Assembly: GCF_002906575.1 (NCBI RefSeq)
Contig: NZ_CP026309.1
Location: 2,108,001 to 2,172,000, forward strand
DNA: 64,000 nucleotides
Origin: Salinigranum rubrum
GTDB taxonomy: Archaea > Halobacteriota > Halobacteria > Halobacteriales > Haloferacaceae
Reading direction: 5' to 3'
A program made the position numbers and the translations under genes. Below the pieces are notes generated by a model that saw only the letters and a list, made by a program, of their open reading frames with translations, was not told the origin of the DNA and did not search any database. This document shows positions 1 to 64,000 of this stretch, one piece after another. Position 1 is the stretch's first letter; the number at the start of each line of letters is the position of its first letter.

Positions 1-50
1 ATACGAGTTTCCAGATTGTGTTGATCCTTGCCGCTCTTTAAATCGACAGG

Positions 51-67
51 GGGACCGGATTTGAACC
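51..67. repeat. partial copy of tRNA-Leu 3' end (att-like, distal)
   Basis: The 17 bases gggaccggatttgaacc match the acceptor/T-arm part of the tRNA-Leu gene at 300-383, in the same orientation. A second, longer copy is at 178-200. Archaeal integrases often recombine at tRNA 3' ends and leave such direct repeats. No integrase gene is visible inside the window, so the att role is inferred. Confidence 0.6.
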
Positions 68-177
68 TCGCCGAGACGTTCCGGGTCGCTCGCTGCGCTC
101 GTTTCCCGGGTTGTGACTCTTCTGATTCAAATCCACTCGTCACGATTTTCGTCCTCGCTGTCGCTCGGACAGAAAAT

Positions 178-200
178 GCGTGGGACCGGATTTGAACCGG
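178..200. repeat. partial copy of tRNA-Leu 3' end (att-like, proximal)
   Basis: These 23 bases are identical to 301-323, which is the 3' acceptor strand plus most of the T-arm of the tRNA-Leu gene. The bases just before both copies also resemble each other (agaaaat and gagaagt). The copy lies 123 bp from the tRNA and 131 bp from the copy at 51-67, so 1-300 reads as degenerate tandem units. It is best explained as a residual attachment site. Confidence 0.7.
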
Positions 201-299
201 GGCAAGACGTGCTCGCTCACTTCGTTCGCTGCGCGCGGCTTGCGGGGTTCAAACCGGCCGTCTGCACTTCCCGCTCTCACGTTCGTTCGAGCGGAGAAG

Positions 300-383
300 T
301 GCGTGGGACCGGATTTGAACCGGCGGACTCCTATGAGACAGCGTCCTAAGCGCTGCGCCGTTTCCTGGCTTGGCTACCCACGC
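300..383 (-). tRNA. tRNA-Leu (anticodon UAG)
   Basis: On the minus strand this folds as an 84-nt type II tRNA. The acceptor stem pairs GCGTGGG with CCCACGC, the anticodon stem CAGCG/CGCTG encloses the loop CTTAGGA (anticodon UAG, leucine), a long variable arm carries a CTC/GAG stem, and the T-loop is TTCAAAT. The discriminator base is A, as expected for leucine; CCA is not encoded and there is no intron. Its 3' end is duplicated twice downstream (178-200 and 51-67). Confidence 0.95.
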
Positions 384-439
384 GCGTTTCACGCTTCATC
401 CCCCGAAAATTCAACCCATCGCTTCGCCCCGACAAACGG

Positions 440-448
440 TTTTTATCC
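440..448 (+). promoter_or_regulatory. TATA box of the TFB-like gene
   Basis: TTTTTATCC is centred about 25 nt before the ATG at 469, the spacing of a haloarchaeal leaderless transcript. It supports the ATG at 469 over the longer reading frame that opens at 370 and would run across the tRNA-Leu gene end. Confidence 0.6.
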
Positions 449-468
449 ACGCCCACCGACTCCCGAGT

Positions 469-777
469 ATGTACCGGGCCAGCGACAGGGTCGAAAACGA
501 GGAGTGGCTGGCTCGCATCGACCGCGCCGCCGACAGCCTCGAACTCGGTTCCGACGCCCGGTCGGTCGCGGTCGACCTCTTCTTATCGCACGTTCCGAGC
601 GCCGAGCGGTCGAAGCCGGCCGTCGCGGCGGCGAGCCTCTACGCCGGGAGTCTCATCGTCGGCGAGGAACGCTCCCAGTCGCGCGTCGCCGAGACGATGG
701 AGGTTTCGCGCCTCTCGATCCAGACCCGCTGGAAGGACCTCCTCCGCGACGCGGGGTTTCAGCCGCCGGAGTGGTGA
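469..777 (+). CDS. small TFIIB-family (single cyclin repeat) protein
   Basis: This 102-residue protein resembles one cyclin-type repeat of archaeal transcription factor B. A helix reads KPAVAAASLYAGSLI, followed by a helix-turn-helix-like stretch around VAETMEVSRLSIQTRW. There is no N-terminal zinc ribbon and no second repeat, so it cannot be a complete TFB. Such short TFB-like proteins recur in haloarchaea and may bind DNA or modulate initiation, but their role is not established. The start at 469 is chosen because of the well-placed TATA box; the in-frame extension to 370 has poor coding character. Confidence 0.8.
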   Translation: MYRASDRVENEEWLARIDRAADSLELGSDARSVAVDLFLSHVPSAERSKPAVAAASLYAGSLIVGEERSQSRVAETMEVSRLSIQTRWKDLLRDAGFQPPEW

Positions 778-796
778 GCCGCGAGTCGGTCGCGGA

Positions 797-1024
797 TCAG
801 GCCGTCCGGACGCCGAAGTGCCGCCACAACACGTAGTACGTCACGAGCCCGCTGACGATGGCGGCCGTGACGCCGGCGGGCGCGCCGATGAGCGGGGAGG
901 CCTCGGTCGTCGCGCCGATGGCGGCCCGCCGAGCGATGAGATGCGTGACGCCGAAGCCGACGAACGCGAAGGTAGCGAGGCCGACGAGGAGGCTCCCGGC
1001 GATGGCCAGCGTCTTCGGGCGCAT
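797..1024 (-). CDS. small two-helix membrane protein
   Basis: The product has 75 residues and two hydrophobic stretches, roughly residues 5-27 and 43-65, joined by a short loop, ending in a basic WRHFGVR tail. It looks like a small integral membrane protein with no recognisable enzyme motif. The start is taken at MRPKTL (1024); the frame opens further upstream to 1066, but those residues lack membrane character. It lies tail-to-tail with the TFB-like gene and upstream of coaD on the same strand. Function unknown. Confidence 0.65.
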   Translation of the reverse strand: MRPKTLAIAGSLLVGLATFAFVGFGVTHLIARRAAIGATTEASPLIGAPAGVTAAIVSGLVTYYVLWRHFGVRTA

Positions 1025-1087
1025 GGAGAGTGATACACCAACGACGTGTGAGAAGGTTTCGCCCACTCGACCGGTCGGCGGGTTCGG

Positions 1088-1591
1088 TCAGCGGTTCGTC
1101 GGGTCGCGTGCGGGCGGGCGCCCGTCGCGGTCGGGCGTGAGGTTCCCGTGTTCGTCGATTTCGCCGCGGACGATGCGCGTCGAGGAGATGCGCTCGCCGT
1201 CGTCGGCCGGGACGTGGTCGACGACGCTGACTTCGAGCGGGTCGAGCCCGCGTTCACGTCTGATTTCGTTCACCGCCTCGGCTCCCGCCTCCGTCTCCGG
1301 AGAGACCACGAGCGCGTCGAAACCGGGTTCGGTCGCGATGCCGGTCGGCTCGTCGAGCCGTCGAACCGTGAACTCGCGGTCGTACCGTTCGGCTAAGGGG
1401 GCGAGTTCCGCTTCGAGGTCGCGCTTTCGCTCCTCGAACGAACGGACGTGTCTGTCGACGTTCCGCGTCTTCGGGGCGAGGTCGTCGCTCGTGAGGCCGA
1501 CGGTGACGTCCCCGATCTCGAACGCCCGCTCGAAGAGGGCACGGTGCCCGTCGTGGACCGGGTCGAACGTCCCGCCCAGCGCGACGTGCAT
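1088..1591 (-). CDS. coaD: phosphopantetheine adenylyltransferase
   Basis: The 167-residue protein transfers AMP from ATP to 4'-phosphopantetheine to make dephospho-CoA, the fourth step of coenzyme A synthesis, in the cytoplasm. The nucleotidyltransferase signature GGTFDPVHDGH is at the very N-terminus and the second nucleotide-binding motif ISSTRI lies near residue 135. This is the archaeal PPAT type rather than the bacterial one. The start is set at the ATG at 1591, which begins exactly at the conserved motif and sits 29 nt after a TATA-like CTTAAAAT at 1616-1623. The longer frame to 1999 is antisense noise. Confidence 0.93.
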   Translation of the reverse strand: MHVALGGTFDPVHDGHRALFERAFEIGDVTVGLTSDDLAPKTRNVDRHVRSFEERKRDLEAELAPLAERYDREFTVRRLDEPTGIATEPGFDALVVSPETEAGAEAVNEIRRERGLDPLEVSVVDHVPADDGERISSTRIVRGEIDEHGNLTPDRDGRPPARDPTNR

Positions 1592-1615
1592 ACACCGGGC
1601 GTAGTGGCGCCGACT

Positions 1616-1623
1616 CTTAAAAT
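1616..1623 (-). promoter_or_regulatory. TATA box of coaD
   Basis: On the minus strand this reads ATTTTAAG, centred about 29 nt before the coaD ATG at 1591. It lies in the 44-bp gap between the winged-helix gene and coaD, so coaD probably has its own leaderless transcript. Confidence 0.55.
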
Positions 1624-1635
1624 CGACTGCTTTCC

Positions 1636-2223
1636 TCACTCGGTCCGGCGCTCGTCCTCGACGGTGATGGTGACGGGCGACTCGTCGCCGGCCGCGTCCG
1701 CACCGCCGAGGCGTCGGTCGAGGTTGAACACCGTGTTGAGCTGTCGCTGGACCTGGTCGACGACGCCGTTGACGAGGTCCGAGGGCGCGATGGCCTCGTA
1801 CTCGTAGGGGTTGTTGCCCGCCCCGGCGCTCTCGCGCTTGTCCCGCGTTACCTTCTCCTCCTCGTGGAGTTCCGCGAGCGCTTCCCGAACCGTGCTCGGG
1901 TAGAGACCGGTGCCGTCGGCGACCTCCTCGCTCGTCGACCCCGGGTGCTGGCGGAGGTAGACGTAGATGCGAGCGCGCGTCTCGGTGTCGAGCAGCCACG
2001 CCAGCAGGTCGACGACGTTCTCGTCGAACCCCTCGACTGCGCGGTCGGCCTCCGCCTCGAGCCGCTCCCGTGCCGCCTTCGCCTTCGCGGTCGGTGACGG
2101 GTCCCCCTCCTCGTCGATCAGGTCGTCAAAGTCGTCTTCCCCCTCGGGCCCGTCCTCGGCCACGGACCCTTCGTCGTGCGTGTCGTCCGTTCCGTCGGTC
2201 GGGTCGGTGTCCTCTGGCGCCAT
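1636..2223 (-). CDS. winged-helix transcriptional regulator
   Basis: The protein has 195 residues. An acidic, low-complexity N-terminus (about residues 1-45) is followed by a short helical stretch and a winged-helix domain at about 68-140, with LLDTETRARIYVYLR, a turn at HPGSTSEEV and a recognition helix near YPSTVREALAEL. This architecture is typical of ArsR/TrmB-like haloarchaeal regulators. The C-terminal third carries VVDQVQRQLNTVFNLDRRL, likely a dimerisation helix. It precedes coaD on the same strand. An A/T-rich segment with AAAAACTATTTGG (about 2257-2270) lies upstream as a plausible promoter. The target genes are unknown. Confidence 0.8.
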   Translation of the reverse strand: MAPEDTDPTDGTDDTHDEGSVAEDGPEGEDDFDDLIDEEGDPSPTAKAKAARERLEAEADRAVEGFDENVVDLLAWLLDTETRARIYVYLRQHPGSTSEEVADGTGLYPSTVREALAELHEEEKVTRDKRESAGAGNNPYEYEAIAPSDLVNGVVDQVQRQLNTVFNLDRRLGGADAAGDESPVTITVEDERRTE

Positions 2224-2384
2224 CGTGTTTCCGTCAAAAGGTCAAAACCACGGACCCAAATAGTTTTTGTTAATTATTAATCATTTTCTCTTGCGGCGAG
2301 AGAACGCGCTCACGAGGCCTGTCGTCGGTCGCTCGCACCTGTCGTCGCTCCCGGAGTGGTGGTCTTACAGGGCAACGGACCGCA

Positions 2385-3458
2385 TCAGACGAACAGTGAC
2401 CGGCAGAGCGCGTCCATGCCCTCCTCGTCGTGAAGTCGACGCTGACGGGCCGCCCCGGATTCGGCGTCGAGCACCTCGCGCAGTCCCGTGACGTCGAGTC
2501 GGTCGCACTCGGCGTCGACGTGGGTCCCGAGGCCGACGACGTCCTCCCCGTCGGGCGCGACGAACGACGCCTCCCGACCGTGCCGCATCGCGCGCCACTT
2601 GTTCTCGTCGAGGAGTTCTCTCCGAACCCGGGTTCGCGACTCGCCGTCCTCGTACCGTTCGGCGAGGTCGAGCACGAGCGCGTGGACGTACTCGGTGAAC
2701 GCCGTCACCCGGGCGGGGTCGGTCTGTGCGTCGGGCGTCCGCACCTCGACGGTGCCGTGTCCGGTGTGGGGACGGACGTCGTACCACAGCTCTCCGCGGT
2801 CGTTGATCGAGCCGGTCTCGACCATCCGCCGCTCGAACCGGAGGTAGTCGTCGAAGGAGTCGAACGCGGTCGGCATCCCCGTGTTGGGGAGTCCCTCGAA
2901 GACCTTCGCCCGGGCCGAGGACAGTCCGGTGTCGAACCCGTTCCAGTACGGCGAGTTCGCCGACAGCGCCAGGAGTGGGGGAAGGTACCACCGGAGTTCG
3001 TTCGCCACCCAGGTCGCCTTGTCGGCGTCGTCGACGCCGACGTGGACGTGCAGGCCGGCCGTCGTGTTCCGGTGTTGGGGGTACTGAATCCGGTCGAGCT
3101 GGGCGCGGTAGCGTGGCTTCTCGGCGTGGTCGAGTTCGCGCCACTTCGCGGCCGGGTGGAGGCCCGCGGCCGCGATGCGGTAGCCGTGGGTTTCGGCGTG
3201 CTCGGAGAGCGCCTCGCGGACCGCACGCACCGTCTCGTCGACGTCGCCGACGGACTCGATGAGCGGCGTCTGCGTCTCGATGGTGAACTTGAACAGTTCG
3301 TGGTCGAGGCGGTCTTCGAGCAGTTCCGGGGGCGAGTCGCCGTACACCAGGTCACCGATACCCGATGTCGGCCGTCCGGCCTCGTCGACGATGTAGAACT
3401 CCTCCTCGACGCCGAGCGTCCCGAGCTGTGAGAACGCCTCCGACGAGCCGATATCCAT
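2385..3458 (-). CDS. gshA: glutamate--cysteine ligase, haloarchaeal GshA type
   Basis: The 357-residue enzyme joins glutamate and cysteine with ATP to form gamma-glutamylcysteine, which haloarchaea use as their main low-molecular-weight thiol in place of glutathione. Recognisable family landmarks are [10 protein letters not shown] at residues 16-25, the metal- and substrate-binding [12 protein letters not shown] near 133-144, and [15 protein letters not shown] near 240. Length fits the carboxylate-amine ligase family. The start at 3458 is supported by a TTATTTAA box 28 nt upstream (3483-3490). No glutathione synthetase gene is nearby, in line with the haloarchaeal pathway. Confidence 0.9.
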
Positions 3459-3482
3459 CGACGCGGCCTTGGCTCCGGGCTG

Positions 3483-3490
3483 TTAAATAA
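3483..3490 (-). promoter_or_regulatory. TATA box of gshA
   Basis: The minus strand reads TTATTTAA, centred 28 nt before the gshA ATG at 3458. It indicates a leaderless gshA transcript separate from the flpA-nop5 pair on the same strand. Confidence 0.65.
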
Positions 3491-3526
3491 ACCGTGGACC
3501 GGCCCTGGCCCCGCGAACGGCAGCCG

Positions 3527-4156
3527 CTACCGGGGCCGGGCGACGACCGCGAGGTGGTCCGCGTGGTACCGGTCGAGTCGCCGCGTCTCCAGCAGGTCGT
3601 ACCCCTCCGAGAGCGTCTCGCGGACGCGCGCGAAGACGTCCTCCGGCGCGGCCGTGACGTCCTCGCTCCGGGCCTTCACCGCGAGGAGCAACCGGCCGTC
3701 GGCGGCGAGGAACCGTCGGTTCCGGAGGGCGACGTCGGCCTGTCCCCGGGTCGCGACGTCCTGGACGAGCAGGTCGAGCCCCGACTCGACGACGTGGGCG
3801 TACGTCTCCGGGCGACGAGCGTCCTTCAGCAGCGGGAAGAGGTTCTCTCGGTCCTCGGCCACGTCGAGGAGGTCGCGGGTCGGTCGCGGGGCGAACTCGA
3901 CGGCGTACGTCGGCCCGCAGACGTCGGCGACGTGACTCACCGTGGTTCCCGAGGCCGCCCCGAGATAGAGGACCGCGTCTCCGCCCTCGATACCCGTCTC
4001 CACCCCGAGTTCGAGCATCGCCCCGAGCTTCGACCGGCCGGCGTCCCAGACGCGCCACCCATCGACGGACGGTTCGCCGTACACCGGGTCGCCCCGCGTG
4101 ACCAGCCGCTCCCGACCGTCGACGGTACGGCGCTCGACGCCCTCGGGGAGGCTCAC
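3527..4156 (-). CDS. flpA: fibrillarin-like rRNA/tRNA 2'-O-methyltransferase
   Basis: Fibrillarin is the SAM-dependent catalytic subunit of the C/D-box sRNP, which methylates ribose 2'-hydroxyls of rRNA and tRNA under guide RNA control. The 209-residue protein has the SAM-binding loop VLYLGAASGTTVSHVAD (about 64-80), the acidic VYAVEF-like strand YAVEFAPR and the conserved VQDVATRGQ segment near 129-137. The C-terminal KARSEDVTAAPEDVF matches the family's KARSID region. The gene overlaps nop5 by four bases (ATGA, 4153-4156), so the two are translated as a coupled pair. Confidence 0.93.
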   Translation of the reverse strand: MSLPEGVERRTVDGRERLVTRGDPVYGEPSVDGWRVWDAGRSKLGAMLELGVETGIEGGDAVLYLGAASGTTVSHVADVCGPTYAVEFAPRPTRDLLDVAEDRENLFPLLKDARRPETYAHVVESGLDLLVQDVATRGQADVALRNRRFLAADGRLLLAVKARSEDVTAAPEDVFARVRETLSEGYDLLETRRLDRYHADHLAVVARPR

Positions 4157-5028
4157 GCCTCGTCACCTCCTTCGCTCCCCCCCTCGGCGCGGCTTCGGAT
4201 ACGCTCCATCCGCGCGGCGAGGTCGGCGTGCAGTCGCTCGCGGCGTTCGCCGGCGTAGTGGTCCGCGCGGGCGGCCAGCGCGAGTTTCGCTGCGAACGCG
4301 CGGGCGGCCGACCCCCTGTCCTCGCGGCGGGTGCCACGGACGAACTCGTGAGTGAAGATGACGCCGTGTTTGGGCGAGGGGGCGTGCCCGCGCAGGTGGG
4401 CGAACAGCGCGTCCTCCGCGCCGAGAACCTGGACCGTCCCGGCGGGCATCTTCGCCAGCGGTTCGAGCCCCCCCGCGAGCGCGACCAAGCGGGAAGCCAG
4501 GACCGGACCGGCCATCTCGGCGAGGTTCGGCACCACCGTCGGGGCGTGAGATTCGAGGTACGCCCGCAACTCGTCGCGTTCGTCAGCCAGCGCCACGACC
4601 TGCGAGGCCAGCGCCACGACACGTTCTTCGGTGGGGTCCGACGGGTCGCGGGCGGCGACCGCACGGGCGGCGTCGATACCCGAGCCGACGTCGTCGAAGA
4701 GCGCACCGGCCCACTCCCCGACGCGCTCGGCGAGTTCGTTCGCCGTCCGCGCGGCGTCGTCCATGGCGCGGACGGCGTGTTTCAGTTGCTGATCGTCGGC
4801 GCGTTCGCGGGCGTTGACCGCCCCCTTCGTGGCGTGGACGGTCGCCTCGTGGAGCCACTCGTAGTACGCCTCGGTCGAGGCGACAGCACCCTCGTCGACC
4901 GCGAGCATCGGCCAGTCGCGGGGTGTGTCGGCCTCGCCGTCGGCGATAGAGGCGGCGGCCCCGTCGCGGTCCTCACGTTCGACATCCGCGAACCAGCCCC
5001 GACTCCCTGGAGCGGTTCCGTCGTTCAT
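4153..5028 (-). CDS. nop5: Nop5/Nop56-family C/D-box sRNP core protein
   Basis: Nop5 is the scaffold that bridges L7Ae-bound guide RNA and fibrillarin. The 291-residue product has a variable acidic N-terminal part, a coiled-coil helical region with many Ala/Arg/Glu residues (about 110-160) and the Nop domain. The latter includes APTVVPNLAEMAGPVLASRL and the LGAEDALFAHLRG / PKHGVIFTHEFVRG stretch that contacts box RNA. The ATG at 5028 is preferred over the GTG at 5043 because the TTTATT box at 5052-5057 is 27 nt upstream of it. Overlap with flpA by four bases shows a two-gene operon. Confidence 0.9.
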   Translation of the reverse strand: MNDGTAPGSRGWFADVEREDRDGAAASIADGEADTPRDWPMLAVDEGAVASTEAYYEWLHEATVHATKGAVNARERADDQQLKHAVRAMDDAARTANELAERVGEWAGALFDDVGSGIDAARAVAARDPSDPTEERVVALASQVVALADERDELRAYLESHAPTVVPNLAEMAGPVLASRLVALAGGLEPLAKMPAGTVQVLGAEDALFAHLRGHAPSPKHGVIFTHEFVRGTRREDRGSAARAFAAKLALAARADHYAGERRERLHADLAARMERIRSRAEGGSEGGDEA

Positions 5029-5294
5029 ACCACTCGCTGTCACCGAGGCTGTTTATTCCTCCCGGTACGGGGGTTCCCAACCGCACTGCTCTCGCGTGTG
5101 CTGTCAGACGCCGGAACAGTCGACTCGGGCGTCCCGACGACGACGGCCGTTTCGCCTCTCCGATGAGTGCCCGGCGCTGGGAACAGCAGCAGTGCTATCG
5201 CGCGTTCCAGCGGTATTTAATATCTGACAACACCACTACAGGTGCGATTCTCGGGCGGGTCGAACCGTCGACTGCGACGAGAGGAGAGTGAGAG

Positions 5295-5900
5295 ATGATA
5301 CAGTACGAAACGCAAGAGACGAGACACGGCGGTCAGGCGCGCTGGATACGGTTCGGGACAGCCAACGGTCTCCTCGGGGGTGTCCTCCTCGCGGTCCTCG
5401 GGCTCGTGATCCACACCGGGCTGACGGACGCGCAGTTCGAGGTCGCAAACCCACTCGGTGCGGTCGCGATGGTCCTCCTGGTGGCCGCGCTCCCCGTGTT
5501 CTACCTGCACGAGCGCCACTGGTTCGGTCGGCTCGCGACGGCCGGGTTCTGGCTCACGACCGCCGGTTGGGTCGCCACGGCCGTGACGATGGCGCTGTTC
5601 GCGCTCGGCTCCGAGATGGCGGGACTCGTGTTCGTGCCCGCCTGGCTCGTCGCGATGCTCGGCGCGTTCGCCCTCGGCGTCGCGATGCTCCGCAGCGACG
5701 ACGTCTCGAGCACTCGGCTCAGCGCGTGGCTCTTCGTCGCCGCGCTCCCGGTCGGGCTCGCGCTCTCGGTCGCGGTGACGTGGTTCGCGTTCGGTCGAGT
5801 CGACACGCCGTGGAACGGTCCGCTCGTTCTCTACGCGCTCGCGTGGGTCGTCTTCTGTGCCCGCGCGTGGTCCGGGCCAACGGACACCGTTCGCGGTTGA
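5295..5900 (+). CDS. six-helix integral membrane protein, unknown function
   Basis: The 201-residue protein is almost entirely hydrophobic, with about six predicted membrane segments (near residues 23-42, 55-72, 80-102, 108-128, 142-165 and 176-193). The only polar parts are a short basic N-terminus and a short tail. No transport or enzyme motif is visible. A purine-rich ggagagtgagag lies just before the ATG, and a TATA-like ggtatttaatat at about 5211-5222 suggests a short untranslated leader. It stands alone between nop5 (divergent) and cspA (convergent). Confidence 0.75.
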   Translation: MIQYETQETRHGGQARWIRFGTANGLLGGVLLAVLGLVIHTGLTDAQFEVANPLGAVAMVLLVAALPVFYLHERHWFGRLATAGFWLTTAGWVATAVTMALFALGSEMAGLVFVPAWLVAMLGAFALGVAMLRSDDVSSTRLSAWLFVAALPVGLALSVAVTWFAFGRVDTPWNGPLVLYALAWVVFCARAWSGPTDTVRG

Positions 5901-6068
5901 GACGGACACCGACCGGGTGACGACGGACGGACCACCGACAGCGGCCGCTCGCGGGTGAGTAAAAACGACGTCTGCCGGGAAATGCCGGACAAACGGGCGT
6001 CCGCTCGTCAGTGGGCACCGCGCCCCTCACGAGTAGTCGAGAGTCGAATCGAGTCGTCGGAGACGACC

Positions 6069-6263
6069 TTACAGGCGCGTGAGGTTCGCAGCGCGGGGAC
6101 CCTTGGGCGAGCTCTGAATGGAGAACTCGACCTCCTGTCCCTCTTCGAGGTCCGGGCCGCCGACGTCCTCCATGTGGAAGAACACGTCGTCGTCCGCATC
6201 GTCCGTCGAGATGAAACCGTAGCCGCCAGTGTCGTTGAAGAAATCAACGTTTCCTTTCGCCAT
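6069..6263 (-). CDS. cspA: cold-shock domain protein
   Basis: This 64-residue single cold-shock domain binds single-stranded nucleic acid and acts as an RNA chaperone. It shows both RNA-binding motifs in haloarchaeal form: GGYGFIS (RNP1) near residues 13-19 and DVFFHMEDV (RNP2) near 26-34, plus the conserved KGPRAANLTRL ending. Length is standard for CspA. A box resembling AGACTTATC lies about 32 nt upstream on the minus strand (near 6290-6299). The upstream spacer carries an A/T-rich hairpin at 6330-6344. Confidence 0.93.
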   Translation of the reverse strand: MAKGNVDFFNDTGGYGFISTDDADDDVFFHMEDVGGPDLEEGQEVEFSIQSSPKGPRAANLTRL

Positions 6264-6540
6264 TGCAACTAAACGATGACCCGACAGACCGATAAGTCTT
6301 GTGTATTCGTTCAGAAATAAGCTGAACTTCGAAACTTTGTTTCGTAAAACGTTTTTTTAGATGCTCGAATGTTCGTTACTATGAGGTCACGACGGTATCG
6401 CGTTCGTTTCTGACCCCACGACGCGACGTTTCGGTGGAACGGTCAGTTTCGTGCCATATCGTGAGGTGCGTGTTCAGTTGTCACGGGGTGGCGGCGGCCA
6501 GACGCGACCGCTCGGATCGACTGCCGACGCGACGGTCGAC
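6264..6540. other. intergenic spacer between cspA and trpB with a hairpin
   Basis: This spacer has no convincing gene. It holds a perfect inverted repeat CGAAAC-TTT-GTTTCG at 6330-6344 followed by cgtaaaacgttttttta, which is A/T-rich against the surrounding GC-rich DNA. On the minus strand the hairpin lies about 70 nt upstream of cspA, so it could be a regulatory site for it. Only very short reading frames occur here. Confidence 0.45.
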
Positions 6541-6610
6541 TCACCCGCCCGAGCGGTAGCTATACGTGCGACACCTCACCCGCCTGAGCGGTAGCTATAT
6601 GTGCGACACC
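6541..6610. repeat. 35-bp direct tandem duplication upstream of trpB
   Basis: Two adjacent 35-bp units, 6541-6575 and 6576-6610, differ at only two positions (c/t at unit positions 10 and 25). Each unit contains the segment gcggtagctata, so the TATA box itself is duplicated. The second copy's TATAT (6596-6600) is 28 nt before the trpB ATG at 6626; the first copy would start transcription about 35 nt earlier. The two differences suggest the duplication is not brand new. Confidence 0.85.
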
Positions 6611-6625
6611 GAGACACGAACGGGC

Positions 6626-7801
6626 ATGTCTCACGAGAACCTCGACACCGGTGACGACGGACAGTTCGGCGAGTTCGGCGGGCGACACGTCCCCGAGATG
6701 ATGGAAGAACCGCTCGCGCAACTGGCGGAGGCGTTCGAGAACATCGTCCAGACCCCGGAGTTCCACGCCGAGTTCCGGGACATCCTCGAACCGTACGCGG
6801 GGCGGCCCACTCCGCTCTACCACGCCGCGAACCTTTCGGAAGCGTACGGCGCGGACATCTACCTCAAGCGGGAGGACCTCCTCCACGGCGGGGCGCACAA
6901 GATCAACAACGCCGTCGGGCAGGCGCTCTTGGCGTCGAAGGCCGGCAAATCGAGGCTCATCGCCGAGACCGGCGCGGGTCAGCACGGCACGGCGACGGCG
7001 ATGGTCGGCGCGCTGTTCGACATGGACACGGAGATATACATGGGGAAGAAGGACGTCGAGCGGCAGAAGATGAACGTCTTCCGCATGCGACTGATGGGCG
7101 CGGAGGTGAACGAAGTCACCAGGGGCGGCGCCGGCCTCGCCGACGCCGTCGACGCCGCCTTGGAGGACTTCGCGCACAACATGGAGGACACCCACTACCT
7201 CGTCGGCTCCGCCGTCGGCCCGGACCCGTTCCCGCGGATGGTCAGGGAGTTCCAGTCGGTCATCGGGCGGGAGGCACGCGAGCAGGTCATCGAGGAGACG
7301 GGCGGGCTACCGGACGCCTGTGTCGCTTGCGTCGGCGGCGGGTCGAACGCCATCGGACTCTTCCACGCGTTCCGCGACGACGACGTCGCCTTCTACGGTG
7401 CCGAAGGCGGCGGCGAGGGGTCCGACTCGAAGAAACACGCGGCGCCGCTCGCGAAAGGAAAGGAGGGAGTCATCCACGGGATGCAGACGCGGGTCATCGA
7501 CGACGACGTCGAGGTCCACTCGGTCTCTGCTGGTCTCGATTACCCCGGCGTCGGCCCCGAACACGCGATGTTCCGCGCCGTGGGCCGGTGTGAGTACCAC
7601 GGCGTCACGGACGACCAGGCGCTCGACGCCTTCCGGACGCTCTCGGAGACGGAGGGCATCATCCCGGCGCTGGAGACGAGCCACGCAGTCGCCCTCGCGA
7701 AGGAACTCGCCGAGGAACACGACACCATCGTCGTCAACCTCTCGGGTCGGGGTGACAAGGACATGGAGCAGGCGGCGGAACTGTTCGACCTCGGCGCGTG
7801 A
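6626..7801 (+). CDS. trpB: tryptophan synthase beta chain (stand-alone)
   Basis: TrpB condenses indole with L-serine to tryptophan using pyridoxal phosphate. The 391-residue protein carries the PLP-lysine motif GGAHKINNA (Lys near residue 72), the catalytic-glutamate motif AETGAGQHG, the COMM-type segment IYMGKKDVERQKMN and the phosphate loop VGGGSNAIGLF. The motif set matches the TrpB1 type that normally pairs with TrpA, yet no trpA or other trp gene is adjacent. It may partner with TrpA elsewhere or act as an indole-salvage enzyme. ATG 6626 is chosen because the TATA box lies 28 nt upstream; upstream starts at 6566 and 6602 fall inside the duplicated promoter. Confidence 0.93.
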   Translation: MSHENLDTGDDGQFGEFGGRHVPEMMEEPLAQLAEAFENIVQTPEFHAEFRDILEPYAGRPTPLYHAANLSEAYGADIYLKREDLLHGGAHKINNAVGQALLASKAGKSRLIAETGAGQHGTATAMVGALFDMDTEIYMGKKDVERQKMNVFRMRLMGAEVNEVTRGGAGLADAVDAALEDFAHNMEDTHYLVGSAVGPDPFPRMVREFQSVIGREAREQVIEETGGLPDACVACVGGGSNAIGLFHAFRDDDVAFYGAEGGGEGSDSKKHAAPLAKGKEGVIHGMQTRVIDDDVEVHSVSAGLDYPGVGPEHAMFRAVGRCEYHGVTDDQALDAFRTLSETEGIIPALETSHAVALAKELAEEHDTIVVNLSGRGDKDMEQAAELFDLGA

Positions 7802-7870
7802 ACGCGAATCCGGAATAGGGTACCGTACCCATGATAACATTTAACAGGGAATCGGTCCTACGGGCGAGTG

Positions 7871-8026
7871 ATGTCAGAACGGCCGTCCTACGTGTGCCGA
7901 GACTGTGAGACTCCCGTGACGTCGGCTTCGTACCGGGCTTTCTGCCCGGAGTGCGGCGGCAAACTCCGCCCGAAAGCGTACGGAGAGCAGGGAGTAACAC
8001 CGGCCGCACGGGACGAAGGGGTCTGA
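7871..8026 (+). CDS. zinc-ribbon microprotein (rubrerythrin-like zinc domain)
   Basis: The 51-residue product has two CxxC knuckles, CRDC at residues 9-12 and CPEC at 25-28, an arrangement that would bind one zinc ion. The AFCPECGGKLRP stretch resembles the rubredoxin-like zinc domains common in small haloarchaeal proteins. It has no other domain and its role is unknown. It starts 70 bp after trpB on the same strand; an ataacatttaac box at about 7832-7843 lies roughly 30 nt before the ATG, so it probably has its own promoter. Confidence 0.75.
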   Translation: MSERPSYVCRDCETPVTSASYRAFCPECGGKLRPKAYGEQGVTPAARDEGV

Positions 8027-8094
8027 GTCTCCACGCCGGGACGGAACCGCACGACCGACAGTTTCCTTGAGGCAGAGCCCGTGAGTGTCGAGTG

Positions 8095-8562
8095 ATGACC
8101 ACGGGCTTCGACAGGCGACGCGAACGGGGGAGTGACGACCCGACGACCATCCGGAGCCTCGCGGTGACCGTCGACGACGTGGTGACGGCGCTCGAAGCCC
8201 ACCAGCGCGCCGACAGGCCGGCCGTTCTCCGCGTGACACCGCCGTTCGCGGGGCGGATGCGCGCCCGTCTGCACGTCGTCGATGGCGAGGGACGGTACGA
8301 CGGGGGCACCGCGCCGCTGCACATCCACCCCGGAGCGTTCGTCGGCCCCGGGGTCGCCCCGATTCCGTCGGTCGACGACACGGAGGACGAACTCCGCCGG
8401 CGCGGGGAGTACTCCGTCGAGCGACACCGCGAGTTCCACCGCTCGGCCGTCGACGCGTGGCGCGAGTCGGTCCGGGAGGGTCTCGTCGACCGACTCGAAC
8501 TCGACGTCGACTCGGAGCGCCACACGGTCGAGGTGAAGTACCTCGGCCGCCGGAGTGAGTAG
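8095..8562 (+). CDS. conserved haloarchaeal hypothetical protein
   Basis: This is an about 155-residue soluble, acidic protein that I cannot assign. It begins with an N-terminal helix (TVDDVVTALEAHQRA), continues with a likely beta-rich middle (PAVLRVTPPFAGRMRARLHVV) and ends in an amphipathic C-terminal helix rich in Arg/Glu. The codon usage and strong G/C third-position bias support real coding. GTG at 8092 and ATG at 8095 are adjacent; ATG is taken. It ends 32 bp before the next membrane-protein gene on the same strand, so they may be co-transcribed. Confidence 0.7.
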   Translation: MTTGFDRRRERGSDDPTTIRSLAVTVDDVVTALEAHQRADRPAVLRVTPPFAGRMRARLHVVDGEGRYDGGTAPLHIHPGAFVGPGVAPIPSVDDTEDELRRRGEYSVERHREFHRSAVDAWRESVREGLVDRLELDVDSERHTVEVKYLGRRSE

Positions 8563-8594
8563 GGCTTTTCTCGCGGGGGCATCTCGGTACGGCT

Positions 8595-9053
8595 GTGAGC
8601 GCGAACACGACCGGGGACGAGTACAGTCGCGGCCGCACGGAGGAGAAGCGGCAACAGCGACAGCCGAGGGTCAACCCCCGCTACCGGCCGGTCATCGTCG
8701 TCGTCTGGGGGGTCGGACTGGCCATCCTGTTCGTGCTGTCGCTGTTCAGTCAGGCCGGCGCGACCATCCCCTGGGTGCTTCTCGTCTCGCATCTGGCGCT
8801 CGCGTGGCTGGTCCGACTGGACATCAAGTCCATCCGGAGGCAGGGGGTCGACTGGGGGTTCTCCCGACACCTCTGGTTCGCCGCGACGGTCGTCTTCCCG
8901 CTCGTCGCCCCGGCGTACTACCTGTACAGCGGCCGCATCGTCGGCCGGGAGAACGAGCGCCGCAAGCGCGCCCAGGGACTCGACGACGCGAACGAAACGA
9001 GCGAGAGTCGAACGGACGACGGCGACGACCAGCGCGACGTCGGCGTGTCGTGA
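8595..9053 (+). CDS. three-helix membrane protein, unknown function
   Basis: The product is 152 residues starting at GTG 8595. A basic, polar N-terminus (residues 1-30) precedes membrane segments near 32-52, 57-74 and 90-110. A charged C-terminal tail ends in Asp/Glu/Ser-rich sequence. YYLYSGRIVGRENERRKRA forms a basic membrane-proximal helix after the last segment. No catalytic motif is seen. It follows the preceding hypothetical gene closely on the same strand. Confidence 0.72.
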   Translation: MSANTTGDEYSRGRTEEKRQQRQPRVNPRYRPVIVVVWGVGLAILFVLSLFSQAGATIPWVLLVSHLALAWLVRLDIKSIRRQGVDWGFSRHLWFAATVVFPLVAPAYYLYSGRIVGRENERRKRAQGLDDANETSESRTDDGDDQRDVGVS

Positions 9054-9169
9054 CGACGCTCGTCTCGGTGCCCCCTCCCACGTCGTTCACGCGGCCCCGA
9101 CAGCGACGGGTTACACCGAACGGAACCGCAGCCGACGGTCTTTTCCGGCCGGTCGGCCGAAAACGGACG

Positions 9170-9820
9170 ATGCCACGAGTACGACGACGGGCGCTCGCGG
9201 TCGCACTGGCCCTCCTCCTCGCGACGAGCGGCTGTCTCGGCGTCCTCTCGGGGGACGCGACGACGTTCGAGGCCGACCCCGCCGACGTCGACGACGCGGC
9301 CGCCTCTGAGACCGGGTTCGAGAAGAACGGGACGCGCGACAGCGTCGTGACCCGGGAAATCGGGCCCGATGGCGTCTCGGAGACGGTTCGGGTCGTCAAC
9401 AAGGTGACGACGTACGAGAAGACCCTCGAGATTCCCCTCCTCGGGTCGGCCCGGCTGGGCGTGTTCAGCATCGTGTCGAGCCCCGCCGTCGAGATAGCCG
9501 GACAGACGTTCAACCCCGTCGCGGACTACTCGAACGACCGGCTCGTCCAGTTGGTGACGAACCGGTTCGGGTCGCTTTCGAACGTCGAGCAGGTGGGTTC
9601 ACGGCAGGTCACGGTGCTCGGGAGTCAGACGACGGTGACGAAATATTCGGCGACGACGACGGTTCAGGGTCAGCAGATCGACGTGTTCGTCCACGTGACG
9701 AAGGTCCGCCACGAGGACGACTTCCTCGTCGGCATCGGCGTCTACCCCCAGCGACTCGACCAGGAGTCGGAGGTCCTCTCGCTGTACCGGGCGATCGAAC
9801 ACCCCGCGTCGGGGGAGTGA
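9170..9820 (+). CDS. secreted lipoprotein (DUF6517-like)
   Basis: The 216-residue protein begins with a basic n-region (MPRVRRR), a hydrophobic core and a lipobox ATSGC at residues 17-21, so it should be lipid-anchored outside the membrane after cleavage before Cys21. The mature part is a single soluble domain with several beta strands (VRVVNKVTTYEKTL, VEIAGQTFNPVADYSND, VTKYSATTTVQGQQIDV). It resembles the DUF6517 group of haloarchaeal lipoproteins, whose function is not known. The ATG at 9170 is chosen because it precedes the signal peptide directly; the upstream frame extension overlaps the previous gene. Confidence 0.8.
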   Translation: MPRVRRRALAVALALLLATSGCLGVLSGDATTFEADPADVDDAAASETGFEKNGTRDSVVTREIGPDGVSETVRVVNKVTTYEKTLEIPLLGSARLGVFSIVSSPAVEIAGQTFNPVADYSNDRLVQLVTNRFGSLSNVEQVGSRQVTVLGSQTTVTKYSATTTVQGQQIDVFVHVTKVRHEDDFLVGIGVYPQRLDQESEVLSLYRAIEHPASGE

Positions 9821-9891
9821 GCACCTGACGACGCTGTCGAGGCAGGACACCCCGGACAACGCTTTTTAGTGGCCCCTCGGAGGTAGCAGGC

Positions 9892-10047
9892 ATGAACAGC
9901 CTGCAGGCGGTCGGCGTCGCCCTCACCGTCGCGGGGGTCGTCGGCTACGTCGTCGGCGTGTTCGCGCCGTACCCCGGACGAGGGTTCAGCGTGACGGGCG
10001 TCATGGTCGGCCTCACGTTCCTCTCCATCGGGGGGGTTGCGCGATGA
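9892..10047 (+). CDS. 51-residue membrane microprotein preceding corA
   Basis: The short product has two hydrophobic segments (about residues 7-24 and 34-50) separated by APYPGRGFS. Its stop overlaps the corA start by four bases (ATGA, 10044-10047), the usual sign of translational coupling. It may therefore be an accessory subunit or leader for CorA, though that is inference. A gctttttagtgg box at about 9861-9872 lies some 25 nt before the ATG. Confidence 0.7.
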   Translation: MNSLQAVGVALTVAGVVGYVVGVFAPYPGRGFSVTGVMVGLTFLSIGGVAR

Positions 10048-11030
10048 CGGTCGGTGCGGTCGTCTACACCGAGGCGGGGGTCGACACCTACGACGGCGCC
10101 GACCTCGAACGGGCCCGCGACGCCGACGGGACGACGTGGGTCCGCGCGTGGGACGCCACTCCGGGAGAACTCGACCGCGTCGCCTCCGTGTTCGGCATCC
10201 ACCACCTCTCAGTGGAGGACATCCAGCGAGACATCCGGCCGAAGACCGAGGAGTTCTCCTCACACACGTTCGTCCTCGTGAAAACCGCCTCGCTCCGGAC
10301 GGGCGAGACGACGTTCCGCGAGGAACTGCGGACCCAACAGATCGGCCTCTTCATCGGTCGGGACTGGCTCGTGACCATGTCGACCGTCGGCACCGACGCC
10401 GTCGAGAGCGTCTGGCGGTCCATCCAGCGCGGGGACGTACGGACGCTCCGGCTCGGCCCGGACTTCGCCGCCTACCGCGTCATCGACCGCATCGTCGACG
10501 AGTACTTCGTCGTCCTCGACGAGACCGAAGACCTCATCGAAGAGATCGAAGACGGCGTCCTCGCGGGGCCGAGCGAGGAGGTGCTCGTCGCGCTGAACGA
10601 CGTCCGGCGCGACCTCCTCTCGGTGCGGAAGGTGCTGTGGCCGACCAGGGAGGCGGCGGCGATTCTCGCGCGTGGGGACCCCGACTACGTCCAGCCGTCG
10701 ACCGAGAAGTACTACCGCGACGTGTACGACCACCTCGTCCAACTCGTCGACCTGACGGAGACGTACCGCGACCTCGCTCGCGGCGCGCGGGACATCTACC
10801 TCAACTCGCTGTCGCAGTCGACCAACGAGGTGATGAAGACGCTGACCGTCGTCGCGACGATTCTCCTGCCACTCACGTTCATCGTCGGAATCTACGGTAT
10901 GAACTTCTCCGGCGGACCGTACAACATGCCCGAACTCGGCTGGCGGTTCGGTTACCCCGCGGTGATGTTCGGGATGGCGTCGGTCACGGCGATTCTCGTG
11001 GCGTACTTCCGACAGCAGCGGTGGCTCTGA
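10044..11030 (+). CDS. corA: CorA-family magnesium/cobalt transporter
   Basis: CorA forms a pentameric membrane channel for Mg2+ and Co2+. The 328-residue protein has a large acidic cytoplasmic domain with a long helix containing DETEDLIEEIEDGVL, and two C-terminal membrane helices. The signature YGMNF (about residues 289-293) ends the first of them and PELGW follows in the external loop. Length and topology match the family. It is translationally coupled to a 51-residue membrane microprotein (overlap 10044-10047). Confidence 0.9.
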   Translation: MTVGAVVYTEAGVDTYDGADLERARDADGTTWVRAWDATPGELDRVASVFGIHHLSVEDIQRDIRPKTEEFSSHTFVLVKTASLRTGETTFREELRTQQIGLFIGRDWLVTMSTVGTDAVESVWRSIQRGDVRTLRLGPDFAAYRVIDRIVDEYFVVLDETEDLIEEIEDGVLAGPSEEVLVALNDVRRDLLSVRKVLWPTREAAAILARGDPDYVQPSTEKYYRDVYDHLVQLVDLTETYRDLARGARDIYLNSLSQSTNEVMKTLTVVATILLPLTFIVGIYGMNFSGGPYNMPELGWRFGYPAVMFGMASVTAILVAYFRQQRWL

Positions 11031-11405
11031 GGCGTTCTGACGGGCGACGGTCGGCGAATTCGGAGAGATTTGGGTGAAAGTTCGGCAAATCCTCTTACCG
11101 AGGTACAGCGAACGCTCATTCGGAAGCGCAGTGGGACCCCCGAGCCCGACGCTGTCAGCACCGCACCGACCCCCCTGAGCCGGGTTCCCCACGCGGCGAA
11201 ACAGCTATATTGCGCTTCCGCTTCGGCCCGCCATCCCGTGAAACGAGAGCGCACCCCATTCGACACGCCGCAGTACGTCGGTTACGCGGCTGCACAGCCA
11301 CGAAAGATTTATATATGTTTCGCACTTACTGATGGTAAGGAGACGGCGTCGGGTTCTCGGTCTTCTCGCTCTCTCTCAGCCGCGCACGTCTCACCACCCA
11401 CCCAC
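11031..11405. other. 375-bp spacer upstream of tfb
   Basis: No convincing gene is seen between corA and tfb. It contains a strong TATA region near its right end (11303-11316) and a weaker box, gcgaaacagctatattgc, around 11197-11214. Reading frames across it lack normal haloarchaeal codon bias. A remote or second promoter for tfb is possible. Confidence 0.5.
11303..11316 (+). promoter_or_regulatory. BRE/TATA promoter of tfb
   Basis: The sequence aaagatttatatat is a textbook archaeal BRE plus TATA element. Transcription would begin near 11338, giving an untranslated leader of about 70 nt before the ATG at 11406, unlike most genes here, which look leaderless. Confidence 0.7.
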
Positions 11406-12385
11406 ATGATGAGCGACACCAAACTCCGAACGTTCAGCAACGAACACGAGACGGACCTCCGGACCAGCACCGACGGCGAAGAACACGAACAGGAACGAGT
11501 CTGCCCCGAGTGTGAGGGCGCCCTCCGCTCGGACGACGGCGAGACCGTCTGTTCCGAGTGCGGACTCGTCGTCGAGGACACCAACATCGACCACGGCCCG
11601 AGTGGCGCGCGTTCAACGCCAGCGAGAAGGACCAGAAGTCCCGCGTCGGCGCACCCACGACGAACATGATGCACGACAAAGGGCTGTCGACGAACATCGG
11701 CTGGCAGAACAAGGACGCGTACGGCAACTCGCTCTCGTCGCGCCAGCGCGAGCAGATGCAGCGTCTCCGCACCTGGAACGAGCGCTTCCGCACCCGCGAC
11801 TCGAAGGAGCGAAACCTCAAGCAGGCGCTCGGCGAAATCGACCGCATGGCCTCGGCGCTGGGCCTCCCGGAGACCGTCCGCGAGACCGCGTCGGTCATCT
11901 ACCGCCGCGCGCTCCAGGACGACCTCCTTCCTGGACGGTCCATCGAAGGCGTCGCCACCAGCGCACTGTACGCCGCCGCCCGCCAGGCCGGCACGCCCCG
12001 CTCGCTCGACGAAATCGCCGCGGTCTCCCGGGTCGACAAGATGGAGCTCACCCGGACGTACCGGTACATCGTCCGGGAACTCAAGCTCGAAATTCAGCCC
12101 GCGGACCCCGAGCAGTACGTCCCCCGATTCGCCTCGGACCTCGACCTCTCCGACGAGTCCGAACGGCGCGCCCGACAGCTCCTCCGCTCGGCGAAGGAGG
12201 CGGGCATCCACTCGGGCAAGTCCCCCGTGGGACTGGCGGCCGCCGCGGTGTACGCGGCCGCCCTCCTGACCAACGAGAAGGTCACCCAGTCGGAGGTGAG
12301 CGAGGTCGCGAACATCTCCGAAGTGACGATCCGGAACCGCTACAAGGAACTGCTCGAAGCCGAGGACACCGGCCTCACGGCCTGA
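11406..12385 (+). pseudogene. tfb: transcription initiation factor B (TFIIB), single-base frameshift
   Basis: TFB recruits RNA polymerase to TBP-bound promoters. The first frame (11406 to about 11600) encodes the zinc ribbon, CPEC and CSEC separated by 13 residues, ending DTNIDHGP. The second frame (from about 11601 to 12385) continues with WRAFNASEKDQKSRVGAP, the B-finger/linker DKGLSTNIGW and both cyclin repeats through RNRYKELLEAEDTG. Restoring one G after 11600 (cccg|agtgg to cccggagtgg) gives the conserved GPEWRAF junction and an intact protein of about 326 residues. As written, translation stops at 11669. Haloarchaea carry several TFBs, so loss could be tolerated; an assembly error is equally possible. 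Confidence 0.85.
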
Positions 12386-12462
12386 CGCTCTCGACCGCCG
12401 CGCTCGTTCCGAACGCCCCCGCGCAACAAGCTTTATTCGGCCCCACTGTGACATGAAGAGCC

Positions 12463-12642
12463 ATGGTCGAGGCCTTCGTCCGACTGTTGTGTCCGGAGTG
12501 CAAGAAAGACTGGGAGACGAAACCCAGTGAACTTCCCGGTCCACGGAACAACTTCTCCTGTCCGGGCTGCCACGCGACGCGACGGCTGGCGGAGTTCATG
12601 CGGACCGAACACGACCTCAAGACGCTGAAGCAGTTGCAGTAA
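12463..12642 (+). CDS. zinc-ribbon small protein
   Basis: The 59-residue product carries CPEC at residues 10-13 and CPGC at 33-36, which should coordinate one zinc ion, followed by a charged helix (RRLAEFMRTEHDLKTLKQLQ). Spacing and composition suggest a nucleic-acid-binding zinc ribbon, seen widely in haloarchaea without a known role. An aagctttattcgg box at about 12428-12440 lies 28 nt before the ATG, giving a leaderless transcript. It sits between tfb and the convergent aIF2-beta gene. Confidence 0.75.
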   Translation: MVEAFVRLLCPECKKDWETKPSELPGPRNNFSCPGCHATRRLAEFMRTEHDLKTLKQLQ

Positions 12643-12712
12643 GTTCGGACGGACTGCTGTCGGCTGCTCGCGGACGTCGGCGACTGCCGGAAACCAGTGA
12701 CAGCAGTCCGTG

Positions 12713-13120
12713 TCACGCGTCGGGGACCGCCGACAGCGCCCCGCAGGCGTCGCACTTGAGCACCGTCGCGCCGTTCTCCGTCACCAGCCGTGTGTCGGGG
12801 AGGCCACACTCCGAGCAGCGAACGAACCCCTCGGCGTACGACTCCATCGCGTTCTGTACGCGCGACTGCTTGAACGACCCGGTGAGGCGGGCGCGCCCCG
12901 CCTCGTCGATTCTCGCGGCCGTCCCGAGTTCGGACTGGAGGAACTTCAGGACGTGTTCGGCGTCGCGGGCGAGGTGGTCGACGGTCGCCTGGAAGTTCTG
13001 GTAGACGGTGACGTTCCCCTCCGGGCGGACGGACGCCTCCGGCACCTCGTACCGAGAGTCAGCCTCCTCGATGTCCGGGGCCCGCTCCAGCCCGCGGTTG
13101 AGTGCGTCGTCGTAGTCCAT
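12713..13120 (-). CDS. eif2b: translation initiation factor aIF2, beta subunit
   Basis: aIF2-beta belongs to the heterotrimer that brings initiator Met-tRNA to the ribosome. The 135-residue protein has the conserved core RARLTGSFKQSRVQNAMESY and EGFVRCSECGLPDTRL, then a C-terminal zinc ribbon, CSEC near residues 101-104 and CDAC near 123-126. Length is normal for archaea. The start at 13120 gives the family-typical MDYDDALNRGLE beginning. Confidence 0.93.
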   Translation of the reverse strand: MDYDDALNRGLERAPDIEEADSRYEVPEASVRPEGNVTVYQNFQATVDHLARDAEHVLKFLQSELGTAARIDEAGRARLTGSFKQSRVQNAMESYAEGFVRCSECGLPDTRLVTENGATVLKCDACGALSAVPDA

Positions 13121-13290
13121 ACACCGGTCGTTGGAGCGGCTTCGGACAAAACGTTCACGACCGCGAGACGGTGGACGTGTCAGCCCGTTTTTTCAATGAT
13201 AAATGACACTCATGTTAAGCGCACCCGAAGCGCATGTTAACGCGACTCAAGATAATAATATAATCCCTCAGTGGTAACGTGGGTTTGCTC

Positions 13291-13533
13291 ATGAAGAAAC
13301 AGGAGCTCATCCACCTGCACGGCTTACTGTCAGAAGTACATACGCAGATGGAGACCTGGGAAGACGAAGAACTGGACCTCTCCGAGTACGAGACGATGGG
13401 GGTCCGGCCGACATCTATCCACCGCTCGAAGACGGACCACAAGGCAGCCGTCTTCGAGATTGCCGAGGGGATCACCACGGCGATGAAGGAGGCAGAGGCG
13501 GAAACCGACCACCTGGCCCCGAAGGCCGACTGA
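13291..13533 (+). CDS. UPF0058 family protein
   Basis: The 80-residue protein begins MKKQELIHLHGLLSEV, the hallmark of archaeal UPF0058, and is mainly alpha-helical, probably forming a helical bundle or dimer. Its function is not established. The ATG at 13291 is preferred because it aligns with the family start; an upstream GTG at 13279 adds four residues. An A/T-rich gataataatataatcc at about 13251-13267 serves as promoter. Confidence 0.85.
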   Translation: MKKQELIHLHGLLSEVHTQMETWEDEELDLSEYETMGVRPTSIHRSKTDHKAAVFEIAEGITTAMKEAEAETDHLAPKAD

Positions 13534-13674
13534 ACTACTTCTCGCAGTCCCCGCGACTCGCTGACTACCGAGAGAGTCGCCGGTACGCGAGGCGCGCGTC
13601 GGAGCGAGCACGCGTAGCGCGCCGAAGCGAGCGGCAGGGACAGTGGATCAGCACGCGGGGAGCGGACGCTCGGG

Positions 13675-14136
13675 TCAGCCGTCGTCGACGAGGTCTTCGA
13701 ACTCGGGGATGAGGTCGTCGTCCGCGTCGGACTGGGCGCGCCCGCCGTCGCTCGACCGCGACGAGTCCGTGTCGGTCGAGGACTCGTCCTCCTCTCCCTC
13801 TTCGGGGATGGGTTCGACGAGAATGACTTCCAGCGGGATGTTGGTGAGCCGTTTGCCGATCTCCTTCCGGGCGATGCGAGCGGCGTGTTCTTCCTGTTCG
13901 ACGTTGAACACGCGCATCTCCAGTTCGAGTGCGACGAGCGCCTCGTCGGCCGCGACGAACGCGGGCAGGAGTTCCTCCCCCGACGGGGAGGTCCGCGAGC
14001 CCATCTCGATCTCCACGTAGTTGAGGTCGGGGTTCAGCATCTCCCCCGTCTTCGAGATCGCGATACGGATCGCCTCGTCTTCCGTCTCGACGTCGTACAC
14101 CGGAACTGCAGCCTCGACGACGACCCTGCAATCCAT
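13675..14136 (-). CDS. UPF0212 (DUF555) family protein
   Basis: This archaeal family of unknown function starts MDCRVVVEAAVPVYDV and contains AIRIAISKTGEMLNPDLNYV and VFNVEQEEHAARIARKEIG, all present here. The conserved part covers about the first 120 residues; the last 35 residues are a Ser/Asp/Glu-rich tail, probably a haloarchaeal extension. The ATG at 14136 matches the family start, so the extra nine upstream codons to 14163 are excluded. It is flanked by UPF0058 (convergent) and the glycosylase gene (same strand). Confidence 0.87.
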   Translation of the reverse strand: MDCRVVVEAAVPVYDVETEDEAIRIAISKTGEMLNPDLNYVEIEMGSRTSPSGEELLPAFVAADEALVALELEMRVFNVEQEEHAARIARKEIGKRLTNIPLEVILVEPIPEEGEEDESSTDTDSSRSSDGGRAQSDADDDLIPEFEDLVDDG

Positions 14137-14202
14137 GTCCGTTACTTGTCGTTCCGTCTTCAAGAAGGTTCTCCCGGGCCCTGTCGGCGGCGAGGAGGCC
14201 GT

Positions 14203-15144
14203 CTACGCGTCCCCGCCGGCGCGGAGGTAGTAGAAGACGTACGTCTGTGCGTAGCCGGCGTAGGTGCCGCCGAACCGCTCGCGGACGGCGCGGGAGGTCT
14301 CCCGGTAGCTCCCCCGGTCGCAGTCGGGGTAGTGGTCGGCGATGGCGGTCTGAATCCACGTGTCGAGCGGGACCGCTTCGAGGTAACCGAGCGAGAAGAG
14401 GAGCACGCAGTCGGCCACCTTGTCGCCGACCCCGACGAACCGGGTGAGGTACTCCCGGGCCGCCTCGTACTCTCTCCCCTGGGCCTCGCGCGGGTGGGCC
14501 TCGCCCTCGGCGACCATCGCCGCCGTCCGCTGGACGTACGGCGCGCGGTAGCCGAGCTTCAGTGCTCGGAGGTCGGACTCGGTCGCCGCCGCGAGCTGGG
14601 TCGGCGTCGGGAACGCGTGGTACGTCTCGTCTCCCACCTGGACCGCGTCGCCGTACTCGCGGGCCAGCCGCCGCTGCATCTCGTGGATGCGTGAGACGCG
14701 CATCTGCGCCGAGCAGATGAACGAGACGAGACAGGGAAAGGGCGGGTCGCGCACGAGTCGCATCCCCCGGTACCGCTCGTAGGCACTCCGTAAGAGCGGG
14801 AGGTCGGGCGTCGCGTCGAGGATGGCGTCGAGGTCGTCGTCGAGGCGGAGGAGGTGCGTCAGGAGGGGCACGGCGTCGATGGTCGACTCCCACTCCAACA
14901 CCCCGTCGCGCTGGCGGACCCGGACGACGCACTGCTCCTCGGTGACGCCCTCGACGGCCGGGACGGCCGTCTCGTACCAGGCGTCGCCGCCGTGGGCGTG
15001 CAGCGAGTCGTACATCCGTCCGTCGGAGCGGTCCCAGAGGTACGACTGCCCGCTCTCCAGCGTGGCCTGCAGGTCGAACGGGCCAACCTCCGAGAGGGGG
15101 ATGGTGCCGGTTTCGAACTCCAGCGTCGTCGACTCGCGGCTCAT
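14203..15144 (-). CDS. 8-oxoguanine DNA glycosylase/AP lyase (OGG1-like, HhH-GPD)
   Basis: This 313-residue base-excision repair enzyme removes 8-oxoguanine and nicks the abasic site. The OGG N-terminal domain is seen at residues 18-110 (FDLQATLESGQSYLW). The HhH-GPD catalytic part includes the hairpin FVGVGDKVADCVLL, whose Lys is the Schiff-base residue, and the catalytic aspartate in VPLDTWIQTA. The arrangement is the OGG1 type rather than the archaeal AGOG type. The start at 15144 (MSREST) is chosen because upstream in-frame sequence lacks family similarity. Confidence 0.87.
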   Translation of the reverse strand: MSRESTTLEFETGTIPLSEVGPFDLQATLESGQSYLWDRSDGRMYDSLHAHGGDAWYETAVPAVEGVTEEQCVVRVRQRDGVLEWESTIDAVPLLTHLLRLDDDLDAILDATPDLPLLRSAYERYRGMRLVRDPPFPCLVSFICSAQMRVSRIHEMQRRLAREYGDAVQVGDETYHAFPTPTQLAAATESDLRALKLGYRAPYVQRTAAMVAEGEAHPREAQGREYEAAREYLTRFVGVGDKVADCVLLFSLGYLEAVPLDTWIQTAIADHYPDCDRGSYRETSRAVRERFGGTYAGYAQTYVFYYLRAGGDA

Positions 15145-15362
15145 CGAACGAAGGGACGGACTACGGGGGATTGTCGGTTTCGGTCTCCCTTCGTGCGTCT
15201 CGGGTCGCGTGTCGCGTGTACAGCACGAGCACGTGAGCGGTCGTGAGTCTGGAGCGGTCGTGGGTCGTACGACCGTCGCGAGTCCGTCACATCGCGGTCG
15301 GCTTCCGCGCTCGGGCACTTCGAATCACAGCCGATACCCCAGCACCCCCGTACCGAAACCGC

Positions 15363-16772
15363 TCAATAACGCGTCAGCGGCTCCAGTTCGACTCCGACTT
15401 CCTCGCGGTAGTCCCGGGCGGCGACGTACACCAGCACGCCGAGCGTCTCCCAGCCGACGAGCGCCGGTATCGCGCTCTCCATCGGTGACCGGACGAGCGG
15501 GTCGGCCGCCGGTCCCGTCACGGCCGGACCCACGCGGGTGTACCCGAGGACGATTGCGGGGTCGAGGGTGAGCGCCTGCCAGAGCAACAGCCCCGCGAGT
15601 CCGGCCCCGCTCAACCCACACAGCGCCAGGAGTCGCGGCGAGAGACGGAACTCGCACGTCCGGTAAAGGTCGGGGTTCACGACGGGAAGGGCGGCCGTCG
15701 TCAGCCCGTGTGCGACGTAGCAGACGAGCAGCCCCGGAACGGCGAGAAAGAGGCCGACGAAGACGGCGTCGACGGAGACGAGCGCGCCCGCGAGGGCGAA
15801 GACGACGACGCTGGCGACGTCAGGTGCGCCGCCCCGGTTCGCGTGAGCGAGGGGCGGCACTAGCTCCCCAAGCCCCGCGAGCGTCCGGGTCGGAGCCCAC
15901 GAGAGGGCGACGAGCGCGGCCAGCGTGGCGAGGACGAGGCCGGGAGCGACGAGCGCGCTGGCGGGAACGGAGAGGCCCGAGGCGGCCGCGTCGACGAACG
16001 GGACCGAGGCGAATATCATCCGCGCCCACGGGACCACCCCGAGCGTGACGAACGCCAGCAGCGTCACGAGCACCCCCACGCCCGCCACTCCTCCGACGAG
16101 CGCGCGGGGGAGCGTCTCCCGCGGCAACCGGACCGAACCGGCGAGCGCGGCGCACGCCTCGAACCCGACGAAGCCGAACAGCGCGACGACCGCGCCCCGA
16201 CCGACGGACAGCACCGGTTGCTCGCGGAGCACGGGCGTCGGAAAGAGCGGGACGAAGTTGCCTGGGACGACCACCGAGAGGGCCGCGACCGACAGGACGA
16301 GGACGAAAAGCGTGAACACCCCCGAAAGGACGAGGCCGACGCGACCGACGGCTACCGGGCCGGCGAGGTGAAGCGCGAGGAGAACGCCGAGCGTCCCGAG
16401 GGCGACGACGTTCTCGGGGAGTCCGAGGGGGGCGAGGCGGGCCAGGTACCGTGCGAGGAGCGCGAGTAGGGCGGCGTAGGCGGCGACCGTGGGCCACGTG
16501 AAGAAGAAGCCGACGGCCCGGGAGCGCCACGTCCGCGAGAGGTGCAGGTACGCGCCCGCGCCGTCGTCGCCGAGCGGCCCCGAGCAGAACGTCGCGTAAC
16601 CGACCGCGAGCGCGAGCGCGCCAGCAGCCGCGACGAGGAAGCTCAGCGGCGTCGCCGGGCCGGCGAGGTTCTCGACGCGCTCGGGGATGTACAGCGCGCC
16701 CGCGCCGAGCAACGCGCCGGCCACGACGCCGAGGGCGTGCGGGAGCGACAGCTGTCGGTTCCCACCAGCCAT
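15363..16772 (-). CDS. APC-superfamily amino acid permease
   Basis: The 469-residue protein has about twelve hydrophobic helices and the APC-type start LSLPHALGVVAGALLGAGALYIP with a glycine-rich first helix, the substrate-binding unwound segment of this fold. FGFVGFEACAALAGSV matches helix 6 of the family. The substrate cannot be told from the sequence; amino acids or amines are likely. The gene is monocistronic, reading away from a small divergent gene at 16837, with a gatatagcc box in the shared spacer. Confidence 0.85.
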   Translation of the reverse strand: MAGGNRQLSLPHALGVVAGALLGAGALYIPERVENLAGPATPLSFLVAAAGALALAVGYATFCSGPLGDDGAGAYLHLSRTWRSRAVGFFFTWPTVAAYAALLALLARYLARLAPLGLPENVVALGTLGVLLALHLAGPVAVGRVGLVLSGVFTLFVLVLSVAALSVVVPGNFVPLFPTPVLREQPVLSVGRGAVVALFGFVGFEACAALAGSVRLPRETLPRALVGGVAGVGVLVTLLAFVTLGVVPWARMIFASVPFVDAAASGLSVPASALVAPGLVLATLAALVALSWAPTRTLAGLGELVPPLAHANRGGAPDVASVVVFALAGALVSVDAVFVGLFLAVPGLLVCYVAHGLTTAALPVVNPDLYRTCEFRLSPRLLALCGLSGAGLAGLLLWQALTLDPAIVLGYTRVGPAVTGPAADPLVRSPMESAIPALVGWETLGVLVYVAARDYREEVGVELEPLTRY

Positions 16773-16836
16773 TGGGATGTTCAGGCGGTGTGACGCGATA
16801 TAGCCTCGGTTCGCCGGCCGTTCAGGAGGCCGACGA

Positions 16837-17301
16837 GTGAGAACCTCGGCCGCCGTAGAGTCGGTGGTGTCCGTCGAGACTGCTCACGCACGACGGGTCC
16901 GCGAGCGTCCCCTCCCCGACGGAACCGAGCGCACCGGAGACGCCGCCGTGTGGGTCGGGGTCGTGCACTCGCCACCGGGGCGGTTCGACCGCCGCGTCGA
17001 CGCCAGCTATCCAGCACTGGGGCTCTCGCCCGAGACGCGCGAGACGCTCGAACGGCGCCGTCGGGACCTCCGGATGCAGGGGCTCTGCGCCGAGGGCGCG
17101 CACAACGCCGCCTGGGAGGAGTTAGCGGTCGATACGCGCGACCGAAGCCGGCTGTCGGGCGAGACGAGCGACGAGGGACGGGAGGCGCTCGCCTCGCTCA
17201 GTTCGCTCGTCGAACGCGAGCACGTCGTCCTCGCGACGGACCGCTGGCCCGGGGGTCGGTGCCATCGGGGGGTCCTCTCCTCGCTCATCGGTTCCGACTG
17301 A
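16837..17301 (+). CDS. conserved hypothetical protein, possible DUF488 relative
   Basis: The 154-residue protein starts at GTG 16837. The C-terminal segment VVLATDRWPGGRCHRGVLSSL resembles the CHR motif that ends DUF488 proteins, and WVGVVHSPPGRFDRRVD could be the start of the domain, but similarity is weak. Codon bias supports it being real, whereas opposite-strand frames look random. Its last 17 bases overlap the mscS stop region (convergent, 17285-17301). Function unknown. Confidence 0.6.
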   Translation: MRTSAAVESVVSVETAHARRVRERPLPDGTERTGDAAVWVGVVHSPPGRFDRRVDASYPALGLSPETRETLERRRRDLRMQGLCAEGAHNAAWEELAVDTRDRSRLSGETSDEGREALASLSSLVEREHVVLATDRWPGGRCHRGVLSSLIGSD

Positions 17302-18262
17302 CGGGGAACTTCACGCGCTCGGGGGCCGCGTTGAACCGTTCGAGGATGCGCTCGTAGAGGACGTTTCTGGTTCGAGCCCCGCGGGGGTGAACCAGGTACC
17401 GGAGGCGGAGTTCGACCCACGACTCCGTCTGGACGACGTTCACCGTGGGTCCGTCCTGGACTTCGAGTTCGACGGCGGTCTCCGAGAGCCGCTCGCGGTA
17501 GTCGGCGATTTCGCGCGCCATCGCGTCGCCGAGATAGTCGTCGGCGACGTCGATCATCGTCTGGCGGGCGAACCGGAGGTCGGTCTCGAACGCCACCTGA
17601 ATCGACAGTTCGTTCCAGACGTGGTCGACGAGCGTCGTGTAGTTGACGACCTGCGAACTGAGGACGACGCTGTTGGGCACCGTGACGACCCGTCCGGAGG
17701 GCTGGTGCGTCGAGACGAGGTCGCCGTTGACCTCCCAGAGGGTCGTGACGAGGAAGTCGACCTCGATGACGTCACCCTTCGAGTCGCCGATCTTCACCCG
17801 GTCCCCGACGGCGTAGGGCCGCTTCAGCATGATGTACACCCACCCCAAGAGCGAGAGGAGGGGCTGTTGGAGCGCGAACGTGATGGCGAACCCGACGACG
17901 CCGAGCGAGAGGAGGACGCCGACCCACTGCTCGGTGATGACGCCGAGGACCGAGATGAGCGCGGTCCCCCCGAGGAGGAGTCGGAGGACGTTGCGGACGT
18001 CGTGGGCGCGGCGTTTCGTAAAGCGCGCGGCGAGCACGCGGAGGACGATGACGTAGACGCCGTAAAAGCCGAGGACGGTCGAGACGACGAGGAGCGCCTT
18101 CGTGAGCACCACGTTCCCCGAGAGGACGGTCGTCGGGAACGGGTCGGGGAAGGGTCCGGTGGCCTGGATGTAGCCGGCGGCGAGTGCGGCGATGCCGGCG
18201 ACGACGAGCGCGGAGTACCCCAGTCGACGCGTCACGGCGCGGAGGTCGGGTCGGCCCGGCAA
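17285..18262 (-). CDS. MscS-family mechanosensitive channel
   Basis: The 325-residue protein would open under membrane tension to release solutes during osmotic downshock. It has four N-terminal membrane helices (about residues 13-32, 48-72, 90-108 and 112-135). The pore-lining helix is followed by the family signature LGWVYIMLKRPYAVGDRVKIG and DVIEVDFLVTTL, then the cytoplasmic beta domain with VTVPNSVVLSSQVVNYT. Length is close to small MscS (about 286) with a modest extension. It converges with the hypothetical gene at 16837. Confidence 0.9.
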   Translation of the reverse strand: MPGRPDLRAVTRRLGYSALVVAGIAALAAGYIQATGPFPDPFPTTVLSGNVVLTKALLVVSTVLGFYGVYVIVLRVLAARFTKRRAHDVRNVLRLLLGGTALISVLGVITEQWVGVLLSLGVVGFAITFALQQPLLSLLGWVYIMLKRPYAVGDRVKIGDSKGDVIEVDFLVTTLWEVNGDLVSTHQPSGRVVTVPNSVVLSSQVVNYTTLVDHVWNELSIQVAFETDLRFARQTMIDVADDYLGDAMAREIADYRERLSETAVELEVQDGPTVNVVQTESWVELRLRYLVHPRGARTRNVLYERILERFNAAPERVKFPVSRNR

Positions 18263-18320
18263 AACAGTGTCGACCGCCGCTCCGGGTCTAGCGACGGGGG
18301 CCGGGACCCGCCCGCGGTCG

Positions 18321-18449
18321 TCAGACCGTCAACTGAAGCGCCTGCCGGATGTGAAACCGCGTCTCGGGGTCGTTCGACTCGACGAGTGCCTGTTCGAGGT
18401 GCCTCCGGACGGCGATGCGGTGGGTGTCGGGCGCTGGATCAGCGTGCAT
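18321..18449 (-). CDS. 42-residue helical microprotein
   Basis: The product begins MHADPAPDTHRIAVRRHLEQ and ends FHIRQALQLTV. It is predicted to be mostly alpha-helical and highly charged. A TATATAAA box at 18471-18478 is 25 nt upstream of the ATG, exactly as for leaderless haloarchaeal genes, and the codon usage is haloarchaeal. I believe it is a genuine small gene. The function is unknown. Confidence 0.65.
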   Translation of the reverse strand: MHADPAPDTHRIAVRRHLEQALVESNDPETRFHIRQALQLTV

Positions 18450-18470
18450 ACGTCATCATTATTAACGTGA

Positions 18471-18478
18471 TATATAAA
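18471..18478 (-). promoter_or_regulatory. TATA box of the 42-residue gene
   Basis: The minus strand reads TTTATATA within a 100-bp A/T-rich island. It is centred 25 nt before the ATG at 18449. The rest of the island (about 18530-18560, T-rich on the minus strand) could serve as the terminator of malQ. Confidence 0.65.
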
Positions 18479-18630
18479 CGTATGTTGCCGAGTATTGGAT
18501 GTAGTAACTAATTAACTATGGATTGTGTCTGATATAAAAATATAAATTCACGAACTAAATACGTTCGTCGAATCGGATATATGGTTCCGAGACGGGCACG
18601 GTACGAGGGCCGGCGAACGGACGACCCGAG

Positions 18631-20099
18631 TCAGCGGATGTAGATGTCGGTGAGACTCGCGAGTTCGTCCGCGACCCCGGTTTCGAATCCGTCGCGGGTG
18701 ACGCGCCAGCCCCAGTTCCCCTCCGCGGTGCCGGGCGTGTTGAAGCGGGCGTGTGAGTCCAGTCCGAGGAGGTCCTGCATCGTGGTAAAGGCCATCACGG
18801 CCTCGGAGTTCCAGACGGCCTCGATCATCGACCAGTTGATGTTCGAGCCGTCGACGCCGAGGTTGTAGTGGAGGCAGTCTCTCTGTTGGGGCCCGAGGCT
18901 CCCGTAGTAACCGACGACGGTGTCAGTGTCGTGCGTCGAGGTGTAGCCGACGACGTTGTCCGGGTAGTGCATCGGCTGGTACATGTGGCCGGCCTCACAC
19001 CAGTCGGCGTACTGGGGGACGCGCATCCCGGGGAACTCGAACCGGTCGCGGAGTTCGACGAGGCCCTCGTCGAGGAAGCCGAGGTCCTCGACGATGAACG
19101 GGAGTTCGCCGAACTCGCGCTCGACCGTCTCGAAGAAGTCGTGACCGGGGGCGTCGACCCACTGGCCGTCGCCGGCCCAGTCGGACTCGGCGTCGATGGC
19201 CCAGTACTCGTCGAAGCCCTTGAAGTGGTCGATACGAGTGATATCCACGAGGTCGAACAGCCGATTCAGGCGGTCGATCCACCAGTCGTAGCCGTTCTCG
19301 CGGAGGTGGTCCCAGTCGTACAGCGGGTTGCCCCAGCGCTGGCCGTCGTCCTGCGGATTGGGGGGACCCCCGCGACGACCGTCGGTTCGTTGTTCTCGTC
19401 CAATCGAAAGGCGTCGGGGGCGGCCCAGACGTCCGCGCTGTCGAGCGCGACGTAGATGGGCAGGTCGCCGACCAACTGGATGTCGCGCTCGTTCGCGTAC
19501 GCCCTGAGGTCCCGCCACTGTCGGTCGAAGGCGTGCTGGGCGAACTTCCGGAAGGCGACCTCTTCGGCGAGTTCCTCGCGGTACCGGTCGAGCGCGTCGG
19601 GGTCGCGCGTCTTCACCTCGTGGGGCCACGTCGTCCAGAGCGCGCCCTCGAACTCGTGTTTGAGCGCCATGAACAGCGCGTAGCCGTCGAGCCAGGCGGC
19701 CTCGCGCTCGCAGAACTCGTCGTACTCGTCCGTGGGTTCGAAGCGCTCGAACGCCGTCCGGAGACGGTCGCGCTTGAAGGACGCGACGTGGCCGTAGTCG
19801 ACGTGGTGGTCGTCGAACGACTCGCCCGTGAGTTCCGCCTCGGTGAGGAGGCCGCGCTCTGCGAGACGGTCGAGGCTGACGAGGAGCGGGTTGCCGGCGA
19901 ACGCCGAAAACGACTGGTACGGCGAGTTGCCGTGCGCCTGCGAGGTGGGACCGAGCGGACAGAACTGCCAGAGCGACTGGTTCGCGCGGTCGAGGAAGTC
20001 GAGGAAGTCACGCGCTCCCTCTCCGAGGTCGCCGATACCGTGTGGGCCCGGAAGCGACGTGACGTGCATGAACACGCCGCCCTGACGCTGGAATCGCAT
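18631..20099 (-). pseudogene. malQ: 4-alpha-glucanotransferase (amylomaltase), single-base frameshift
   Basis: MalQ transfers alpha-1,4-glucan chains during maltodextrin metabolism. The N-terminal frame (20099 to about 19366) encodes RQGGVFMHVTSLPGPHGIGD and continues through DLPIYVALDSADVWA to VVAGVPP. The C-terminal frame (about 19359 to 18631) resumes with DDGQRWGNPLYDW, then the catalytic region DITRIDHFKGFDEYW (nucleophile Asp), the acid/base segment VEDLGFL and STHDTDT, and ends TDIYIR. Adding one C to the run of six C (minus strand; 19360-19365) restores one frame of about 489 residues, the family size. Real mutation, a slippery run or an assembly error are all possible. Confidence 0.87.
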
Positions 20100-20214
20100 A
20101 TACGTCGGATTCGACAGCGTGACACATTAAGCGTGGGGCTTCGGCGGTGAGCGCGAGCGAACCCGAAACGTGACGACCATCCGTCGTGAGTGGGCGCGGC
20201 CGCGGTGAAACCGT

Positions 20215-20231
20215 GAGAGAGACTGTCTCTC
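20215..20231. promoter_or_regulatory. inverted repeat upstream of the KaiC-like gene
   Basis: GAGAGA-GACTG-TCTCTC is a perfect 6-bp inverted repeat about 70 bp before the KaiC-like ATG at 20301. It could be an operator or an RNA hairpin in a leader; nothing else in the 200-bp spacer between malQ and this gene explains it. Confidence 0.35.
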
Positions 20232-20300
20232 GGGAGGATACTCACGGGTTCCTGAGAAACAGTATTGTCCTCCCGTTGGGACTGGAGAGGAGAGGAGTAC

Positions 20301-21803
20301 ATGGTCGAACCCGCAGACAGTGGAACCGACACAGGCGTGGACGACGACAACCGGGGCGTCATCGAGCGGCTTTCGAGCGGCATCGATGGGTTCGATACCG
20401 TCCTCGGCGGCGGATTCCTGCGCGGCTATCACTATCTGATCCGCGGGACGCCCGGCGCGGGGAAGACGGTGCTCGGCTGGCACTTCCTGGTCGCCGACGG
20501 CGGCGGGGACGCGCTGTACGTGACGTTCGAGGAGTGTCCCGAGAAGATCCGACGGAACGCCGCGTCGCTCGGCATCGACCTCGACAGCGTCACCATCCTG
20601 GATATGAGCCCCGAGGCGCGGTCGTTCGCCGAGGGAGCCAGCTACGACGTCTTCGCCCCGTCCGCCGTGGAGTACGAGTCGCTGACCGACCGCGTCCGCG
20701 CACAGGTCGAGGCGTCGCCGAAGCGGGTGCTTTTGGACCCGGTGACGCAACTGCGGTATCTCGCGCCGGACGAGTACCAGTTCCGGCGGGAACTCCTCTC
20801 GCTCATGGGCCTGCTGACAGAGCAGAGAGCGACGGTGCTTTTCACCTCGCAAGCGAGTCCGGAGACGCCCGACAGCGACCTGCAGTTCATGGGCGACGGA
20901 ATCGTCGAACTGTCGCGTCCGAACGGCGGCCGGGTGCTCGACGTCCCGAAGTTTCGCGGGGGAAGCGTCGCCACGGGACCTCACGCCGTCACGCTCGACC
21001 AGGGGGGAATGACCGTCTACCCGCGGGTCGTGCCCGACCACGACGGGCGCCCGTTCGTCCGGACGCTCGCGTCCTCGGGCGTCCCGGCGCTCGACGACCT
21101 CCTGCACGGGGGGATCGAACTGGGGACCACCACGCTGTTCAGCGGCCCGACGGGTATCGGCAAGACGACGGTCGGTGCCCTCTTTCTCGTCGAAGCGGCC
21201 GGACAGGGGGACCACTCGGTCCTCTACCACCTGGAAGAGAAGCCGGCGACGTTCGTCGAACGCTGTGCCGCAATCGGCACGCCGGTGACGGAACTGCTCG
21301 AATCGGAGGCGCTCGAAGTCGTCGGCGTGACGCCCTCGCTGTTGACCGTCGGCGAGTTCCTCGCGCAGGTCCAAAGCAACGTCACCGACGAGACGACGTT
21401 CGTGATGATAGACGGGGTCTCGGGGTTCGAGAAGCTCACCAACCTCTCCGTCGAGCGCGAGGAGCTATCGGCGCTGCGGAGTTACCTGACCGCCCGCGGT
21501 ATCACGGTGGTTCTCACCGACGAGATGCCGAACATCACGGGCGACTTCCGCCCGACGAAGTCGGGCGAGACGGCCATCGCGGACAACATCGTGTTCATGC
21601 GGTATCTCGAGTTCAACGGCGAACTCCACCGCGCTATCGGCGTGTTGAAGAAGCGAGCGAGCGACTTCGAACACCGACTCAGGCAGTTCGAGATAACCGA
21701 CGAAGGCGTCGTTATCGGCGACCCGATCACGGGACTGTCGGGCGTCCTCACCGGCGACCCACAGTGGGTGGGCGTCGGGTCCGACCGGGAGGAGGTGCTG
21801 TGA
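20301..21803 (+). CDS. KaiC-like dual-domain RecA-family ATPase
   Basis: The 500-residue protein holds two KaiC/RadA-type ATPase domains. Domain 1 has Walker A RGTPGAGKTVLG (about 50-61), the paired glutamates TFEECPEK, and a Walker B near RVLLDPVTQL. Domain 2 has Walker A SGPTGIGKTT, HLEEKP, and Walker B FVMIDGVSGF. Both P-loops look functional. Such proteins in haloarchaea are signalling ATPases, often next to histidine kinases, and are not proof of a clock. ATG 20301 follows a ggagaggagaggag ribosome-binding site. The stop is immediately followed by the GTG of the kinase gene, so the pair is co-translated. Confidence 0.88.
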   Translation: MVEPADSGTDTGVDDDNRGVIERLSSGIDGFDTVLGGGFLRGYHYLIRGTPGAGKTVLGWHFLVADGGGDALYVTFEECPEKIRRNAASLGIDLDSVTILDMSPEARSFAEGASYDVFAPSAVEYESLTDRVRAQVEASPKRVLLDPVTQLRYLAPDEYQFRRELLSLMGLLTEQRATVLFTSQASPETPDSDLQFMGDGIVELSRPNGGRVLDVPKFRGGSVATGPHAVTLDQGGMTVYPRVVPDHDGRPFVRTLASSGVPALDDLLHGGIELGTTTLFSGPTGIGKTTVGALFLVEAAGQGDHSVLYHLEEKPATFVERCAAIGTPVTELLESEALEVVGVTPSLLTVGEFLAQVQSNVTDETTFVMIDGVSGFEKLTNLSVEREELSALRSYLTARGITVVLTDEMPNITGDFRPTKSGETAIADNIVFMRYLEFNGELHRAIGVLKKRASDFEHRLRQFEITDEGVVIGDPITGLSGVLTGDPQWVGVGSDREEVL

Positions 21804-23189
21804 GTGACCCAACGGCGGAAGCAGGACGGTCAGGCGTCCACGCCGGAGGCGAGGGGACGCCCACGCGGGGATAACGGCGACGACATGTGGACACCATCCG
21901 ACGGAACGGACCGGTTCGGGCACGACCTCCCCACCCGTGACAGCGGGACGTTCCTGCCATCGGTGACCGCCGCGCAACCGCACCGTGTCCTCCTGCTCGT
22001 CTCCCACGCTCGGAACCGCGCGCTCTTACTCGACTGGTTCGACGAGCATCCGCTGTACGACGCGATCGACGGTGTGTCGGTCCTCCCCGGCGAGCAGGGA
22101 GGGGACACCGAACGAGACGTGGACGACACCCGAGACGGTGTCGCACCGGACGGGACGGGGGACCGCTCTCGCTCCGAGGGGGCTGAGGCGGGCGAAGACC
22201 ACGCTGTTCCCCGACGGCTCGGTCGTCTCGAATCCGAGGCGATCGACCTGATCCTCGTCGACGTGACCGCGTTCGAGGCGAACGCCGGATGGATCAGGCG
22301 GCGGCTCGAACTCGAGAAGCCGTTGCCGCTCCCGTGTCTCCTGCTCGCCTCGGAGTCGGCGGCGCGCCGGTTCTTCGCCTCGGCCGCCGCCCGCGACCGG
22401 AGCGTGCTCGTCGACGACATCGTCACGACGCCGGTCGACCCCACGCTGCTCGACCGACGGCTCCGGGCGTACCTCAGCCTCCGACGGATGGCGTCGGAAC
22501 TCGACCGGCGTCACGACCAGCTCTCGTTGCTCGCACAGGTGGTCAGACACGACATCGCGAACGCCGCGACGGTCATCACGGGTTGGGGCGAGTTGCTGCG
22601 CGAGAACGTCACCCCCGAGGGAGTGGACGCGCTCGAACGCATCCTCCGCGGCGGGCAACGGATCACGGAGATCGTCGAGAACAGCCGCGACCTGACGATG
22701 CTCATCGATGCCGGTCACGACCTCGAAACGGAGACCGTCCTGCTGGGTCCGATTCTCCAGGCGGAAGTCGACGCCATCAGGCGCGTCCACGAGTCGACGA
22801 CGAAAGCGGTGACCGTCGACCTCCGACCGGTTCCGGCGGTCAAAGTCGTCGCCGGCGGGATGCTTCCCTCGGTGTTCGCGAACCTGCTCTCGAACGCCGT
22901 CCGCCACAACGAGAGCGAGACGGTCGAAATCGGGGTCCGCGTCGACGTCGAACAGCGGGAGGTCGTCGTCCGCGTGACCGACAACGGGCCCGGAATCGAC
23001 GACGACCGGAAGGAGCAGGTGTTCGAGCCGTCGACGAAACGCGGCGACAGCCCCGGCGACGGACTCGGCCTCTCGCTCGTCAAACGGCTCGTCGAGTCGT
23101 ACGGCGGTCGCGTCTGGTTCGAGGACGCCCCCGAGGGTGGGACGGTCGCCTGCGTCGCCCTCCGTCGGGCGATGTCGTCGGTGCCCTGA
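21804..23189 (+). CDS. histidine kinase with degenerate receiver-like N-terminus
   Basis: The 461-residue protein has a receiver-like domain from about residue 58 to 225, interrupted by a charged insertion at 97-140. The strand LILVDVTAF provides an Asp near 153 where a phosphoacceptor would be. A HisKA-type helix follows with VVRHDIANAATV (His249), then a GHKL ATPase with the N box NLLSNAVRH, G1 DNGPGID and G2 GDGLGLSLVKRL. There are no membrane segments, so it is cytoplasmic. It starts with GTG directly after the KaiC-like stop, a strong sign that both act in one pathway. Confidence 0.88.
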   Translation: MTQRRKQDGQASTPEARGRPRGDNGDDMWTPSDGTDRFGHDLPTRDSGTFLPSVTAAQPHRVLLLVSHARNRALLLDWFDEHPLYDAIDGVSVLPGEQGGDTERDVDDTRDGVAPDGTGDRSRSEGAEAGEDHAVPRRLGRLESEAIDLILVDVTAFEANAGWIRRRLELEKPLPLPCLLLASESAARRFFASAAARDRSVLVDDIVTTPVDPTLLDRRLRAYLSLRRMASELDRRHDQLSLLAQVVRHDIANAATVITGWGELLRENVTPEGVDALERILRGGQRITEIVENSRDLTMLIDAGHDLETETVLLGPILQAEVDAIRRVHESTTKAVTVDLRPVPAVKVVAGGMLPSVFANLLSNAVRHNESETVEIGVRVDVEQREVVVRVTDNGPGIDDDRKEQVFEPSTKRGDSPGDGLGLSLVKRLVESYGGRVWFEDAPEGGTVACVALRRAMSSVP

Positions 23190-23217
23190 GCCGCCCGGGA
23201 TTCCGTCGGGAGCGGGG

Positions 23218-23649
23218 TCAGCGCCGGTCGGTCGGACGGCTTCGGGTGCGGACCCACCATCCCAGGGCGACCGCGACGCCGACCACGGCGCCGACCGTGT
23301 TGGCGACGGCGTCGCCGCCGGAGGCCGTCCGTCCGGGGACGACCGACTGGACGACTTCGACGCCAGCGCCGAACGTCGCGACCCCGAGAACGATCACGAC
23401 CAGACCGAGGAGACCGTACTCCGCGTCTCGCACGCGCGTTCCCCAGACGGCCAGCCCGGCGATGACGGCGTAGCTGGCGGCGTGGACGACCTTGTCGGCA
23501 CCGACGCCGAACGGACCGGCGATGGCGACAGCGGTGTCGCCACCCGTGGTCGGGAGCGGGAGGACCGACCCGATGAAGACGACGGCCGCGACCACGACGA
23601 GGAGCGCCAGGAGGCCGGACCGGCGTCCCCCACCGAGCGGGGCGTTCAT
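23218..23649 (-). CDS. VanZ-like small membrane protein
   Basis: The 143-residue protein has four hydrophobic segments and the VanZ-type loop GADKVVHAASYAVIAGLA, followed by FGAGVEVVQSVVPGRTASGGD, which matches the conserved VQ...P.R..S..D pattern of that family. VanZ relatives are poorly understood; resistance to teicoplanin is known only in some bacteria and should not be assumed here. The ATG at 23649 is 26 nt from a TATAAAT box (23672-23678), so the longer upstream frame is excluded. Confidence 0.82.
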   Translation of the reverse strand: MNAPLGGGRRSGLLALLVVVAAVVFIGSVLPLPTTGGDTAVAIAGPFGVGADKVVHAASYAVIAGLAVWGTRVRDAEYGLLGLVVIVLGVATFGAGVEVVQSVVPGRTASGGDAVANTVGAVVGVAVALGWWVRTRSRPTDRR

Positions 23650-23671
23650 GCCCGGGATACGGTGAGCGAGG

Positions 23672-23678
23672 TATAAAT
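23672..23678 (-). promoter_or_regulatory. TATA box of the VanZ-like gene
   Basis: The minus strand reads ATTTATA, centred 26 nt before the ATG at 23649 and consistent with a leaderless transcript. Confidence 0.6.
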
Positions 23679-23794
23679 CGTCGGCGCTTGTGAGAGAGTG
23701 ACTCGCACGTGAAGAGGGGCAGGCGTGCTCGACCGCACGGGCGCGGGGCGTGTCCGGTGTCGGACATCGTTCCCGCCGCGCGCGTTCCAACAAC

Positions 23795-23802
23795 ACTTAA
23801 TC
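23795..23802 (+). promoter_or_regulatory. TATA box of thrS
   Basis: ACTTAATC is centred 27 nt before the thrS ATG at 23826, supporting that start and a leaderless operon transcript. Confidence 0.6.
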
Positions 23803-23825
23803 TCCGGCCTCGTTTTCTGCGACGT

Positions 23826-25751
<1,926 letters not shown>

Positions 25752-25754
25752 GCC

Positions 25755-26756
25755 ATGGAGCAGTACCTGAACCTCGTCGAACGCGTCCTCTCGGCGGGAA
25801 CGTACAAGCCGAACCGGACGGGCGTCGACACCATCGCCGGCTTCAGCGAGCACTACACGGTCGACCTGAGCGAGGGGTTTCCGCTCCTCACCACGAAGGA
25901 CCTCTCGGGCTTCCGCTGGAACTCGCTCGTCCACGAGGTGCTGTGGTACCTCTCGGGCGAGGAGCACATCCGCTCGCTCAGCGAAGAGACGGGCATCTGG
26001 GACGCGTGGGCCGACGACGAGGGGCGGCTGGACACGGCGTACGGGCGGTTCTGGCGGCGCTTCCCCGTCCCCGACGGGAGCCAGCGGCTCCCGGGCGAAT
26101 CGTGGCCGGACGACGCCCACCGCTGGGTGTCCGAGGGCGAGTTCGACCAGATACAGTACGTCCTCGATACCTTAGAGGAGAACCCCAACTCGCGGCGACT
26201 GGTCGTCAGCGCGTGGCACCCCGCGAACGCCGCCGTCTCGACGCTCCCGCCGTGTCACTACACGTTCGTGTTCAACGTCCAGGGCGACCGGCTGAACTGT
26301 CACCTCACCCAGCGGTCGGGCGACATCGCCCTCGGCGTCCCGTTCAACATCGCGGCGTACGCGATGCTGGCGCAGGCCGTCGCCGCGCAGACGGGCTTCG
26401 AACTCGGGGAGTTCGGCCACACCGTCGTCGACGCGCACGTCTACTGCGGAACCGGCGACAGGGGCGCGTGGTACGCGGACAACCTCGACCGCCTGCAGTC
26501 GCGGCTGGAGACGGTCGGCTCCCGGGAGGAGTACCGCGGGGTCCGCGAGTGGCTGGAGAGCGAGGCGCCGGCCGAGCGGGAGGGCGAGAAGCGGTACGAC
26601 CACGTCCCCGGCCTCCTGGAGCAGTGTTCGCGCGAACCGGGGCCGAAGCCCACGCTCGACATCGCCGACAAGCCGCTGGACGACCTCGCCTTCGACGACA
26701 TCGTCCTCAGCGAGTACGACCCGGAACCGGGCATCCGGTTCGCCGTCGCCGAGTGA
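25755..26756 (+). CDS. thyA: thymidylate synthase
   Basis: ThyA converts dUMP and methylene-tetrahydrofolate into dTMP and dihydrofolate. The 333-residue protein shows the nucleophile motif LPPCHYTFVF, dUMP-binding QRSGDIALGVPFNIA and the arginine segment NSRRLVVSAWHP. It is longer than the 264-residue E. coli enzyme, owing to an insertion near 175-250 and a longer C-terminus. It starts 3 bp after thrS and ends one base before folA, so thrS-thyA-folA form one transcript; the pairing with folA is functional because ThyA produces the dihydrofolate that DHFR reduces. Confidence 0.95.
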   Translation: MEQYLNLVERVLSAGTYKPNRTGVDTIAGFSEHYTVDLSEGFPLLTTKDLSGFRWNSLVHEVLWYLSGEEHIRSLSEETGIWDAWADDEGRLDTAYGRFWRRFPVPDGSQRLPGESWPDDAHRWVSEGEFDQIQYVLDTLEENPNSRRLVVSAWHPANAAVSTLPPCHYTFVFNVQGDRLNCHLTQRSGDIALGVPFNIAAYAMLAQAVAAQTGFELGEFGHTVVDAHVYCGTGDRGAWYADNLDRLQSRLETVGSREEYRGVREWLESEAPAEREGEKRYDHVPGLLEQCSREPGPKPTLDIADKPLDDLAFDDIVLSEYDPEPGIRFAVAE

Positions 26757-26757
26757 G

Positions 26758-27258
26758 ATGATGGTTCGGTACGTGCTCGTCGCGGCGGTCGCACGGAACG
26801 GCGTCATCGGGCGCGACGGGGAGATGCCGTGGCACCTCCCCGCGGACCTGAAACACTTCAAGGAGACGACGACGGGCCACCCCGTCGTGATGGGGCGGCG
26901 GACGTACGAGTCTATCGCGGCGCACCTGGACGGGCCGCTTCCCGACCGTCACAGCGTCGTCCTCTCGTCGCAGGACCTCGACCTGCCGGCGGGGGCGGAG
27001 GTGGTCGGTTCCGTCGAGGAGGCGCGGCGGGCGGCCGAAGCGGCGGCGGAGCGGATGGGCGTCGAGACGGTGTACGTCGTCGGCGGCGCGACCGTCTACG
27101 AGCAGTTCCTCCCCCGCGCGAGTCGACTCGTCCTCACCGAACTCGACGAGGCGCACGAGGGAGACACCGCGTTTCCGGCGTACGACGAGGAGCGGTGGGT
27201 CGAGGCCGAGCGGGAGTCACACGACGGCTTCGACTTCGTGACGTACGAGCGCGTCTGA
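26758..27258 (+). CDS. folA: dihydrofolate reductase
   Basis: DHFR reduces dihydrofolate to tetrahydrofolate with NADPH. The 166-residue protein has the core NGVIGRDGEMPWHLPADL (about residues 14-31), the NADPH-binding VVMGRRTYESI and VYVVGGATVYEQFLP. The length is typical of a single-domain DHFR. Two ATG codons occur in tandem (26758 and 26761); either may be used. It is the last gene of the thrS-thyA-folA unit; in other haloarchaea the pair is known as hts-hdrB. Confidence 0.95.
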   Translation: MMVRYVLVAAVARNGVIGRDGEMPWHLPADLKHFKETTTGHPVVMGRRTYESIAAHLDGPLPDRHSVVLSSQDLDLPAGAEVVGSVEEARRAAEAAAERMGVETVYVVGGATVYEQFLPRASRLVLTELDEAHEGDTAFPAYDEERWVEAERESHDGFDFVTYERV

Positions 27259-27322
27259 CGTTTCTTTCGCGCCGAACGATCCCTACCGAAACGTTTGACT
27301 CGGTCGGGTGTGAGCTAGCCCC

Positions 27323-28792
27323 ATGGGTCTCGTCTCCAGCGAGGCGGTGGGGCGGCGTCTGCGCGGGTTCTCCGACGAGCGGTTCGTCGCGTTCGTGGCT
27401 GCGCTCTGGAACGCCCGCGGGGCGGAGACGCGCGTCGTCACGGGGACGAACGTCGTCGAGGCACGACGCGGCGGGCAGACGAGACGGCTCCGGGTCGTCA
27501 CCGGACGGCGGGTCCCGTCCGAGTGTGACGGCGTCGACGCCCTCGTCCTCTCGCGTCCGGTGTCAGCGGTCCGGGGGACGGACGCGTTCGAGGGCCGAAT
27601 TCTCGACAGCGACGACGTTCACGCGATGCTGTTGTACGCCGTCCCGCGGTCGGCGGCGGACGACCTCTGTCGGCGCTTCTTCGACCGGTCACTGGCCGAG
27701 GAACGGGAGCCGTCGGGGACGGTCACGGCCCGCGCGCCCGAGCACTCGGCGTCGCTCGTCGTCGGCCTGGTGGGACTGACGCTCCTCGTCGCGAGCGTCT
27801 TCGGGGGGCCGATACTGTACGGGGGGACGAACCCGGTGTTCGGCGCGCCCGACTCGGTTGGGGCCGATCCGGCGGACGCGACGACGCCCGACCCGACTCC
27901 GGAGAACGCGAGCGACGCGGGGAGCGAGTCGTTCGAGTCGGCTTCCTTTCCGCCGGGGCTCGGTCCGGACGGGGTCACCGACTACGACGCGCTCGCTGAC
28001 GCACACGCGCACGCGGTGACCGGGCAGTCGTATCGGCTGACCATCACTCACCGCGAGTACATCGACGGGAGGCCGACCGCCTACCGCCGCGAGACGGTTT
28101 CCGTCGCCGAGCCGACGGTCTATCGGACCGAGTTGGACGGGGCGGGGAACCTCGAACGGGGACCGCTCGTTATCGCGAGAGTCGAGGCCTTCGCCGACGG
28201 GGAGACGCGGTACGAGCGCCGCGTCGTTGCCGACGAGTTCGACCGGAGCTACACGGTCGACACGGTCGGCTCCGACCTCGTCCCCGGCGTGCGGAACGGC
28301 GAGGGACGCTACGCCGACCGGGTCGAACAGTACGTCGGCTGGTTCCTCTCGGTCTCCGAGTCGGACGTCGTCGACAGCTTCGAACGCGACGGCACGCGGT
28401 ACTACTGGGTGCGTCTCGGTGCCGACACGTACGCAGGCGTCGAGAACTCCACGGGGAGCGCGCTCGTCGACGAGAACGGCGTCGTCCACGAGGTCAGGCG
28501 ACAGTACGACTACCCCGGGAGCGACGGCGTCTCGGCCGCCGTGAGCATCCGTTACACCGACTTCGGCACGACGACGGTTTCGCCGCCCGCGTGGTACGAG
28601 GAGCGCGTTGGGGCCACGAACGCAACGACGAACGGGATGGAGACGAACGCGACGAACGTGACGGCGAACGCGACCACGGCCGCCGAGAACGCGACTGCGG
28701 TACCCGGAACGGCGAACGCGACACCCACACACACACCCACACAGACGTCGACGACGGCAACGGCGACAGCAGCAACGACGACGCCGGCCTGA
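27323..28792 (+). CDS. membrane-anchored surface protein with nuclease-like N-domain
   Basis: The 489-residue protein has three parts. The first 125 residues (RLRGFSDERFVAFVAAL...ETRVVTGTN) resemble the restriction-endonuclease-like fold often found as cytoplasmic domains in haloarchaeal proteins, though the active site is not clear. A single membrane helix lies near 146-168. The extracellular part (about 200-430) is beta-rich and unassigned. The last 60 residues are Thr/Asn/Ala-rich with at least seven N-x-T sequons, expected to be heavily N-glycosylated. It follows folA by 64 bp. Role unknown, likely cell envelope. Confidence 0.75.
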   Translation: MGLVSSEAVGRRLRGFSDERFVAFVAALWNARGAETRVVTGTNVVEARRGGQTRRLRVVTGRRVPSECDGVDALVLSRPVSAVRGTDAFEGRILDSDDVHAMLLYAVPRSAADDLCRRFFDRSLAEEREPSGTVTARAPEHSASLVVGLVGLTLLVASVFGGPILYGGTNPVFGAPDSVGADPADATTPDPTPENASDAGSESFESASFPPGLGPDGVTDYDALADAHAHAVTGQSYRLTITHREYIDGRPTAYRRETVSVAEPTVYRTELDGAGNLERGPLVIARVEAFADGETRYERRVVADEFDRSYTVDTVGSDLVPGVRNGEGRYADRVEQYVGWFLSVSESDVVDSFERDGTRYYWVRLGADTYAGVENSTGSALVDENGVVHEVRRQYDYPGSDGVSAAVSIRYTDFGTTTVSPPAWYEERVGATNATTNGMETNATNVTANATTAAENATAVPGTANATPTHTPTQTSTTATATAATTTPA

Positions 28793-28894
28793 ACCGCTCA
28801 CCCGGTGTGTCGGTACTTGACGAACGGGCTCTGACGGCTCGCGCTGTCACCGTCCGTCGTCCCGTGAGCAGCCGACATGTGCCGGTAGAAGACG

Positions 28895-28900
28895 TATATC
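28895..28900 (+). promoter_or_regulatory. TATA box of the Bat-type regulator
   Basis: TATATC within gacgtatatcg is 25 nt before the ATG at 28922, supporting a leaderless transcript and this start codon. Confidence 0.6.
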
Positions 28901-28921
28901 GTCCCGTCTCGAAGGAGAATC

Positions 28922-31294
28922 ATGTCGACATTCCCTGGATCCGGTTCGAGGCGGACTCCCGAGGTGCGCTTCTACCGCCTCGCCATGGAGTCCCTCCCCG
29001 ACACGGTGTTCGTCGCGTCCAGGGACGGGACGATACAGTGGGTCTGTGCGAACGTCGCGGCGGTGTTCGGTCCGACCCCGGCGAGCATCGTCGAGTCGGA
29101 GACGGTCGCCTCGCTCCTGTCTCCGACGCTCGTCGACCCGCTCGACCTCGGGGAACGACGCCTCGAGAACCAGCCGATAACCGTCACGGACGCCGACGGC
29201 GTCGCGCACCGCTTCCTCGTGACGGTCACGCGGCTGACCGACGACGACGGTGCCAGCGCGTCCGGGGCCGCCGATACCGACACCGACGCCGAGGACGAGG
29301 CGCTCGTGTACGCCTGCCGCGACGTGACCGACGTCGAGCGGCTGAAGGACGAACTGGAAGCGGTGTTCGACCGGGTCAGCGACGCGTTCGTCGCGCTCGA
29401 CACGACGTTCGTCGTCACCTCGCTCAACGACCACGCCGTCGAGTTGTTCGGACGGCCTCGTGAGGAGGTTCTCGGACGCGAACTGTGGTCGTTCTCGCCC
29501 GACCCCGAGTCGACCCAGGCCTTCGAGCTCTTCCCGCGAGCGCTGGAGACCGGCGAGCCGCTGTCGTACGAGACGTACTTCGAACCGCAGGATCGGTGGT
29601 ACGAGGTGCAGGTGTTCCCGTCCGACACCGGGCTGTCGGTGTACTTCCGCGACGTCACCAGCCGCGTCGAGGACCAGCGAGAACTCGAAGCGAGCGAGGG
29701 GCGGTTCCGCACCCTGTTCGAGGGGACGCTCGACGCGCTCGTCCTCGCCGACGACGAGGGGACGTACCTCGACGCCAACCCGGCGGCGTGCGACCTGTTC
29801 GGGCTGCCGCGCGCGGAACTGGTCGGGCGGTCTGTCGGTGATTTCGCCGCGCCCGGGTTCGACTTCGACGCTGCCTGGGACGGTTTCCTCGGCGCCGAGT
29901 CGATGCGCGGCGAGTTCGAACTCGTCCGCCCGGACGGCGACACGCGCGTCACCGACTTCACGGCCCGCGCGAACATCCGTCCCGGCGAACACCTCTCGGT
30001 GCTCCGGGACGTCACCGAACGGGTCGAACGCGAGCGGCAACTGGAGGTCCAGCGCGACGAACTGGCGCACCTGAACCGCATCAATCGGCTCGTCCGAGAG
30101 GTGAATCGAGCCATCGTCGGCGCGGACACGCGGGGCGAGGTACTCTCCGGCGTCTGTCGACGGCTCGTCGCGGCCGACGTCTACCAGCACGCGCTCGTCG
30201 TGAGCGAGACGGCCGGGGGGCGGTTCGAGGTCGTCACCGCGGCCGGCCTCTCGCCCGCGACCGCCGAGGCGGTCGTCACCGCGTTCGAGCGTGAGCTAAT
30301 CACCGCGGGGCGGCGCGTCACGTCCGTTATCGCGCCTCCCGCTCCCGAGGTCCGTTCGGCGGTCGACGCCGACGTGTTCGGGTGCTTCCCGCTCGCGTAC
30401 GGCGGGACGGTCCACGGGGTGTTGGTCATCGGCGCGGACCGGGGCGGGGAGACGCCCGTCCTCGTCGGCGAGGAGGGATCTCTCCTCGACGACCTCGGGT
30501 CGACCGTCGGAAAGGCGATAACGGCCGTCACGGCCCGTCGACTGCTCCACGCCGACGAGGTGGTGACCCTGGAGTTCGCCGTCGACGACGCCGACGACGT
30601 CTTCAACGAACTGGGCCGGCGGCTGGACGCGACGGTGACCGTGACGGGACTCGTTCCGATGGCCGACGGTCGACACGCGTGCTATCTCACCGCCGAGGGG
30701 CGGGCGGTCGCCGACGCGTGGGACGAGGAGACGCTCCGCGAAACCGTCGAGGCGCTGGACGCGGTCGACGACTGCCGCGTCATCTCGGTCGAAGAGGCGG
30801 TCCGACTGGAGGTACACGCCGACGGCGGGTCGCCCGCGCTGGCTCTCGAGAGCCAGGGGACGCACGTCAGAACGGTGTCGGTGACGAACGGGCAGGGGAC
30901 GCTCGTCGTCGAAGTGCCCGCCGAGTCGAACGTCAGAAGCCTCGTCGCCGGACTGGTCGCGGACTACCCGGACACGAGGCTCGTCCGGAAGCTCACGGAA
31001 CGACGGTCCACGGAGCGGGCGGGCTACATCGGCGGCCGACACACGCCGGTTTCGGACGAGCGGGAGCAGGACCTCACCGAGAAACAACTCGCCGCGCTCC
31101 GGGCGGCCCACGCGGGCGGCTACTACGACTGGCCCCGTCGCGGCAGCAGCGCGCAGGAACTCGCTGTCGCGCTCGGGGTGGCGCCGGCGACCTACCACCA
31201 GCACCTCCGCGCGGCCGAGGGGAAACTCGTCGACGCGTTCTTCGGGGATAAGTGGAGACTGTGTCGGGAGTCGACCGGGGGATTCCGTCGGTAG
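28922..31294 (+). CDS. PAS/GAF sensor and HTH_10 (bacterio-opsin activator-like) regulator
   Basis: The 790-residue protein is a one-component sensor-regulator. Three PAS domains are seen (about 15-140, 150-250 and 262-370), then a short coiled coil, a GAF domain (about 395-545), the bacterio-opsin-activator N-terminal-like module (about 555-715) and the C-terminal HTH_10 with LTEKQLAALRAAHAGGYYD and a recognition helix near ATYHQHLRAAEGKL. Proteins of this type answer redox, oxygen or light cues. No bop or carotenoid gene is nearby, so the target is unknown. The first PAS is degenerate. Confidence 0.87.
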   Translation: MSTFPGSGSRRTPEVRFYRLAMESLPDTVFVASRDGTIQWVCANVAAVFGPTPASIVESETVASLLSPTLVDPLDLGERRLENQPITVTDADGVAHRFLVTVTRLTDDDGASASGAADTDTDAEDEALVYACRDVTDVERLKDELEAVFDRVSDAFVALDTTFVVTSLNDHAVELFGRPREEVLGRELWSFSPDPESTQAFELFPRALETGEPLSYETYFEPQDRWYEVQVFPSDTGLSVYFRDVTSRVEDQRELEASEGRFRTLFEGTLDALVLADDEGTYLDANPAACDLFGLPRAELVGRSVGDFAAPGFDFDAAWDGFLGAESMRGEFELVRPDGDTRVTDFTARANIRPGEHLSVLRDVTERVERERQLEVQRDELAHLNRINRLVREVNRAIVGADTRGEVLSGVCRRLVAADVYQHALVVSETAGGRFEVVTAAGLSPATAEAVVTAFERELITAGRRVTSVIAPPAPEVRSAVDADVFGCFPLAYGGTVHGVLVIGADRGGETPVLVGEEGSLLDDLGSTVGKAITAVTARRLLHADEVVTLEFAVDDADDVFNELGRRLDATVTVTGLVPMADGRHACYLTAEGRAVADAWDEETLRETVEALDAVDDCRVISVEEAVRLEVHADGGSPALALESQGTHVRTVSVTNGQGTLVVEVPAESNVRSLVAGLVADYPDTRLVRKLTERRSTERAGYIGGRHTPVSDEREQDLTEKQLAALRAAHAGGYYDWPRRGSSAQELAVALGVAPATYHQHLRAAEGKLVDAFFGDKWRLCRESTGGFRR

Positions 31295-31410
31295 ACGGCG
31301 GGGAACCGTTCGGGCGGTAGAACGGATGTACTCCCCGGTGGTTGTGTGGACGTTCGGCGGCGGAACGGGAACGTCCGGCAGGCGAGCCGCGCGACACACG
31401 TGCGAGCGAA

Positions 31411-31445
31411 TCGGCTAGGGAGGACGTGGCTTCGCCGCGTCCGTG
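31411..31445. repeat. dispersed intergenic repeat, copy 1
   Basis: The 35 bases from 31411 match 42411-42445 at 30 positions, sharing tcggct.gggagg..gtggc.tc.ccgcgtccgtg. Both lie in gene-free spacers and are preceded by gcgagcgaa-type sequence. The 283-bp spacer 31295-31577 holding this copy has no other recognised feature. Confidence 0.6.
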
Positions 31446-31577
31446 CACTGCACGCCACCCGCTCCTCACAGACAACGCCTCGACTGTCTCTCGGTCACGA
31501 GCACGTCTACGCGGTACGCGCGCGGGAGTTCGTTGCGCTGACGACGAATCACGGAGCAGGACAATCGATCGATCGAC

Positions 31578-33011
31578 TCAGCCGAGACTGCCCTCCATCT
31601 CCAGTTCGACCAGCCGGTTCAGTTCCACGGCGTACTCGATGGGCAGTTCACGGGTGATGGGCTCGATGAAGCCCGAGACGATGAGTTGCTTGGCCTCGTC
31701 GTCGCCCAGTCCCCGGGACTGGAGGTAGAAGACGTCCTCGTCGCCGATTTTTCCGACGGTCGCCTCGTGGGCGACGTCGACGCTGTCCTCCATGATCTCG
31801 ATGTGTGGCATCGTGTCCGAGAGGGAGTCGTTGTCGAACATCAGCGCGTCACACTCGACGGTACACGACGAATCGTAGGCGCCGTCGGCGATGCGGACGA
31901 GGCCCCTGTAGTTCGTGCGACCGCCCTCGCGGGCGATGGACTTCGAGACGATGGTCGATTTCGTCTCGGGGGCGTTGTGGTACACCTTCGCGCCGGTGTC
32001 GATGTCCTGACCCCGGGAGGCGAAGGCGATGGTGATGTGGTTGTCCGAGGCGCCCCGTCCGTTGAGGACGGTCGCGGGGTACAACATCGTGACCTTCGAG
32101 CCCATCGAGCCCGACACCCACTCCATTCTCCCGCCGCGGTCGACGATAGCGCGCTTGGTGTTCAGGTTGTACGTGTTCTTCGACCAGTTCTGGACCGTCG
32201 AGTACTGGACGTGGGCGTCCTCGCCGACGAACACCTCGACGCCGCCGGAGTGGAGGTTAAACGCCGAGTACTTGGGGGCCGAACAGCCCTCGATGTAGTG
32301 GACCTCCGAGCCCTTCTCGGCGACGATGAGCGTGTGCTCGAACTGGCCCATCCCCGCCGAGTTCATCCTGAAGTACGCCTGGATGGGCATGTCGAGGGTC
32401 ACCCCCTCGGGGACGTAGACGAACGACCCGCCCGACCAGATGGCGCCGTGCAGCGCGGCGAACTTGTTGTCGGTGGGAGGAACGCACTTCGTCATGAAGT
32501 ACTGCTTGACGAGGGCCGGGTGTTCCTGGACGGCCTTGTCCATGTCCATGAATATCACGCCCTGGGACTCCCACTCCTCGCGCATGTTCTGGTAGACGAT
32601 TTCGGACTCGTACTGCGCGCCGACTCCCGAGAGCGCGTTGCGCTCGGCCTCCGGAATACCCAGTTTGTCGAACGTGTCGCGGATGTCTTCGGGGAGGTCG
32701 TCCCAGTCGCGGACGCCGCCTCTCACGTCGACGTCGGGCCGGATGTACGGGACGATGGCGTCGACGTCGACTTCGGAGAGGTCGGGCTGGTTCGCCCACC
32801 CCGCCGGCATCGGCATGGCGTGGTACTGCTTCAGCGCGCGGAGTCGCCGCTGGAGCATCCATTCGGGTTCGCCCTTGTCCGCCGAGATCACTCGCACGGT
32901 CTCCTCGGTGAGTCCCTTCTCGGCGACGAACGCCGCACGCTGTTCCTTCTTGAACTCGAAGCGCGCCTGGGCGTCAGCCTCCTTGAAGTGTCGCTCCTCG
33001 CGGGTGCTCAT
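31578..33011 (-). CDS. sufB: Fe-S cluster scaffold protein SufB
   Basis: SufB, with SufC and SufD, assembles iron-sulfur clusters. The 477-residue protein has the canonical SufB run: GGSFVYVPEGVTLDMPIQAY, IVAEKGSEVHYIEGCSAP, WSKNTYNLNTKRAIV, SSCTVECDALM, DVAHEATVGKIG and a C-terminus LPIEYAVELNRLVELEMEGS. Length matches the family. No sufC or sufD is adjacent on either side, although these genes are normally clustered, so the partner genes must lie elsewhere. The start at 33011 (MSTREERHFKEADA) fits the family; the longer frame is excluded. Confidence 0.93.
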   Translation of the reverse strand: MSTREERHFKEADAQARFEFKKEQRAAFVAEKGLTEETVRVISADKGEPEWMLQRRLRALKQYHAMPMPAGWANQPDLSEVDVDAIVPYIRPDVDVRGGVRDWDDLPEDIRDTFDKLGIPEAERNALSGVGAQYESEIVYQNMREEWESQGVIFMDMDKAVQEHPALVKQYFMTKCVPPTDNKFAALHGAIWSGGSFVYVPEGVTLDMPIQAYFRMNSAGMGQFEHTLIVAEKGSEVHYIEGCSAPKYSAFNLHSGGVEVFVGEDAHVQYSTVQNWSKNTYNLNTKRAIVDRGGRMEWVSGSMGSKVTMLYPATVLNGRGASDNHITIAFASRGQDIDTGAKVYHNAPETKSTIVSKSIAREGGRTNYRGLVRIADGAYDSSCTVECDALMFDNDSLSDTMPHIEIMEDSVDVAHEATVGKIGDEDVFYLQSRGLGDDEAKQLIVSGFIEPITRELPIEYAVELNRLVELEMEGSLG

Positions 33012-33187
33012 ACCGAGAGTTCGGCGCCGAGCGGGGATTAACCTATCTGCATTCGGTATCTGTATCCTGATAATCGAACGAGTCGTGAGAATTTCTGAAC
33101 GAGGTTGGAGATACGGGAAGCCGGTGTTCGGGGTGTCGACGACGACCCCGCCGGACCGTTTTTGTCCGCGGGTCGTGACCGAGAGGT

Positions 33188-33376
33188 ATGAGCGAGGCAA
33201 CGTTCGAGCTCTACGTCGACCGCGCGGACGAACACCGCTGGCGGCTCGTCCACGACAACGGGAACGTCATCGCCGATTCGGGCGAGGGCTACGCCTCGCG
33301 CCAGAAAGCCCGACAGGGGCTTCGGAGCGTCAGGGAGAACGCGCCCGGTGCCGACGTGGTCGTCGTCGACGAGTGA
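33188..33376 (+). CDS. DUF1508 (YegP/HVO_2922-type) protein
   Basis: The 62-residue protein forms a single DUF1508 repeat: FELYVDRADEHRWRLVHDNGNVIADSGEGYASRQKARQGL shows the conserved W-R-L strand and GEGYxSRQKA turn (shown here only in part in family terms). Bacterial YegP has two such repeats; haloarchaea usually have one, likely acting as a dimer. Function unknown. An accgtttttgtcc box about 30 nt upstream gives a likely leaderless transcript. A perfect hairpin follows its stop (33382-33397). Confidence 0.85.
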   Translation: MSEATFELYVDRADEHRWRLVHDNGNVIADSGEGYASRQKARQGLRSVRENAPGADVVVVDE

Positions 33377-33381
33377 ATCGA

Positions 33382-33397
33382 CGCCCGTGAACGGGCG
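33382..33397. other. 7-bp inverted repeat after the DUF1508 gene
   Basis: CGCCCGT-GA-ACGGGCG begins five bases after the DUF1508 stop. It lacks a following T-run, so a classical terminator is doubtful; an RNA 3' end stabiliser is possible. Confidence 0.4.
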
Positions 33398-33504
33398 CGA
33401 ACGGACGACGCTCTCGCGGCAACGAGCACATTAAACCTCGTCGGAGACGGGAACCACGGCCGCCTCGGGAGCCTTTATCCGTCCGTAGCGACGAAAGGGT
33501 GGTA

Positions 33505-34245
33505 ATGAAACGGAACGACCAGCAGGCGTACGACCGGGGGACGTCGCTGTTCTCGCCCGACGGCCGCATCTACCAGGTCGAGTACGCGCGGGAAGCCGTC
33601 AAGCGCGGCGCGCCCGCCGTCGGCGTTCGAGCGTCGGACGGCGTCGTCCTCGCCGCCCAGACGCGGACGGGTTCGTCGCTCATGGAGACCGAGAGCGTCG
33701 AGAAGCTCCACAAGCTCGACGACCACATCGGCGCGGCCAGCGCCGGTCACGTCGCCGACGCCCGGCAACTCGTCGACGACGCCCGTCAGGAGTGTCAGGT
33801 GAACCGCCTGCGCTACGGCGAGCCAATCGGCCTCGAAACGCTCACGAAGACGCTCACCGACGACATCCAAGAGAGCACGCAGTTCGGCGGCACCCGCCCG
33901 TACGGTGCTTCGCTTCTCATCGGCGGGATGGACGGCGACGAGCCCGGACTGTTCGCGACGGACCCCTCCGGCACGCCCCAGGAGTGGAAGGCGGTCGCCA
34001 TCGGGGGCTCCAGGGAGGACATTCAGGAGTACCTCGAAGAGCGCTGGTCCACCGAACTCTCGACCGACGACGCGGTGACGCTCGCGCTCGAAGCCCTGTT
34101 GGCAGGTGTCGACTCGCTGACCGGCGAGGAGGCGAGCGTGGCCGTCGTCACGGCCGAGGGATACCGACGGCTCCCGACCGAGGACCTCGACGAGATTCTC
34201 GCGGAGGTCCGACCCGACGACGCCGACGAGAGCGAAGACGAGTAG
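33505..34245 (+). CDS. psmA: proteasome alpha subunit
   Basis: Alpha subunits form the outer gating rings of the 20S proteasome. The 246-residue protein starts with the gate sequence NDQQAYDRGTSLFSPDGRIYQVEYAREAVKRG, of which SPDGRIYQVEYA is the PROSITE alpha signature. It has no propeptide and no catalytic threonine, as expected. The tail is Asp/Glu-rich. A CTTTATCC box at about 33473-33480 is 28 nt before the ATG at 33505. Haloarchaea often have two alpha subunits; which this is cannot be told. It is followed 4 bp later by the MOSC gene. Confidence 0.93.
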   Translation: MKRNDQQAYDRGTSLFSPDGRIYQVEYAREAVKRGAPAVGVRASDGVVLAAQTRTGSSLMETESVEKLHKLDDHIGAASAGHVADARQLVDDARQECQVNRLRYGEPIGLETLTKTLTDDIQESTQFGGTRPYGASLLIGGMDGDEPGLFATDPSGTPQEWKAVAIGGSREDIQEYLEERWSTELSTDDAVTLALEALLAGVDSLTGEEASVAVVTAEGYRRLPTEDLDEILAEVRPDDADESEDE

Positions 34246-34249
34246 CGGA

Positions 34250-35095
34250 GTGACCGACACCGATCCAGACCCGCACCTCGCCCGCATCACCGTCTACCCG
34301 GTGAAGTCGCTCGACGGCGTCGACTGCGACGGGGCGACGTTCACCCCGGGCGGCGCGCTCGCACACGACCGGACCTACGCGCTCGTCGACGAGGAGGGCC
34401 GGTACGTCAACGGGAAGCGCGAGCGGGCCGTCCACCGGCTCCGCAGTTCGTTCGACGTCGAGACGCGGCGGCTCGACCTCTCGGCACCCGATCGCGAGTC
34501 GACGACGTTCGACCTCTCGCTCGACGACGAGAACCGACCGCGGGACGCCGAGGCGCTCTCCGAGTGGCTCTCGGCGTACTTCGAGTATCCCGTCTCGCTC
34601 CGTCACGACAGAGTTGACGGGTTCCCCGACGACACCGAGGCGTCGGGGCCGACCCTGATCTCGACGGCGACTATCCGGGAGGTAGCGTCGTGGTTCGAGG
34701 ACATCGACGAGGCCGGAATGCGTCGTCGGCTTCGCGCGAACCTCGAACTCGGCGGCGTTCCCCCGTTCTGGGAGGACCATCTCTTCGCCGACCGCGACAG
34801 CGTCGTCTCCTTCTCTCTCGGTGACGTCGAACTGGACGGGGTGAATCCCTGTCAGCGCTGCGTCGTTCCGAGCCGGGACCCCGACACCGGCGAGGGGACC
34901 GCGGGATTCCGCGAGCGGTTCATCGAGCGGCGTGAGGCGACGATGCCCCCCTGGAGCGGCGGCGACTGGTTCGACCACTCCTTCCGGCTGATGGTCAACA
35001 CCCGAGCGGCCGACGTCGGCGGGCAGAAGGTGTCCGTCGGCGACTCTGTTTCGGTCGGCGAGACGCGCCCGGCGGACGAGACAGACGGGGACTGA
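34250..35095 (+). CDS. MOSC domain protein
   Basis: The 281-residue protein joins an MOSC N-terminal beta barrel (RITVYPVKSLDGVDCDGATF, residues 11-30) with a C-terminal MOSC domain. The conserved cysteine lies in NPCQRCVVPSRDP (near residue 200), which in relatives holds sulfur or molybdenum cofactor. Such proteins include mARC-type N-hydroxylated-compound reductases and sulfur carriers; the exact substrate is unknown. It starts with GTG four bases after psmA, so the two are probably co-transcribed. Confidence 0.85.
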   Translation: MTDTDPDPHLARITVYPVKSLDGVDCDGATFTPGGALAHDRTYALVDEEGRYVNGKRERAVHRLRSSFDVETRRLDLSAPDRESTTFDLSLDDENRPRDAEALSEWLSAYFEYPVSLRHDRVDGFPDDTEASGPTLISTATIREVASWFEDIDEAGMRRRLRANLELGGVPPFWEDHLFADRDSVVSFSLGDVELDGVNPCQRCVVPSRDPDTGEGTAGFRERFIERREATMPPWSGGDWFDHSFRLMVNTRAADVGGQKVSVGDSVSVGETRPADETDGD

Positions 35096-35188
35096 ACTCG
35101 TTTCGTTCTGCCCGTTGCACCGCCCTGTCGTGTGGCTCCCGCGCCGAACCGGATGTGAGTTTTGTCGGCCCCTGTCGTCCCTACTGGT

Positions 35189-35514
35189 GTGTTCGACCGA
35201 GCGCTCGAACGCGCGTCAGATCGTTCGGAGGCCCCGTCGAGCCGTGCGGCCGTCGTCCACGCGTGGACCGCCGGACGGAGGGCGGTCGTCCGCACGGGCG
35301 GACGCCTCGCTCACCGTCTCGCTCGGGGGTCGTCGCCATCGCGTTCTGGGTGGCCATCGTCGCCCCGCTCCTCGTACTGGCGCTCCTCTTCGGTGGGCTC
35401 GAAGCGGGCGAGACCGCCGCGTTCGTCACGCTAGTCGTGGTGAACCTCGTCGCGCTCGGTGTCGGTCACCGCTACCGCCACCCCGAGCCGAGCCGGCCGG
35501 ACGAGCGCCGCTGA
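35189..35514 (+). pseudogene. small two-helix membrane protein, single-base frameshift
   Basis: Two reading frames join into one plausible protein. From GTG 35189, FDRALERASDRSEAPSSRA runs to RLAHRLARG; then the next frame continues with VVAIAFWVAIVAPLLVLALLF, GETAAFVTLVVVNLVALGVGH and a polar tail ending at 35514. Restoring one G in the run of five G at 35335-35339 fuses them into a product of about 108 residues with a cytoplasmic N-terminus and two membrane helices. Neither half alone has a sensible second end. Function unknown. The shift may be real or an assembly error. Confidence 0.65.
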
Positions 35515-35516
35515 GG

Positions 35517-36251
35517 TCAGAACCCGCTGAACTTGTCGCGCCGGTAGAGGTCCAGTTCCTGGACCGTCGAGCGGTCCTGCCGGGCCGCGAAGACGAGGGC
35601 GTCGGCTATCTCCTCCGGTTCGGTCACCTCGCCGGCTTCGAAGCGTTCCTCGAGCGGCTCGCCGTCCTCGCTCCCGAACTCCGTGCGGACCTCGGTCGGG
35701 TTGACGACGGTGACGGCGACGCCGCTCTCGCCCAGTTCGGCGGCGACGCTGTGTGCGAAGCCCCGGAGCCACCACTTCGTCGCCGCGTAGACGGGGTTGA
35801 ACCGCCGGGGGTACTGCCCCGCGAAGCTCCCGACGAAGAGTAGGTTGCCCCTCGACTCCTTGAGGTGCGGGATGGCCGCCCGGGTCGTGAAAAACGAGCC
35901 GTCGGTGTTGGTCGCCATCATCTGGCGGTACTCCTCGGTCGTGAGCGACTCGACGTCCGAGCCTCTCCCCAGTCCCGCGTTGTTCACCACCACGTCCAGC
36001 CCGCCGAAGGCGTCCGCGCTCTCGTCGACCATCCGCTGGACCTGCGCCTCCTCGCGGATGTCCGTCGGCAGCGTCGCCGTCCGGACGCCGTACTCGGCTG
36101 TGAGGTCGTCCGCAATCGCTTCGAGACGTTCCTCGCGGCGGGCCGCGAGCGCGACCGACGCGCCCTCTGCCGCGAAGGCGTGCGCCGCCGCTTCACCGAT
36201 TCCCGCGCTCGCGCCCGTGACGAGTACCGACCGTGTCGAGAGGTCGTGCAT
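35517..36251 (-). CDS. short-chain dehydrogenase/reductase
   Basis: The 244-residue classical SDR has the cofactor motif VTGASAGIGEAAA (residues 10-22), NNAGLG near 87-92, a catalytic Ser in FVGSFAG and YAATK (Tyr-x3-Lys) near residue 151. The ALAARREERLEAI segment after beta-2 with arginines suggests NADP(H) preference. The oxidised or reduced substrate cannot be predicted. It converges with the frameshifted membrane gene and ends 3 bp from it. The ATG at 36251 begins directly at the Rossmann fold. Confidence 0.88.
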   Translation of the reverse strand: MHDLSTRSVLVTGASAGIGEAAAHAFAAEGASVALAARREERLEAIADDLTAEYGVRTATLPTDIREEAQVQRMVDESADAFGGLDVVVNNAGLGRGSDVESLTTEEYRQMMATNTDGSFFTTRAAIPHLKESRGNLLFVGSFAGQYPRRFNPVYAATKWWLRGFAHSVAAELGESGVAVTVVNPTEVRTEFGSEDGEPLEERFEAGEVTEPEEIADALVFAARQDRSTVQELDLYRRDKFSGF

Positions 36252-36381
36252 ACCGAGTGTGGAGGGGCGAACTACTTGAGCGTGAGTCTCGGTTCCTCGG
36301 ACTCGACTGTGCGTCAAACCGGCACACAGCAGGCTTGAAACGGAACTGTTTTACGTATCTCAGCGTTATCCAAAGTCACGC

Positions 36382-36456
36382 GCTCCGTTGGTGTAGTCCG
36401 GCCAATCATCTTGCCCTCTCACGGCAAGGACCAGGGTTCGAATCCCTGACGGAGCA
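36382..36456 (+). tRNA. tRNA-Glu (anticodon CUC)
   Basis: This 75-nt stretch folds as a standard tRNA. The acceptor stem pairs GCTCCGT with ACGGAGC, the anticodon stem TTGCC/GGCAA encloses CTCTCAC (anticodon CUC, glutamate), and the T-arm is CAGGG-TTCGAAT-CCCTG. CCA is not encoded and no intron is present. A ttttacgta box about 30 nt upstream (36350-36358) is the likely promoter. Confidence 0.95.
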
Positions 36457-36640
36457 TCCCTTCCTGCCGCCGTCACCGAATGTAGCCAGTTACCGACGAG
36501 AGTCCCTCCTGGCTGCTCACGTTCGGCAAGAGTCCCGAGAGAGGCGAGGTCGATACGGACGTTCGCTCGGCGTTCGTCCGAACGGACGCTATCCCTCACT
36601 GCCCGGACGCGACCACGAGAACTCGAAGCGCGGCGAACGC

Positions 36641-37330
36641 TCACTCCGTGTAGTCGGGCCGCTCTTCGTACTCGATAGGGTCCTCGACACCCAACCGCTG
36701 GAACGCTTGTAATCTAAAGGCACAGGAGTCACACGTCCCACACGCCGGTTCCTCGGCCCGGTAACACGACCAGGTGTGTTCGTACGGGACGCCGAGTTCG
36801 AGCCCCCGCTTCGCGATATCGGTCTTCGACCACTCGACGAACGGCGCGTGGAGCCCGATTTCGGTCCCGGGTTTCGTGCCCACGTCGATGACGTTCTGAA
36901 ACGCCTCGAAGAACGCCGGTCGGCAGTCGGGGTAGCCCGCGAAGTCCTCCGAGTGTGCGCCGATAAAAACCGCCGACGCGCCCCGTGCCTCGGCGTACGA
37001 CGTCGCCATCGACAGCAGGTTCGCGTTTCTGAACGGCACGTACGACGTCGGAATCTCGTCGCTCTCGAAGTCCGCGTCCGCGACGTCGATGTCCTCGTCC
37101 GTCAGCGACGAGGCGCCGATGCGGGCGAGATGTTCGGTCTCGACGTGGAGGAAGTCCGCGGCGCCGACGGCGTCCGCGAGTGTGCGGGCCGACTCGAACT
37201 CCTTGTCCTCGGTTCGCTGGCCGTAGGAGGTGTGCAAGAAGAGGGGCTCGTACCCGCGCTCTCTCGCCTCGTAGACGGCCGTCGCGCTGTCCATCCCGCC
37301 GCTGACCAGAATCACTGCGTGCTCTGTCAT
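36641..37330 (-). CDS. queC: 7-cyano-7-deazaguanine synthase QueC
   Basis: QueC turns 7-carboxy-7-deazaguanine into preQ0 with ATP and ammonia; archaea use preQ0 for archaeosine in tRNA. The 229-residue protein has the PP-loop VSGGMDSATA (residues 9-18), the GAHSEDFAGYPDCR segment and a zinc site in CYRAEEPACGTCDSC near 190-204. Third gene of a queD-queE-queC unit, 35 bp after queE. The insertion enzyme ArcTGT and amidotransferase ArcS are not in the window. Confidence 0.95.
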   Translation of the reverse strand: MTEHAVILVSGGMDSATAVYEARERGYEPLFLHTSYGQRTEDKEFESARTLADAVGAADFLHVETEHLARIGASSLTDEDIDVADADFESDEIPTSYVPFRNANLLSMATSYAEARGASAVFIGAHSEDFAGYPDCRPAFFEAFQNVIDVGTKPGTEIGLHAPFVEWSKTDIAKRGLELGVPYEHTWSCYRAEEPACGTCDSCAFRLQAFQRLGVEDPIEYEERPDYTE

Positions 37331-37364
37331 CGTGTCGTGGTGTCTCCGTCGTTCGTCTCTCGCA

Positions 37365-38150
37365 TCAGGTCCCCGGCGCGTCGTTCCAGAGGTCGACGTG
37401 TAGCCGGGGCGTGTACCGGTAGCCGTGTTCGAGCGCCAGTTCCGCCGTGAGGCCGCGGGTCTTCGCCAGTCGCTCGGGGGTCGTTCCCTCGGGCATCAAC
37501 AGCACGTCGGCGTCTCGAATCCGCGCGCTGCTCACCGCTCGAAGTTCGTCGACGAGCGATTCGATTTCCGCGAGGTCCTCGCGGGAGGTGACGACGAACT
37601 TCAGCTGAAAGTCGTACGCCTCGACCAGCGAGGCGAGGGCGTCGTAGTCGAGTCGGTCCCGCTCGTGGCGGTCCCCCCACACGCCGACGTCGGCGTCCCC
37701 GCCCGCAGGCGGGCGCTCCGCCGTCGGAGTCGAGGTGGCGAGTTTCGGCGAGATGGACGCGAGGTCGACTGCCGTGTCTCGAAAGACCGTTCCGTTGGTC
37801 TCGACCGTGGTGTGATACCCTCTGGACGACAGTTCCGAGAGCAGGTCCGCGACGGCGTCGTGGATCATCGGCTCGCCGCCGGTGACGACGACGTGGTCAC
37901 CGCCGTGGGTCTCCACCTGCTCCACCACGTCGGCCACGTCGAACCAGCCGTGAGTGGGTTCCCACGAGGTGTGGTACGAGTCGCAGAACCAACACCGGAG
38001 GTTGCATCCGGAGGTACGGACGAACGTGCTCGGCACGCCGGCCAGCCTCCCCTCGCCCTGCAGCGAGTGAAACACCTCGTTGATGGGGAGCGCCGACTCG
38101 TCGACTTCCTCGGGGGCGTCCAGCCCGCTCGCGTCGGTGTTGACGGGCAT
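37365..38150 (-). CDS. queE: 7-carboxy-7-deazaguanine synthase QueE
   Basis: QueE is a radical-SAM enzyme that contracts 6-carboxytetrahydropterin to 7-carboxy-7-deazaguanine. The 261-residue protein has the FHSLQGEG start, the cluster motif CNLRCWFC (CxxxCxxC) near 51-58, TGGEPM and a conserved SPKLA. Its start codon overlaps the queD stop (ATGA, 38147-38150 region), so the two are translationally coupled. The ATG at 38150 is preferred over the longer open frame, which lies within queD. Confidence 0.95.
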   Translation of the reverse strand: MPVNTDASGLDAPEEVDESALPINEVFHSLQGEGRLAGVPSTFVRTSGCNLRCWFCDSYHTSWEPTHGWFDVADVVEQVETHGGDHVVVTGGEPMIHDAVADLLSELSSRGYHTTVETNGTVFRDTAVDLASISPKLATSTPTAERPPAGGDADVGVWGDRHERDRLDYDALASLVEAYDFQLKFVVTSREDLAEIESLVDELRAVSSARIRDADVLLMPEGTTPERLAKTRGLTAELALEHGYRYTPRLHVDLWNDAPGT

Positions 38151-38608
38151 CAGAACGACGCGCAGAGTTCGCTCGTCTCGGCGACTTCTACCGAAACGTC
38201 GGTGACGTTCTCGCCGAACCGTTCGAGCAACTTCCGTTCGAGGACCACCGCCATCACCTCCGCCGTCGGCGGGTGGTCGAGGACGACCACGGCATCGCCG
38301 TCGCCCGACTGCTCGAACGCTCGGACGAGCGGGTCGCCCGATTCGAGGAGGAACCGGTGGTCCCACTCGTCGACGACGCTCGTGACGTCGCCCTTGTCGA
38401 CGACCCACCCCTCCTCGGTGAGCGTCCCGGTCACGGTGACCGATATCTCGTAGTTGTGACCGTGGGGACGCGAACACTTCCCGTCGTGGTGGAGGAGTCG
38501 GTGGCCGGAACTGATTCGAATCGGCCGGTCGCGGCCGACGTGGAGCGTCCGCTCGCCGGCATCCGACGCGAGAGAGGTGGGGTGTTCTTCGAGTGTTCTT
38601 CCGGGCAT
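38150..38608 (-). CDS. queD: 6-carboxytetrahydropterin synthase QueD (PTPS family)
   Basis: QueD converts dihydroneopterin triphosphate to 6-carboxytetrahydropterin, the first committed step toward preQ0. The 152-residue protein provides the zinc histidines in SGHRLLHHDGKCSRPHGHNY (His at 35, 49 and 51; catalytic Cys45) and WDHRFLLE. A 20-residue N-terminal extension precedes the family core. An ACTTAACC box (38631-38638) lies 27 nt upstream of the ATG, so it leads the leaderless queD-queE-queC operon. Confidence 0.93.
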   Translation of the reverse strand: MPGRTLEEHPTSLASDAGERTLHVGRDRPIRISSGHRLLHHDGKCSRPHGHNYEISVTVTGTLTEEGWVVDKGDVTSVVDEWDHRFLLESGDPLVRAFEQSGDGDAVVVLDHPPTAEVMAVVLERKLLERFGENVTDVSVEVAETSELCASF

Positions 38609-38630
38609 ACTCCGAGATTATCAGTTCGGT

Positions 38631-38638
38631 ACTTAACC
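38631..38638 (-). promoter_or_regulatory. TATA box of the queDEC operon
   Basis: The minus strand reads GGTTAAGT, centred about 27 nt before the queD ATG at 38608. Confidence 0.6.
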
Positions 38639-38798
38639 GTGCTCATCCGGACCCGTCCCGTACTCGTCCCCACCGACTCACCGAACGCCGTCCGGCGGCT
38701 CTCGCACCCGCCGGATACAGCCGACGGACAAGAGCGTTCGGGACGCCGACGCGCGCTCTCGGGCAACACTGATGGCGTCTGTCAACGAGGGTAGAGGT

Positions 38799-39977
38799 AT
38801 GAGCGATATCGTCCTCGTCGACGGCGCGCGAACCCCGCACGGCACCCTCCTCGGCTCGCTGTCGGACGTCGAGAGCGTCGAACTCGGACGGGTCGCCGTC
38901 GACGGCCTCGCCGAACGGATCGACCTCAACCCCGCGGCGGTCGACTGGGTCTGTCTCGGCAACGCCATCCAGGCGGGCATCGGACAGGTGCCGGGGAGAC
39001 AGGTCGTCGTCGAGTCCGTCCTCCCGGAGACGACGCCGACGACGACGGTCAACGAGGCGTCGGGGTCGGGGCTGCGGGCCATCACGCTCGCCGCGGACCG
39101 CATCGCCTCGGGACGGGTCTCGTTCGCGATTGCCGGCGGCTTCGAGTCGATGACGCGTGCCCCGTGGGTCCTCCCCGGACTCAGAGACGGGAAACGGTAC
39201 GGCGACGTCACGCTGAAGGACTCGATGCTGCTGGACGCGCTCTGGGACGTGAGCCTCGACGTCCACATGGGTGAGATCACGGAGCGCCTCGTCGACCGCT
39301 TCGGCGACGAGTACGACCTTTCGAGACGAGCGCAGGACGAGTACGCGCTGGAGAGCCACCGGCGTGCCGCCCGCGCCATCGACGAGGGGCGGTTCGACGC
39401 CGAAGTGGTCCCGGTCGACACCGGACGCGACGTCGTAAAGCGCGACGAGGGGCCGCGCCCCGACTCGACGATGGACGACCTCGCGCGGCTCTCGCCGTCG
39501 TTCCGACCGGAGGGGACCATCACGCCCGCGAACGCCTCGAAGCTCTCCGACGGTGCCGGGGTCGTCCTGGTAGCCGACGCCGACGCCGCGGCGGACGCGG
39601 GGCTGGAGCCGATGGCCCGACTCGTCGACTACGACTTCGTCTACCGCGCGCCCGACGAGTTCAACGAGGCCGTCGGCGACGTCATCGAACGCGTACTCGA
39701 CACTGCCGAAGTAGAGGTCGACGACGTCGGCGCGTTCTGGGTGAACGAGGCGTTCGCCGCGCAGTCGGTCTACGTGATGCAGCGGCTCGGGATTCCGCGC
39801 GAGCGGATGAACCCCTACGGCGGCGCCGTCGCGTTCGGCCACCCCATCGGCGCGTCGGGCGGGATGCTGGCGACGTCGCTGGCGTACCAGTTCGTCGCCG
39901 ACGACATCGAGTACGGACTCGTCGGAATGAGCCTCGGCGGCGGCGGCGCAGTCATGTCGCTGTGGCAGCGCGCGTGA
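38799..39977 (+). CDS. thiolase-family acyltransferase with Ser instead of catalytic Cys
   Basis: The 392-residue protein is a full-length thiolase fold. Where classical thiolases have the nucleophile in VNxxCGSGL, this one reads VNEASGSGL, putting Ser88 at the Cys position. The catalytic His motif GHPIGASGG and NEAFAAQS are conserved, while the second Cys (usual CxGGGxG) is replaced in MSLGGGGA. Haloarchaeal-type beta-ketothiolases (BktB alpha of Haloferax mediterranei) are known to use a Ser-His-His set, so the enzyme may be active on acyl-CoAs. Those enzymes have an OB-fold beta subunit, which is not adjacent here. ATG 38799 follows a gaggt site; ATG 38772 is an alternative. Confidence 0.85.
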   Translation: MSDIVLVDGARTPHGTLLGSLSDVESVELGRVAVDGLAERIDLNPAAVDWVCLGNAIQAGIGQVPGRQVVVESVLPETTPTTTVNEASGSGLRAITLAADRIASGRVSFAIAGGFESMTRAPWVLPGLRDGKRYGDVTLKDSMLLDALWDVSLDVHMGEITERLVDRFGDEYDLSRRAQDEYALESHRRAARAIDEGRFDAEVVPVDTGRDVVKRDEGPRPDSTMDDLARLSPSFRPEGTITPANASKLSDGAGVVLVADADAAADAGLEPMARLVDYDFVYRAPDEFNEAVGDVIERVLDTAEVEVDDVGAFWVNEAFAAQSVYVMQRLGIPRERMNPYGGAVAFGHPIGASGGMLATSLAYQFVADDIEYGLVGMSLGGGGAVMSLWQRA

Positions 39978-39991
39978 GCGTCAGGGGAGGG

Positions 39992-40636
39992 TCACTCCGT
40001 CTCGCCCGCTAGCTCGTCCGCCACCTGTATCCTGGGTTCGATGACGTTCGCGTCGGAGTCGTATCGGACGAACCCGGCCGCTTCGAGCCGCGGGAGGTGG
40101 ACGTGGTGGAGCGCGACCTGGAGCGAGTCCCCGGAGTCGACTCCCGAATCGAAGTCGTCCAGCCGCCTCATCTCTGCCACGAGCGTCGACAGGTCCAGCG
40201 GTTCGTTCCGTCCGGCGAGAACGACGAGTGCCGCTCGCCGTTCGGGGACGGCGAGGTGAGCGAGAGACGCCGCGGCGTGACGCCGGTCGGTTTCGAGGAA
40301 CGCTCGAACGTCCGGGACGGCCTCGTGTCCATCGAGACGTGCCCGGACCGTGCCGTCCTCGTCCCGTGAGACGAGTCCGGCCGCTTCCAGTCGCGGGAGG
40401 CAGGTGTGGTACAGTTCGATCAGGACCGACTCGACGTCGGCGTCGGAGACAGCGTCGACCGCGACGTCCCGTTCGTCGGCGGAGACGGTCACGGCCAGTG
40501 TCTCCGTGGACATCGGCCCGTCACGGTCGAGTGCCGAGAGAATGTGCCGGCAGCGAGCGTCGCTCAACGCCGTGTAGGACCGCTTTCGAGCCTGGTCGAT
40601 CCCTTCGACTCTCCCCGTGTTCGTTGGCTCCCCCAT
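39992..40636 (-). CDS. tandem winged-helix (DUF7344-like) regulator
   Basis: The 214-residue protein contains two similar winged-helix units. The first (about 18-105) runs from ARKRSYTALSDARCRHILSAL to ELYHTCLPRLEAAGLVSRD; the second (about 115-205) runs from DRRHAAASLAHLAVPERRAAL to HHVHLPRLEAAGFVRYD. The repeated LPRLEAAGxV element is the wing of the DUF7344 type. Such proteins are regulators in haloarchaea with few known targets. It converges with the thiolase gene. The start is the ATG at 40636. Confidence 0.82.
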   Translation of the reverse strand: MGEPTNTGRVEGIDQARKRSYTALSDARCRHILSALDRDGPMSTETLAVTVSADERDVAVDAVSDADVESVLIELYHTCLPRLEAAGLVSRDEDGTVRARLDGHEAVPDVRAFLETDRRHAAASLAHLAVPERRAALVVLAGRNEPLDLSTLVAEMRRLDDFDSGVDSGDSLQVALHHVHLPRLEAAGFVRYDSDANVIEPRIQVADELAGETE

Positions 40637-40768
40637 CACGGACGTGCGTTCGTGGGCCGCCCACATAGTCGTATGCCCCGCGTCTGCCGGCACGCCGAAC
40701 GGGGCGACCTGTGGCGCGGCGGCGCCGGCGACGACTGCGCTTTTGTCCGCGCCGAACGTAGGTGAGCC

Positions 40769-41470
40769 GTGCCCGCGTTCGACGCCGTCCTGTTCGACCT
40801 CGACAACACGCTCTGTCGCCACGAGCAGTCGGCGGAGACCATCTACTTCGGCGCGTTCGAACGTGCCGACATCGAACCCGTCGGGACCCCCTCCGACCTC
40901 TGGGAGGCGCTCGACGGCGACCCGCCACCGGACGACCCGACCGACTACCTCGCCGACGGCTTCGCGCGGGTCTCCGACCAGTACGGCGTGAGCGTCGACG
41001 CCCGCCGCCTCGCGGAGGGGTTCCGCGAGACCGTCGACTACCGCGCCGTCTCGTTCGTCTCAGGGGCCGAGCGCGCGCTCGCCGCGGCCAGCGAGCACGG
41101 CCCCGTCGGTCTGATCACGAACGGCCCGTCGTCGAGACAGCGGGTCAAACTCGACGCCCTCGGCATCGGGGAGGCGTTCGACGTCGTCGTCTACGCCGGC
41201 GACCTGCCCCGGCGCAAACCCTACCCGGACCCGTTCGAGGACGCGCTCGACGCGCTCGACGTGCGGTCGAACTCCGCCCTCTACGTCGGCGACTCCGTCG
41301 AACACGACGTCGTCGGCGCACAGCGCGCAGGCATCCCCGTCGCCTGGTTCGCCGACGGGGGTGAGTGGGACGAGCGGTGGAACGAAGTCGACCCACCAGC
41401 GTACGTTCTCGACCGGATGGGCGGCCTCGCGGACGTGCTCGGCGATGACGCCTCGGCATCGACCGTCTGA
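40769..41470 (+). CDS. HAD-superfamily hydrolase
   Basis: The 233-residue protein has HAD motif I FDLDNTLCR (catalytic Asp near 9 and 11), motif II LITNGP, Lys in RKPYPDPF and motif IV YVGDSVEHDVVGAQRAG. The cap is alpha-helical (type C1), as in phosphoglycolate phosphatase and 2-haloacid-dehalogenase relatives. The natural phosphate ester substrate is unknown. It begins at GTG 40769 and is convergent with the HNH gene (11-bp gap). Confidence 0.9.
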   Translation: MPAFDAVLFDLDNTLCRHEQSAETIYFGAFERADIEPVGTPSDLWEALDGDPPPDDPTDYLADGFARVSDQYGVSVDARRLAEGFRETVDYRAVSFVSGAERALAAASEHGPVGLITNGPSSRQRVKLDALGIGEAFDVVVYAGDLPRRKPYPDPFEDALDALDVRSNSALYVGDSVEHDVVGAQRAGIPVAWFADGGEWDERWNEVDPPAYVLDRMGGLADVLGDDASASTV

Positions 41471-41481
41471 GCGGACGGCCC

Positions 41482-42180
41482 TCAGCCCGAGAACCACGTG
41501 AGTGAGTCGTTTCGCTCGGTGAGGTGCGACGTGTCGAGTGTCGCAGTCGACGGGAGGGAAACCGTCGACCCCTCGGCGTCGAGAAGCGTCCGTCGCAGGG
41601 TCCGACAGGCAGTATCGAGCGACGGGTTCGTCCGGAGCGTCAAGCTCGCGTCGAGGGTGAACAGGCCGCGGTCGAACGCCGCGTGGTGGGTCCGGTCGAG
41701 GACGAGGACGTTCGTCGGGTCCAGCCGGTGTGCGGGATAGTCGCTCCAGGGGAGGACGTGTGCGACGTCCAGCAGCGCCGCGTGGTCGACGCCCGAGACG
41801 GGACACCGCCGCTCGTACCGTTCGAGCGCGGCCCGCCGGAAACTCGCGGGGAGCGACCGCGCCCCGACGACGGTGTCGTACTCCTCGGCGCGGTAGGGTG
41901 CCTCGTTCCCCTCGTCGACGTCGGACGTCGGTCGACCGTCTTCGTACGACAGCGTGTGAATCTCGTAGAGACCGCGGTCGACGAACTCGATTTCGTCGCG
42001 GTCGCGGAGTTCCTGAAGGACGCGGCTCATCGTCTGCTCGGGCGTCTTCGCGTCGGAGAACTGCCGCTCGAAGCGCGGGAGCGCCTGGTCGAGGAGTTCC
42101 TGCCGGGAGACGCACGGCGACCCGGTGTCGCGGCGAAAGCGTTCGAGTTCGCGGCGGACCGCGTCGCGCCACTCGGACAT
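41482..42180 (-). CDS. HNH endonuclease with DpnI-like winged helix
   Basis: The 232-residue protein has an N-terminal helical region and a winged-helix resembling that of DpnI-type enzymes (TMSRVLQELRDRDEIEFVDRGLYEI spans residues about 49-73). A C-terminal HNH nuclease follows: RRCPVSGVDHAALLDVAH, LPWSD, then DPTNVLVLDRTHHAAFDRG, with the catalytic His in DVAHVLPW. Only one CxxC-like Cys is present, so no zinc knuckle is certain. No methyltransferase is adjacent; it may be a modification-dependent or stand-alone nuclease. Confidence 0.82.
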   Translation of the reverse strand: MSEWRDAVRRELERFRRDTGSPCVSRQELLDQALPRFERQFSDAKTPEQTMSRVLQELRDRDEIEFVDRGLYEIHTLSYEDGRPTSDVDEGNEAPYRAEEYDTVVGARSLPASFRRAALERYERRCPVSGVDHAALLDVAHVLPWSDYPAHRLDPTNVLVLDRTHHAAFDRGLFTLDASLTLRTNPSLDTACRTLRRTLLDAEGSTVSLPSTATLDTSHLTERNDSLTWFSG

Positions 42181-42601
42181 GTGGTTCGAGGAGACGGGGG
42201 CTGATCTTGGATCTATCGGCGTTCAGCAGGGCAATCGGCCGTATCGATCCGGGAGAGGGCCCTCTTCGACCCCGACGTCGTGCCGGTGTGGATTGTCGAT
42301 TCGGTCGGGACGGTGCGGTGGCGCGTGGCGCCGTCGACTCCGGTCGGCGGCCCGCGCGTGCGAGGGATGACTGAGCGGCGTGAGCGGAGCGAGCGAGCGA
42401 GCGAAGGAAGTCGGCTGGGGAGGCAGTGGCATCACCGCGTCCGTGTCCCGCGGAGTCGCTGCCCCCCGCTCTCTCTCGATGTCCGTCCCTGTCCGCTCTC
42501 GACGCCTTCTTTAGCCGTACCTCTCCCTCAATCACACCCCGACACACCCGCCCGAACAATCATATCCCTCCGTGCCGCATGGGTTTTAAGATCGTTCTAC
42601 C
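42181..42601. other. 420-bp spacer between HNH gene and leuS
   Basis: No gene is supported here. It carries a stretch of gagc/gagcgagc repeats (about 42370-42410) and copy 2 of the dispersed repeat (42411-42445). Just before leuS lie two boxes, aatcatatccc near 42558-42568 and gggttttaag at 42581-42590; the former is better placed as TATA for leuS. Confidence 0.5.
42411..42445. repeat. dispersed intergenic repeat, copy 2
   Basis: Matches 31411-31445 at 30 of 35 positions (tcggctggggagg start, ccgcgtccgtg end), same orientation, in a gene-free spacer. It is preceded by tandem gcga units. Confidence 0.6.
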
Positions 42602-45301
42602 ATGTCTCAGGGTTACAGCCACGGGCGGGTGCAGGAGTACTGGCAGTCTGTCTGGGAACGGGAAGGGGTCTACCGCGCCGGCGACGCGCCGGACCCGACG
42701 TACGTGCTGGGGATGTTCCCCTACACCTCCGGCGAACTCCACATGGGTCACGTCCGCAACTACACCATCACGGACGCGTACGCCCGCTACCGGCGGATGC
42801 AGGGCGACGACGTGCTCCACCCGATGGGGTGGGACGCCTTCGGCCTCCCGGCGGAGAACGCCGCCTACGACCGCAACACCGACCCCCGGTCGTGGACCGA
42901 GACGTGCATCAGACAGATGCGCGAGGAGATGGAGACGATGGGGTTCGGCTACGACTGGTCCCGGGAGGTCACCACCTGCGACCCCGACTACTACCGGTGG
43001 AACCAGTGGCTGTTCAAACGCTTCTACGACGAGGGTCTCGTCGACTACAAGGCCGCGACGGTCAACTGGTGTCCGGACTGCGAGACGGTGCTCGCGGACG
43101 CCCAGGTCGAAGAACGGGCGGTCGGTCCCACCGACATCGCCGTCACCGGCGAGGCGAGGGATTCCGACACCGACGCTGCCGCGGAGACGGTCGACGTCTG
43201 CTGGCGGTGTGAGACGCCGGTGAGCCGGCGGGACCTCGACCAGTGGTTCTTCCGCATCACCGAGTACGCCGAGGAACTCCACGACGGCCTCGACGACTTG
43301 GAAGGATGGTCCGACGGCGTCCGCGAACGACAGCGCAACTGGATCGGCCGCCGCGAGGGTGCGACGGTGACGTTCGAGGTTCCGCGGCGCGACACCACGG
43401 TCGACGTGTTCACCACGCGGCTGGACACGGTGTACGGCGGGACGTTCGTCGCGCTCTCGCCGGGGCACGACCTCACGCGCGAACTCGTCGCCGAGGACGA
43501 GACCCTCGCCCAGTACGTCGACATGGTTCGTGGCGGGGAGGGAGACGGTACCTCGGGCGTCGACACCGGCCTCCGGGCGACCCACCCGCTCACCGGCGAC
43601 TCCCTGCCGATATACGTCGCGGCGTACGTCCTCGACGACGTCGGAACCGGGGCGGTGATGGGCGTCCCCGCGCACAACGAGCGCGACCACGCCTTCGCGG
43701 AGGCGCACGATCTCCCGCTCACCCAGGCGGTCGAACCGGTCGACGGCTCGGGGACGAACCTCCCGGACGAGCCCTTCACCGAGGACGGCATGCTCACCGC
43801 GAGTGACGAGTACGACGGCCTCGCGAGCACGGCCGCACGCGAACGTCTCCTCGACGAGGACGCCGTCGAGGAACACGTCACCTACCGCCTGCGCGACTGG
43901 CTCATCTCCCGACAGCGCTACTGGGGGACGCCCATCCCGGTCGTCCACTGCGACGACTGCGGGCACGTCCTCGTCCCCGACGAGGACCTCCCGGTCGAAC
44001 TGCCGCCGTTCGTCAAGACGACGGGCAACCCGCTCGACGCGAGCGAGGAGTTCGTCGAGACGACCTGTCCCGACTGCGGAGCAGAGGCGAGGCGAGAGAC
44101 GGACACGATGGACACGTTCGTCGACAGCGCGTGGTACTTCCTCCGCTTTCTCTCGCCGGACCTCGAAACGGCGCCGTTCGACACCGACCGGGCGAACGAC
44201 CTCCTCCCCATCGACGTCTACGTCGGCGGCGACGAACACGCCATCTTACACCTGCTGTACGTCCGCTTCTTCACCCGGGCGCTGTGTGACCTCGGCCTCC
44301 TCGCCGTCCGCGAGCCTATCGACCGCCTCGTCAATCAGGGGACGGTGCTCTACGACGGCCAGAAGATGTCGAAGTCGAAGGGCAACGCCATCGCCCCCCA
44401 CGAGTACGGCGCGGAGACGACGCGGCTGTTCGTCCTGAGCGCGGCGCACCCGCGACAGGACTTCGAGTGGACCGCCAAGAAGGTCTCCACGTCGTACGAC
44501 CTCCAGCAGCAGGTCTACGGGCTAGTGCGGTCGTACGTCGAGAGCGACGAGACCGCCGCCCGCGACGAGCACGCCCCGCACGACACCTACCTCGAACGCG
44601 AACTCGACCGGACCATCGCCGCCGTCACCGCGGACTACGACCGGTTCCGCTTCCACCGCGTGGTGAGCGAGGTTCACGGACTGGTCCGACTGCTCCGTCG
44701 GTACCAGGCGTACCAGACGCCGTACAAGTACCCCTACGAACGCGGCCTCCGGGCGCTGACCCGCTTCATCGCGCCCATCACGCCGTTCCTCGCGGAGGAG
44801 TTGTGGAGCATGCTCGGCGAGGAAGGGGTAGTGGCGGAGGCGCGCTGGCCCGAACCGCTCCAGGCGGTCCCCGACTACCGCATCGAGCGGGAACTGATCC
44901 GGCGAACGCTCGAAGACGTCCGCGGCATCACCGACGTCGTCGGCATCGACGCCCCGGAGCGGATCGAACTCGTGGTCGCCCAGGAGTGGAAGTACCGCGC
45001 GTACCAGGTCGCCCGCGAGGCCGACCCCGACGCGGCGGTCGTCGGGCGGATCATGGCCGACGAGGAGATACGCGGGAAGGGCGAGGCCGCCGCCGAGTTC
45101 GCCGCCGACGTCGCCGAGGCGAAGCCGGGCCTCGAACCCGCCCTCGACCCCGAAACGGAACGAGAGCTGTTCGAACAGGCCGCCTGGCTCTTCGAGGAGG
45201 AGTTCGGGGCCGAGGTCGTCGTCCGAGGAGCGACCGACGACCCCGACGACGCCCTCGCCCGGAAGGCGCGGCCCGACAAGCCCGCCATCCACATCGACTG
45301 A
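42602..45301 (+). CDS. leuS: leucyl-tRNA synthetase
   Basis: LeuRS charges tRNA-Leu. The 899-residue class I enzyme has the HIGH-like motif GELHMGHVRNYT (about 39-50), a zinc site in CPDCETVLADAQVEERAV with CWRCETP, a CP1 editing domain with TRLDTVYGGTFVALSP and VPAHNERDHAFA, and the KMSKS loop GQKMSKSKGNAI. The C-terminal anticodon region follows. The CP1 insertion lies after the zinc module, as in the bacterial type. It stands alone, convergent with livF. Confidence 0.96.
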   Translation: MSQGYSHGRVQEYWQSVWEREGVYRAGDAPDPTYVLGMFPYTSGELHMGHVRNYTITDAYARYRRMQGDDVLHPMGWDAFGLPAENAAYDRNTDPRSWTETCIRQMREEMETMGFGYDWSREVTTCDPDYYRWNQWLFKRFYDEGLVDYKAATVNWCPDCETVLADAQVEERAVGPTDIAVTGEARDSDTDAAAETVDVCWRCETPVSRRDLDQWFFRITEYAEELHDGLDDLEGWSDGVRERQRNWIGRREGATVTFEVPRRDTTVDVFTTRLDTVYGGTFVALSPGHDLTRELVAEDETLAQYVDMVRGGEGDGTSGVDTGLRATHPLTGDSLPIYVAAYVLDDVGTGAVMGVPAHNERDHAFAEAHDLPLTQAVEPVDGSGTNLPDEPFTEDGMLTASDEYDGLASTAARERLLDEDAVEEHVTYRLRDWLISRQRYWGTPIPVVHCDDCGHVLVPDEDLPVELPPFVKTTGNPLDASEEFVETTCPDCGAEARRETDTMDTFVDSAWYFLRFLSPDLETAPFDTDRANDLLPIDVYVGGDEHAILHLLYVRFFTRALCDLGLLAVREPIDRLVNQGTVLYDGQKMSKSKGNAIAPHEYGAETTRLFVLSAAHPRQDFEWTAKKVSTSYDLQQQVYGLVRSYVESDETAARDEHAPHDTYLERELDRTIAAVTADYDRFRFHRVVSEVHGLVRLLRRYQAYQTPYKYPYERGLRALTRFIAPITPFLAEELWSMLGEEGVVAEARWPEPLQAVPDYRIERELIRRTLEDVRGITDVVGIDAPERIELVVAQEWKYRAYQVAREADPDAAVVGRIMADEEIRGKGEAAAEFAADVAEAKPGLEPALDPETERELFEQAAWLFEEEFGAEVVVRGATDDPDDALARKARPDKPAIHID

Positions 45302-45338
45302 GGCGGCCGACGGACCCGCAGGCGCATCGAGCGGGCCG

Positions 45339-46043
45339 CTACCCGCCGAGGAAGTCCCGTCGCACCGCCTCGTCGGCCAGGAGCGCGTCGCCGGTGTCGG
45401 CGTAGCGGTTCTGACCCTGCGCGAGGACGTATCCGCGTTCGCACCGGTCGAGCGCCGTCTTCGCGTTCTGTTCGACGATGAGGACGGCGGTCCCGGCCGC
45501 GTTGATGCGGTCGATGTGGTCGAACATGGTCGTGACCAGGTCGGGCGCCAGTCCGGCGGAGGGTTCGTCCAAGAGGAGGAGCGAGGGGTCGAGGACGAGC
45601 GCCCGTCCCATCGCGAGCATCTGCTGTTGCCCACCGGAGAGGTTGCCGGCGCGCTGGTTCGTCCGCTCTTCGAGCACCGGGAACTGCTCGTACACCCGTT
45701 CGAGGGCCGCGTCCGACGCCCCGCCGTCGAGGTATCCGCCCAGCCGGAGGTTCTCCTCGACGGTGAGCGTCGCGAAGACGTTGCCCGTCTGCGGCACGTA
45801 GCCGATGCCGCGGTCGATGATCTTCTGGGTGGCGAGCCCCGCGATGTCCTGCCCCTCGAAGGCGATGCGCCCGTCCATGTACGTCGTCAGCCCGACGACC
45901 GTCTTCATCGCGGTCGACTTGCCGGCGCCGTTCGGGCCGACGATGGCGACGTACTCCCCGTCGTCGACAGCGAGGTCGACGCCGTGGAGGATCTGTAAGT
46001 CGCCGTACCCCGCGTCGAGGTCGTCGACGGCGAGGAGCGTCAT
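45339..46043 (-). CDS. livF: ABC transporter ATPase, LivF type
   Basis: One of the two ATPases of a hydrophobic-amino-acid-type (HAAT) ABC importer. The 234-residue protein has Walker A GPNGAGKSTAMK (residues 36-47), signature LSGGQQQMLAMGRAL and Walker B LLLLDEPSAGLAP; GLAPDLV is typical for LivF. It is the last of five genes (livKHMGF order) transcribed on the minus strand, 92 bp after livG. Confidence 0.93.
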   Translation of the reverse strand: MTLLAVDDLDAGYGDLQILHGVDLAVDDGEYVAIVGPNGAGKSTAMKTVVGLTTYMDGRIAFEGQDIAGLATQKIIDRGIGYVPQTGNVFATLTVEENLRLGGYLDGGASDAALERVYEQFPVLEERTNQRAGNLSGGQQQMLAMGRALVLDPSLLLLDEPSAGLAPDLVTTMFDHIDRINAAGTAVLIVEQNAKTALDRCERGYVLAQGQNRYADTGDALLADEAVRRDFLGG

Positions 46044-46135
46044 CGAGAGCCACCGCCAGCGTTCGAAATCGCTCGCTCCGTCGTCGGCTTAGCCGTCGGT
46101 TCGGTCATGGGTTCGTGTTTCGAAGTTTCACTGGT

Positions 46136-46891
46136 TCAGTTTCCGAGGTACGCGTCGATGACGCGCTGGTCTTCGAGTATCTCTTCGGGCGTGCCGGTCG
46201 TGAGGACGCTGCCGTTCGTCATGACGATGAGCCGGTCGACCAGGTCGGTGAGCGTTTCGAGTTCGTGTTCGATGATGAGCAGCGTCAGCCCGTCGTCGTT
46301 GAGCGCCTCGATGTGGGCCGCGATGTCGCGGGTGAGCGTCGGGTTGACGCCCGCGAACGGTTCGTCGAGGAGCAGGAGGTCCGGGTCGAGCATCAGCGCC
46401 CGCGCGAGTTCGAGCAGCTTCCGCTGACCGCCGGAGAGCGAGCCCGCGTACTCGTCGACCATCGTGTCGAGGTCGAAAACCGCCAGCAGTTCCTCCGCCT
46501 GGTCGCGTGCGGCCCGCTCGCGGTCGGCCGCCGCGTCGGTCCGGAACACCGCGTGGTAGGCGCGCTCTCCGGGGTGATCGGGCGTCGGCAGCAGCATGTT
46601 CGCGCCGACCGACATGGTCGAAAACTCCCGCGTCTGCTGGAACGTCCGGACCATCCCGCGGCGGGGGAGTTCGTACGGGGCCACGTCCGTGACGTCCTCG
46701 CCGTCGAATCGGACGGTCCCGGCGTCGCTCTCGAGGACCCCCGAGACGCAGTTGAACAGCGTCGTCTTCCCCGCGCCGTTGGGTCCGATCACCCCGACGA
46801 GTTCGCCGCGTTCGACCGTGAAGCTCGCGCCGTCGAGCGCGCGGATCGAACCGAACGACCGCCGGAGGTCCGCGACGTCGAGGAGCGTCAT
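46136..46891 (-). CDS. livG: ABC transporter ATPase, LivG type
   Basis: Second ATPase of the HAAT importer. The 251-residue protein has Walker A GPNGAGKTTLFNCVSG, the LivG insertion containing RRGMVRTFQQTREFS, signature LSGGQRKLLELARAL, Walker B LLLLDEPFAGVNPTLT and the C-terminal GTPEEILEDQRVIDAYLGN ending. It lies 13 bp after livM. Confidence 0.93.
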   Translation of the reverse strand: MTLLDVADLRRSFGSIRALDGASFTVERGELVGVIGPNGAGKTTLFNCVSGVLESDAGTVRFDGEDVTDVAPYELPRRGMVRTFQQTREFSTMSVGANMLLPTPDHPGERAYHAVFRTDAAADRERAARDQAEELLAVFDLDTMVDEYAGSLSGGQRKLLELARALMLDPDLLLLDEPFAGVNPTLTRDIAAHIEALNDDGLTLLIIEHELETLTDLVDRLIVMTNGSVLTTGTPEEILEDQRVIDAYLGN

Positions 46892-46904
46892 CGAGACACC
46901 TCCG

Positions 46905-47939
46905 TCATCGCTCCACCCCCAGTTCCTTCGGGTCGCCCCAGATGCCCTCGGGTCGGTAGCGGACGATGAGCACGAGCAGGAGACCGACGAGGATGAGACG
47001 GATGGAGGCGAACTGGTCGGCGGTGACGGCCGGAATCTGGTCGTTCAGGAAGCGGGTCAGGAGCTGGAAGCTCATGATGATGGCGAGTCCGCCGATGACG
47101 CCGCGGTCGCTGGCCGCGCCGCCGATGAGCATGCCGATCCAGACCAGGACGGTCACGTTGATGGTGAAAAAGCCCGGCGAGACCGCGCCCAGGTGGAAGG
47201 CGAACATCGCACCCGCGAAGCCCGCGAGGGCGGCGCCGTAGACGAAGACGACCAGTTTGTACCGGAAGACGTCCTTGCCGAGGGTCTCGGTGACCTGCTC
47301 GTCCGCGCGGATGGCGTGGAGGACGCGACCGTACGGCGATTCGGCGAGCCGGTGGAACACGCCGTAGGCGAGAAGCGCCAGCGAGCCGAACAGGAACGCC
47401 GTCGCGAAGAGGTTGGGTGCGCCGTCGCTGGTGAGCGCCGCGAACGGACGTGGGACGTTTCCGAGGCCGAGGCTCCCGCCGGTGACGGACTGGAACGTCC
47501 CGACGAGGCCGTGGACGATTTCGGCGACTGCGAGCGTGACGATGGCGAGGAAGTCGTCGCGGAGGCGGAGCGTCGAGACGCCGAGGACCGCGCCGAGCGC
47601 CACCGCGGCGACGACGCCGGCGACGAGTCCGACGGGCCACGGGAAGCCGAGGCCGATTCCCTCGAACGGACCGTCGGCGGTCATCATCGCCGCGGTGTAG
47701 CCGCCGACGGCGAAGAAGGCGACGGGACCGAAGTTGACCAGGCCGGCGTGGCCGAACTGGAGGTTCACCCCGACGAGGATGAGGACGTACGCCAGGAAAA
47801 TGATGCCGACCTCGAAGAACAACAGCGTCGCGCGCGGCGGCGCGATGAAGAACGGGCTCAGGAGGAACGCGACGGCGAGCACGACGAGGACGACGCCGGC
47901 GCGGGCCGCGTCCACTGGGAGGTCGTCGAGAACGCTCAC
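46905..47939 (-). CDS. livM: ABC transporter permease, LivM type
   Basis: The 344-residue permease has about ten membrane helices and the LivM core GVNLQFGHAGLVNFGPVAFF and LGVSTLRLRDDFLAIVTLA, the latter contacting the ATPases. Its ATG overlaps the livH stop by four bases (47936-47939). It continues into livG after 13 bp. Confidence 0.92.
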   Translation of the reverse strand: MSVLDDLPVDAARAGVVLVVLAVAFLLSPFFIAPPRATLLFFEVGIIFLAYVLILVGVNLQFGHAGLVNFGPVAFFAVGGYTAAMMTADGPFEGIGLGFPWPVGLVAGVVAAVALGAVLGVSTLRLRDDFLAIVTLAVAEIVHGLVGTFQSVTGGSLGLGNVPRPFAALTSDGAPNLFATAFLFGSLALLAYGVFHRLAESPYGRVLHAIRADEQVTETLGKDVFRYKLVVFVYGAALAGFAGAMFAFHLGAVSPGFFTINVTVLVWIGMLIGGAASDRGVIGGLAIIMSFQLLTRFLNDQIPAVTADQFASIRLILVGLLLVLIVRYRPEGIWGDPKELGVER

Positions 47940-48823
47940 GAGTGGCGGACCTCCTGGTTGACGATGCCGCCGGGGCGAACGAGTAAGACGACGATGAGCA
48001 CGACGAACGCCATGGTCGTCCCGAACTCGGAGACGCCGGTGGGGAGGAAGGCGATGGCGAGGGAGATGCCGATGCCGAGGATGTACGAGCCGACGACCGC
48101 CCCGTAGGGGCTCCCGGCGCCGCCGAGGATGGCCGCGGTCAACACCAAGAGGAGCTGTCCGAAGCCGAGCGACGGGTTCGCCGACCGGCTCACGGCCAGG
48201 AGGATGCCCGCGACGCCCGCGAAGGCCGAGGCGATGAGCCAGACGACGTGGCGGACGCGGCGCGTGTCGATACCGGTCACGAGCGCCAGGTCCTCGTTGT
48301 CGGAGGTCGCTCGCATCGCCACGCCGATCATCGTCCGGTTCAAGAAGAGGTGGAGCGCGACGACTGCCACGACGGTGATGGCGACGATGAACACCTGCTG
48401 GTCGGTGAAGAAGAAGCCAAGCTCTTCGAACCGGTAAGGGGTCGGCCGGGTCGTGTCGATGTACTGCGGGCTCGCACCCGCGGCCAGCCGAATCCCGTTC
48501 CGGAGGATGAGCCCGACGCCGATGGAGGTCAAAAGCAGCGGGACCGCCCCGGCGTCGTTCAGCGGCTCGAACGTCACCTGCGCGACGCCCCAGCCGAAGA
48601 CGGCGGTGACCGCGAGCGCGGCGACGACGGCGACGGCGAAGGGGAGCCCGAGGAACTGCGCGGCGATGAGTCCGACGTACGCTCCGACCGTGACGAACTC
48701 GCCGTGGGCGAAGTTGATCATGTTCACCAGGCCGTACACCAGGGTGAAGCCGATAGCTCCCAGCGCGATGAACGAGCCGAGAACCAGGCCGAAGATGAGT
48801 TCCTGAACGAGAGGGAGAGCCAT
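47936..48823 (-). CDS. livH: ABC transporter permease, LivH type
   Basis: The 295-residue permease has seven or eight membrane helices with the LivH hallmarks GLVNMINFAHGEFVTVGAYV near the N-terminus, and VSRSANPSLGFGQLL / GGAGSPYGAVVGSYILG near the C-terminus. It follows livK by 19 bp and overlaps livM by four bases. Confidence 0.92.
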   Translation of the reverse strand: MALPLVQELIFGLVLGSFIALGAIGFTLVYGLVNMINFAHGEFVTVGAYVGLIAAQFLGLPFAVAVVAALAVTAVFGWGVAQVTFEPLNDAGAVPLLLTSIGVGLILRNGIRLAAGASPQYIDTTRPTPYRFEELGFFFTDQQVFIVAITVVAVVALHLFLNRTMIGVAMRATSDNEDLALVTGIDTRRVRHVVWLIASAFAGVAGILLAVSRSANPSLGFGQLLLVLTAAILGGAGSPYGAVVGSYILGIGISLAIAFLPTGVSEFGTTMAFVVLIVVLLVRPGGIVNQEVRHS

Positions 48824-48842
48824 TTATGTATCGAGGGGGTGG

Positions 48843-50246
48843 TCAGTAGTCCGCGATAGATTCTTTCAGCGTGTCCGCCTCGACGGTGAACTCCTCCTCG
48901 AAGCCGTCGGGGGTGACCGTCGAGACGCCGACGTTCCCCCAGACGTTTCCGAACTCGGTGAAGTCGACCGGCGTCACCGCTCCCTCGTAGTTGATCTCCT
49001 CGCCGGCGTCGAGCGCCTCCTTGCCCTCGGCGAAGTTCGAGACCGCCGTCCCGCCCTCGCGGGTGACGGGACCGATGCTCTGCTCGATGGCCTCCGGCGT
49101 GGCCTCGCCCGCGCGGTGGGTCGCCAGCGCGAGGACGTTCGTCGCGTCGTAGGAGGCGACGCCCCACGTGTGAACGTCGGCGTCGCCCAGTTCCTGAAAC
49201 GCCGGCAGGAAGCTGTCGTAGTTCGGTCCCTGCGTGCTCCCGGCGGCAATCCACGCGCCCTCGGCCTGCTCGCCGACCGCCTCGATGAGGTCGGCGTCCA
49301 TCAGCCCGTCTTCGAGGAGGAGTTGACGCCCGTAGCCCGCGTTCGACCAGTCGCGGATGACGGTCGTCGCGTCGGTGAGCGCCACCGCGAGCGCCCACGC
49401 GTCGAAGTCGGTCTGGAACAGCCGGTCGAGCGACGACTGGTACGAGGACTGCCCCTCCGAGACCTCGACGCGCTGGGCGACCGTCCCCCCGAGGTCCTCG
49501 AACGCGGCGATGAACGAGTCGGACCAGCTCCGCTCCCCGGCGCTGGTCCCGTTGAGGACCCCGAGCGTCGTGAAGTCGTTGTCGATCATCGCTTTCGCCG
49601 CGCCGGCGGTGTGGACCGTGTCGCCGATGACCGTCCGCCAGAGCCACTCGTCGTCGCTCAGGTCCTCGGGCGTTCCCCGGTCACCCCCGCGGGTGTCGAG
49701 GAACGTCGACCCCGGCCACGGCGAGATGATCGGGACTTCGAGTTCCTGAATGAAGTCCCACAGCGGGACGATCTCGCTCGAGAAGAGCCCGTTGATCGCC
49801 GGGACCCTGTCGTTGTTGACGAGCTGTCGAACCACCTGTCGGGCCTGCTGTGGGTTGACCGCCGTGTCACGCCGCAGGAGTTCGAACTCGGCGTCGAGGG
49901 GGCCGCCGGCGTCGTTGATCTGCTGTGTCGCGAGCTCCGACGCCTGCGACACCGCCGGCTGGAGGAAGTCCCACTTCCCCGAGATACCCGCCGGCTGCCC
50001 GAAGACGACCCGCTCGGGACCCGACGACGTCGGTGTGCCCGTCGAGGTTTGTCCGCCGCCGCCGCTCTCTGTCTGTGTCGCTCCGCCACCGCTCGGGGCG
50101 TCGGTCGCTGTCGCGGTCGACCCGCCGCCTTCGGTGCCCGCACAGCCGGCGAGGCTGGTCGCCAACATCGCGCTCGCCCCCGTGAGTTTCAGGAACCTCC
50201 GACGGCTCGAACGGTTCGCCCTCCGGGACGTATGCCTCTCGCTCAT
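48843..50246 (-). CDS. livK: ABC substrate-binding lipoprotein, LivK type
   Basis: The 467-residue protein starts with a twin-arginine signal (SSRRRFLKLTGASA) ending in a lipobox SLAGC, so it should be exported folded by Tat and lipid-anchored at Cys35. A Gly/Ser/Thr-rich linker (about 36-75) precedes two Rossmann-like lobes of the periplasmic-binding family. The ligand is not evident: related proteins bind branched-chain amino acids, amides, urea or aromatic acids. The nearby aryl-acid ligase makes an aromatic acid attractive. It leads the five-gene operon. A CTTATCAAA box near 50281-50289 is the likely promoter. Confidence 0.9.
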   Translation of the reverse strand: MSERHTSRRANRSSRRRFLKLTGASAMLATSLAGCAGTEGGGSTATATDAPSGGGATQTESGGGGQTSTGTPTSSGPERVVFGQPAGISGKWDFLQPAVSQASELATQQINDAGGPLDAEFELLRRDTAVNPQQARQVVRQLVNNDRVPAINGLFSSEIVPLWDFIQELEVPIISPWPGSTFLDTRGGDRGTPEDLSDDEWLWRTVIGDTVHTAGAAKAMIDNDFTTLGVLNGTSAGERSWSDSFIAAFEDLGGTVAQRVEVSEGQSSYQSSLDRLFQTDFDAWALAVALTDATTVIRDWSNAGYGRQLLLEDGLMDADLIEAVGEQAEGAWIAAGSTQGPNYDSFLPAFQELGDADVHTWGVASYDATNVLALATHRAGEATPEAIEQSIGPVTREGGTAVSNFAEGKEALDAGEEINYEGAVTPVDFTEFGNVWGNVGVSTVTPDGFEEEFTVEADTLKESIADY

Positions 50247-50352
50247 TGTTACTCGTTCTCAACCCACATGGCCACATTTGATAAGTGTATCGGGAAACTC
50301 CGGGGAGTCGTGCGGTGTGAATAACGAAGGGATGGGATATCTCCTTATATTT

Positions 50353-50371
50353 TACCGCATCATTTACGGTA
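50353..50371. promoter_or_regulatory. weak inverted repeat upstream of livK
   Basis: TACCG and CGGTA flank nine A/T-rich bases, about 110 bp upstream of livK and 25 bp beyond the dehydrogenase stop. It is embedded in an A/T-rich stretch with a second TATA-like ttatatttta. It might bind a regulator of the transporter; evidence is weak. Confidence 0.3.
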
Positions 50372-50395
50372 TTTAGTCCGGATGTGCGTATCCGG

Positions 50396-51487
50396 TCAGT
50401 CGACTGTGAAGACGAGTTTGCCGTAGGCCCGGCGGTCGGCCATCGTCCGGAACGCCTCGGCGTACGCTTCCAGCGGGAACGTCTCCTGGACGACGGGTTC
50501 GACGGTCCCGTCCCAGACGTACCGGAGGGCGTGCCGGAGGTCGGTCGCGCTGTGTGCGGTGCTCCCCAGCACGTCGAGTTGGCGGACGAACACCAGCCTG
50601 ACTTCGGTCGGCGGGTTGGGACCGGCGGTCGCCCCCGAGGTGACCAGCCGCCCCCCGGACCTGAGCGCCCGCATCGACGGCACCCACGTCTCCCCGCCGA
50701 CGTTGTTGTACACCACGTCGACGCCGCGCTTGCCCGTGAGCTCCCACACCCGCGCGCTGAACTCCTCCTCGGTGTAGTCGATGACGTGGTCGACGCCGAG
50801 GTCACGGAGGAAGGCCGCCTTCTCCTCGGTGCTCGTCGTCGCGTAGATGGTGTCGACGTTGAGCACCTCGCGGGCGAGTTGAACGGCCATGTGGCCGAGT
50901 CCGCCGGTCGCGCCGACGACGAGCAGATCCTCGTACGGTTCGAGCGAGGCGCGCGTCGCCAGCGCCCGCCAGGCGGTTCCGGTGACCATCGGCGCGGCGG
51001 CGGCCGTCTCGAAGGATACCGAGTCGGGAACCGAGACGAGGTTCTCGGCGGGGACGGCGGCGTACTCGGCGAATCCGCCCTTTCGGTGTTCGCCGAACAC
51101 CTGGTACCGCTCGCACATCGACTGTTCGCCCGCGAGGCAGAACCGACACGTCCCACACGTAATCGTCGGGTCGACGGCGACGCGCGCACCGACGTCCCAC
51201 CCCGTCACCCGGTCGCCGACGGCGGCGACCGTCCCCGCCATGTCGCCGCCGCCCCAGAACGGGTACTCGGGGACGTAGTGTTCGAGTTCTCTGACGGCGA
51301 AGAGGTCCTGGTGATTGAGCGACGCCGCCCGAACGTCGACGAGCACCTCGTCGGGTTCGATGGTGGGGACCGGCACGTCGAGCAACTCGAACTGGTCGAT
51401 GTCGCCGTGTTCGTGGAAGCCGACCGCGCGCATCGTCGTCTCGGACGTCGGGGAGGTCATTCCTCCCGATTCGACGGCGCGTGGCAT
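50396..51487 (-). CDS. MDR-family alcohol dehydrogenase/quinone oxidoreductase
   Basis: The 363-residue protein has the structural zinc cysteines CGTCRFCLAGEQSMC and the nucleotide-binding GATGGLGHMAVQLA. The catalytic GHE motif of zinc alcohol dehydrogenases is replaced by GGGDMAGTVAAVG, so catalytic zinc binding is uncertain; the enzyme may instead reduce enones or acryloyl-CoA-like substrates. The ATG at 51487 is chosen because it lies 25 nt from the shared TATA box at 51509-51515. It diverges from the AMP-ligase gene. Confidence 0.85.
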   Translation of the reverse strand: MPRAVESGGMTSPTSETTMRAVGFHEHGDIDQFELLDVPVPTIEPDEVLVDVRAASLNHQDLFAVRELEHYVPEYPFWGGGDMAGTVAAVGDRVTGWDVGARVAVDPTITCGTCRFCLAGEQSMCERYQVFGEHRKGGFAEYAAVPAENLVSVPDSVSFETAAAAPMVTGTAWRALATRASLEPYEDLLVVGATGGLGHMAVQLAREVLNVDTIYATTSTEEKAAFLRDLGVDHVIDYTEEEFSARVWELTGKRGVDVVYNNVGGETWVPSMRALRSGGRLVTSGATAGPNPPTEVRLVFVRQLDVLGSTAHSATDLRHALRYVWDGTVEPVVQETFPLEAYAEAFRTMADRRAYGKLVFTVD

Positions 51488-51508
51488 ATACTGTTGGGGG
51501 TGACTAGC

Positions 51509-51515
51509 TATATAT
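51509..51515. promoter_or_regulatory. shared symmetric TATA box for two divergent genes
   Basis: TATATAT is the only TATA element in the 50-bp spacer. Its centre (51512) is 26 nt from the plus-strand ATG at 51538 and 25 nt from the minus-strand ATG at 51487, matching leaderless spacing for both. Confidence 0.65.
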
Positions 51516-51537
51516 CCGGGCTCCAAGTTCGTAGGGT

Positions 51538-53199
51538 ATGCACGACGGGCCCGCCCACGCGACGACCGACATCGAGGGATACGTTCCGTTTCCGGCCGAC
51601 CGGGTCCGGGCGTATCGCGAGGCGGGGGACTGGCGTGACCTCACCTTCCACGCCGTCGTCGACCGGGTGGCCGAGGCCACGCCGTCGCGGCGAGCGCTCG
51701 TCGGGCCGGAGCGCGAACTGAGTTACGGCGACCTCGCCCGAAACTCCAGACGGCTCGCGGGCGCGTTCCGCGACGAACTGGGGCTCCGGGCCGACGACAC
51801 GGTGACCCTCCAGTTGCCGAACTGCGTCGAGTTCGTCGAGGCGTTCCTCGCGTGTTCGCGCCTCGGCGTCGTCCCGGCGTTCGTCCTCCCGCGGCACCGA
51901 GAACAGGAACTGGGACACGTCGTCTCCCTCACCGAGTCGAAGGCCGTCGTCACCGCGGGCGACCGGTACGACCTCGGCTTCGACTACGTGGGACTCGTCG
52001 ACAGTGTCGTCGACGACCACGCGCACCTCGACGCGTGCGTCGCCGTCGCCGGGGACGGGAGCGATGCACCGACCGGATGGCACGACCTGACGGCCCTGCG
52101 CGACCACGATGAGGAGGTCGACGGCGACGACGTGAACCCCTGCAACCCCGGGCTGTTCATGCTCTCGGGCGGGACGAGCGGTCTCCCGAAGGCGATTCCA
52201 CGGACCCACAACGACTACGTCTACCTCTGGGAGCACATCGCGCGGGCGATGGGCGTCGAGGCGGACTGGACGCTCGTCGCCGGACTCCCGATTCCGCACA
52301 GCTTCGCGTTCGGGTACGTCCTCGGTGCGGGCCTCTGGGCGGGCGCGACCGTCGCGGTCGAACCGGCGTTGAAGCCGGACCCGCTCGTCGCCCTCGTCGA
52401 CCGGGTCGACGGCGACGTGACCACGCTCATCCCCAAACAGCTCATCGACTTCCTCGACGCCGGGGCGGACGCGACGCTGTCGACGCTTCGCGTCGTCTGC
52501 TCCGGCGGACAGAAGGTCCCGCCCGACCTCGTCCGGCGGGTCGCCGACCAGTGGGACGCCGGCTTCTGCAACGTCTTCGGCATGGGCGAAGGGGCGCAGG
52601 TCATCACCCGACCCGACGACCCGGTGGAGGTACAGGCGACGACCGTCGGTCGACCGCTCGGTCCCGGCGACGAGATTCGCATCGTCGACGAGGGCCGGGA
52701 GGTCCCACGGGGGGAACTCGGCGAACTCGTCGTCAGGGGCCCCGGGGTGTTCACCGGCTACTTCCGCAACGAGGCCGCGAACGAGTCGTCGTTCGACGAC
52801 GACGGGTGGTTCTACACCGGCGACGTCTTCTCACAGCGTCCGGACGGCACGTACGAGGTGTGGGGGCGCCTCGACGACACTATCAACCGCGCCGGGGAGA
52901 CCATCTACGCACCGGCCATCGAGGACGTCCTCGTCGAGCATCCGAAGATAGCCAAGGCGGCCGTCGTCGGCGTCCCCGACGAGGCGCTGGGCGAGCGGGT
53001 CGGCGCGGCGGTCGAACTCCGGCGGGGCACAGCGTCGCTCACGCTCGACGAGGTGACGGCCTTCCTCGACGAGCGGGGGCTGGCCGTCTTCCGCCGGCCC
53101 GAACGACTCGCCGTGGTCGCGTCGCTCCCGGAGACCGACGTCGGAAAGATCGACCGCGGGGCCGTCGAGCGCGAGTTCGGAGCCGGCGAGAGTGTATAA
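51538..53199 (+). CDS. aryl-acid AMP ligase (EntE/DhbE-like)
   Basis: This 553-residue adenylating enzyme activates a carboxylic acid with ATP. The phosphate loop LSGGTSGLPKAIPRTHNDY is close to the EntE/DhbE version, and core motifs YTGDVF, GRLDDTINRAGETIYAP and the catalytic Lys in VGKIDRGAV are all present. EntE-like enzymes use 2,3-dihydroxybenzoate or salicylate. No NRPS, isochorismate or siderophore genes are near, so a catabolic role as aryl-CoA ligase is more likely than siderophore synthesis. Substrate unproven. It shares a TATA box with the divergent dehydrogenase. Confidence 0.88.
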   Translation: MHDGPAHATTDIEGYVPFPADRVRAYREAGDWRDLTFHAVVDRVAEATPSRRALVGPERELSYGDLARNSRRLAGAFRDELGLRADDTVTLQLPNCVEFVEAFLACSRLGVVPAFVLPRHREQELGHVVSLTESKAVVTAGDRYDLGFDYVGLVDSVVDDHAHLDACVAVAGDGSDAPTGWHDLTALRDHDEEVDGDDVNPCNPGLFMLSGGTSGLPKAIPRTHNDYVYLWEHIARAMGVEADWTLVAGLPIPHSFAFGYVLGAGLWAGATVAVEPALKPDPLVALVDRVDGDVTTLIPKQLIDFLDAGADATLSTLRVVCSGGQKVPPDLVRRVADQWDAGFCNVFGMGEGAQVITRPDDPVEVQATTVGRPLGPGDEIRIVDEGREVPRGELGELVVRGPGVFTGYFRNEAANESSFDDDGWFYTGDVFSQRPDGTYEVWGRLDDTINRAGETIYAPAIEDVLVEHPKIAKAAVVGVPDEALGERVGAAVELRRGTASLTLDEVTAFLDERGLAVFRRPERLAVVASLPETDVGKIDRGAVEREFGAGESV

Positions 53200-53202
53200 C
53201 GA

Positions 53203-54204
53203 TCAGAACGCGCTGGGCGCGAGCGCCTCGACGTTCCGGAGCTTCACCGACTCGGGCCCGTAGTTGTAGATGACCGGACAGTCGATGCCGGCGTCGACGT
53301 ACTCGCGGTAGCGGTCGCGGACCGTCTCGGGCGACCCGACGGCCGCGACCGTGTTCAGGAAGTCGCGGTCGACGATGGTTTTCATCGCCTCGTAGTCGTT
53401 GTTCCGGACGGCCTCGCGCAATGCGTCGACGTCGTAGTCGATGCCGGCGCGCTCGACGAGCGGCTTGATGTGGTCGCTGCAGCAGTGCCACGCCGTGAAC
53501 TCCAGCACGTCGCGGACCTGCTCGTCGACGCTCAGTTCGTCCTCCTCGTCGACGACGGCCGTCGGGATGTTGAGCGCGTAGAGGAACTCGTCGGGGTCGC
53601 GGTCGAACCGGGTCACGAGAAGGTCGTCACCTTCGTCGGTGACGTCGTCGACGAAGGGGACGGTCGCGTTGAACGGCAGCCAGAGACCGTCGAACTTCGC
53701 CGCGGCGAGTTCGCGCATCTTCGGGCCCATCCCCGCCAGGTAGAGCGGGATGTCGCTACTGAACTCGCTGCGGAGCTTCCAGTTCGTAATCGTGTAGATG
53801 TCGCCCTCGTAGTCGCAGCGTCCGGTTCGAATAATCGACCGGAGGATGTCGTGCGTCTCGCTCATCCGCTTGATAGGGCGGTCGAGCGACTCGCCCAACT
53901 TCTGAACGACCTCCGGGGCGCTCGTCGCCACGGCGAGGCCGCGCACCCGCCCCCCGGAGTAGTCGTCGACGGAGCAGACCTCCGTGGCGATCATCGCCGG
54001 GTGACGCGTGTACGGACTCGGCAACCCGACGACGATGTCGATGTCGATACCCCACGCCCCGAGCGCCGTCGCGGTGGTGATTCCGTCCTTCGTGTCGATG
54101 AGTTCCTGCGTCCAGAAGGCGTCGTAGTCGAGTTCGGCCGCGAGTTCGGCCTGCTTTCGGATCTCAGTAGCCGGACCGACGGTGTCCGAGACGGCGATTT
54201 GCAT
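53203..54204 (-). CDS. LLM-class F420/flavin-dependent oxidoreductase
   Basis: The 333-residue TIM-barrel protein belongs to the luciferase-like monooxygenase family and resembles the F420-dependent (Mer-like) group. Landmarks are QAELAAELDYDAFWTQE, VVGLPSPYTRHPAMIATEV, DDYSGGRVRGLAVATS, LYLAGMGPKMRELA and the C-terminal GSPETVRDRYREYVDAGID. F420-using enzymes are common in haloarchaea, but FMN cannot be excluded. It converges with the ligase gene (3-bp gap). A GTATTTAC box (54229-54236) is 28 nt from its ATG. Confidence 0.87.
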   Translation of the reverse strand: MQIAVSDTVGPATEIRKQAELAAELDYDAFWTQELIDTKDGITTATALGAWGIDIDIVVGLPSPYTRHPAMIATEVCSVDDYSGGRVRGLAVATSAPEVVQKLGESLDRPIKRMSETHDILRSIIRTGRCDYEGDIYTITNWKLRSEFSSDIPLYLAGMGPKMRELAAAKFDGLWLPFNATVPFVDDVTDEGDDLLVTRFDRDPDEFLYALNIPTAVVDEEDELSVDEQVRDVLEFTAWHCCSDHIKPLVERAGIDYDVDALREAVRNNDYEAMKTIVDRDFLNTVAAVGSPETVRDRYREYVDAGIDCPVIYNYGPESVKLRNVEALAPSAF

Positions 54205-54220
54205 GTGATACGCCTACACA

Positions 54221-54236
54221 CCACGTGGGTAAATAC
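54221..54236 (-). promoter_or_regulatory. promoter and palindrome of the LLM gene
   Basis: On the minus strand GTATTTAC (54229-54236) is 28 nt from the ATG at 54204. Immediately downstream of it the 8-bp palindrome CCACGTGG (54221-54228) touches the TATA edge, where a bound protein would block initiation. Confidence 0.5.
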
Positions 54237-54266
54237 ACCTACCGACTGCGCCGACTCCGAGTCCCG

Positions 54267-56669
54267 TCAGTCCGCCTCCCCGCGGGCCTCCCGGAGGGCG
54301 GTCCAGATGGTCTGCCCGGTGAGCGGCGGGGTGAGGTCGCCGATTCCGAACGGGGCGAGGGCGTCCTCGACCGCGTTGACGGTCGCCGCGAGCCCACCGA
54401 CCGCGCCGGACTCGCCGACGCCCTTCACGCCGAGAGGGTTCCGCGGCGACGGCGTCACGGTGAAGCCCGTCTTCATATCCGGGACGTGGTACGATTTCGG
54501 GAGCGCGTAGTCCATGTGTGAGCCGCTGACGAGCGTCCCGTTGTCGTCGTACATCGCGCCCTCGAACAGCGCCTGGCCGATGCCCTGTGCCGTCCCGCCG
54601 TGGACCTGTCCCTCGACGATTTTCGGGTTGATCTGGACGCCGCAGTCGTCGACCGAGACGAACGTCTCGAAGGACACCTCCGCGGTCGAGGGGTCGACCT
54701 CGACGACCGCAATCTGGACGCCGAAGGGGTACGAGTAGTCGTCGGGGTCGAAGTACGACGTCGCCTCCAGGCCGGCCTCGACGCCCTCGGGGAGGTCGTA
54801 GCCGACGTGCGCCACCTCGGCCACCGCCTCCAGCGACATCGAGCGGTCGGGCGCGCCGGCGACGGAGAACTCGCCCGCTTCGAAGACGACGTCCTCGGCC
54901 GCGGCTTCGAGACGGTGGGCGGCGATGTGTCTTCCCTTCTCGACGACCTTCTCGGCGCTCTCGCCGATGGACCCGCCCGCCGTGATGGCGCACCGACTGG
55001 CGAACGTGCCGACGCCCTCGCGGACCCGGGTGGTGTCGTCCTCGACGATTTCGATCCGGTCGATGGGCACGCCGAGTTTCTCCGAGACCACCTGCGCGTA
55101 CGTCGTCTCGTGGCCCTGGCCGTGGTTCGAGGTGCCGACGTGGACCGTGATACCGCCGTCGCGGTGACACTGCAGGTTGCTGTACTCCCAGGAGGCGACC
55201 TTCCCGCCGCAACCGAAGCCGCACTTCTCGATCCACGCGCCGATGCCGATGCCGAGGTACCGTCCCTCCTCCCGCCACTCCGCCTGTCGAGCGCGGAGTT
55301 CCTCGTAGTCGACGAGGTCGAGCGCCTCGTCGAGTGCGGGTTCGTAGTCGCCGCTGTCGTACGTCCCGCCGGCGGCGGTCTCGTACGGGAACGCGTCGGG
55401 CGGGACGAAGTTCCGCCGGCGGAACTCGGCGGGGTCGACGCCGACCGCGGCGGCGGCCCGGTCGACCAGTCGCTCCAGCGTGTGGATGAGTTCCGTCTCG
55501 ATGACGCCGCGGTACGCGTCCGACGGCGTCGTGTTGGTCATCACCCCCCGGACGTGGTAGTGAACTGCGGGGATATCGTACTGGCCGGTCATCACGTTCA
55601 GACACGTGATGGCGATGCCGGGCGCGAACGCCGAGAGGTACGCGCCCATGTCGTCGACGAGGTCGACGCGGAACCCCTGGATGTGCCCCTCGTCGTCGAC
55701 GGCGAGCGTTCCCTCCGTGGTGACGCCGCGACCCTGGATGTCGCTCGCGTAGTTGCTCGTCCGGGTTCCCTGCCAGCGCACCGGCCGTTCGAGGTGCATC
55801 GCGGTCCACGCGACGAGCGCCTCCTCGGGGTAGGGCACGCAGCGACTGCCGAAGCCGCCACCCATGTCCGGGGCGACGACGGAAATCTTCGATTCCGGAT
55901 AGTCGAGCGCCGCCGACAGGTCGCGTCGGAGTTTGTGGGGAATCTGCGTCGTGCTCTGGAGGCGGAGTTCGCCCGTCCCGGGGTCGAACTCGGCGATAGC
56001 CGCCCGCGGTTCGATGGGGTTCTGGACGATGCGCTGGTTGCCGATGTCGACCGAGACGGTGTGAGCGGCCGCGGCGAAGACGTCGTCCATCGCGTCGCCG
56101 TCGCCGTACTCCCACTCGAACGCGACGTTGTCGGGGGTGCCGTCGTGAATCGCCGGTGCGTCGTCCGCGAGCGCGTCGTCGAGGGTGACGGCCGTGTCGA
56201 GTTTCTCGTAGGAGACGTCGACGGCGGAGACGCCGTCACGCGCCGCGTAGCGGTCCGAGGCGACGACGACCGCGACCGGTTCGCCCTGGTGGCGGACGGT
56301 CCCGTCGGTGATGACGGGGCAGTTGAGGTGTTCGGCCGTCGAGATGCCCGGCCCCGGGATGATGGGGAGACGCGACGGTGTCGGGAGACGACTCGCGTCC
56401 ATCGTCTCGGGCGTGACGACGGCGAGGACGCCGTCGAGCGCCTCGGCGGCGGTCGTATCGATGTCGGTGACGCGGGCGTGGGCGTGCTGGCTTCGGACGA
56501 TTGCGAGGTGGGCCGCGTCCGGCACCCGCAGGTCGTCGGTGTACCGCGCCGTCCCCGTGAGGAACCGCCGGTCCTCCACGCGCCTGACGCTCGCCCCGAC
56601 GCCGGTTCCGCTCCCGGACGTCGTCCCCGTCGGCTCCGAATCCCGCTTCGCCGTCTCGTCCGTACTCAT
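54267..56669 (-). CDS. xanthine-dehydrogenase-family molybdenum-binding subunit
   Basis: The 800-residue large subunit shows the N-terminal a/b hammerhead (VRRVEDRRFLTGTARYTDDL), moco-binding segments DMGGGFGSR and SDAYRGVIETELI, NHGQGHETTYAQV and the catalytic glutamate in GVKGVGESGAVGGL. The AYRG loop is close to the form-II CoxL/aldehyde-oxidase type rather than the AYxCSFR of CO dehydrogenase. Substrates of relatives are purines, aldehydes, nicotinate or hydroxybenzoyl-CoA. No FAD (CoxM-like) or 2Fe-2S (CoxS-like) subunit gene flanks it. A TTATAA box (56695-56700) is about 29 nt from the ATG. Confidence 0.9.
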   Translation of the reverse strand: MSTDETAKRDSEPTGTTSGSGTGVGASVRRVEDRRFLTGTARYTDDLRVPDAAHLAIVRSQHAHARVTDIDTTAAEALDGVLAVVTPETMDASRLPTPSRLPIIPGPGISTAEHLNCPVITDGTVRHQGEPVAVVVASDRYAARDGVSAVDVSYEKLDTAVTLDDALADDAPAIHDGTPDNVAFEWEYGDGDAMDDVFAAAAHTVSVDIGNQRIVQNPIEPRAAIAEFDPGTGELRLQSTTQIPHKLRRDLSAALDYPESKISVVAPDMGGGFGSRCVPYPEEALVAWTAMHLERPVRWQGTRTSNYASDIQGRGVTTEGTLAVDDEGHIQGFRVDLVDDMGAYLSAFAPGIAITCLNVMTGQYDIPAVHYHVRGVMTNTTPSDAYRGVIETELIHTLERLVDRAAAAVGVDPAEFRRRNFVPPDAFPYETAAGGTYDSGDYEPALDEALDLVDYEELRARQAEWREEGRYLGIGIGAWIEKCGFGCGGKVASWEYSNLQCHRDGGITVHVGTSNHGQGHETTYAQVVSEKLGVPIDRIEIVEDDTTRVREGVGTFASRCAITAGGSIGESAEKVVEKGRHIAAHRLEAAAEDVVFEAGEFSVAGAPDRSMSLEAVAEVAHVGYDLPEGVEAGLEATSYFDPDDYSYPFGVQIAVVEVDPSTAEVSFETFVSVDDCGVQINPKIVEGQVHGGTAQGIGQALFEGAMYDDNGTLVSGSHMDYALPKSYHVPDMKTGFTVTPSPRNPLGVKGVGESGAVGGLAATVNAVEDALAPFGIGDLTPPLTGQTIWTALREARGEAD

Positions 56670-56694
56670 TGGGTTACGAAAACGAAGGGGGGCG

Positions 56695-56700
56695 TTATAA
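56695..56700 (-). promoter_or_regulatory. TATA box of the molybdenum-subunit gene
   Basis: TTATAA (palindromic within gttataac) lies about 29 nt from the ATG at 56669. Just beyond, ggtgtgtgccgatataccacac contains imperfect GTGTG/CACAC arms that might be an operator. Confidence 0.5.
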
Positions 56701-56823
56701 CGGTGTGTGCCGATATACCACACTCGGCGGGGATGGGATACTACACGTCGGCGCGGGGGACCGACCGTCCGTGCGCGACGGCCGGCGCGAGGGTTCATGT
56801 GTTCTCGGCCTCACCGAACCCCT

Positions 56824-57372
56824 ATGCACGAGACCGACGACGCGGTCGAAGCCCGCGTCGGCGACGCGCTCCGGGAGACGGGAGGAACGGTCGCCGTCGC
56901 CGAATCGCTGACGGGTGGTTTGGTCTGCTCGCGGCTGACCGACGTCCCCGGGTCGAGCGACTATCTCGACCGCGGGGCCGTCACCTACTCGAACGACGCC
57001 AAACTCGACGCGCTCGCCGTCTCGCGGGAGTCGCTCGACGCCCACGGTGCCGTCTCCGAACCCGTCGCCCGGGAGATGGCACAGGGGGTGCGAGACGTGT
57101 CTGCAACGACCTGGGGCGTCTCGACGACGGGTATCGCGGGGCCGACGGGAGGAACCCCCGACAAGCCGGTCGGCCTCGTCTTCGTCGGCGTCGCCTACGC
57201 CGCGCCGTGGGGGAGCGACGACTCGTTCGCTCGTGCCGAGCGGTACGTCTTCGAGGGGAAGCGAGCGGAGGTGAAAACCCAGAGCGCGACGCGAGCGCTC
57301 TCGGACTTGTTGGAAGCCGTCGAGGAGGTCACCGATTCCGAGGCGACCTCCGACACCGCCGGCGGGGTGTAG
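56824..57372 (+). CDS. CinA C-terminal-type nicotinamide-nucleotide amidohydrolase
   Basis: The 182-residue protein matches the C-terminal domain of CinA (PncC), which deamidates NMN to NaMN and recycles NAD breakdown products. Family landmarks are AVAESLTGGLVCSRLTDVPG, the GAVTYSNDAKL segment and TGIAGPTGGTPDKPVG. It lacks the molybdopterin-binding N-terminal half of full CinA, as common in archaea. A short Ser/Thr/Asp tail follows the domain. The ATG at 56824 is preferred because the longer frame overlaps the promoter region. Confidence 0.9.
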   Translation: MHETDDAVEARVGDALRETGGTVAVAESLTGGLVCSRLTDVPGSSDYLDRGAVTYSNDAKLDALAVSRESLDAHGAVSEPVAREMAQGVRDVSATTWGVSTTGIAGPTGGTPDKPVGLVFVGVAYAAPWGSDDSFARAERYVFEGKRAEVKTQSATRALSDLLEAVEEVTDSEATSDTAGGV

Positions 57373-57383
57373 CTACGACTCGG

Positions 57384-58028
57384 TCACGACCCGTTCGGTG
57401 CCCGCACGACGTGGGGGTCGCCCGTCGCGCGGTCGACGTAGACGGTCACGTGTCGGTCCGCGACGCTCCCCTCGAACACCCACGCGTGCGGTTCGCGGTA
57501 CGCCCCCGGGTCGAGGCTGACGTCGCTCTGCTCGACCGGGAACGCGTCGAAGACGGCCTCGCGGGCGACCGTCCGCGCCTCCTCCTCGGAGGTGACGCGG
57601 TCGGACGACCCGCGGAGGTTGAGAGTGACGACCGGCACCGACGCGGCGCGGACGACCTGCTCCGCGACGCTTCCGAGCAGGTGCCGTTCGATACCGGTCC
57701 GTCCGTGCGTCCCCATCACCACGAGGTCGATACCGGTCGTCTCGACGTAGCGGAGAATCTCCGACGCCGGGTCGCCGCGGCGGAGGTCGGCGACCAGCGG
57801 AACGGTCGTCTTCGCGGCCTGTTCGCGGACGAGGTCGATGGCCTGCTTGCCCCGTTCGGTGGGTTCGTCGTCCCCCTCGTCGGTACCCGCGTCGGCGTCG
57901 CCCCCGTCGTCGACGACGTACAGCGCGTGGAGCGTGGCGTCGTACGTCTCGGCGAAGTCGACGGCGTGTCGAACCGCGCGTTCGGAACCCGGACTACCGT
58001 CCGTCGGAACGAGCACAGCGTCGTACAT
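57384..58028 (-). CDS. universal stress protein UspA family
   Basis: The 214-residue protein carries the USP fold in residues 1-140, with VPTDGSPGSERAV at the start and the ATP-binding GTHGRTGIERHLLGSVAEQV near residue 107. An Asp/Glu insert lies at 42-58. The last 65 residues (RVTSEEEARTVAREAVFDAF) form an extra domain not found in basic UspA and unassigned. It converges with the CinA-type gene (11-bp gap). Probably stress-related, specific role unknown. Confidence 0.88.
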   Translation of the reverse strand: MYDAVLVPTDGSPGSERAVRHAVDFAETYDATLHALYVVDDGGDADAGTDEGDDEPTERGKQAIDLVREQAAKTTVPLVADLRRGDPASEILRYVETTGIDLVVMGTHGRTGIERHLLGSVAEQVVRAASVPVVTLNLRGSSDRVTSEEEARTVAREAVFDAFPVEQSDVSLDPGAYREPHAWVFEGSVADRHVTVYVDRATGDPHVVRAPNGS

Positions 58029-58103
58029 CTCCCTTCACACCCGTATCGACCGCCCGACTATTCAAATAACCGACAGCACGTTCCAGTCGAGTGAGAACCG
58101 GGG

Positions 58104-59294
58104 TTAGCTCGTGGTGACCAGTTCGACCACGTCGCGGTGGGCGAGTTCGTGGTCGCCGCCGATCTGTCGTCCCGAGCGGCAGTCGATGCCGTGGAGGAGG
58201 CCGTCGCCGATGTCGGAGTGGATGTGATACGCGAAGTCTTCCGTCGTCGCGCCGTCGGGGAGGACGAAGCAGTCGCGGAAGACGCCCTGCGTGTCCGAGC
58301 GGCCGTTGGCGCTCCCGGGAAAGACCGCGAGCGCGCCGAAGACGTCGAACAGCGCGGTTTCGAGCGCCCGCTGAACGCCCGTCCCGTCGTACGCGGAGAC
58401 GAAGTCTCGAATCCGTTCGAGACCCGCTTCCTGTTCCTCGGAGAGGTCGCCCTGGATGGTGAACGAATCGTCGCCGGCCTGATAGTCGACGACGCCCGCC
58501 TCCGCCCCCTGTTTCAGCGCCTTCTCGGCGTGTGCCGACGCGGGAACGACGGTGAGGTGGTCGTAGTCGGGGTCGTCCGTTATCTCCGCGTAGTTCTCCT
58601 GGGCCGCGGGGGTGTCCATCTTGTTGGCGACGACGACCATCGGCTTCGTGCGGGTGCGAAGTTCGCGGGCGATGTCGAGTTTGTCCCCCTCGTTCCAGGT
58701 GTCGGGGTCGAGGGAGAGTCCGAGGCCGAGGACGACCTGCTTGATCTCTTCTTCCGACGTCCGAAAGGCGTCCATCTGCGTCGCGAGGTCCGCCTCCACG
58801 TCGCCTTCAGCGCCGTGGTAGCCCGTCCGGTAGCGTTCGAGCCCCTTCTCCAGAACGTCGAGGTACCACTGGTCGAGTTCGTCCTCCAAGAAGGCGATGT
58901 CCTCGCGCGGGTCGTGCCCCTCGGTCGGTTCGCCCTCGATGTCGGTCTCCCCGGAGAAGTCGACCACGTGGACGAGAACGTCCGCCTCGTTGAGGTCGGT
59001 GAGGAACTGGTTCCCGAGACCGTTCCCCTCGTGAGCGCCCGGGATGAGCCCGGCCACGTCGATGAGTTTCACGGGGACGAATCGGGTGCCGTCGTCGCAG
59101 AAACCGACCGATGGCGTACACGTCTCGTCGAACTCGGGGGCCGCACAGGGGACGCGGACGTACGCCTCCCCGATGGACGGATCGATGGTCGTGAACGGGT
59201 ACGCCCCCTCCGGAACGTCGTTCATGGTCGCCGCGTTGAAGAACGTCGACTTGCCCACCGAGGGTTTGCCGACCAGGCCGATACGATAGCTCAT
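58104..59294 (-). CDS. ychF: Obg-like P-loop NTPase YchF
   Basis: The 396-residue ribosome-associated NTPase has G1 GLVGKPSVGKSTFFN (residues 6-20), G3 DVAGLIPGAHEGNGLGNQF, G4 VANKMDTPAA and a C-terminal TGS domain (about 305-392). The NKMD motif argues for GTP, whereas bacterial YchF with NxxE prefers ATP; archaeal members keep NKxD. Length is normal. It stands alone on the minus strand, 75 bp from the stress-protein gene. Confidence 0.93.
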   Translation of the reverse strand: MSYRIGLVGKPSVGKSTFFNAATMNDVPEGAYPFTTIDPSIGEAYVRVPCAAPEFDETCTPSVGFCDDGTRFVPVKLIDVAGLIPGAHEGNGLGNQFLTDLNEADVLVHVVDFSGETDIEGEPTEGHDPREDIAFLEDELDQWYLDVLEKGLERYRTGYHGAEGDVEADLATQMDAFRTSEEEIKQVVLGLGLSLDPDTWNEGDKLDIARELRTRTKPMVVVANKMDTPAAQENYAEITDDPDYDHLTVVPASAHAEKALKQGAEAGVVDYQAGDDSFTIQGDLSEEQEAGLERIRDFVSAYDGTGVQRALETALFDVFGALAVFPGSANGRSDTQGVFRDCFVLPDGATTEDFAYHIHSDIGDGLLHGIDCRSGRQIGGDHELAHRDVVELVTTS

Positions 59295-59462
59295 TACGTC
59301 CCGGTCGCCACCCGCCGGGCAAAAACGCCGCTATCCGGGTCGGCAGTGCCACGCCGTCCCCTGTCACACCGACGACGCGGTGTCGTTCGGTCTCGGGCCC
59401 GACCGTTCACAACCGACGCGGGTACCACGGAGTATTTGTCGCGCGCGTTCCGAGCGTGTACC

Positions 59463-59801
59463 ATGAGCGACGCCGACCCGGACCACGAGCGGGCGGAGAC
59501 GGACGACCGGGCCGACGCGGACACCTTCGGCGTCGGCATCCACGTCACCAGGGAGGAACTCCAGTTCGTCGTTCGCGTCCCCTCTTCTATCGATTCGGGC
59601 TGGACCGACCCCGAGGAGTTCCAGCGTCTCGTCGAGCGCGTCGTCTGGGACCACCTCGATCAGGAGGCGACGCTCCGCGGCATCGCGTCGTCGACGTCGT
59701 CGGGAGAGACGGTCACGCTCGGGACGGTCACGCTGCGGCCGGACGGAACCGTCGTCGACCACTCGCTGTCGGCACCGAGCGAGGAGAGCCGTGACGGCTG
59801 A
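59463..59801 (+). CDS. conserved haloarchaeal hypothetical protein
   Basis: The 112-residue acidic protein has a disordered N-terminus (about 20 residues) and a compact a/b core with HVTREELQFVVRVPS, VERVVWDHLDQEATL and GTVTLRPDGTVVDHSL. It is unassigned. It overlaps the next gene by 11 bases (59791-59801), so the two are a translational unit. A gagtatttgtcgc box at about 59431-59443 is 25-30 nt before the ATG. It is first of a four-gene run reading rightward. Confidence 0.72.
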   Translation: MSDADPDHERAETDDRADADTFGVGIHVTREELQFVVRVPSSIDSGWTDPEEFQRLVERVVWDHLDQEATLRGIASSTSSGETVTLGTVTLRPDGTVVDHSLSAPSEESRDG

Positions 59802-60267
59802 CGGCGAGTGGGTGCGTCTCGTCCAGCGACGCGCCCTCGAACGGGCGCTCGTCGACGACGTCGACGCACGCCGGTACTTCGCGCTCGCCGGAAGCCTCGA
59901 CCGCTATCGCGACGCCGAGACGGAACCCGACGCGGAACCGACGACGAGCGGGGAGGCCGATACCACCGGCGGGGCCAGTGTCAGCGAGTCCGGCCCCAGC
60001 GTCGAGGGAGTGCTCCCGGCCGCGCTGGTGTCGCTGGCCGTCGTCCCGTTCCTCGACAGCGCGGGTGGCGCGTCCACGCCCTCCTCACCGTCCGCTCCGG
60101 GACCGACGAGCGCTCCGACGCTCGACCCGTGGCCGGTCGACGACCCGGCGCGACCCGCAATCAGACGCGGTGCCCGACTCGCCCTCCGCTGGTTCGACGT
60201 CCAGCCCGAACGGGTCGCGGCCCGGGCCGGCGTCCCCGAAACCGTCCTCACCGCTCCGGTCGAGTAA
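59791..60267 (+). CDS. hypothetical protein coupled to the preceding gene
   Basis: The 158-residue product starts at GTG 59791 within the previous gene. It has an N-terminal helix (VRLVQRRALERALVDDVDARR), a Thr/Glu/Ser-rich linker, a hydrophobic segment EGVLPAALVSLAVVPFLDSA (a weak membrane candidate), a Pro/Ser-rich linker and a C-terminal helical part (RRGARLALRWFDVQPERVAAR). I do not recognise the family. The coding character is supported by codon bias and the overlap with the previous gene. Confidence 0.65.
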   Translation: MTADGEWVRLVQRRALERALVDDVDARRYFALAGSLDRYRDAETEPDAEPTTSGEADTTGGASVSESGPSVEGVLPAALVSLAVVPFLDSAGGASTPSSPSAPGPTSAPTLDPWPVDDPARPAIRRGARLALRWFDVQPERVAARAGVPETVLTAPVE

Positions 60268-60514
60268 TCGGCCCCGGTGACTCGACCGGAGGCGAGTGCT
60301 GGTCGCGGCGCTGCCGACGTGCAGTGTCGAGTCCTGGGCGGTCGGGGGACCTTTTGGAGAGAACGGTCAGAAACCCCTTTTGACTCCTGTGCGTTCCCGA
60401 GAGTAGAGGTCGCGCCGGGCCGTCCTCGCGCACCACCCGACGCGCTTCCTGCCGCGCCCATGAGCTCCTGTTTCGCGCGGGGTTCAGCCCGGGCCGGCCG
60501 ACCTCCATCTATCT

Positions 60515-60952
60515 ATGACCCGAACGCCGACGTTTAGCCCACGCCCACACGAGGCGGGACAGCACCCCGGACCGTCAGGCGCGACGCGCGTCGACGACGA
60601 GTACGTCTTCACCACCGTGACCGAGTCGGGGCCGAGAGACGGCCTGACGAAGTTCTCGGTCCGTGTCGACCCGAGCGACGGGTCGCCCGACGAACTCGTC
60701 CTCCACGTCACGCGACGGATCGACCGCGAGGCGTCCGGGGCCCCGTCGCAGCGAGACGCCGCGACGGTCACCGTTTCGACCCCGACCCTCCGGTCGCCAC
60801 CGAGGGTCGACGCTCTCGAATCGGTGCTCGAAACGTGGTGTCGCCGGCACTGGGGGGACGACTTCGACACCAGCGGCGTGGGGAGAAGGGGGGAGAGGGG
60901 GGACCGTCCCGCGCGAGCGAACGCGAGAGCCGACTCTGTCCGGCACCGATGA
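60515..60952 (+). CDS. hypothetical protein, first of a paralogous pair
   Basis: The 145-residue protein has a basic, disordered N-terminus, a core of DDEYVFTTVTESG, SVRVDPSDGSPDELVLHVTR and DALESVLETWCRRHWGDD, and an Arg-rich tail. Its core aligns with the next product over DxYVFxxV, RVDP, DE...HVTxR and LExWxRR, so the two are likely tandem duplicates. It overlaps the next gene by four bases (60949-60952). Function unknown. Confidence 0.65.
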   Translation: MTRTPTFSPRPHEAGQHPGPSGATRVDDEYVFTTVTESGPRDGLTKFSVRVDPSDGSPDELVLHVTRRIDREASGAPSQRDAATVTVSTPTLRSPPRVDALESVLETWCRRHWGDDFDTSGVGRRGERGDRPARANARADSVRHR

Positions 60953-61323
60953 CCACACGGTCGACGCTGGAGACGACGACGCCGACGCTGTTCGGAGTCG
61001 AAGGCGACGCGTACGTCTTCGTCGCGGTCCGCGAGGACCCGACAATGGGGAGTGACTCGAACTGGCTGTCGCAGACGCTCCGCGTCGATCCCGGCGTCGG
61101 CGCTGACGACGAGTTCCACGTCGACGTCACGGAACGGTACCACGTCGACGGGAAGGTGGCCCACATCGCCTTCGAGGACCGGTTCACCGTCACCCTCGCC
61201 GTCGACGCGGCGACCACGGCGAGCCGTGTCGGGGCGATTCGCCGCCGTCTCGAACAGTGGTACCGACGCACGTATCTCGGCGGTGTGCAGGCCGACGCGA
61301 CTGTCGAGACGCCGGAGGAGTGA
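60949..61323 (+). CDS. hypothetical protein, second of a paralogous pair
   Basis: The 124-residue protein is mostly beta-rich with a C-terminal helix: GDAYVFVAVREDP, QTLRVDPGVGADDEFHVDV, DRFTVTLAVDAATTASRVGAI, RRRLEQWYRRTYLGG. It looks like a diverged copy of the previous product with a cleaner domain. It is translationally coupled to it (ATGA). It may form an oligomer with its neighbour. No motif suggests an enzymatic role. Confidence 0.7.
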   Translation: MTTRSTLETTTPTLFGVEGDAYVFVAVREDPTMGSDSNWLSQTLRVDPGVGADDEFHVDVTERYHVDGKVAHIAFEDRFTVTLAVDAATTASRVGAIRRRLEQWYRRTYLGGVQADATVETPEE

Positions 61324-61405
61324 GTCCGAAGCGGTTCGGCGCTTCGCGACGGATCACCGCCCGTCATCGAGACTCGACAGGGAGAAGAGAGTCGACAGCG
61401 GTCAG

Positions 61406-62992
61406 TTACTTCTTCGGACCGTTGCCGTTTCCGTTGCCACCGCGATTGCCCTTGTTCCCGCTGTTGCCGGGCGCGTCGTCTCCGTCGTCTTCGGCTTCGT
61501 CGTCGGTTTCGCCCGTGTCGTCGGCTTCACACGACTCCTCGTCCGAGTCGGCCGCACAGTCCGAGTCGGCCGCGCTGTCCTCGGCCGTCTCTTCGGTCCC
61601 TTCAGTCTCGTCGTCCTGCTCGTCCGCACCCTTGTCGTCGTTCGCGTGCTCCGGCGGTCCACGGCGTTTTTCGTCGTCGCTGGCGGCCTCACCATCCGCG
61701 TCGTCGTTCTCCTCACCGCGCTCGGGCGGTCCAGCGTGGTCGGGCTTGTTGTCCGCACCGGGGTTGTTCTCCGTCGCGAACTCGGAGACCTTCTGCCCGA
61801 ACTCCTTCCCGAAGTACCCCCCGTCCTTCAGTTGCTGGACGTACGAGGAGACCCACAGGCCGAAGTTCGCGAACCCGCCGTTCTCGACGAGCGTGAGGTC
61901 GCTCGTCGCGGTGGCTTCCTCGCTGTCGTTGATCGCCGTCACGGTGACGGTGAGGTTCTGATCGGGCGCCGGGAGGCCGACCGTCCCGTCGTTGCTCGTC
62001 TCGTACGTGCCGTTCCCGTCGTACGCCACGTCCGAGGTGACGTTCACCGTCGCGTTCTCGACGTCCGCACCGTCGTCGGTGACGGTCACCGTTGCCGTCC
62101 CGTCGCTGTTCTGCACGACGTCGACGGCGAGTCCGGTGTCGACCGGTGACAGTTCCGCGACCGTGGTCGCCTCGTCGTCACCGTCGGCGGCCGTCACCGT
62201 GACGTTCACCGTCTCGGCGGGTTCGGGGAGCGCGAGCGTCCCGTTCTCGTCCGTCGCGTCCGTCCCGTTGCCCGCGTACGGGGCGTCCGACTCGACGGCG
62301 ACAGTCGCGTTGTCCACCGCCGCGTCGTCGCGCGTCACGGTGACAGTCGCCGTGCCGTCGTCGTTCGCCTCGACGGCGACTTCGAACTCCGCAATCGGTT
62401 CGACAGAGTCCGTCCGAATGGCTTCGAGGTCACCGCTGGTCACCACGGCGGTGAGTTCGGTCGCACTGGCGGGTTCGGGGAGCGCGAGGCTCCCGTTCTC
62501 GTCCGTCGTGTACGTACCCTCTCCCGTGTAGGCGACCGTCGAGGTGACGTCGACCTCGGCCCCCACGAGCGCGTCACCGTACTGGGTGGCTTCGAGGTGG
62601 ACCGACCCGTCGTCGTCCTGCGTGAGGGTCACGTCGATGGAGTCCTCGACGGGGACGAGGGTGAACGTCTCGGTCGTCGTGGTGCCGTTAGCCGTCACTT
62701 CGACCTCGATGTCGACCGGTTGATCGGGGTTCGGCAGTTCGATACTCCCCTCGGTGTCGGTCGTGTACGTTCCCTCGCCCGCGTAGGTAACGCCCGACGT
62801 GACGTTTACCGTCGCGTCCTCGACGGGTGTGCCGTCGCTAGTGACGGTCACGGTGGCGTTCCCCGTCGTGGGGTCCTGCGCGAGCGATACTCCGAGGCTC
62901 GTCTCTGTCTCCTGTGCGCTGACGGCCGCTGGTGAGAAGGCGGTCATCACCAGCATCGCCGTGAGGAGGATGGCTGTGAGTTTGCGGCGCAT
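61406..62992 (-). CDS. secreted surface protein with four Ig-like repeats
   Basis: The 528-residue protein has a Sec signal peptide (residues 1-26, ending AAVSA). Four repeats of about 85 residues follow (roughly 29-113, 114-199, 200-282 and 283-368), each carrying the core Y-x-G-x-GTYxTxxxGxxxLPxP, like carboxypeptidase-regulatory or CnaB-type beta sandwiches. Many N-x-T/S sequons suggest glycosylation. Then comes FGLWVSSYVQQLKDGGYFG and NNPGADNKPDHAGPP, a module seen in other archaeal exported proteins, and a long Asp/Glu-rich stretch ending in a Gly/Asn-rich basic tail. No PGF-CTERM or membrane anchor is seen. Confidence 0.85.
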   Translation of the reverse strand: MRRKLTAILLTAMLVMTAFSPAAVSAQETETSLGVSLAQDPTTGNATVTVTSDGTPVEDATVNVTSGVTYAGEGTYTTDTEGSIELPNPDQPVDIEVEVTANGTTTTETFTLVPVEDSIDVTLTQDDDGSVHLEATQYGDALVGAEVDVTSTVAYTGEGTYTTDENGSLALPEPASATELTAVVTSGDLEAIRTDSVEPIAEFEVAVEANDDGTATVTVTRDDAAVDNATVAVESDAPYAGNGTDATDENGTLALPEPAETVNVTVTAADGDDEATTVAELSPVDTGLAVDVVQNSDGTATVTVTDDGADVENATVNVTSDVAYDGNGTYETSNDGTVGLPAPDQNLTVTVTAINDSEEATATSDLTLVENGGFANFGLWVSSYVQQLKDGGYFGKEFGQKVSEFATENNPGADNKPDHAGPPERGEENDDADGEAASDDEKRRGPPEHANDDKGADEQDDETEGTEETAEDSAADSDCAADSDEESCEADDTGETDDEAEDDGDDAPGNSGNKGNRGGNGNGNGPKK

Positions 62993-63014
62993 TTCACGTT
63001 CGACGAACAGTCAC

Positions 63015-63026
63015 AATATCTTAAAC
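63015..63026 (-). promoter_or_regulatory. TATA box of the surface-protein gene
   Basis: The minus strand reads GTTTAAGATATT, centred about 29 nt before the ATG at 62992, consistent with a leaderless transcript. Confidence 0.6.
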
Positions 63027-63071
63027 TAGGGCTTCGCTCAGCACCGATTCGGGCCGGTTCATCCCCGTTTT

Positions 63072-63089
63072 AGCCGGATTTATCCGGCT
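63072..63089. terminator. perfect 8-bp inverted repeat downstream of the rRNA operon
   Basis: AGCCGGAT-TT-ATCCGGCT would form a tight hairpin. It lies about 375 bp after 5S on the rRNA strand and about 80 bp upstream of the surface-protein gene, followed on the minus strand by AAAAC rather than a T-run. It may be a terminator or an operator. The rest of 63090-63367 shows no gene or other feature. Confidence 0.35.
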
Positions 63090-63367
63090 TAATCGAGAGG
63101 AAGACAGTTCGAGACGGTCGATTCCGGAAACGAGAGGTGTTCGGCGACCGATCCGTGTTCGGACGCGGACGACAACTGCGATGGCCGTAGGGTGCCCGTC
63201 CGTCGACAGGCCGAGTGACGACTCGCTCTGCATCCCGAACGCGCGTGGGCGCGTGTGCTCGTCGAGCCTGCGGCTCTGTGATGAAAAACGCGGGGGAGGC
63301 TGAAAGGTGAGGCGGGTACACGGACGCGTCGCGTTCGAGTCGTCACGCTGCGTGTGAAACCGCCTCC

Positions 63368-63451
63368 GAGTATGAGTACGAGGACGAGTGTGGGTACGAG
63401 TTCGACTAAAAGTACGACTGTACGTACCAGTACGAGTACGAATATGAGTAT
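63368..63451. repeat. hexanucleotide-periodic repeat after 5S rRNA
   Basis: Fourteen consecutive 6-bp units in perfect register follow the consensus GAGTAC on the plus strand (TC/GTACTC on the rRNA strand), with drifted units such as gaggac, gagtgt and gaatat. The run ends 12 bp from the 5S 3' end, so it is inside the rRNA precursor or its terminator region. Confidence 0.75.
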
Positions 63452-63463
63452 GAAGTATGAGTG

Positions 63464-63585
63464 GGAGGCGGCGAATCGGTGTTCCCAGGGGCTCGCGCAC
63501 CCCAGTACTTGCCGATACGCAGGCGAGCTTAACTTCCGTGTTCGGGATGGGTACGGGTGTTACCTCGCCGCTGTGGCCGCCTCAA
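63464..63585 (-). rRNA. rrf: 5S ribosomal RNA
   Basis: The minus strand begins TTGAGGCGGCCACAGCGG and ends with a complementary GCCGCCTCC, closing helix I of 5S rRNA. The internal CCCGTACCCATCCCGAACAC segment is the conserved 5S signature. About 122 nt, the haloarchaeal size. It lies downstream of 23S in the same operon. No tRNA-Cys, often found after 5S in haloarchaea, is visible. Confidence 0.93.
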
Positions 63586-63629
63586 TGCCGACCAGCGGAA
63601 TCGAACCGCTGTCGCGTCCAACGTCGGTA
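63586..63629 (-). ncRNA. tRNA-like processing element before 5S (mini-tRNA)
   Basis: Directly upstream of 5S the precursor can form an acceptor-like stem (TACCGAC with GTCGGCA, one A-C mismatch) and a T-arm AGCGG-TTCGATT-CCGCT, with no D- or anticodon arm. In Haloferax volcanii a similar acceptor-plus-T-arm element is cut by tRNase Z to make the 5S 5' end; this position and structure fit the same role. The cut would fall at 63585/63586. Confidence 0.75.
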
Positions 63630-63757
63630 GACGAACCGAGCGTTTCGGTCGCGCTCTCTGTGTGAGAGCGGGTCTGATCGTACGTACGTGCAATCCAGTT
63701 TGCGCCTGGACTCGGTTCAGTTCTGATTCGAGTCACAGTGCGGTCCACACAGACAGT

Positions 63758-64000
63758 GGATGAGTATGGCTTGGTCTGTTAGTGCTCGCGGGCTGAACGA
63801 CTCGTTGCCTCGTCGCGTACACCCCGAGTCTATCGAACTCGTCTTCTACGAGTGACCTCGGTGACACCTCTTTTTCAGGTGGGTTTCGAGCTTAGATGCG
63901 TTCAGCTCTTACCCCGTGTGGCGTAGCTGCCCGGCAACTGCCCTCTCGGACAACCGGTACACCAGTGGCCACCACTCGTAGTTCCTCTCGTACTATACGA
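63758..64000 (-). rRNA. rrl: 23S ribosomal RNA, 3' end (partial)
   Basis: The minus strand contains the highly conserved 3' part of 23S, including the sarcin-ricin side region (TCGTATAGTACGAGAGGAAC at the window edge) and the terminal GCACTAACAGACCAAGCC segment. The gene continues past the window end. The exact 3' terminus (near 63758) is estimated by comparison with the known 23S end and may be off by a few bases. Confidence 0.92.

Follow-up and report, generated by a model that had tools for sequence, protein, structure and literature searches.

Textbook thiolase catalysis depends on two cysteines, and classical thiolases function without an OB-fold partner. Among haloarchaea, BktB/PhaA enzymes with a Ser-His-His set have been described, which need an OB-fold beta subunit according to a review (PMC7137286). 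A stretch of 64,000 nucleotides from Salinigranum rubrum (the window) contains a thiolase-like gene, whose product the original prediction had equated with these Ser-His-His beta-ketothiolases. Judging from its sequence, this product is instead a variant of classical thiolases with Ser at both Cys positions; it lacks the Cys fingerprints by which the catalytic family is defined, and for that reason it is not filed here as a proven thiolase.

The features of the gene are collected in Table 1. An alternative in-frame ATG at 38772 would lengthen the product to 401 aa, and from this upper ATG the gene occupies positions 2146772-2147974 of the contig. The protein matched Pfam Thiolase_N (PF00108, E = 9.8e-74) and Thiolase_C (PF02803, E = 1.6e-26), and scored 355.1 bits against NCBIfam TIGR01930 (acetyl-CoA C-acyltransferase), above the cut-off of 240.55. 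An AlphaFold2 model built from a 15-sequence alignment (mean pLDDT 79.2, pTM 0.84; residues 119-154 weak, with pLDDT <50) predicted the classical thiolase fold. The top solved match of this model was 4n45, the thiolase of Clostridium acetobutylicum (Z 45.6, rmsd 2.2, 341 residues); the best 50 structural matches ranged from Z 43.6 to 45.6, and Foldseek was concordant, with 33-40% identity in its 50 best rows.

Table 1. Position of the thiolase gene, its diagnostic residues (numbered from 38799) and the adjoining QueC-QueE-QueD cluster in the window.
Feature	Position	Strand	Remarks
Ser-type thiolase CDS	38799..39977	+	392 aa; Thiolase_N + Thiolase_C, TIGR01930
Ser88 codon TCG	39060..39062	+	Nucleophile position; Ser 80/80 clade, Cys 54/54 outgroup
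Glu-Phe-Asn at VMG substrate-size fingerprint (287-289)	39657..39665	+	From alignment; fingerprint role, PMC3406046
NEAF fingerprint, Asn316 (oxyanion hole)	39744..39755	+	78/78 clade rows reaching site
GHP fingerprint, His348	39837..39845	+	78/78 clade rows reaching site
Ser378 codon AGC	39930..39932	+	Base-Cys378 position; Ser 78/78, outgroup Cys 53/53 (rows reaching site)
QueC-QueE-QueD cluster (7-deazaguanine pathway)	36641..38608	-	Just upstream of thiolase

The 392-aa numbering runs level with that of the Zoogloea ramigera thiolase, with Ser88 one before Cys89 and positions 316, 348 and 378 coinciding (residue numbers and roles in the Cys enzymes from PMC3406046). The open reading frame and the alignment agreed on a serine at the nucleophile position, in the motif VNEASGSGL, as had been claimed; this Ser88 (residue 97 if counted from the ATG at 38772) is the counterpart of Cys89 in Z. 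ramigera and of Cys88 in C. acetobutylicum. The stretch MSLGGGGA had also been correctly assigned to the second Cys position, but the residue itself had been missed: in the alignment to solved thiolases the Cys of the CxG loop is also replaced by Ser, LCIGGG in the relatives corresponding to MSLGGG here. As for the two catalytic histidine regions that were said to be kept, GHP with His348 is present, but the other region is NEAF, with Asn316, as in classical thiolases. The term Ser-His-His therefore arose from a misreading, since position 316 is Asn, only His348 is catalytic, and Ser378 comes in addition; the putative catalytic set is Ser88-Asn316-His348-Ser378 ('Ser-His-Ser'). The sole Cys of the protein is residue 61 of 401, which excludes an alternative active-site Cys at the sequence level, and the alignment upholds the claim of a thiolase-fold protein without a catalytic Cys.

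To describe the conservation of these residues, we scanned bacterial and archaeal genomes and kept 80 loci of 173 relatives. Of the 27 haloarchaeal loci among them, all have Ser at the nucleophile position, and the 26 long enough to cover the second position have it at that site too (L033 ends earlier), whereas Cys was found in the 53 other loci and in L006, a Cys-type classical thiolase that the window's genome also keeps (L085 ends before the second position). The addition of 57 stretches from other haloarchaeal genomes gave 84 sequences, which were reduced to 79 distinct homologues plus the window after dropping five duplicates; these 80 rows, two of them truncated before the second site, are the clade rows of Table 1. 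The Cys nucleophile motif of classical thiolases (CxS, 89-91) is replaced by SGS in all 80, and the Cys base motif (CxG, 378-380) by S[VIL]G in the 78 that reach it. Chance or a sequencing artefact was ruled out by these counts for Ser88 and Ser378. The clade also differs from the outgroup at further residues, among them His14, Glu86, Ala87, Tyr282 and Val292 (23, 95, 96, 291 and 301 in the 401-aa numbering). At the CoA site, the His and Gly of HMG are invariant and Arg220 is retained in 78/80 clade rows.

Ser88 is encoded by TCN in 79/79 homologues; Ser378 is encoded by AGY in 76 of 77 homologues and by TCG in the remaining one (L131), which suggests that this serine was kept or regained across a switch of codon class. 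In a 131-row tree the 78 Ser rows formed a single clade (SH-aLRT 100) on a stem of 0.85 changes per column. This tree was obtained by a quick method with the two Ser columns included, and the program flagged a meeting of long branches, those of L070 and the Ser clade. Three short sequences (L033, L162 and L085) were omitted from this tree. The genes are under purifying selection, with dN/dS of 0.06-0.26 across eight pairs. With the Ser pair kept throughout the related genes, the window gene looks like a real conserved variant and not a damaged copy.

Matches of at least 53% identity were found in 75/391 genomes of the class (its own genome and a partial match in G137 counted), spanning six family codes (f1, f3, f4, f6, f9 and f11); among the matches listed, for which no more than four candidates were scored in each genome, the next ones had at most 42% identity. 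From these 75 close genomes, the sequences of five (G102, G016, G169, G212 and G188) were left out, and twelve more genomes were treated as the same as loci already in the set. The homologue in Salinigranum salinum is 80% identical and that of another genome of the same genus code 87%. Three copies (L011, L019 and L028) come from records with plasmid in the title, and for this reason the gene, which is patchily distributed, may be mobile. One Ser-clade copy, L162 (G137:C1:2917452-2918189), has 252 aa without the C-terminal part and is possibly decaying. A DNA pattern for NEASGSG, restricted to TCN codons, was run on 392 genomes of one phylum and matched in ten, seven times inside clade genes and three times (G079, G485 and G472) in unrelated frames; organisms beyond that phylum were covered through the 80 loci kept of 173 relatives.

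To address the OB-fold partner, which had been proposed as something to look for, we searched the genome with PF01796 and obtained four matches, one of which (3612603-3612821) was slightly under the curated cut-off. The nearest lies ~0.49 Mb from 2146772-2147974, and no OB-fold gene was present among the scanned neighbours of the window thiolase, in agreement with the statement that none is adjacent. Three matches directly adjoin thiolase genes that bear HD[MCA]F where the window protein has NEAF, and the fourth is found at the end of an open reading frame (3612519-3613997) with thiolase matches upstream, which we read as HMG-CoA-synthase-like from its sequence. By this fourth domain, PF00108 was matched in two pieces in different frames (G000:C1:3614495-3615153; L092 and L093), and this thiolase may be frameshifted. 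Among the OB-paired enzymes, the one at 1298088 has a Ser nucleophile (TSSSGG), HDMF, GHP, the C-terminal domain PF22691 and an OB-fold neighbour, and resembles the Ser-His-His type that the review reports from Haloferax mediterranei (PMC7137286). Its gene (G000:C1:1298088-1299629; L183) is out of frame from GHP on: the remainder of the thiolase is read in a different frame, while the open reading frame continues into the OB-fold gene. The break stems either from a true frameshift or from an error in the assembly. On our reading of the alignment, HDxF would supply the second catalytic His of the Ser-His-His type.

These data bear on the possibility that the window protein is the alpha subunit of a Ser-His-His beta-ketothiolase that borrows an OB-fold subunit encoded elsewhere in the genome. 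Its nucleophile-position Ser and the presence of OB-fold genes would suit such an arrangement, but we consider it extremely unlikely: residue 316 is Asn and not His, the C-terminal domain belongs to another family (PF02803 here vs PF22691), and all four OB-fold matches adjoin or are fused to other thiolase-type genes, which makes a partner acting in trans unlikely. The match between the window protein and the OB-paired Ser enzyme was weak (22% over 157 columns, E = 0.014). The lack of a partner is to be expected, because classical thiolases act without one.

The reading that we prefer, to which we attach about as much belief as doubt, is that the protein is an enzyme of the classical family that works without a partner and acts on CoA esters, Ser88 being the nucleophile that takes up the acyl group. 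His348 would activate Ser88, which would accept the acyl group; Ser378 would shuttle the alpha proton in the role of Cys378, and Asn316 with a bound water, together with His348, would hold the enolate oxygen. The C-C bond beside the thioester of a 3-oxoacyl-CoA would most likely be cleaved or formed via an O-acyl-serine intermediate, in a pocket that has probably changed shape to fit a different substrate from acetoacetyl-CoA. In favour of this reading are the invariance of both Ser, Asn316 and His348 in the rows that reach them, the single clade under purifying selection, the codon switch at Ser378, the predicted fold and the retained CoA-site residues; the scarcity of acyl-CoA genes in most neighbourhoods and the weak part of the model speak against it. 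The idea of a new partner or substrate stands in part: a differing substrate is possible, given EFN at the VMG site, although this site also varies among the Cys relatives (EFN, EFS, RFN, WFG and similar in the Ser clade; YLF, WFT, WVM, IMG and others in the Cys outgroup), but no generally conserved neighbour was found that could be the partner.

Serine has precedents as a nucleophile in this superfamily, since DpsC, with a Ser-His-Asp triad, self-acylates and transfers acyl groups (PMC12664062), and the haloarchaeal BktB/PhaA use Ser-His-His (PMC7137286). An easy swap is opposed by other reports: Cys88 to Ser abolishes the activity of the superfamily member PhlC (PMC6392133), Cys304 to Ser that of the aldolase CtSal (PMC12329534), and, according to a title cited in PMC3406046, the sulfur of the catalytic Cys is needed for productive binding in a bacterial biosynthetic thiolase. 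Since such a replacement abolishes a related enzyme, the window enzyme must either have been restructured or catalyse a different reaction. PMC3406046 also describes TLP1 of Mycobacterium smegmatis, which is thiolase-like but lacks both the Cys and thiolase activity, and by analogy the window protein could be a non-catalytic CoA-binding or regulatory protein. We regard this as very unlikely, since TLP1 keeps no thiolase catalytic residue, whereas the clade has invariant NEAF and GHP, and Ser at both altered sites in all rows that reach them. Neither a reported activity for the Ser clade nor a paper on a Ser/Ser classical thiolase was found among the open-access matches listed.

The loss of both Cys could also reflect protection, the protein being an isoenzyme that catalyses what short-chain thiolases usually do, its two Cys having been changed to Ser against inactivation by oxidants or thiol reagents. 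Above 100 μM, H2O2 inactivates the thiolases of Zoogloea and E. coli, a loss that is not fully reversible, and the Clostridium thiolase forms a Cys88-Cys378 disulfide (PMC4595758), exactly the two Cys that are gone here. In addition, 34/80 clade rows are free of any Cys (2 of the 34 truncated), and the Cys-type classical thiolase is retained in the same genome. A protective swap would not need the changes at His14, Glu86, Ala87, Tyr282 and Val292, and, as is established chemistry, Ser is a far poorer nucleophile than Cys for thiolysis; we therefore judge this explanation to be unlikely.

The gene neighbourhood was analysed in the window and around the 79 homologues. In the window, QueC, QueE and QueD precede the thiolase on the opposite strand, and a DUF7344 protein and a HAD hydrolase follow it; no functional link to these neighbours was evident, and none of the five acyl-CoA genes considered below was recognised beside it. 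QueC scored above an NCBIfam cut-off, and QueE and QueD under theirs. Across the 79 loci no neighbour was general to the clade, and the neighbours varied by lineage. PyrD, found downstream in 33/79 loci, was rejected as a partner, being a pyrimidine gene whose position looks like shared synteny. Neighbouring open reading frames were called with a home-made composition score, which produced several spurious calls and picked up the thiolase itself in only 74/79 loci.

Acyl-CoA genes in the same direction as the thiolase were detected in a minority of these loci: acyl-CoA dehydrogenase in at least 7 of the 79, MaoC hydratase in at least 12, CaiB CoA-transferase in at least 6, MmgE/PrpD in at least 8 and AMP-dependent CoA ligase in at least 4. 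At least 8/79 loci have two or more of the five and at least 13/79 one or more, these counts being lower bounds from single queries (L024 and L020, E 1e-8) on loci some of which are short or at contig ends; in 71/79 neighbourhoods fewer than two were detected. The set, with not every gene in each locus, surrounds the Ser-thiolase in L016, L019, L020, L022, L024, L126, L130 and L177, five of which are Natrialbaceae by name, the other three lying in the same tree branch. In L024 the MaoC protein is nearest to RipB/Ich (177 bits, cut-off 340), and the CoA-transferase to succinate-glutarate, oxalate and mesaconate CoA-transferases, all under cut-off; a TnpB-type gene (L024:4821-5699) stands between this CoA-transferase and the Ser-thiolase in this Natronorubrum sulfidifaciens locus. 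The set is a candidate operon for the catabolism of C5-dicarboxylates or related compounds. In L136 and L160, the gene immediately downstream, in the same orientation, encodes a short-chain dehydrogenase (one cluster; Pfam on the cluster representative), an arrangement that would fit 3-oxoacyl-CoA chemistry. For this minority of loci alone, the acyl-CoA context speaks for CoA esters as substrates, possibly those of short dicarboxylates.

The same neighbourhoods raise the possibility of another C-C lyase, a 3-hydroxyacyl-CoA retro-aldolase or a hydrolytic retro-Claisen enzyme, without acyl transfer to CoA. Dehydrogenase and hydratase genes are present in them and no 3-hydroxyacyl-CoA dehydrogenase was recognised, a weak sign obtained from the starts of open reading frames and a few profile scans. 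RipB/Ich, to which the MaoC protein of L024 comes nearest though below cut-off, normally makes a product that a lyase then cleaves. Moreover, the thiolase-fold steroid aldolases Sal and Ltp2 carry out retro-aldol cleavage, Sal with Gly for the nucleophile Cys (PMC12329534). However, those aldolases use YD[HC][FY] and an OB-fold (DUF35) partner, while the Ser-thiolase has NEAF and no adjacent partner; the short-chain dehydrogenase adjoins the gene in L136 and L160, and the operon context is missing in 71/79 loci, so that we hold such a lyase to be improbable. An acyltransferase or acyl-CoA hydrolase, in which Ser88 would pass the acyl group from CoA to a non-CoA acceptor or to water, is modelled by DpsC, which hands acyl groups to its carrier protein (PMC12664062). 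We think this quite improbable, as Ser378 is retained at the base position used by C-C chemistry and none of the neighbours occurs widely enough across the loci to serve as the cognate acceptor.

Beyond the preferred reading of a partner-independent enzyme on CoA esters, we tentatively propose a bolder and rather doubtful extension, in which the double Cys-to-Ser lineage of classical thiolases would perform C-C chemistry on CoA esters via O-acyl-serine and a Ser base, with no protein sulfur in the active site. This would break the thioester-to-thioester rule, and the cleavage may be irreversible (a hydrolytic retro-Claisen reaction) or serve as a lyase stand-in in the breakdown of C5-dicarboxylates. 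A haloarchaeal Ser/Ser clade with the other machinery kept is a natural experiment on the need for sulfur and a possible source of oxidant-insensitive enzymes for C-C bonds. It also calls for caution, for the 'Ser-His-His' of the PHA literature is not transferable to every haloarchaeal Ser thiolase.

Among known systems, TLP1 shares with the window protein a thiolase fold without the nucleophile Cys, but it has an extra C-terminal domain besides its lack of kept catalytic residues and of thiolase activity (PMC3406046). The steroid aldolases Sal and Ltp2 have a thiolase-like fold and act with a hydratase, Sal without the nucleophile Cys, but they are SCP-2-like, with a Tyr-based motif and a DUF35 partner (PMC12329534); at the presumed equivalent of YD[HC][FY], HDxF in SCP-2-like rows, the window protein has NEAF. 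The priming ketosynthase DpsC is similar in its thiolase fold and Ser nucleophile, and differs in its ketosynthase-type Ser-His-Asp triad and its carrier-protein acceptor (PMC12664062). The haloarchaeal BktB/PhaA alpha-beta enzymes are also members of the thiolase superfamily with Ser at the nucleophile position, but they need their OB-fold beta subunit (PMC7137286), and in the OB-paired Ser enzyme encoded in the same genome, PF22691 and HDMF stand in place of the PF02803 and NEAF of the window protein. The classical type I/II thiolases (Zoogloea ramigera, Clostridium acetobutylicum, Ralstonia PhaA/BktB) share with the window protein PF00108 and PF02803, TIGR01930, the fold, NEAF and GHP; unlike them, it has Ser in place of both Cys89 and Cys378, and EFN where the Zoogloea enzyme has VMG.
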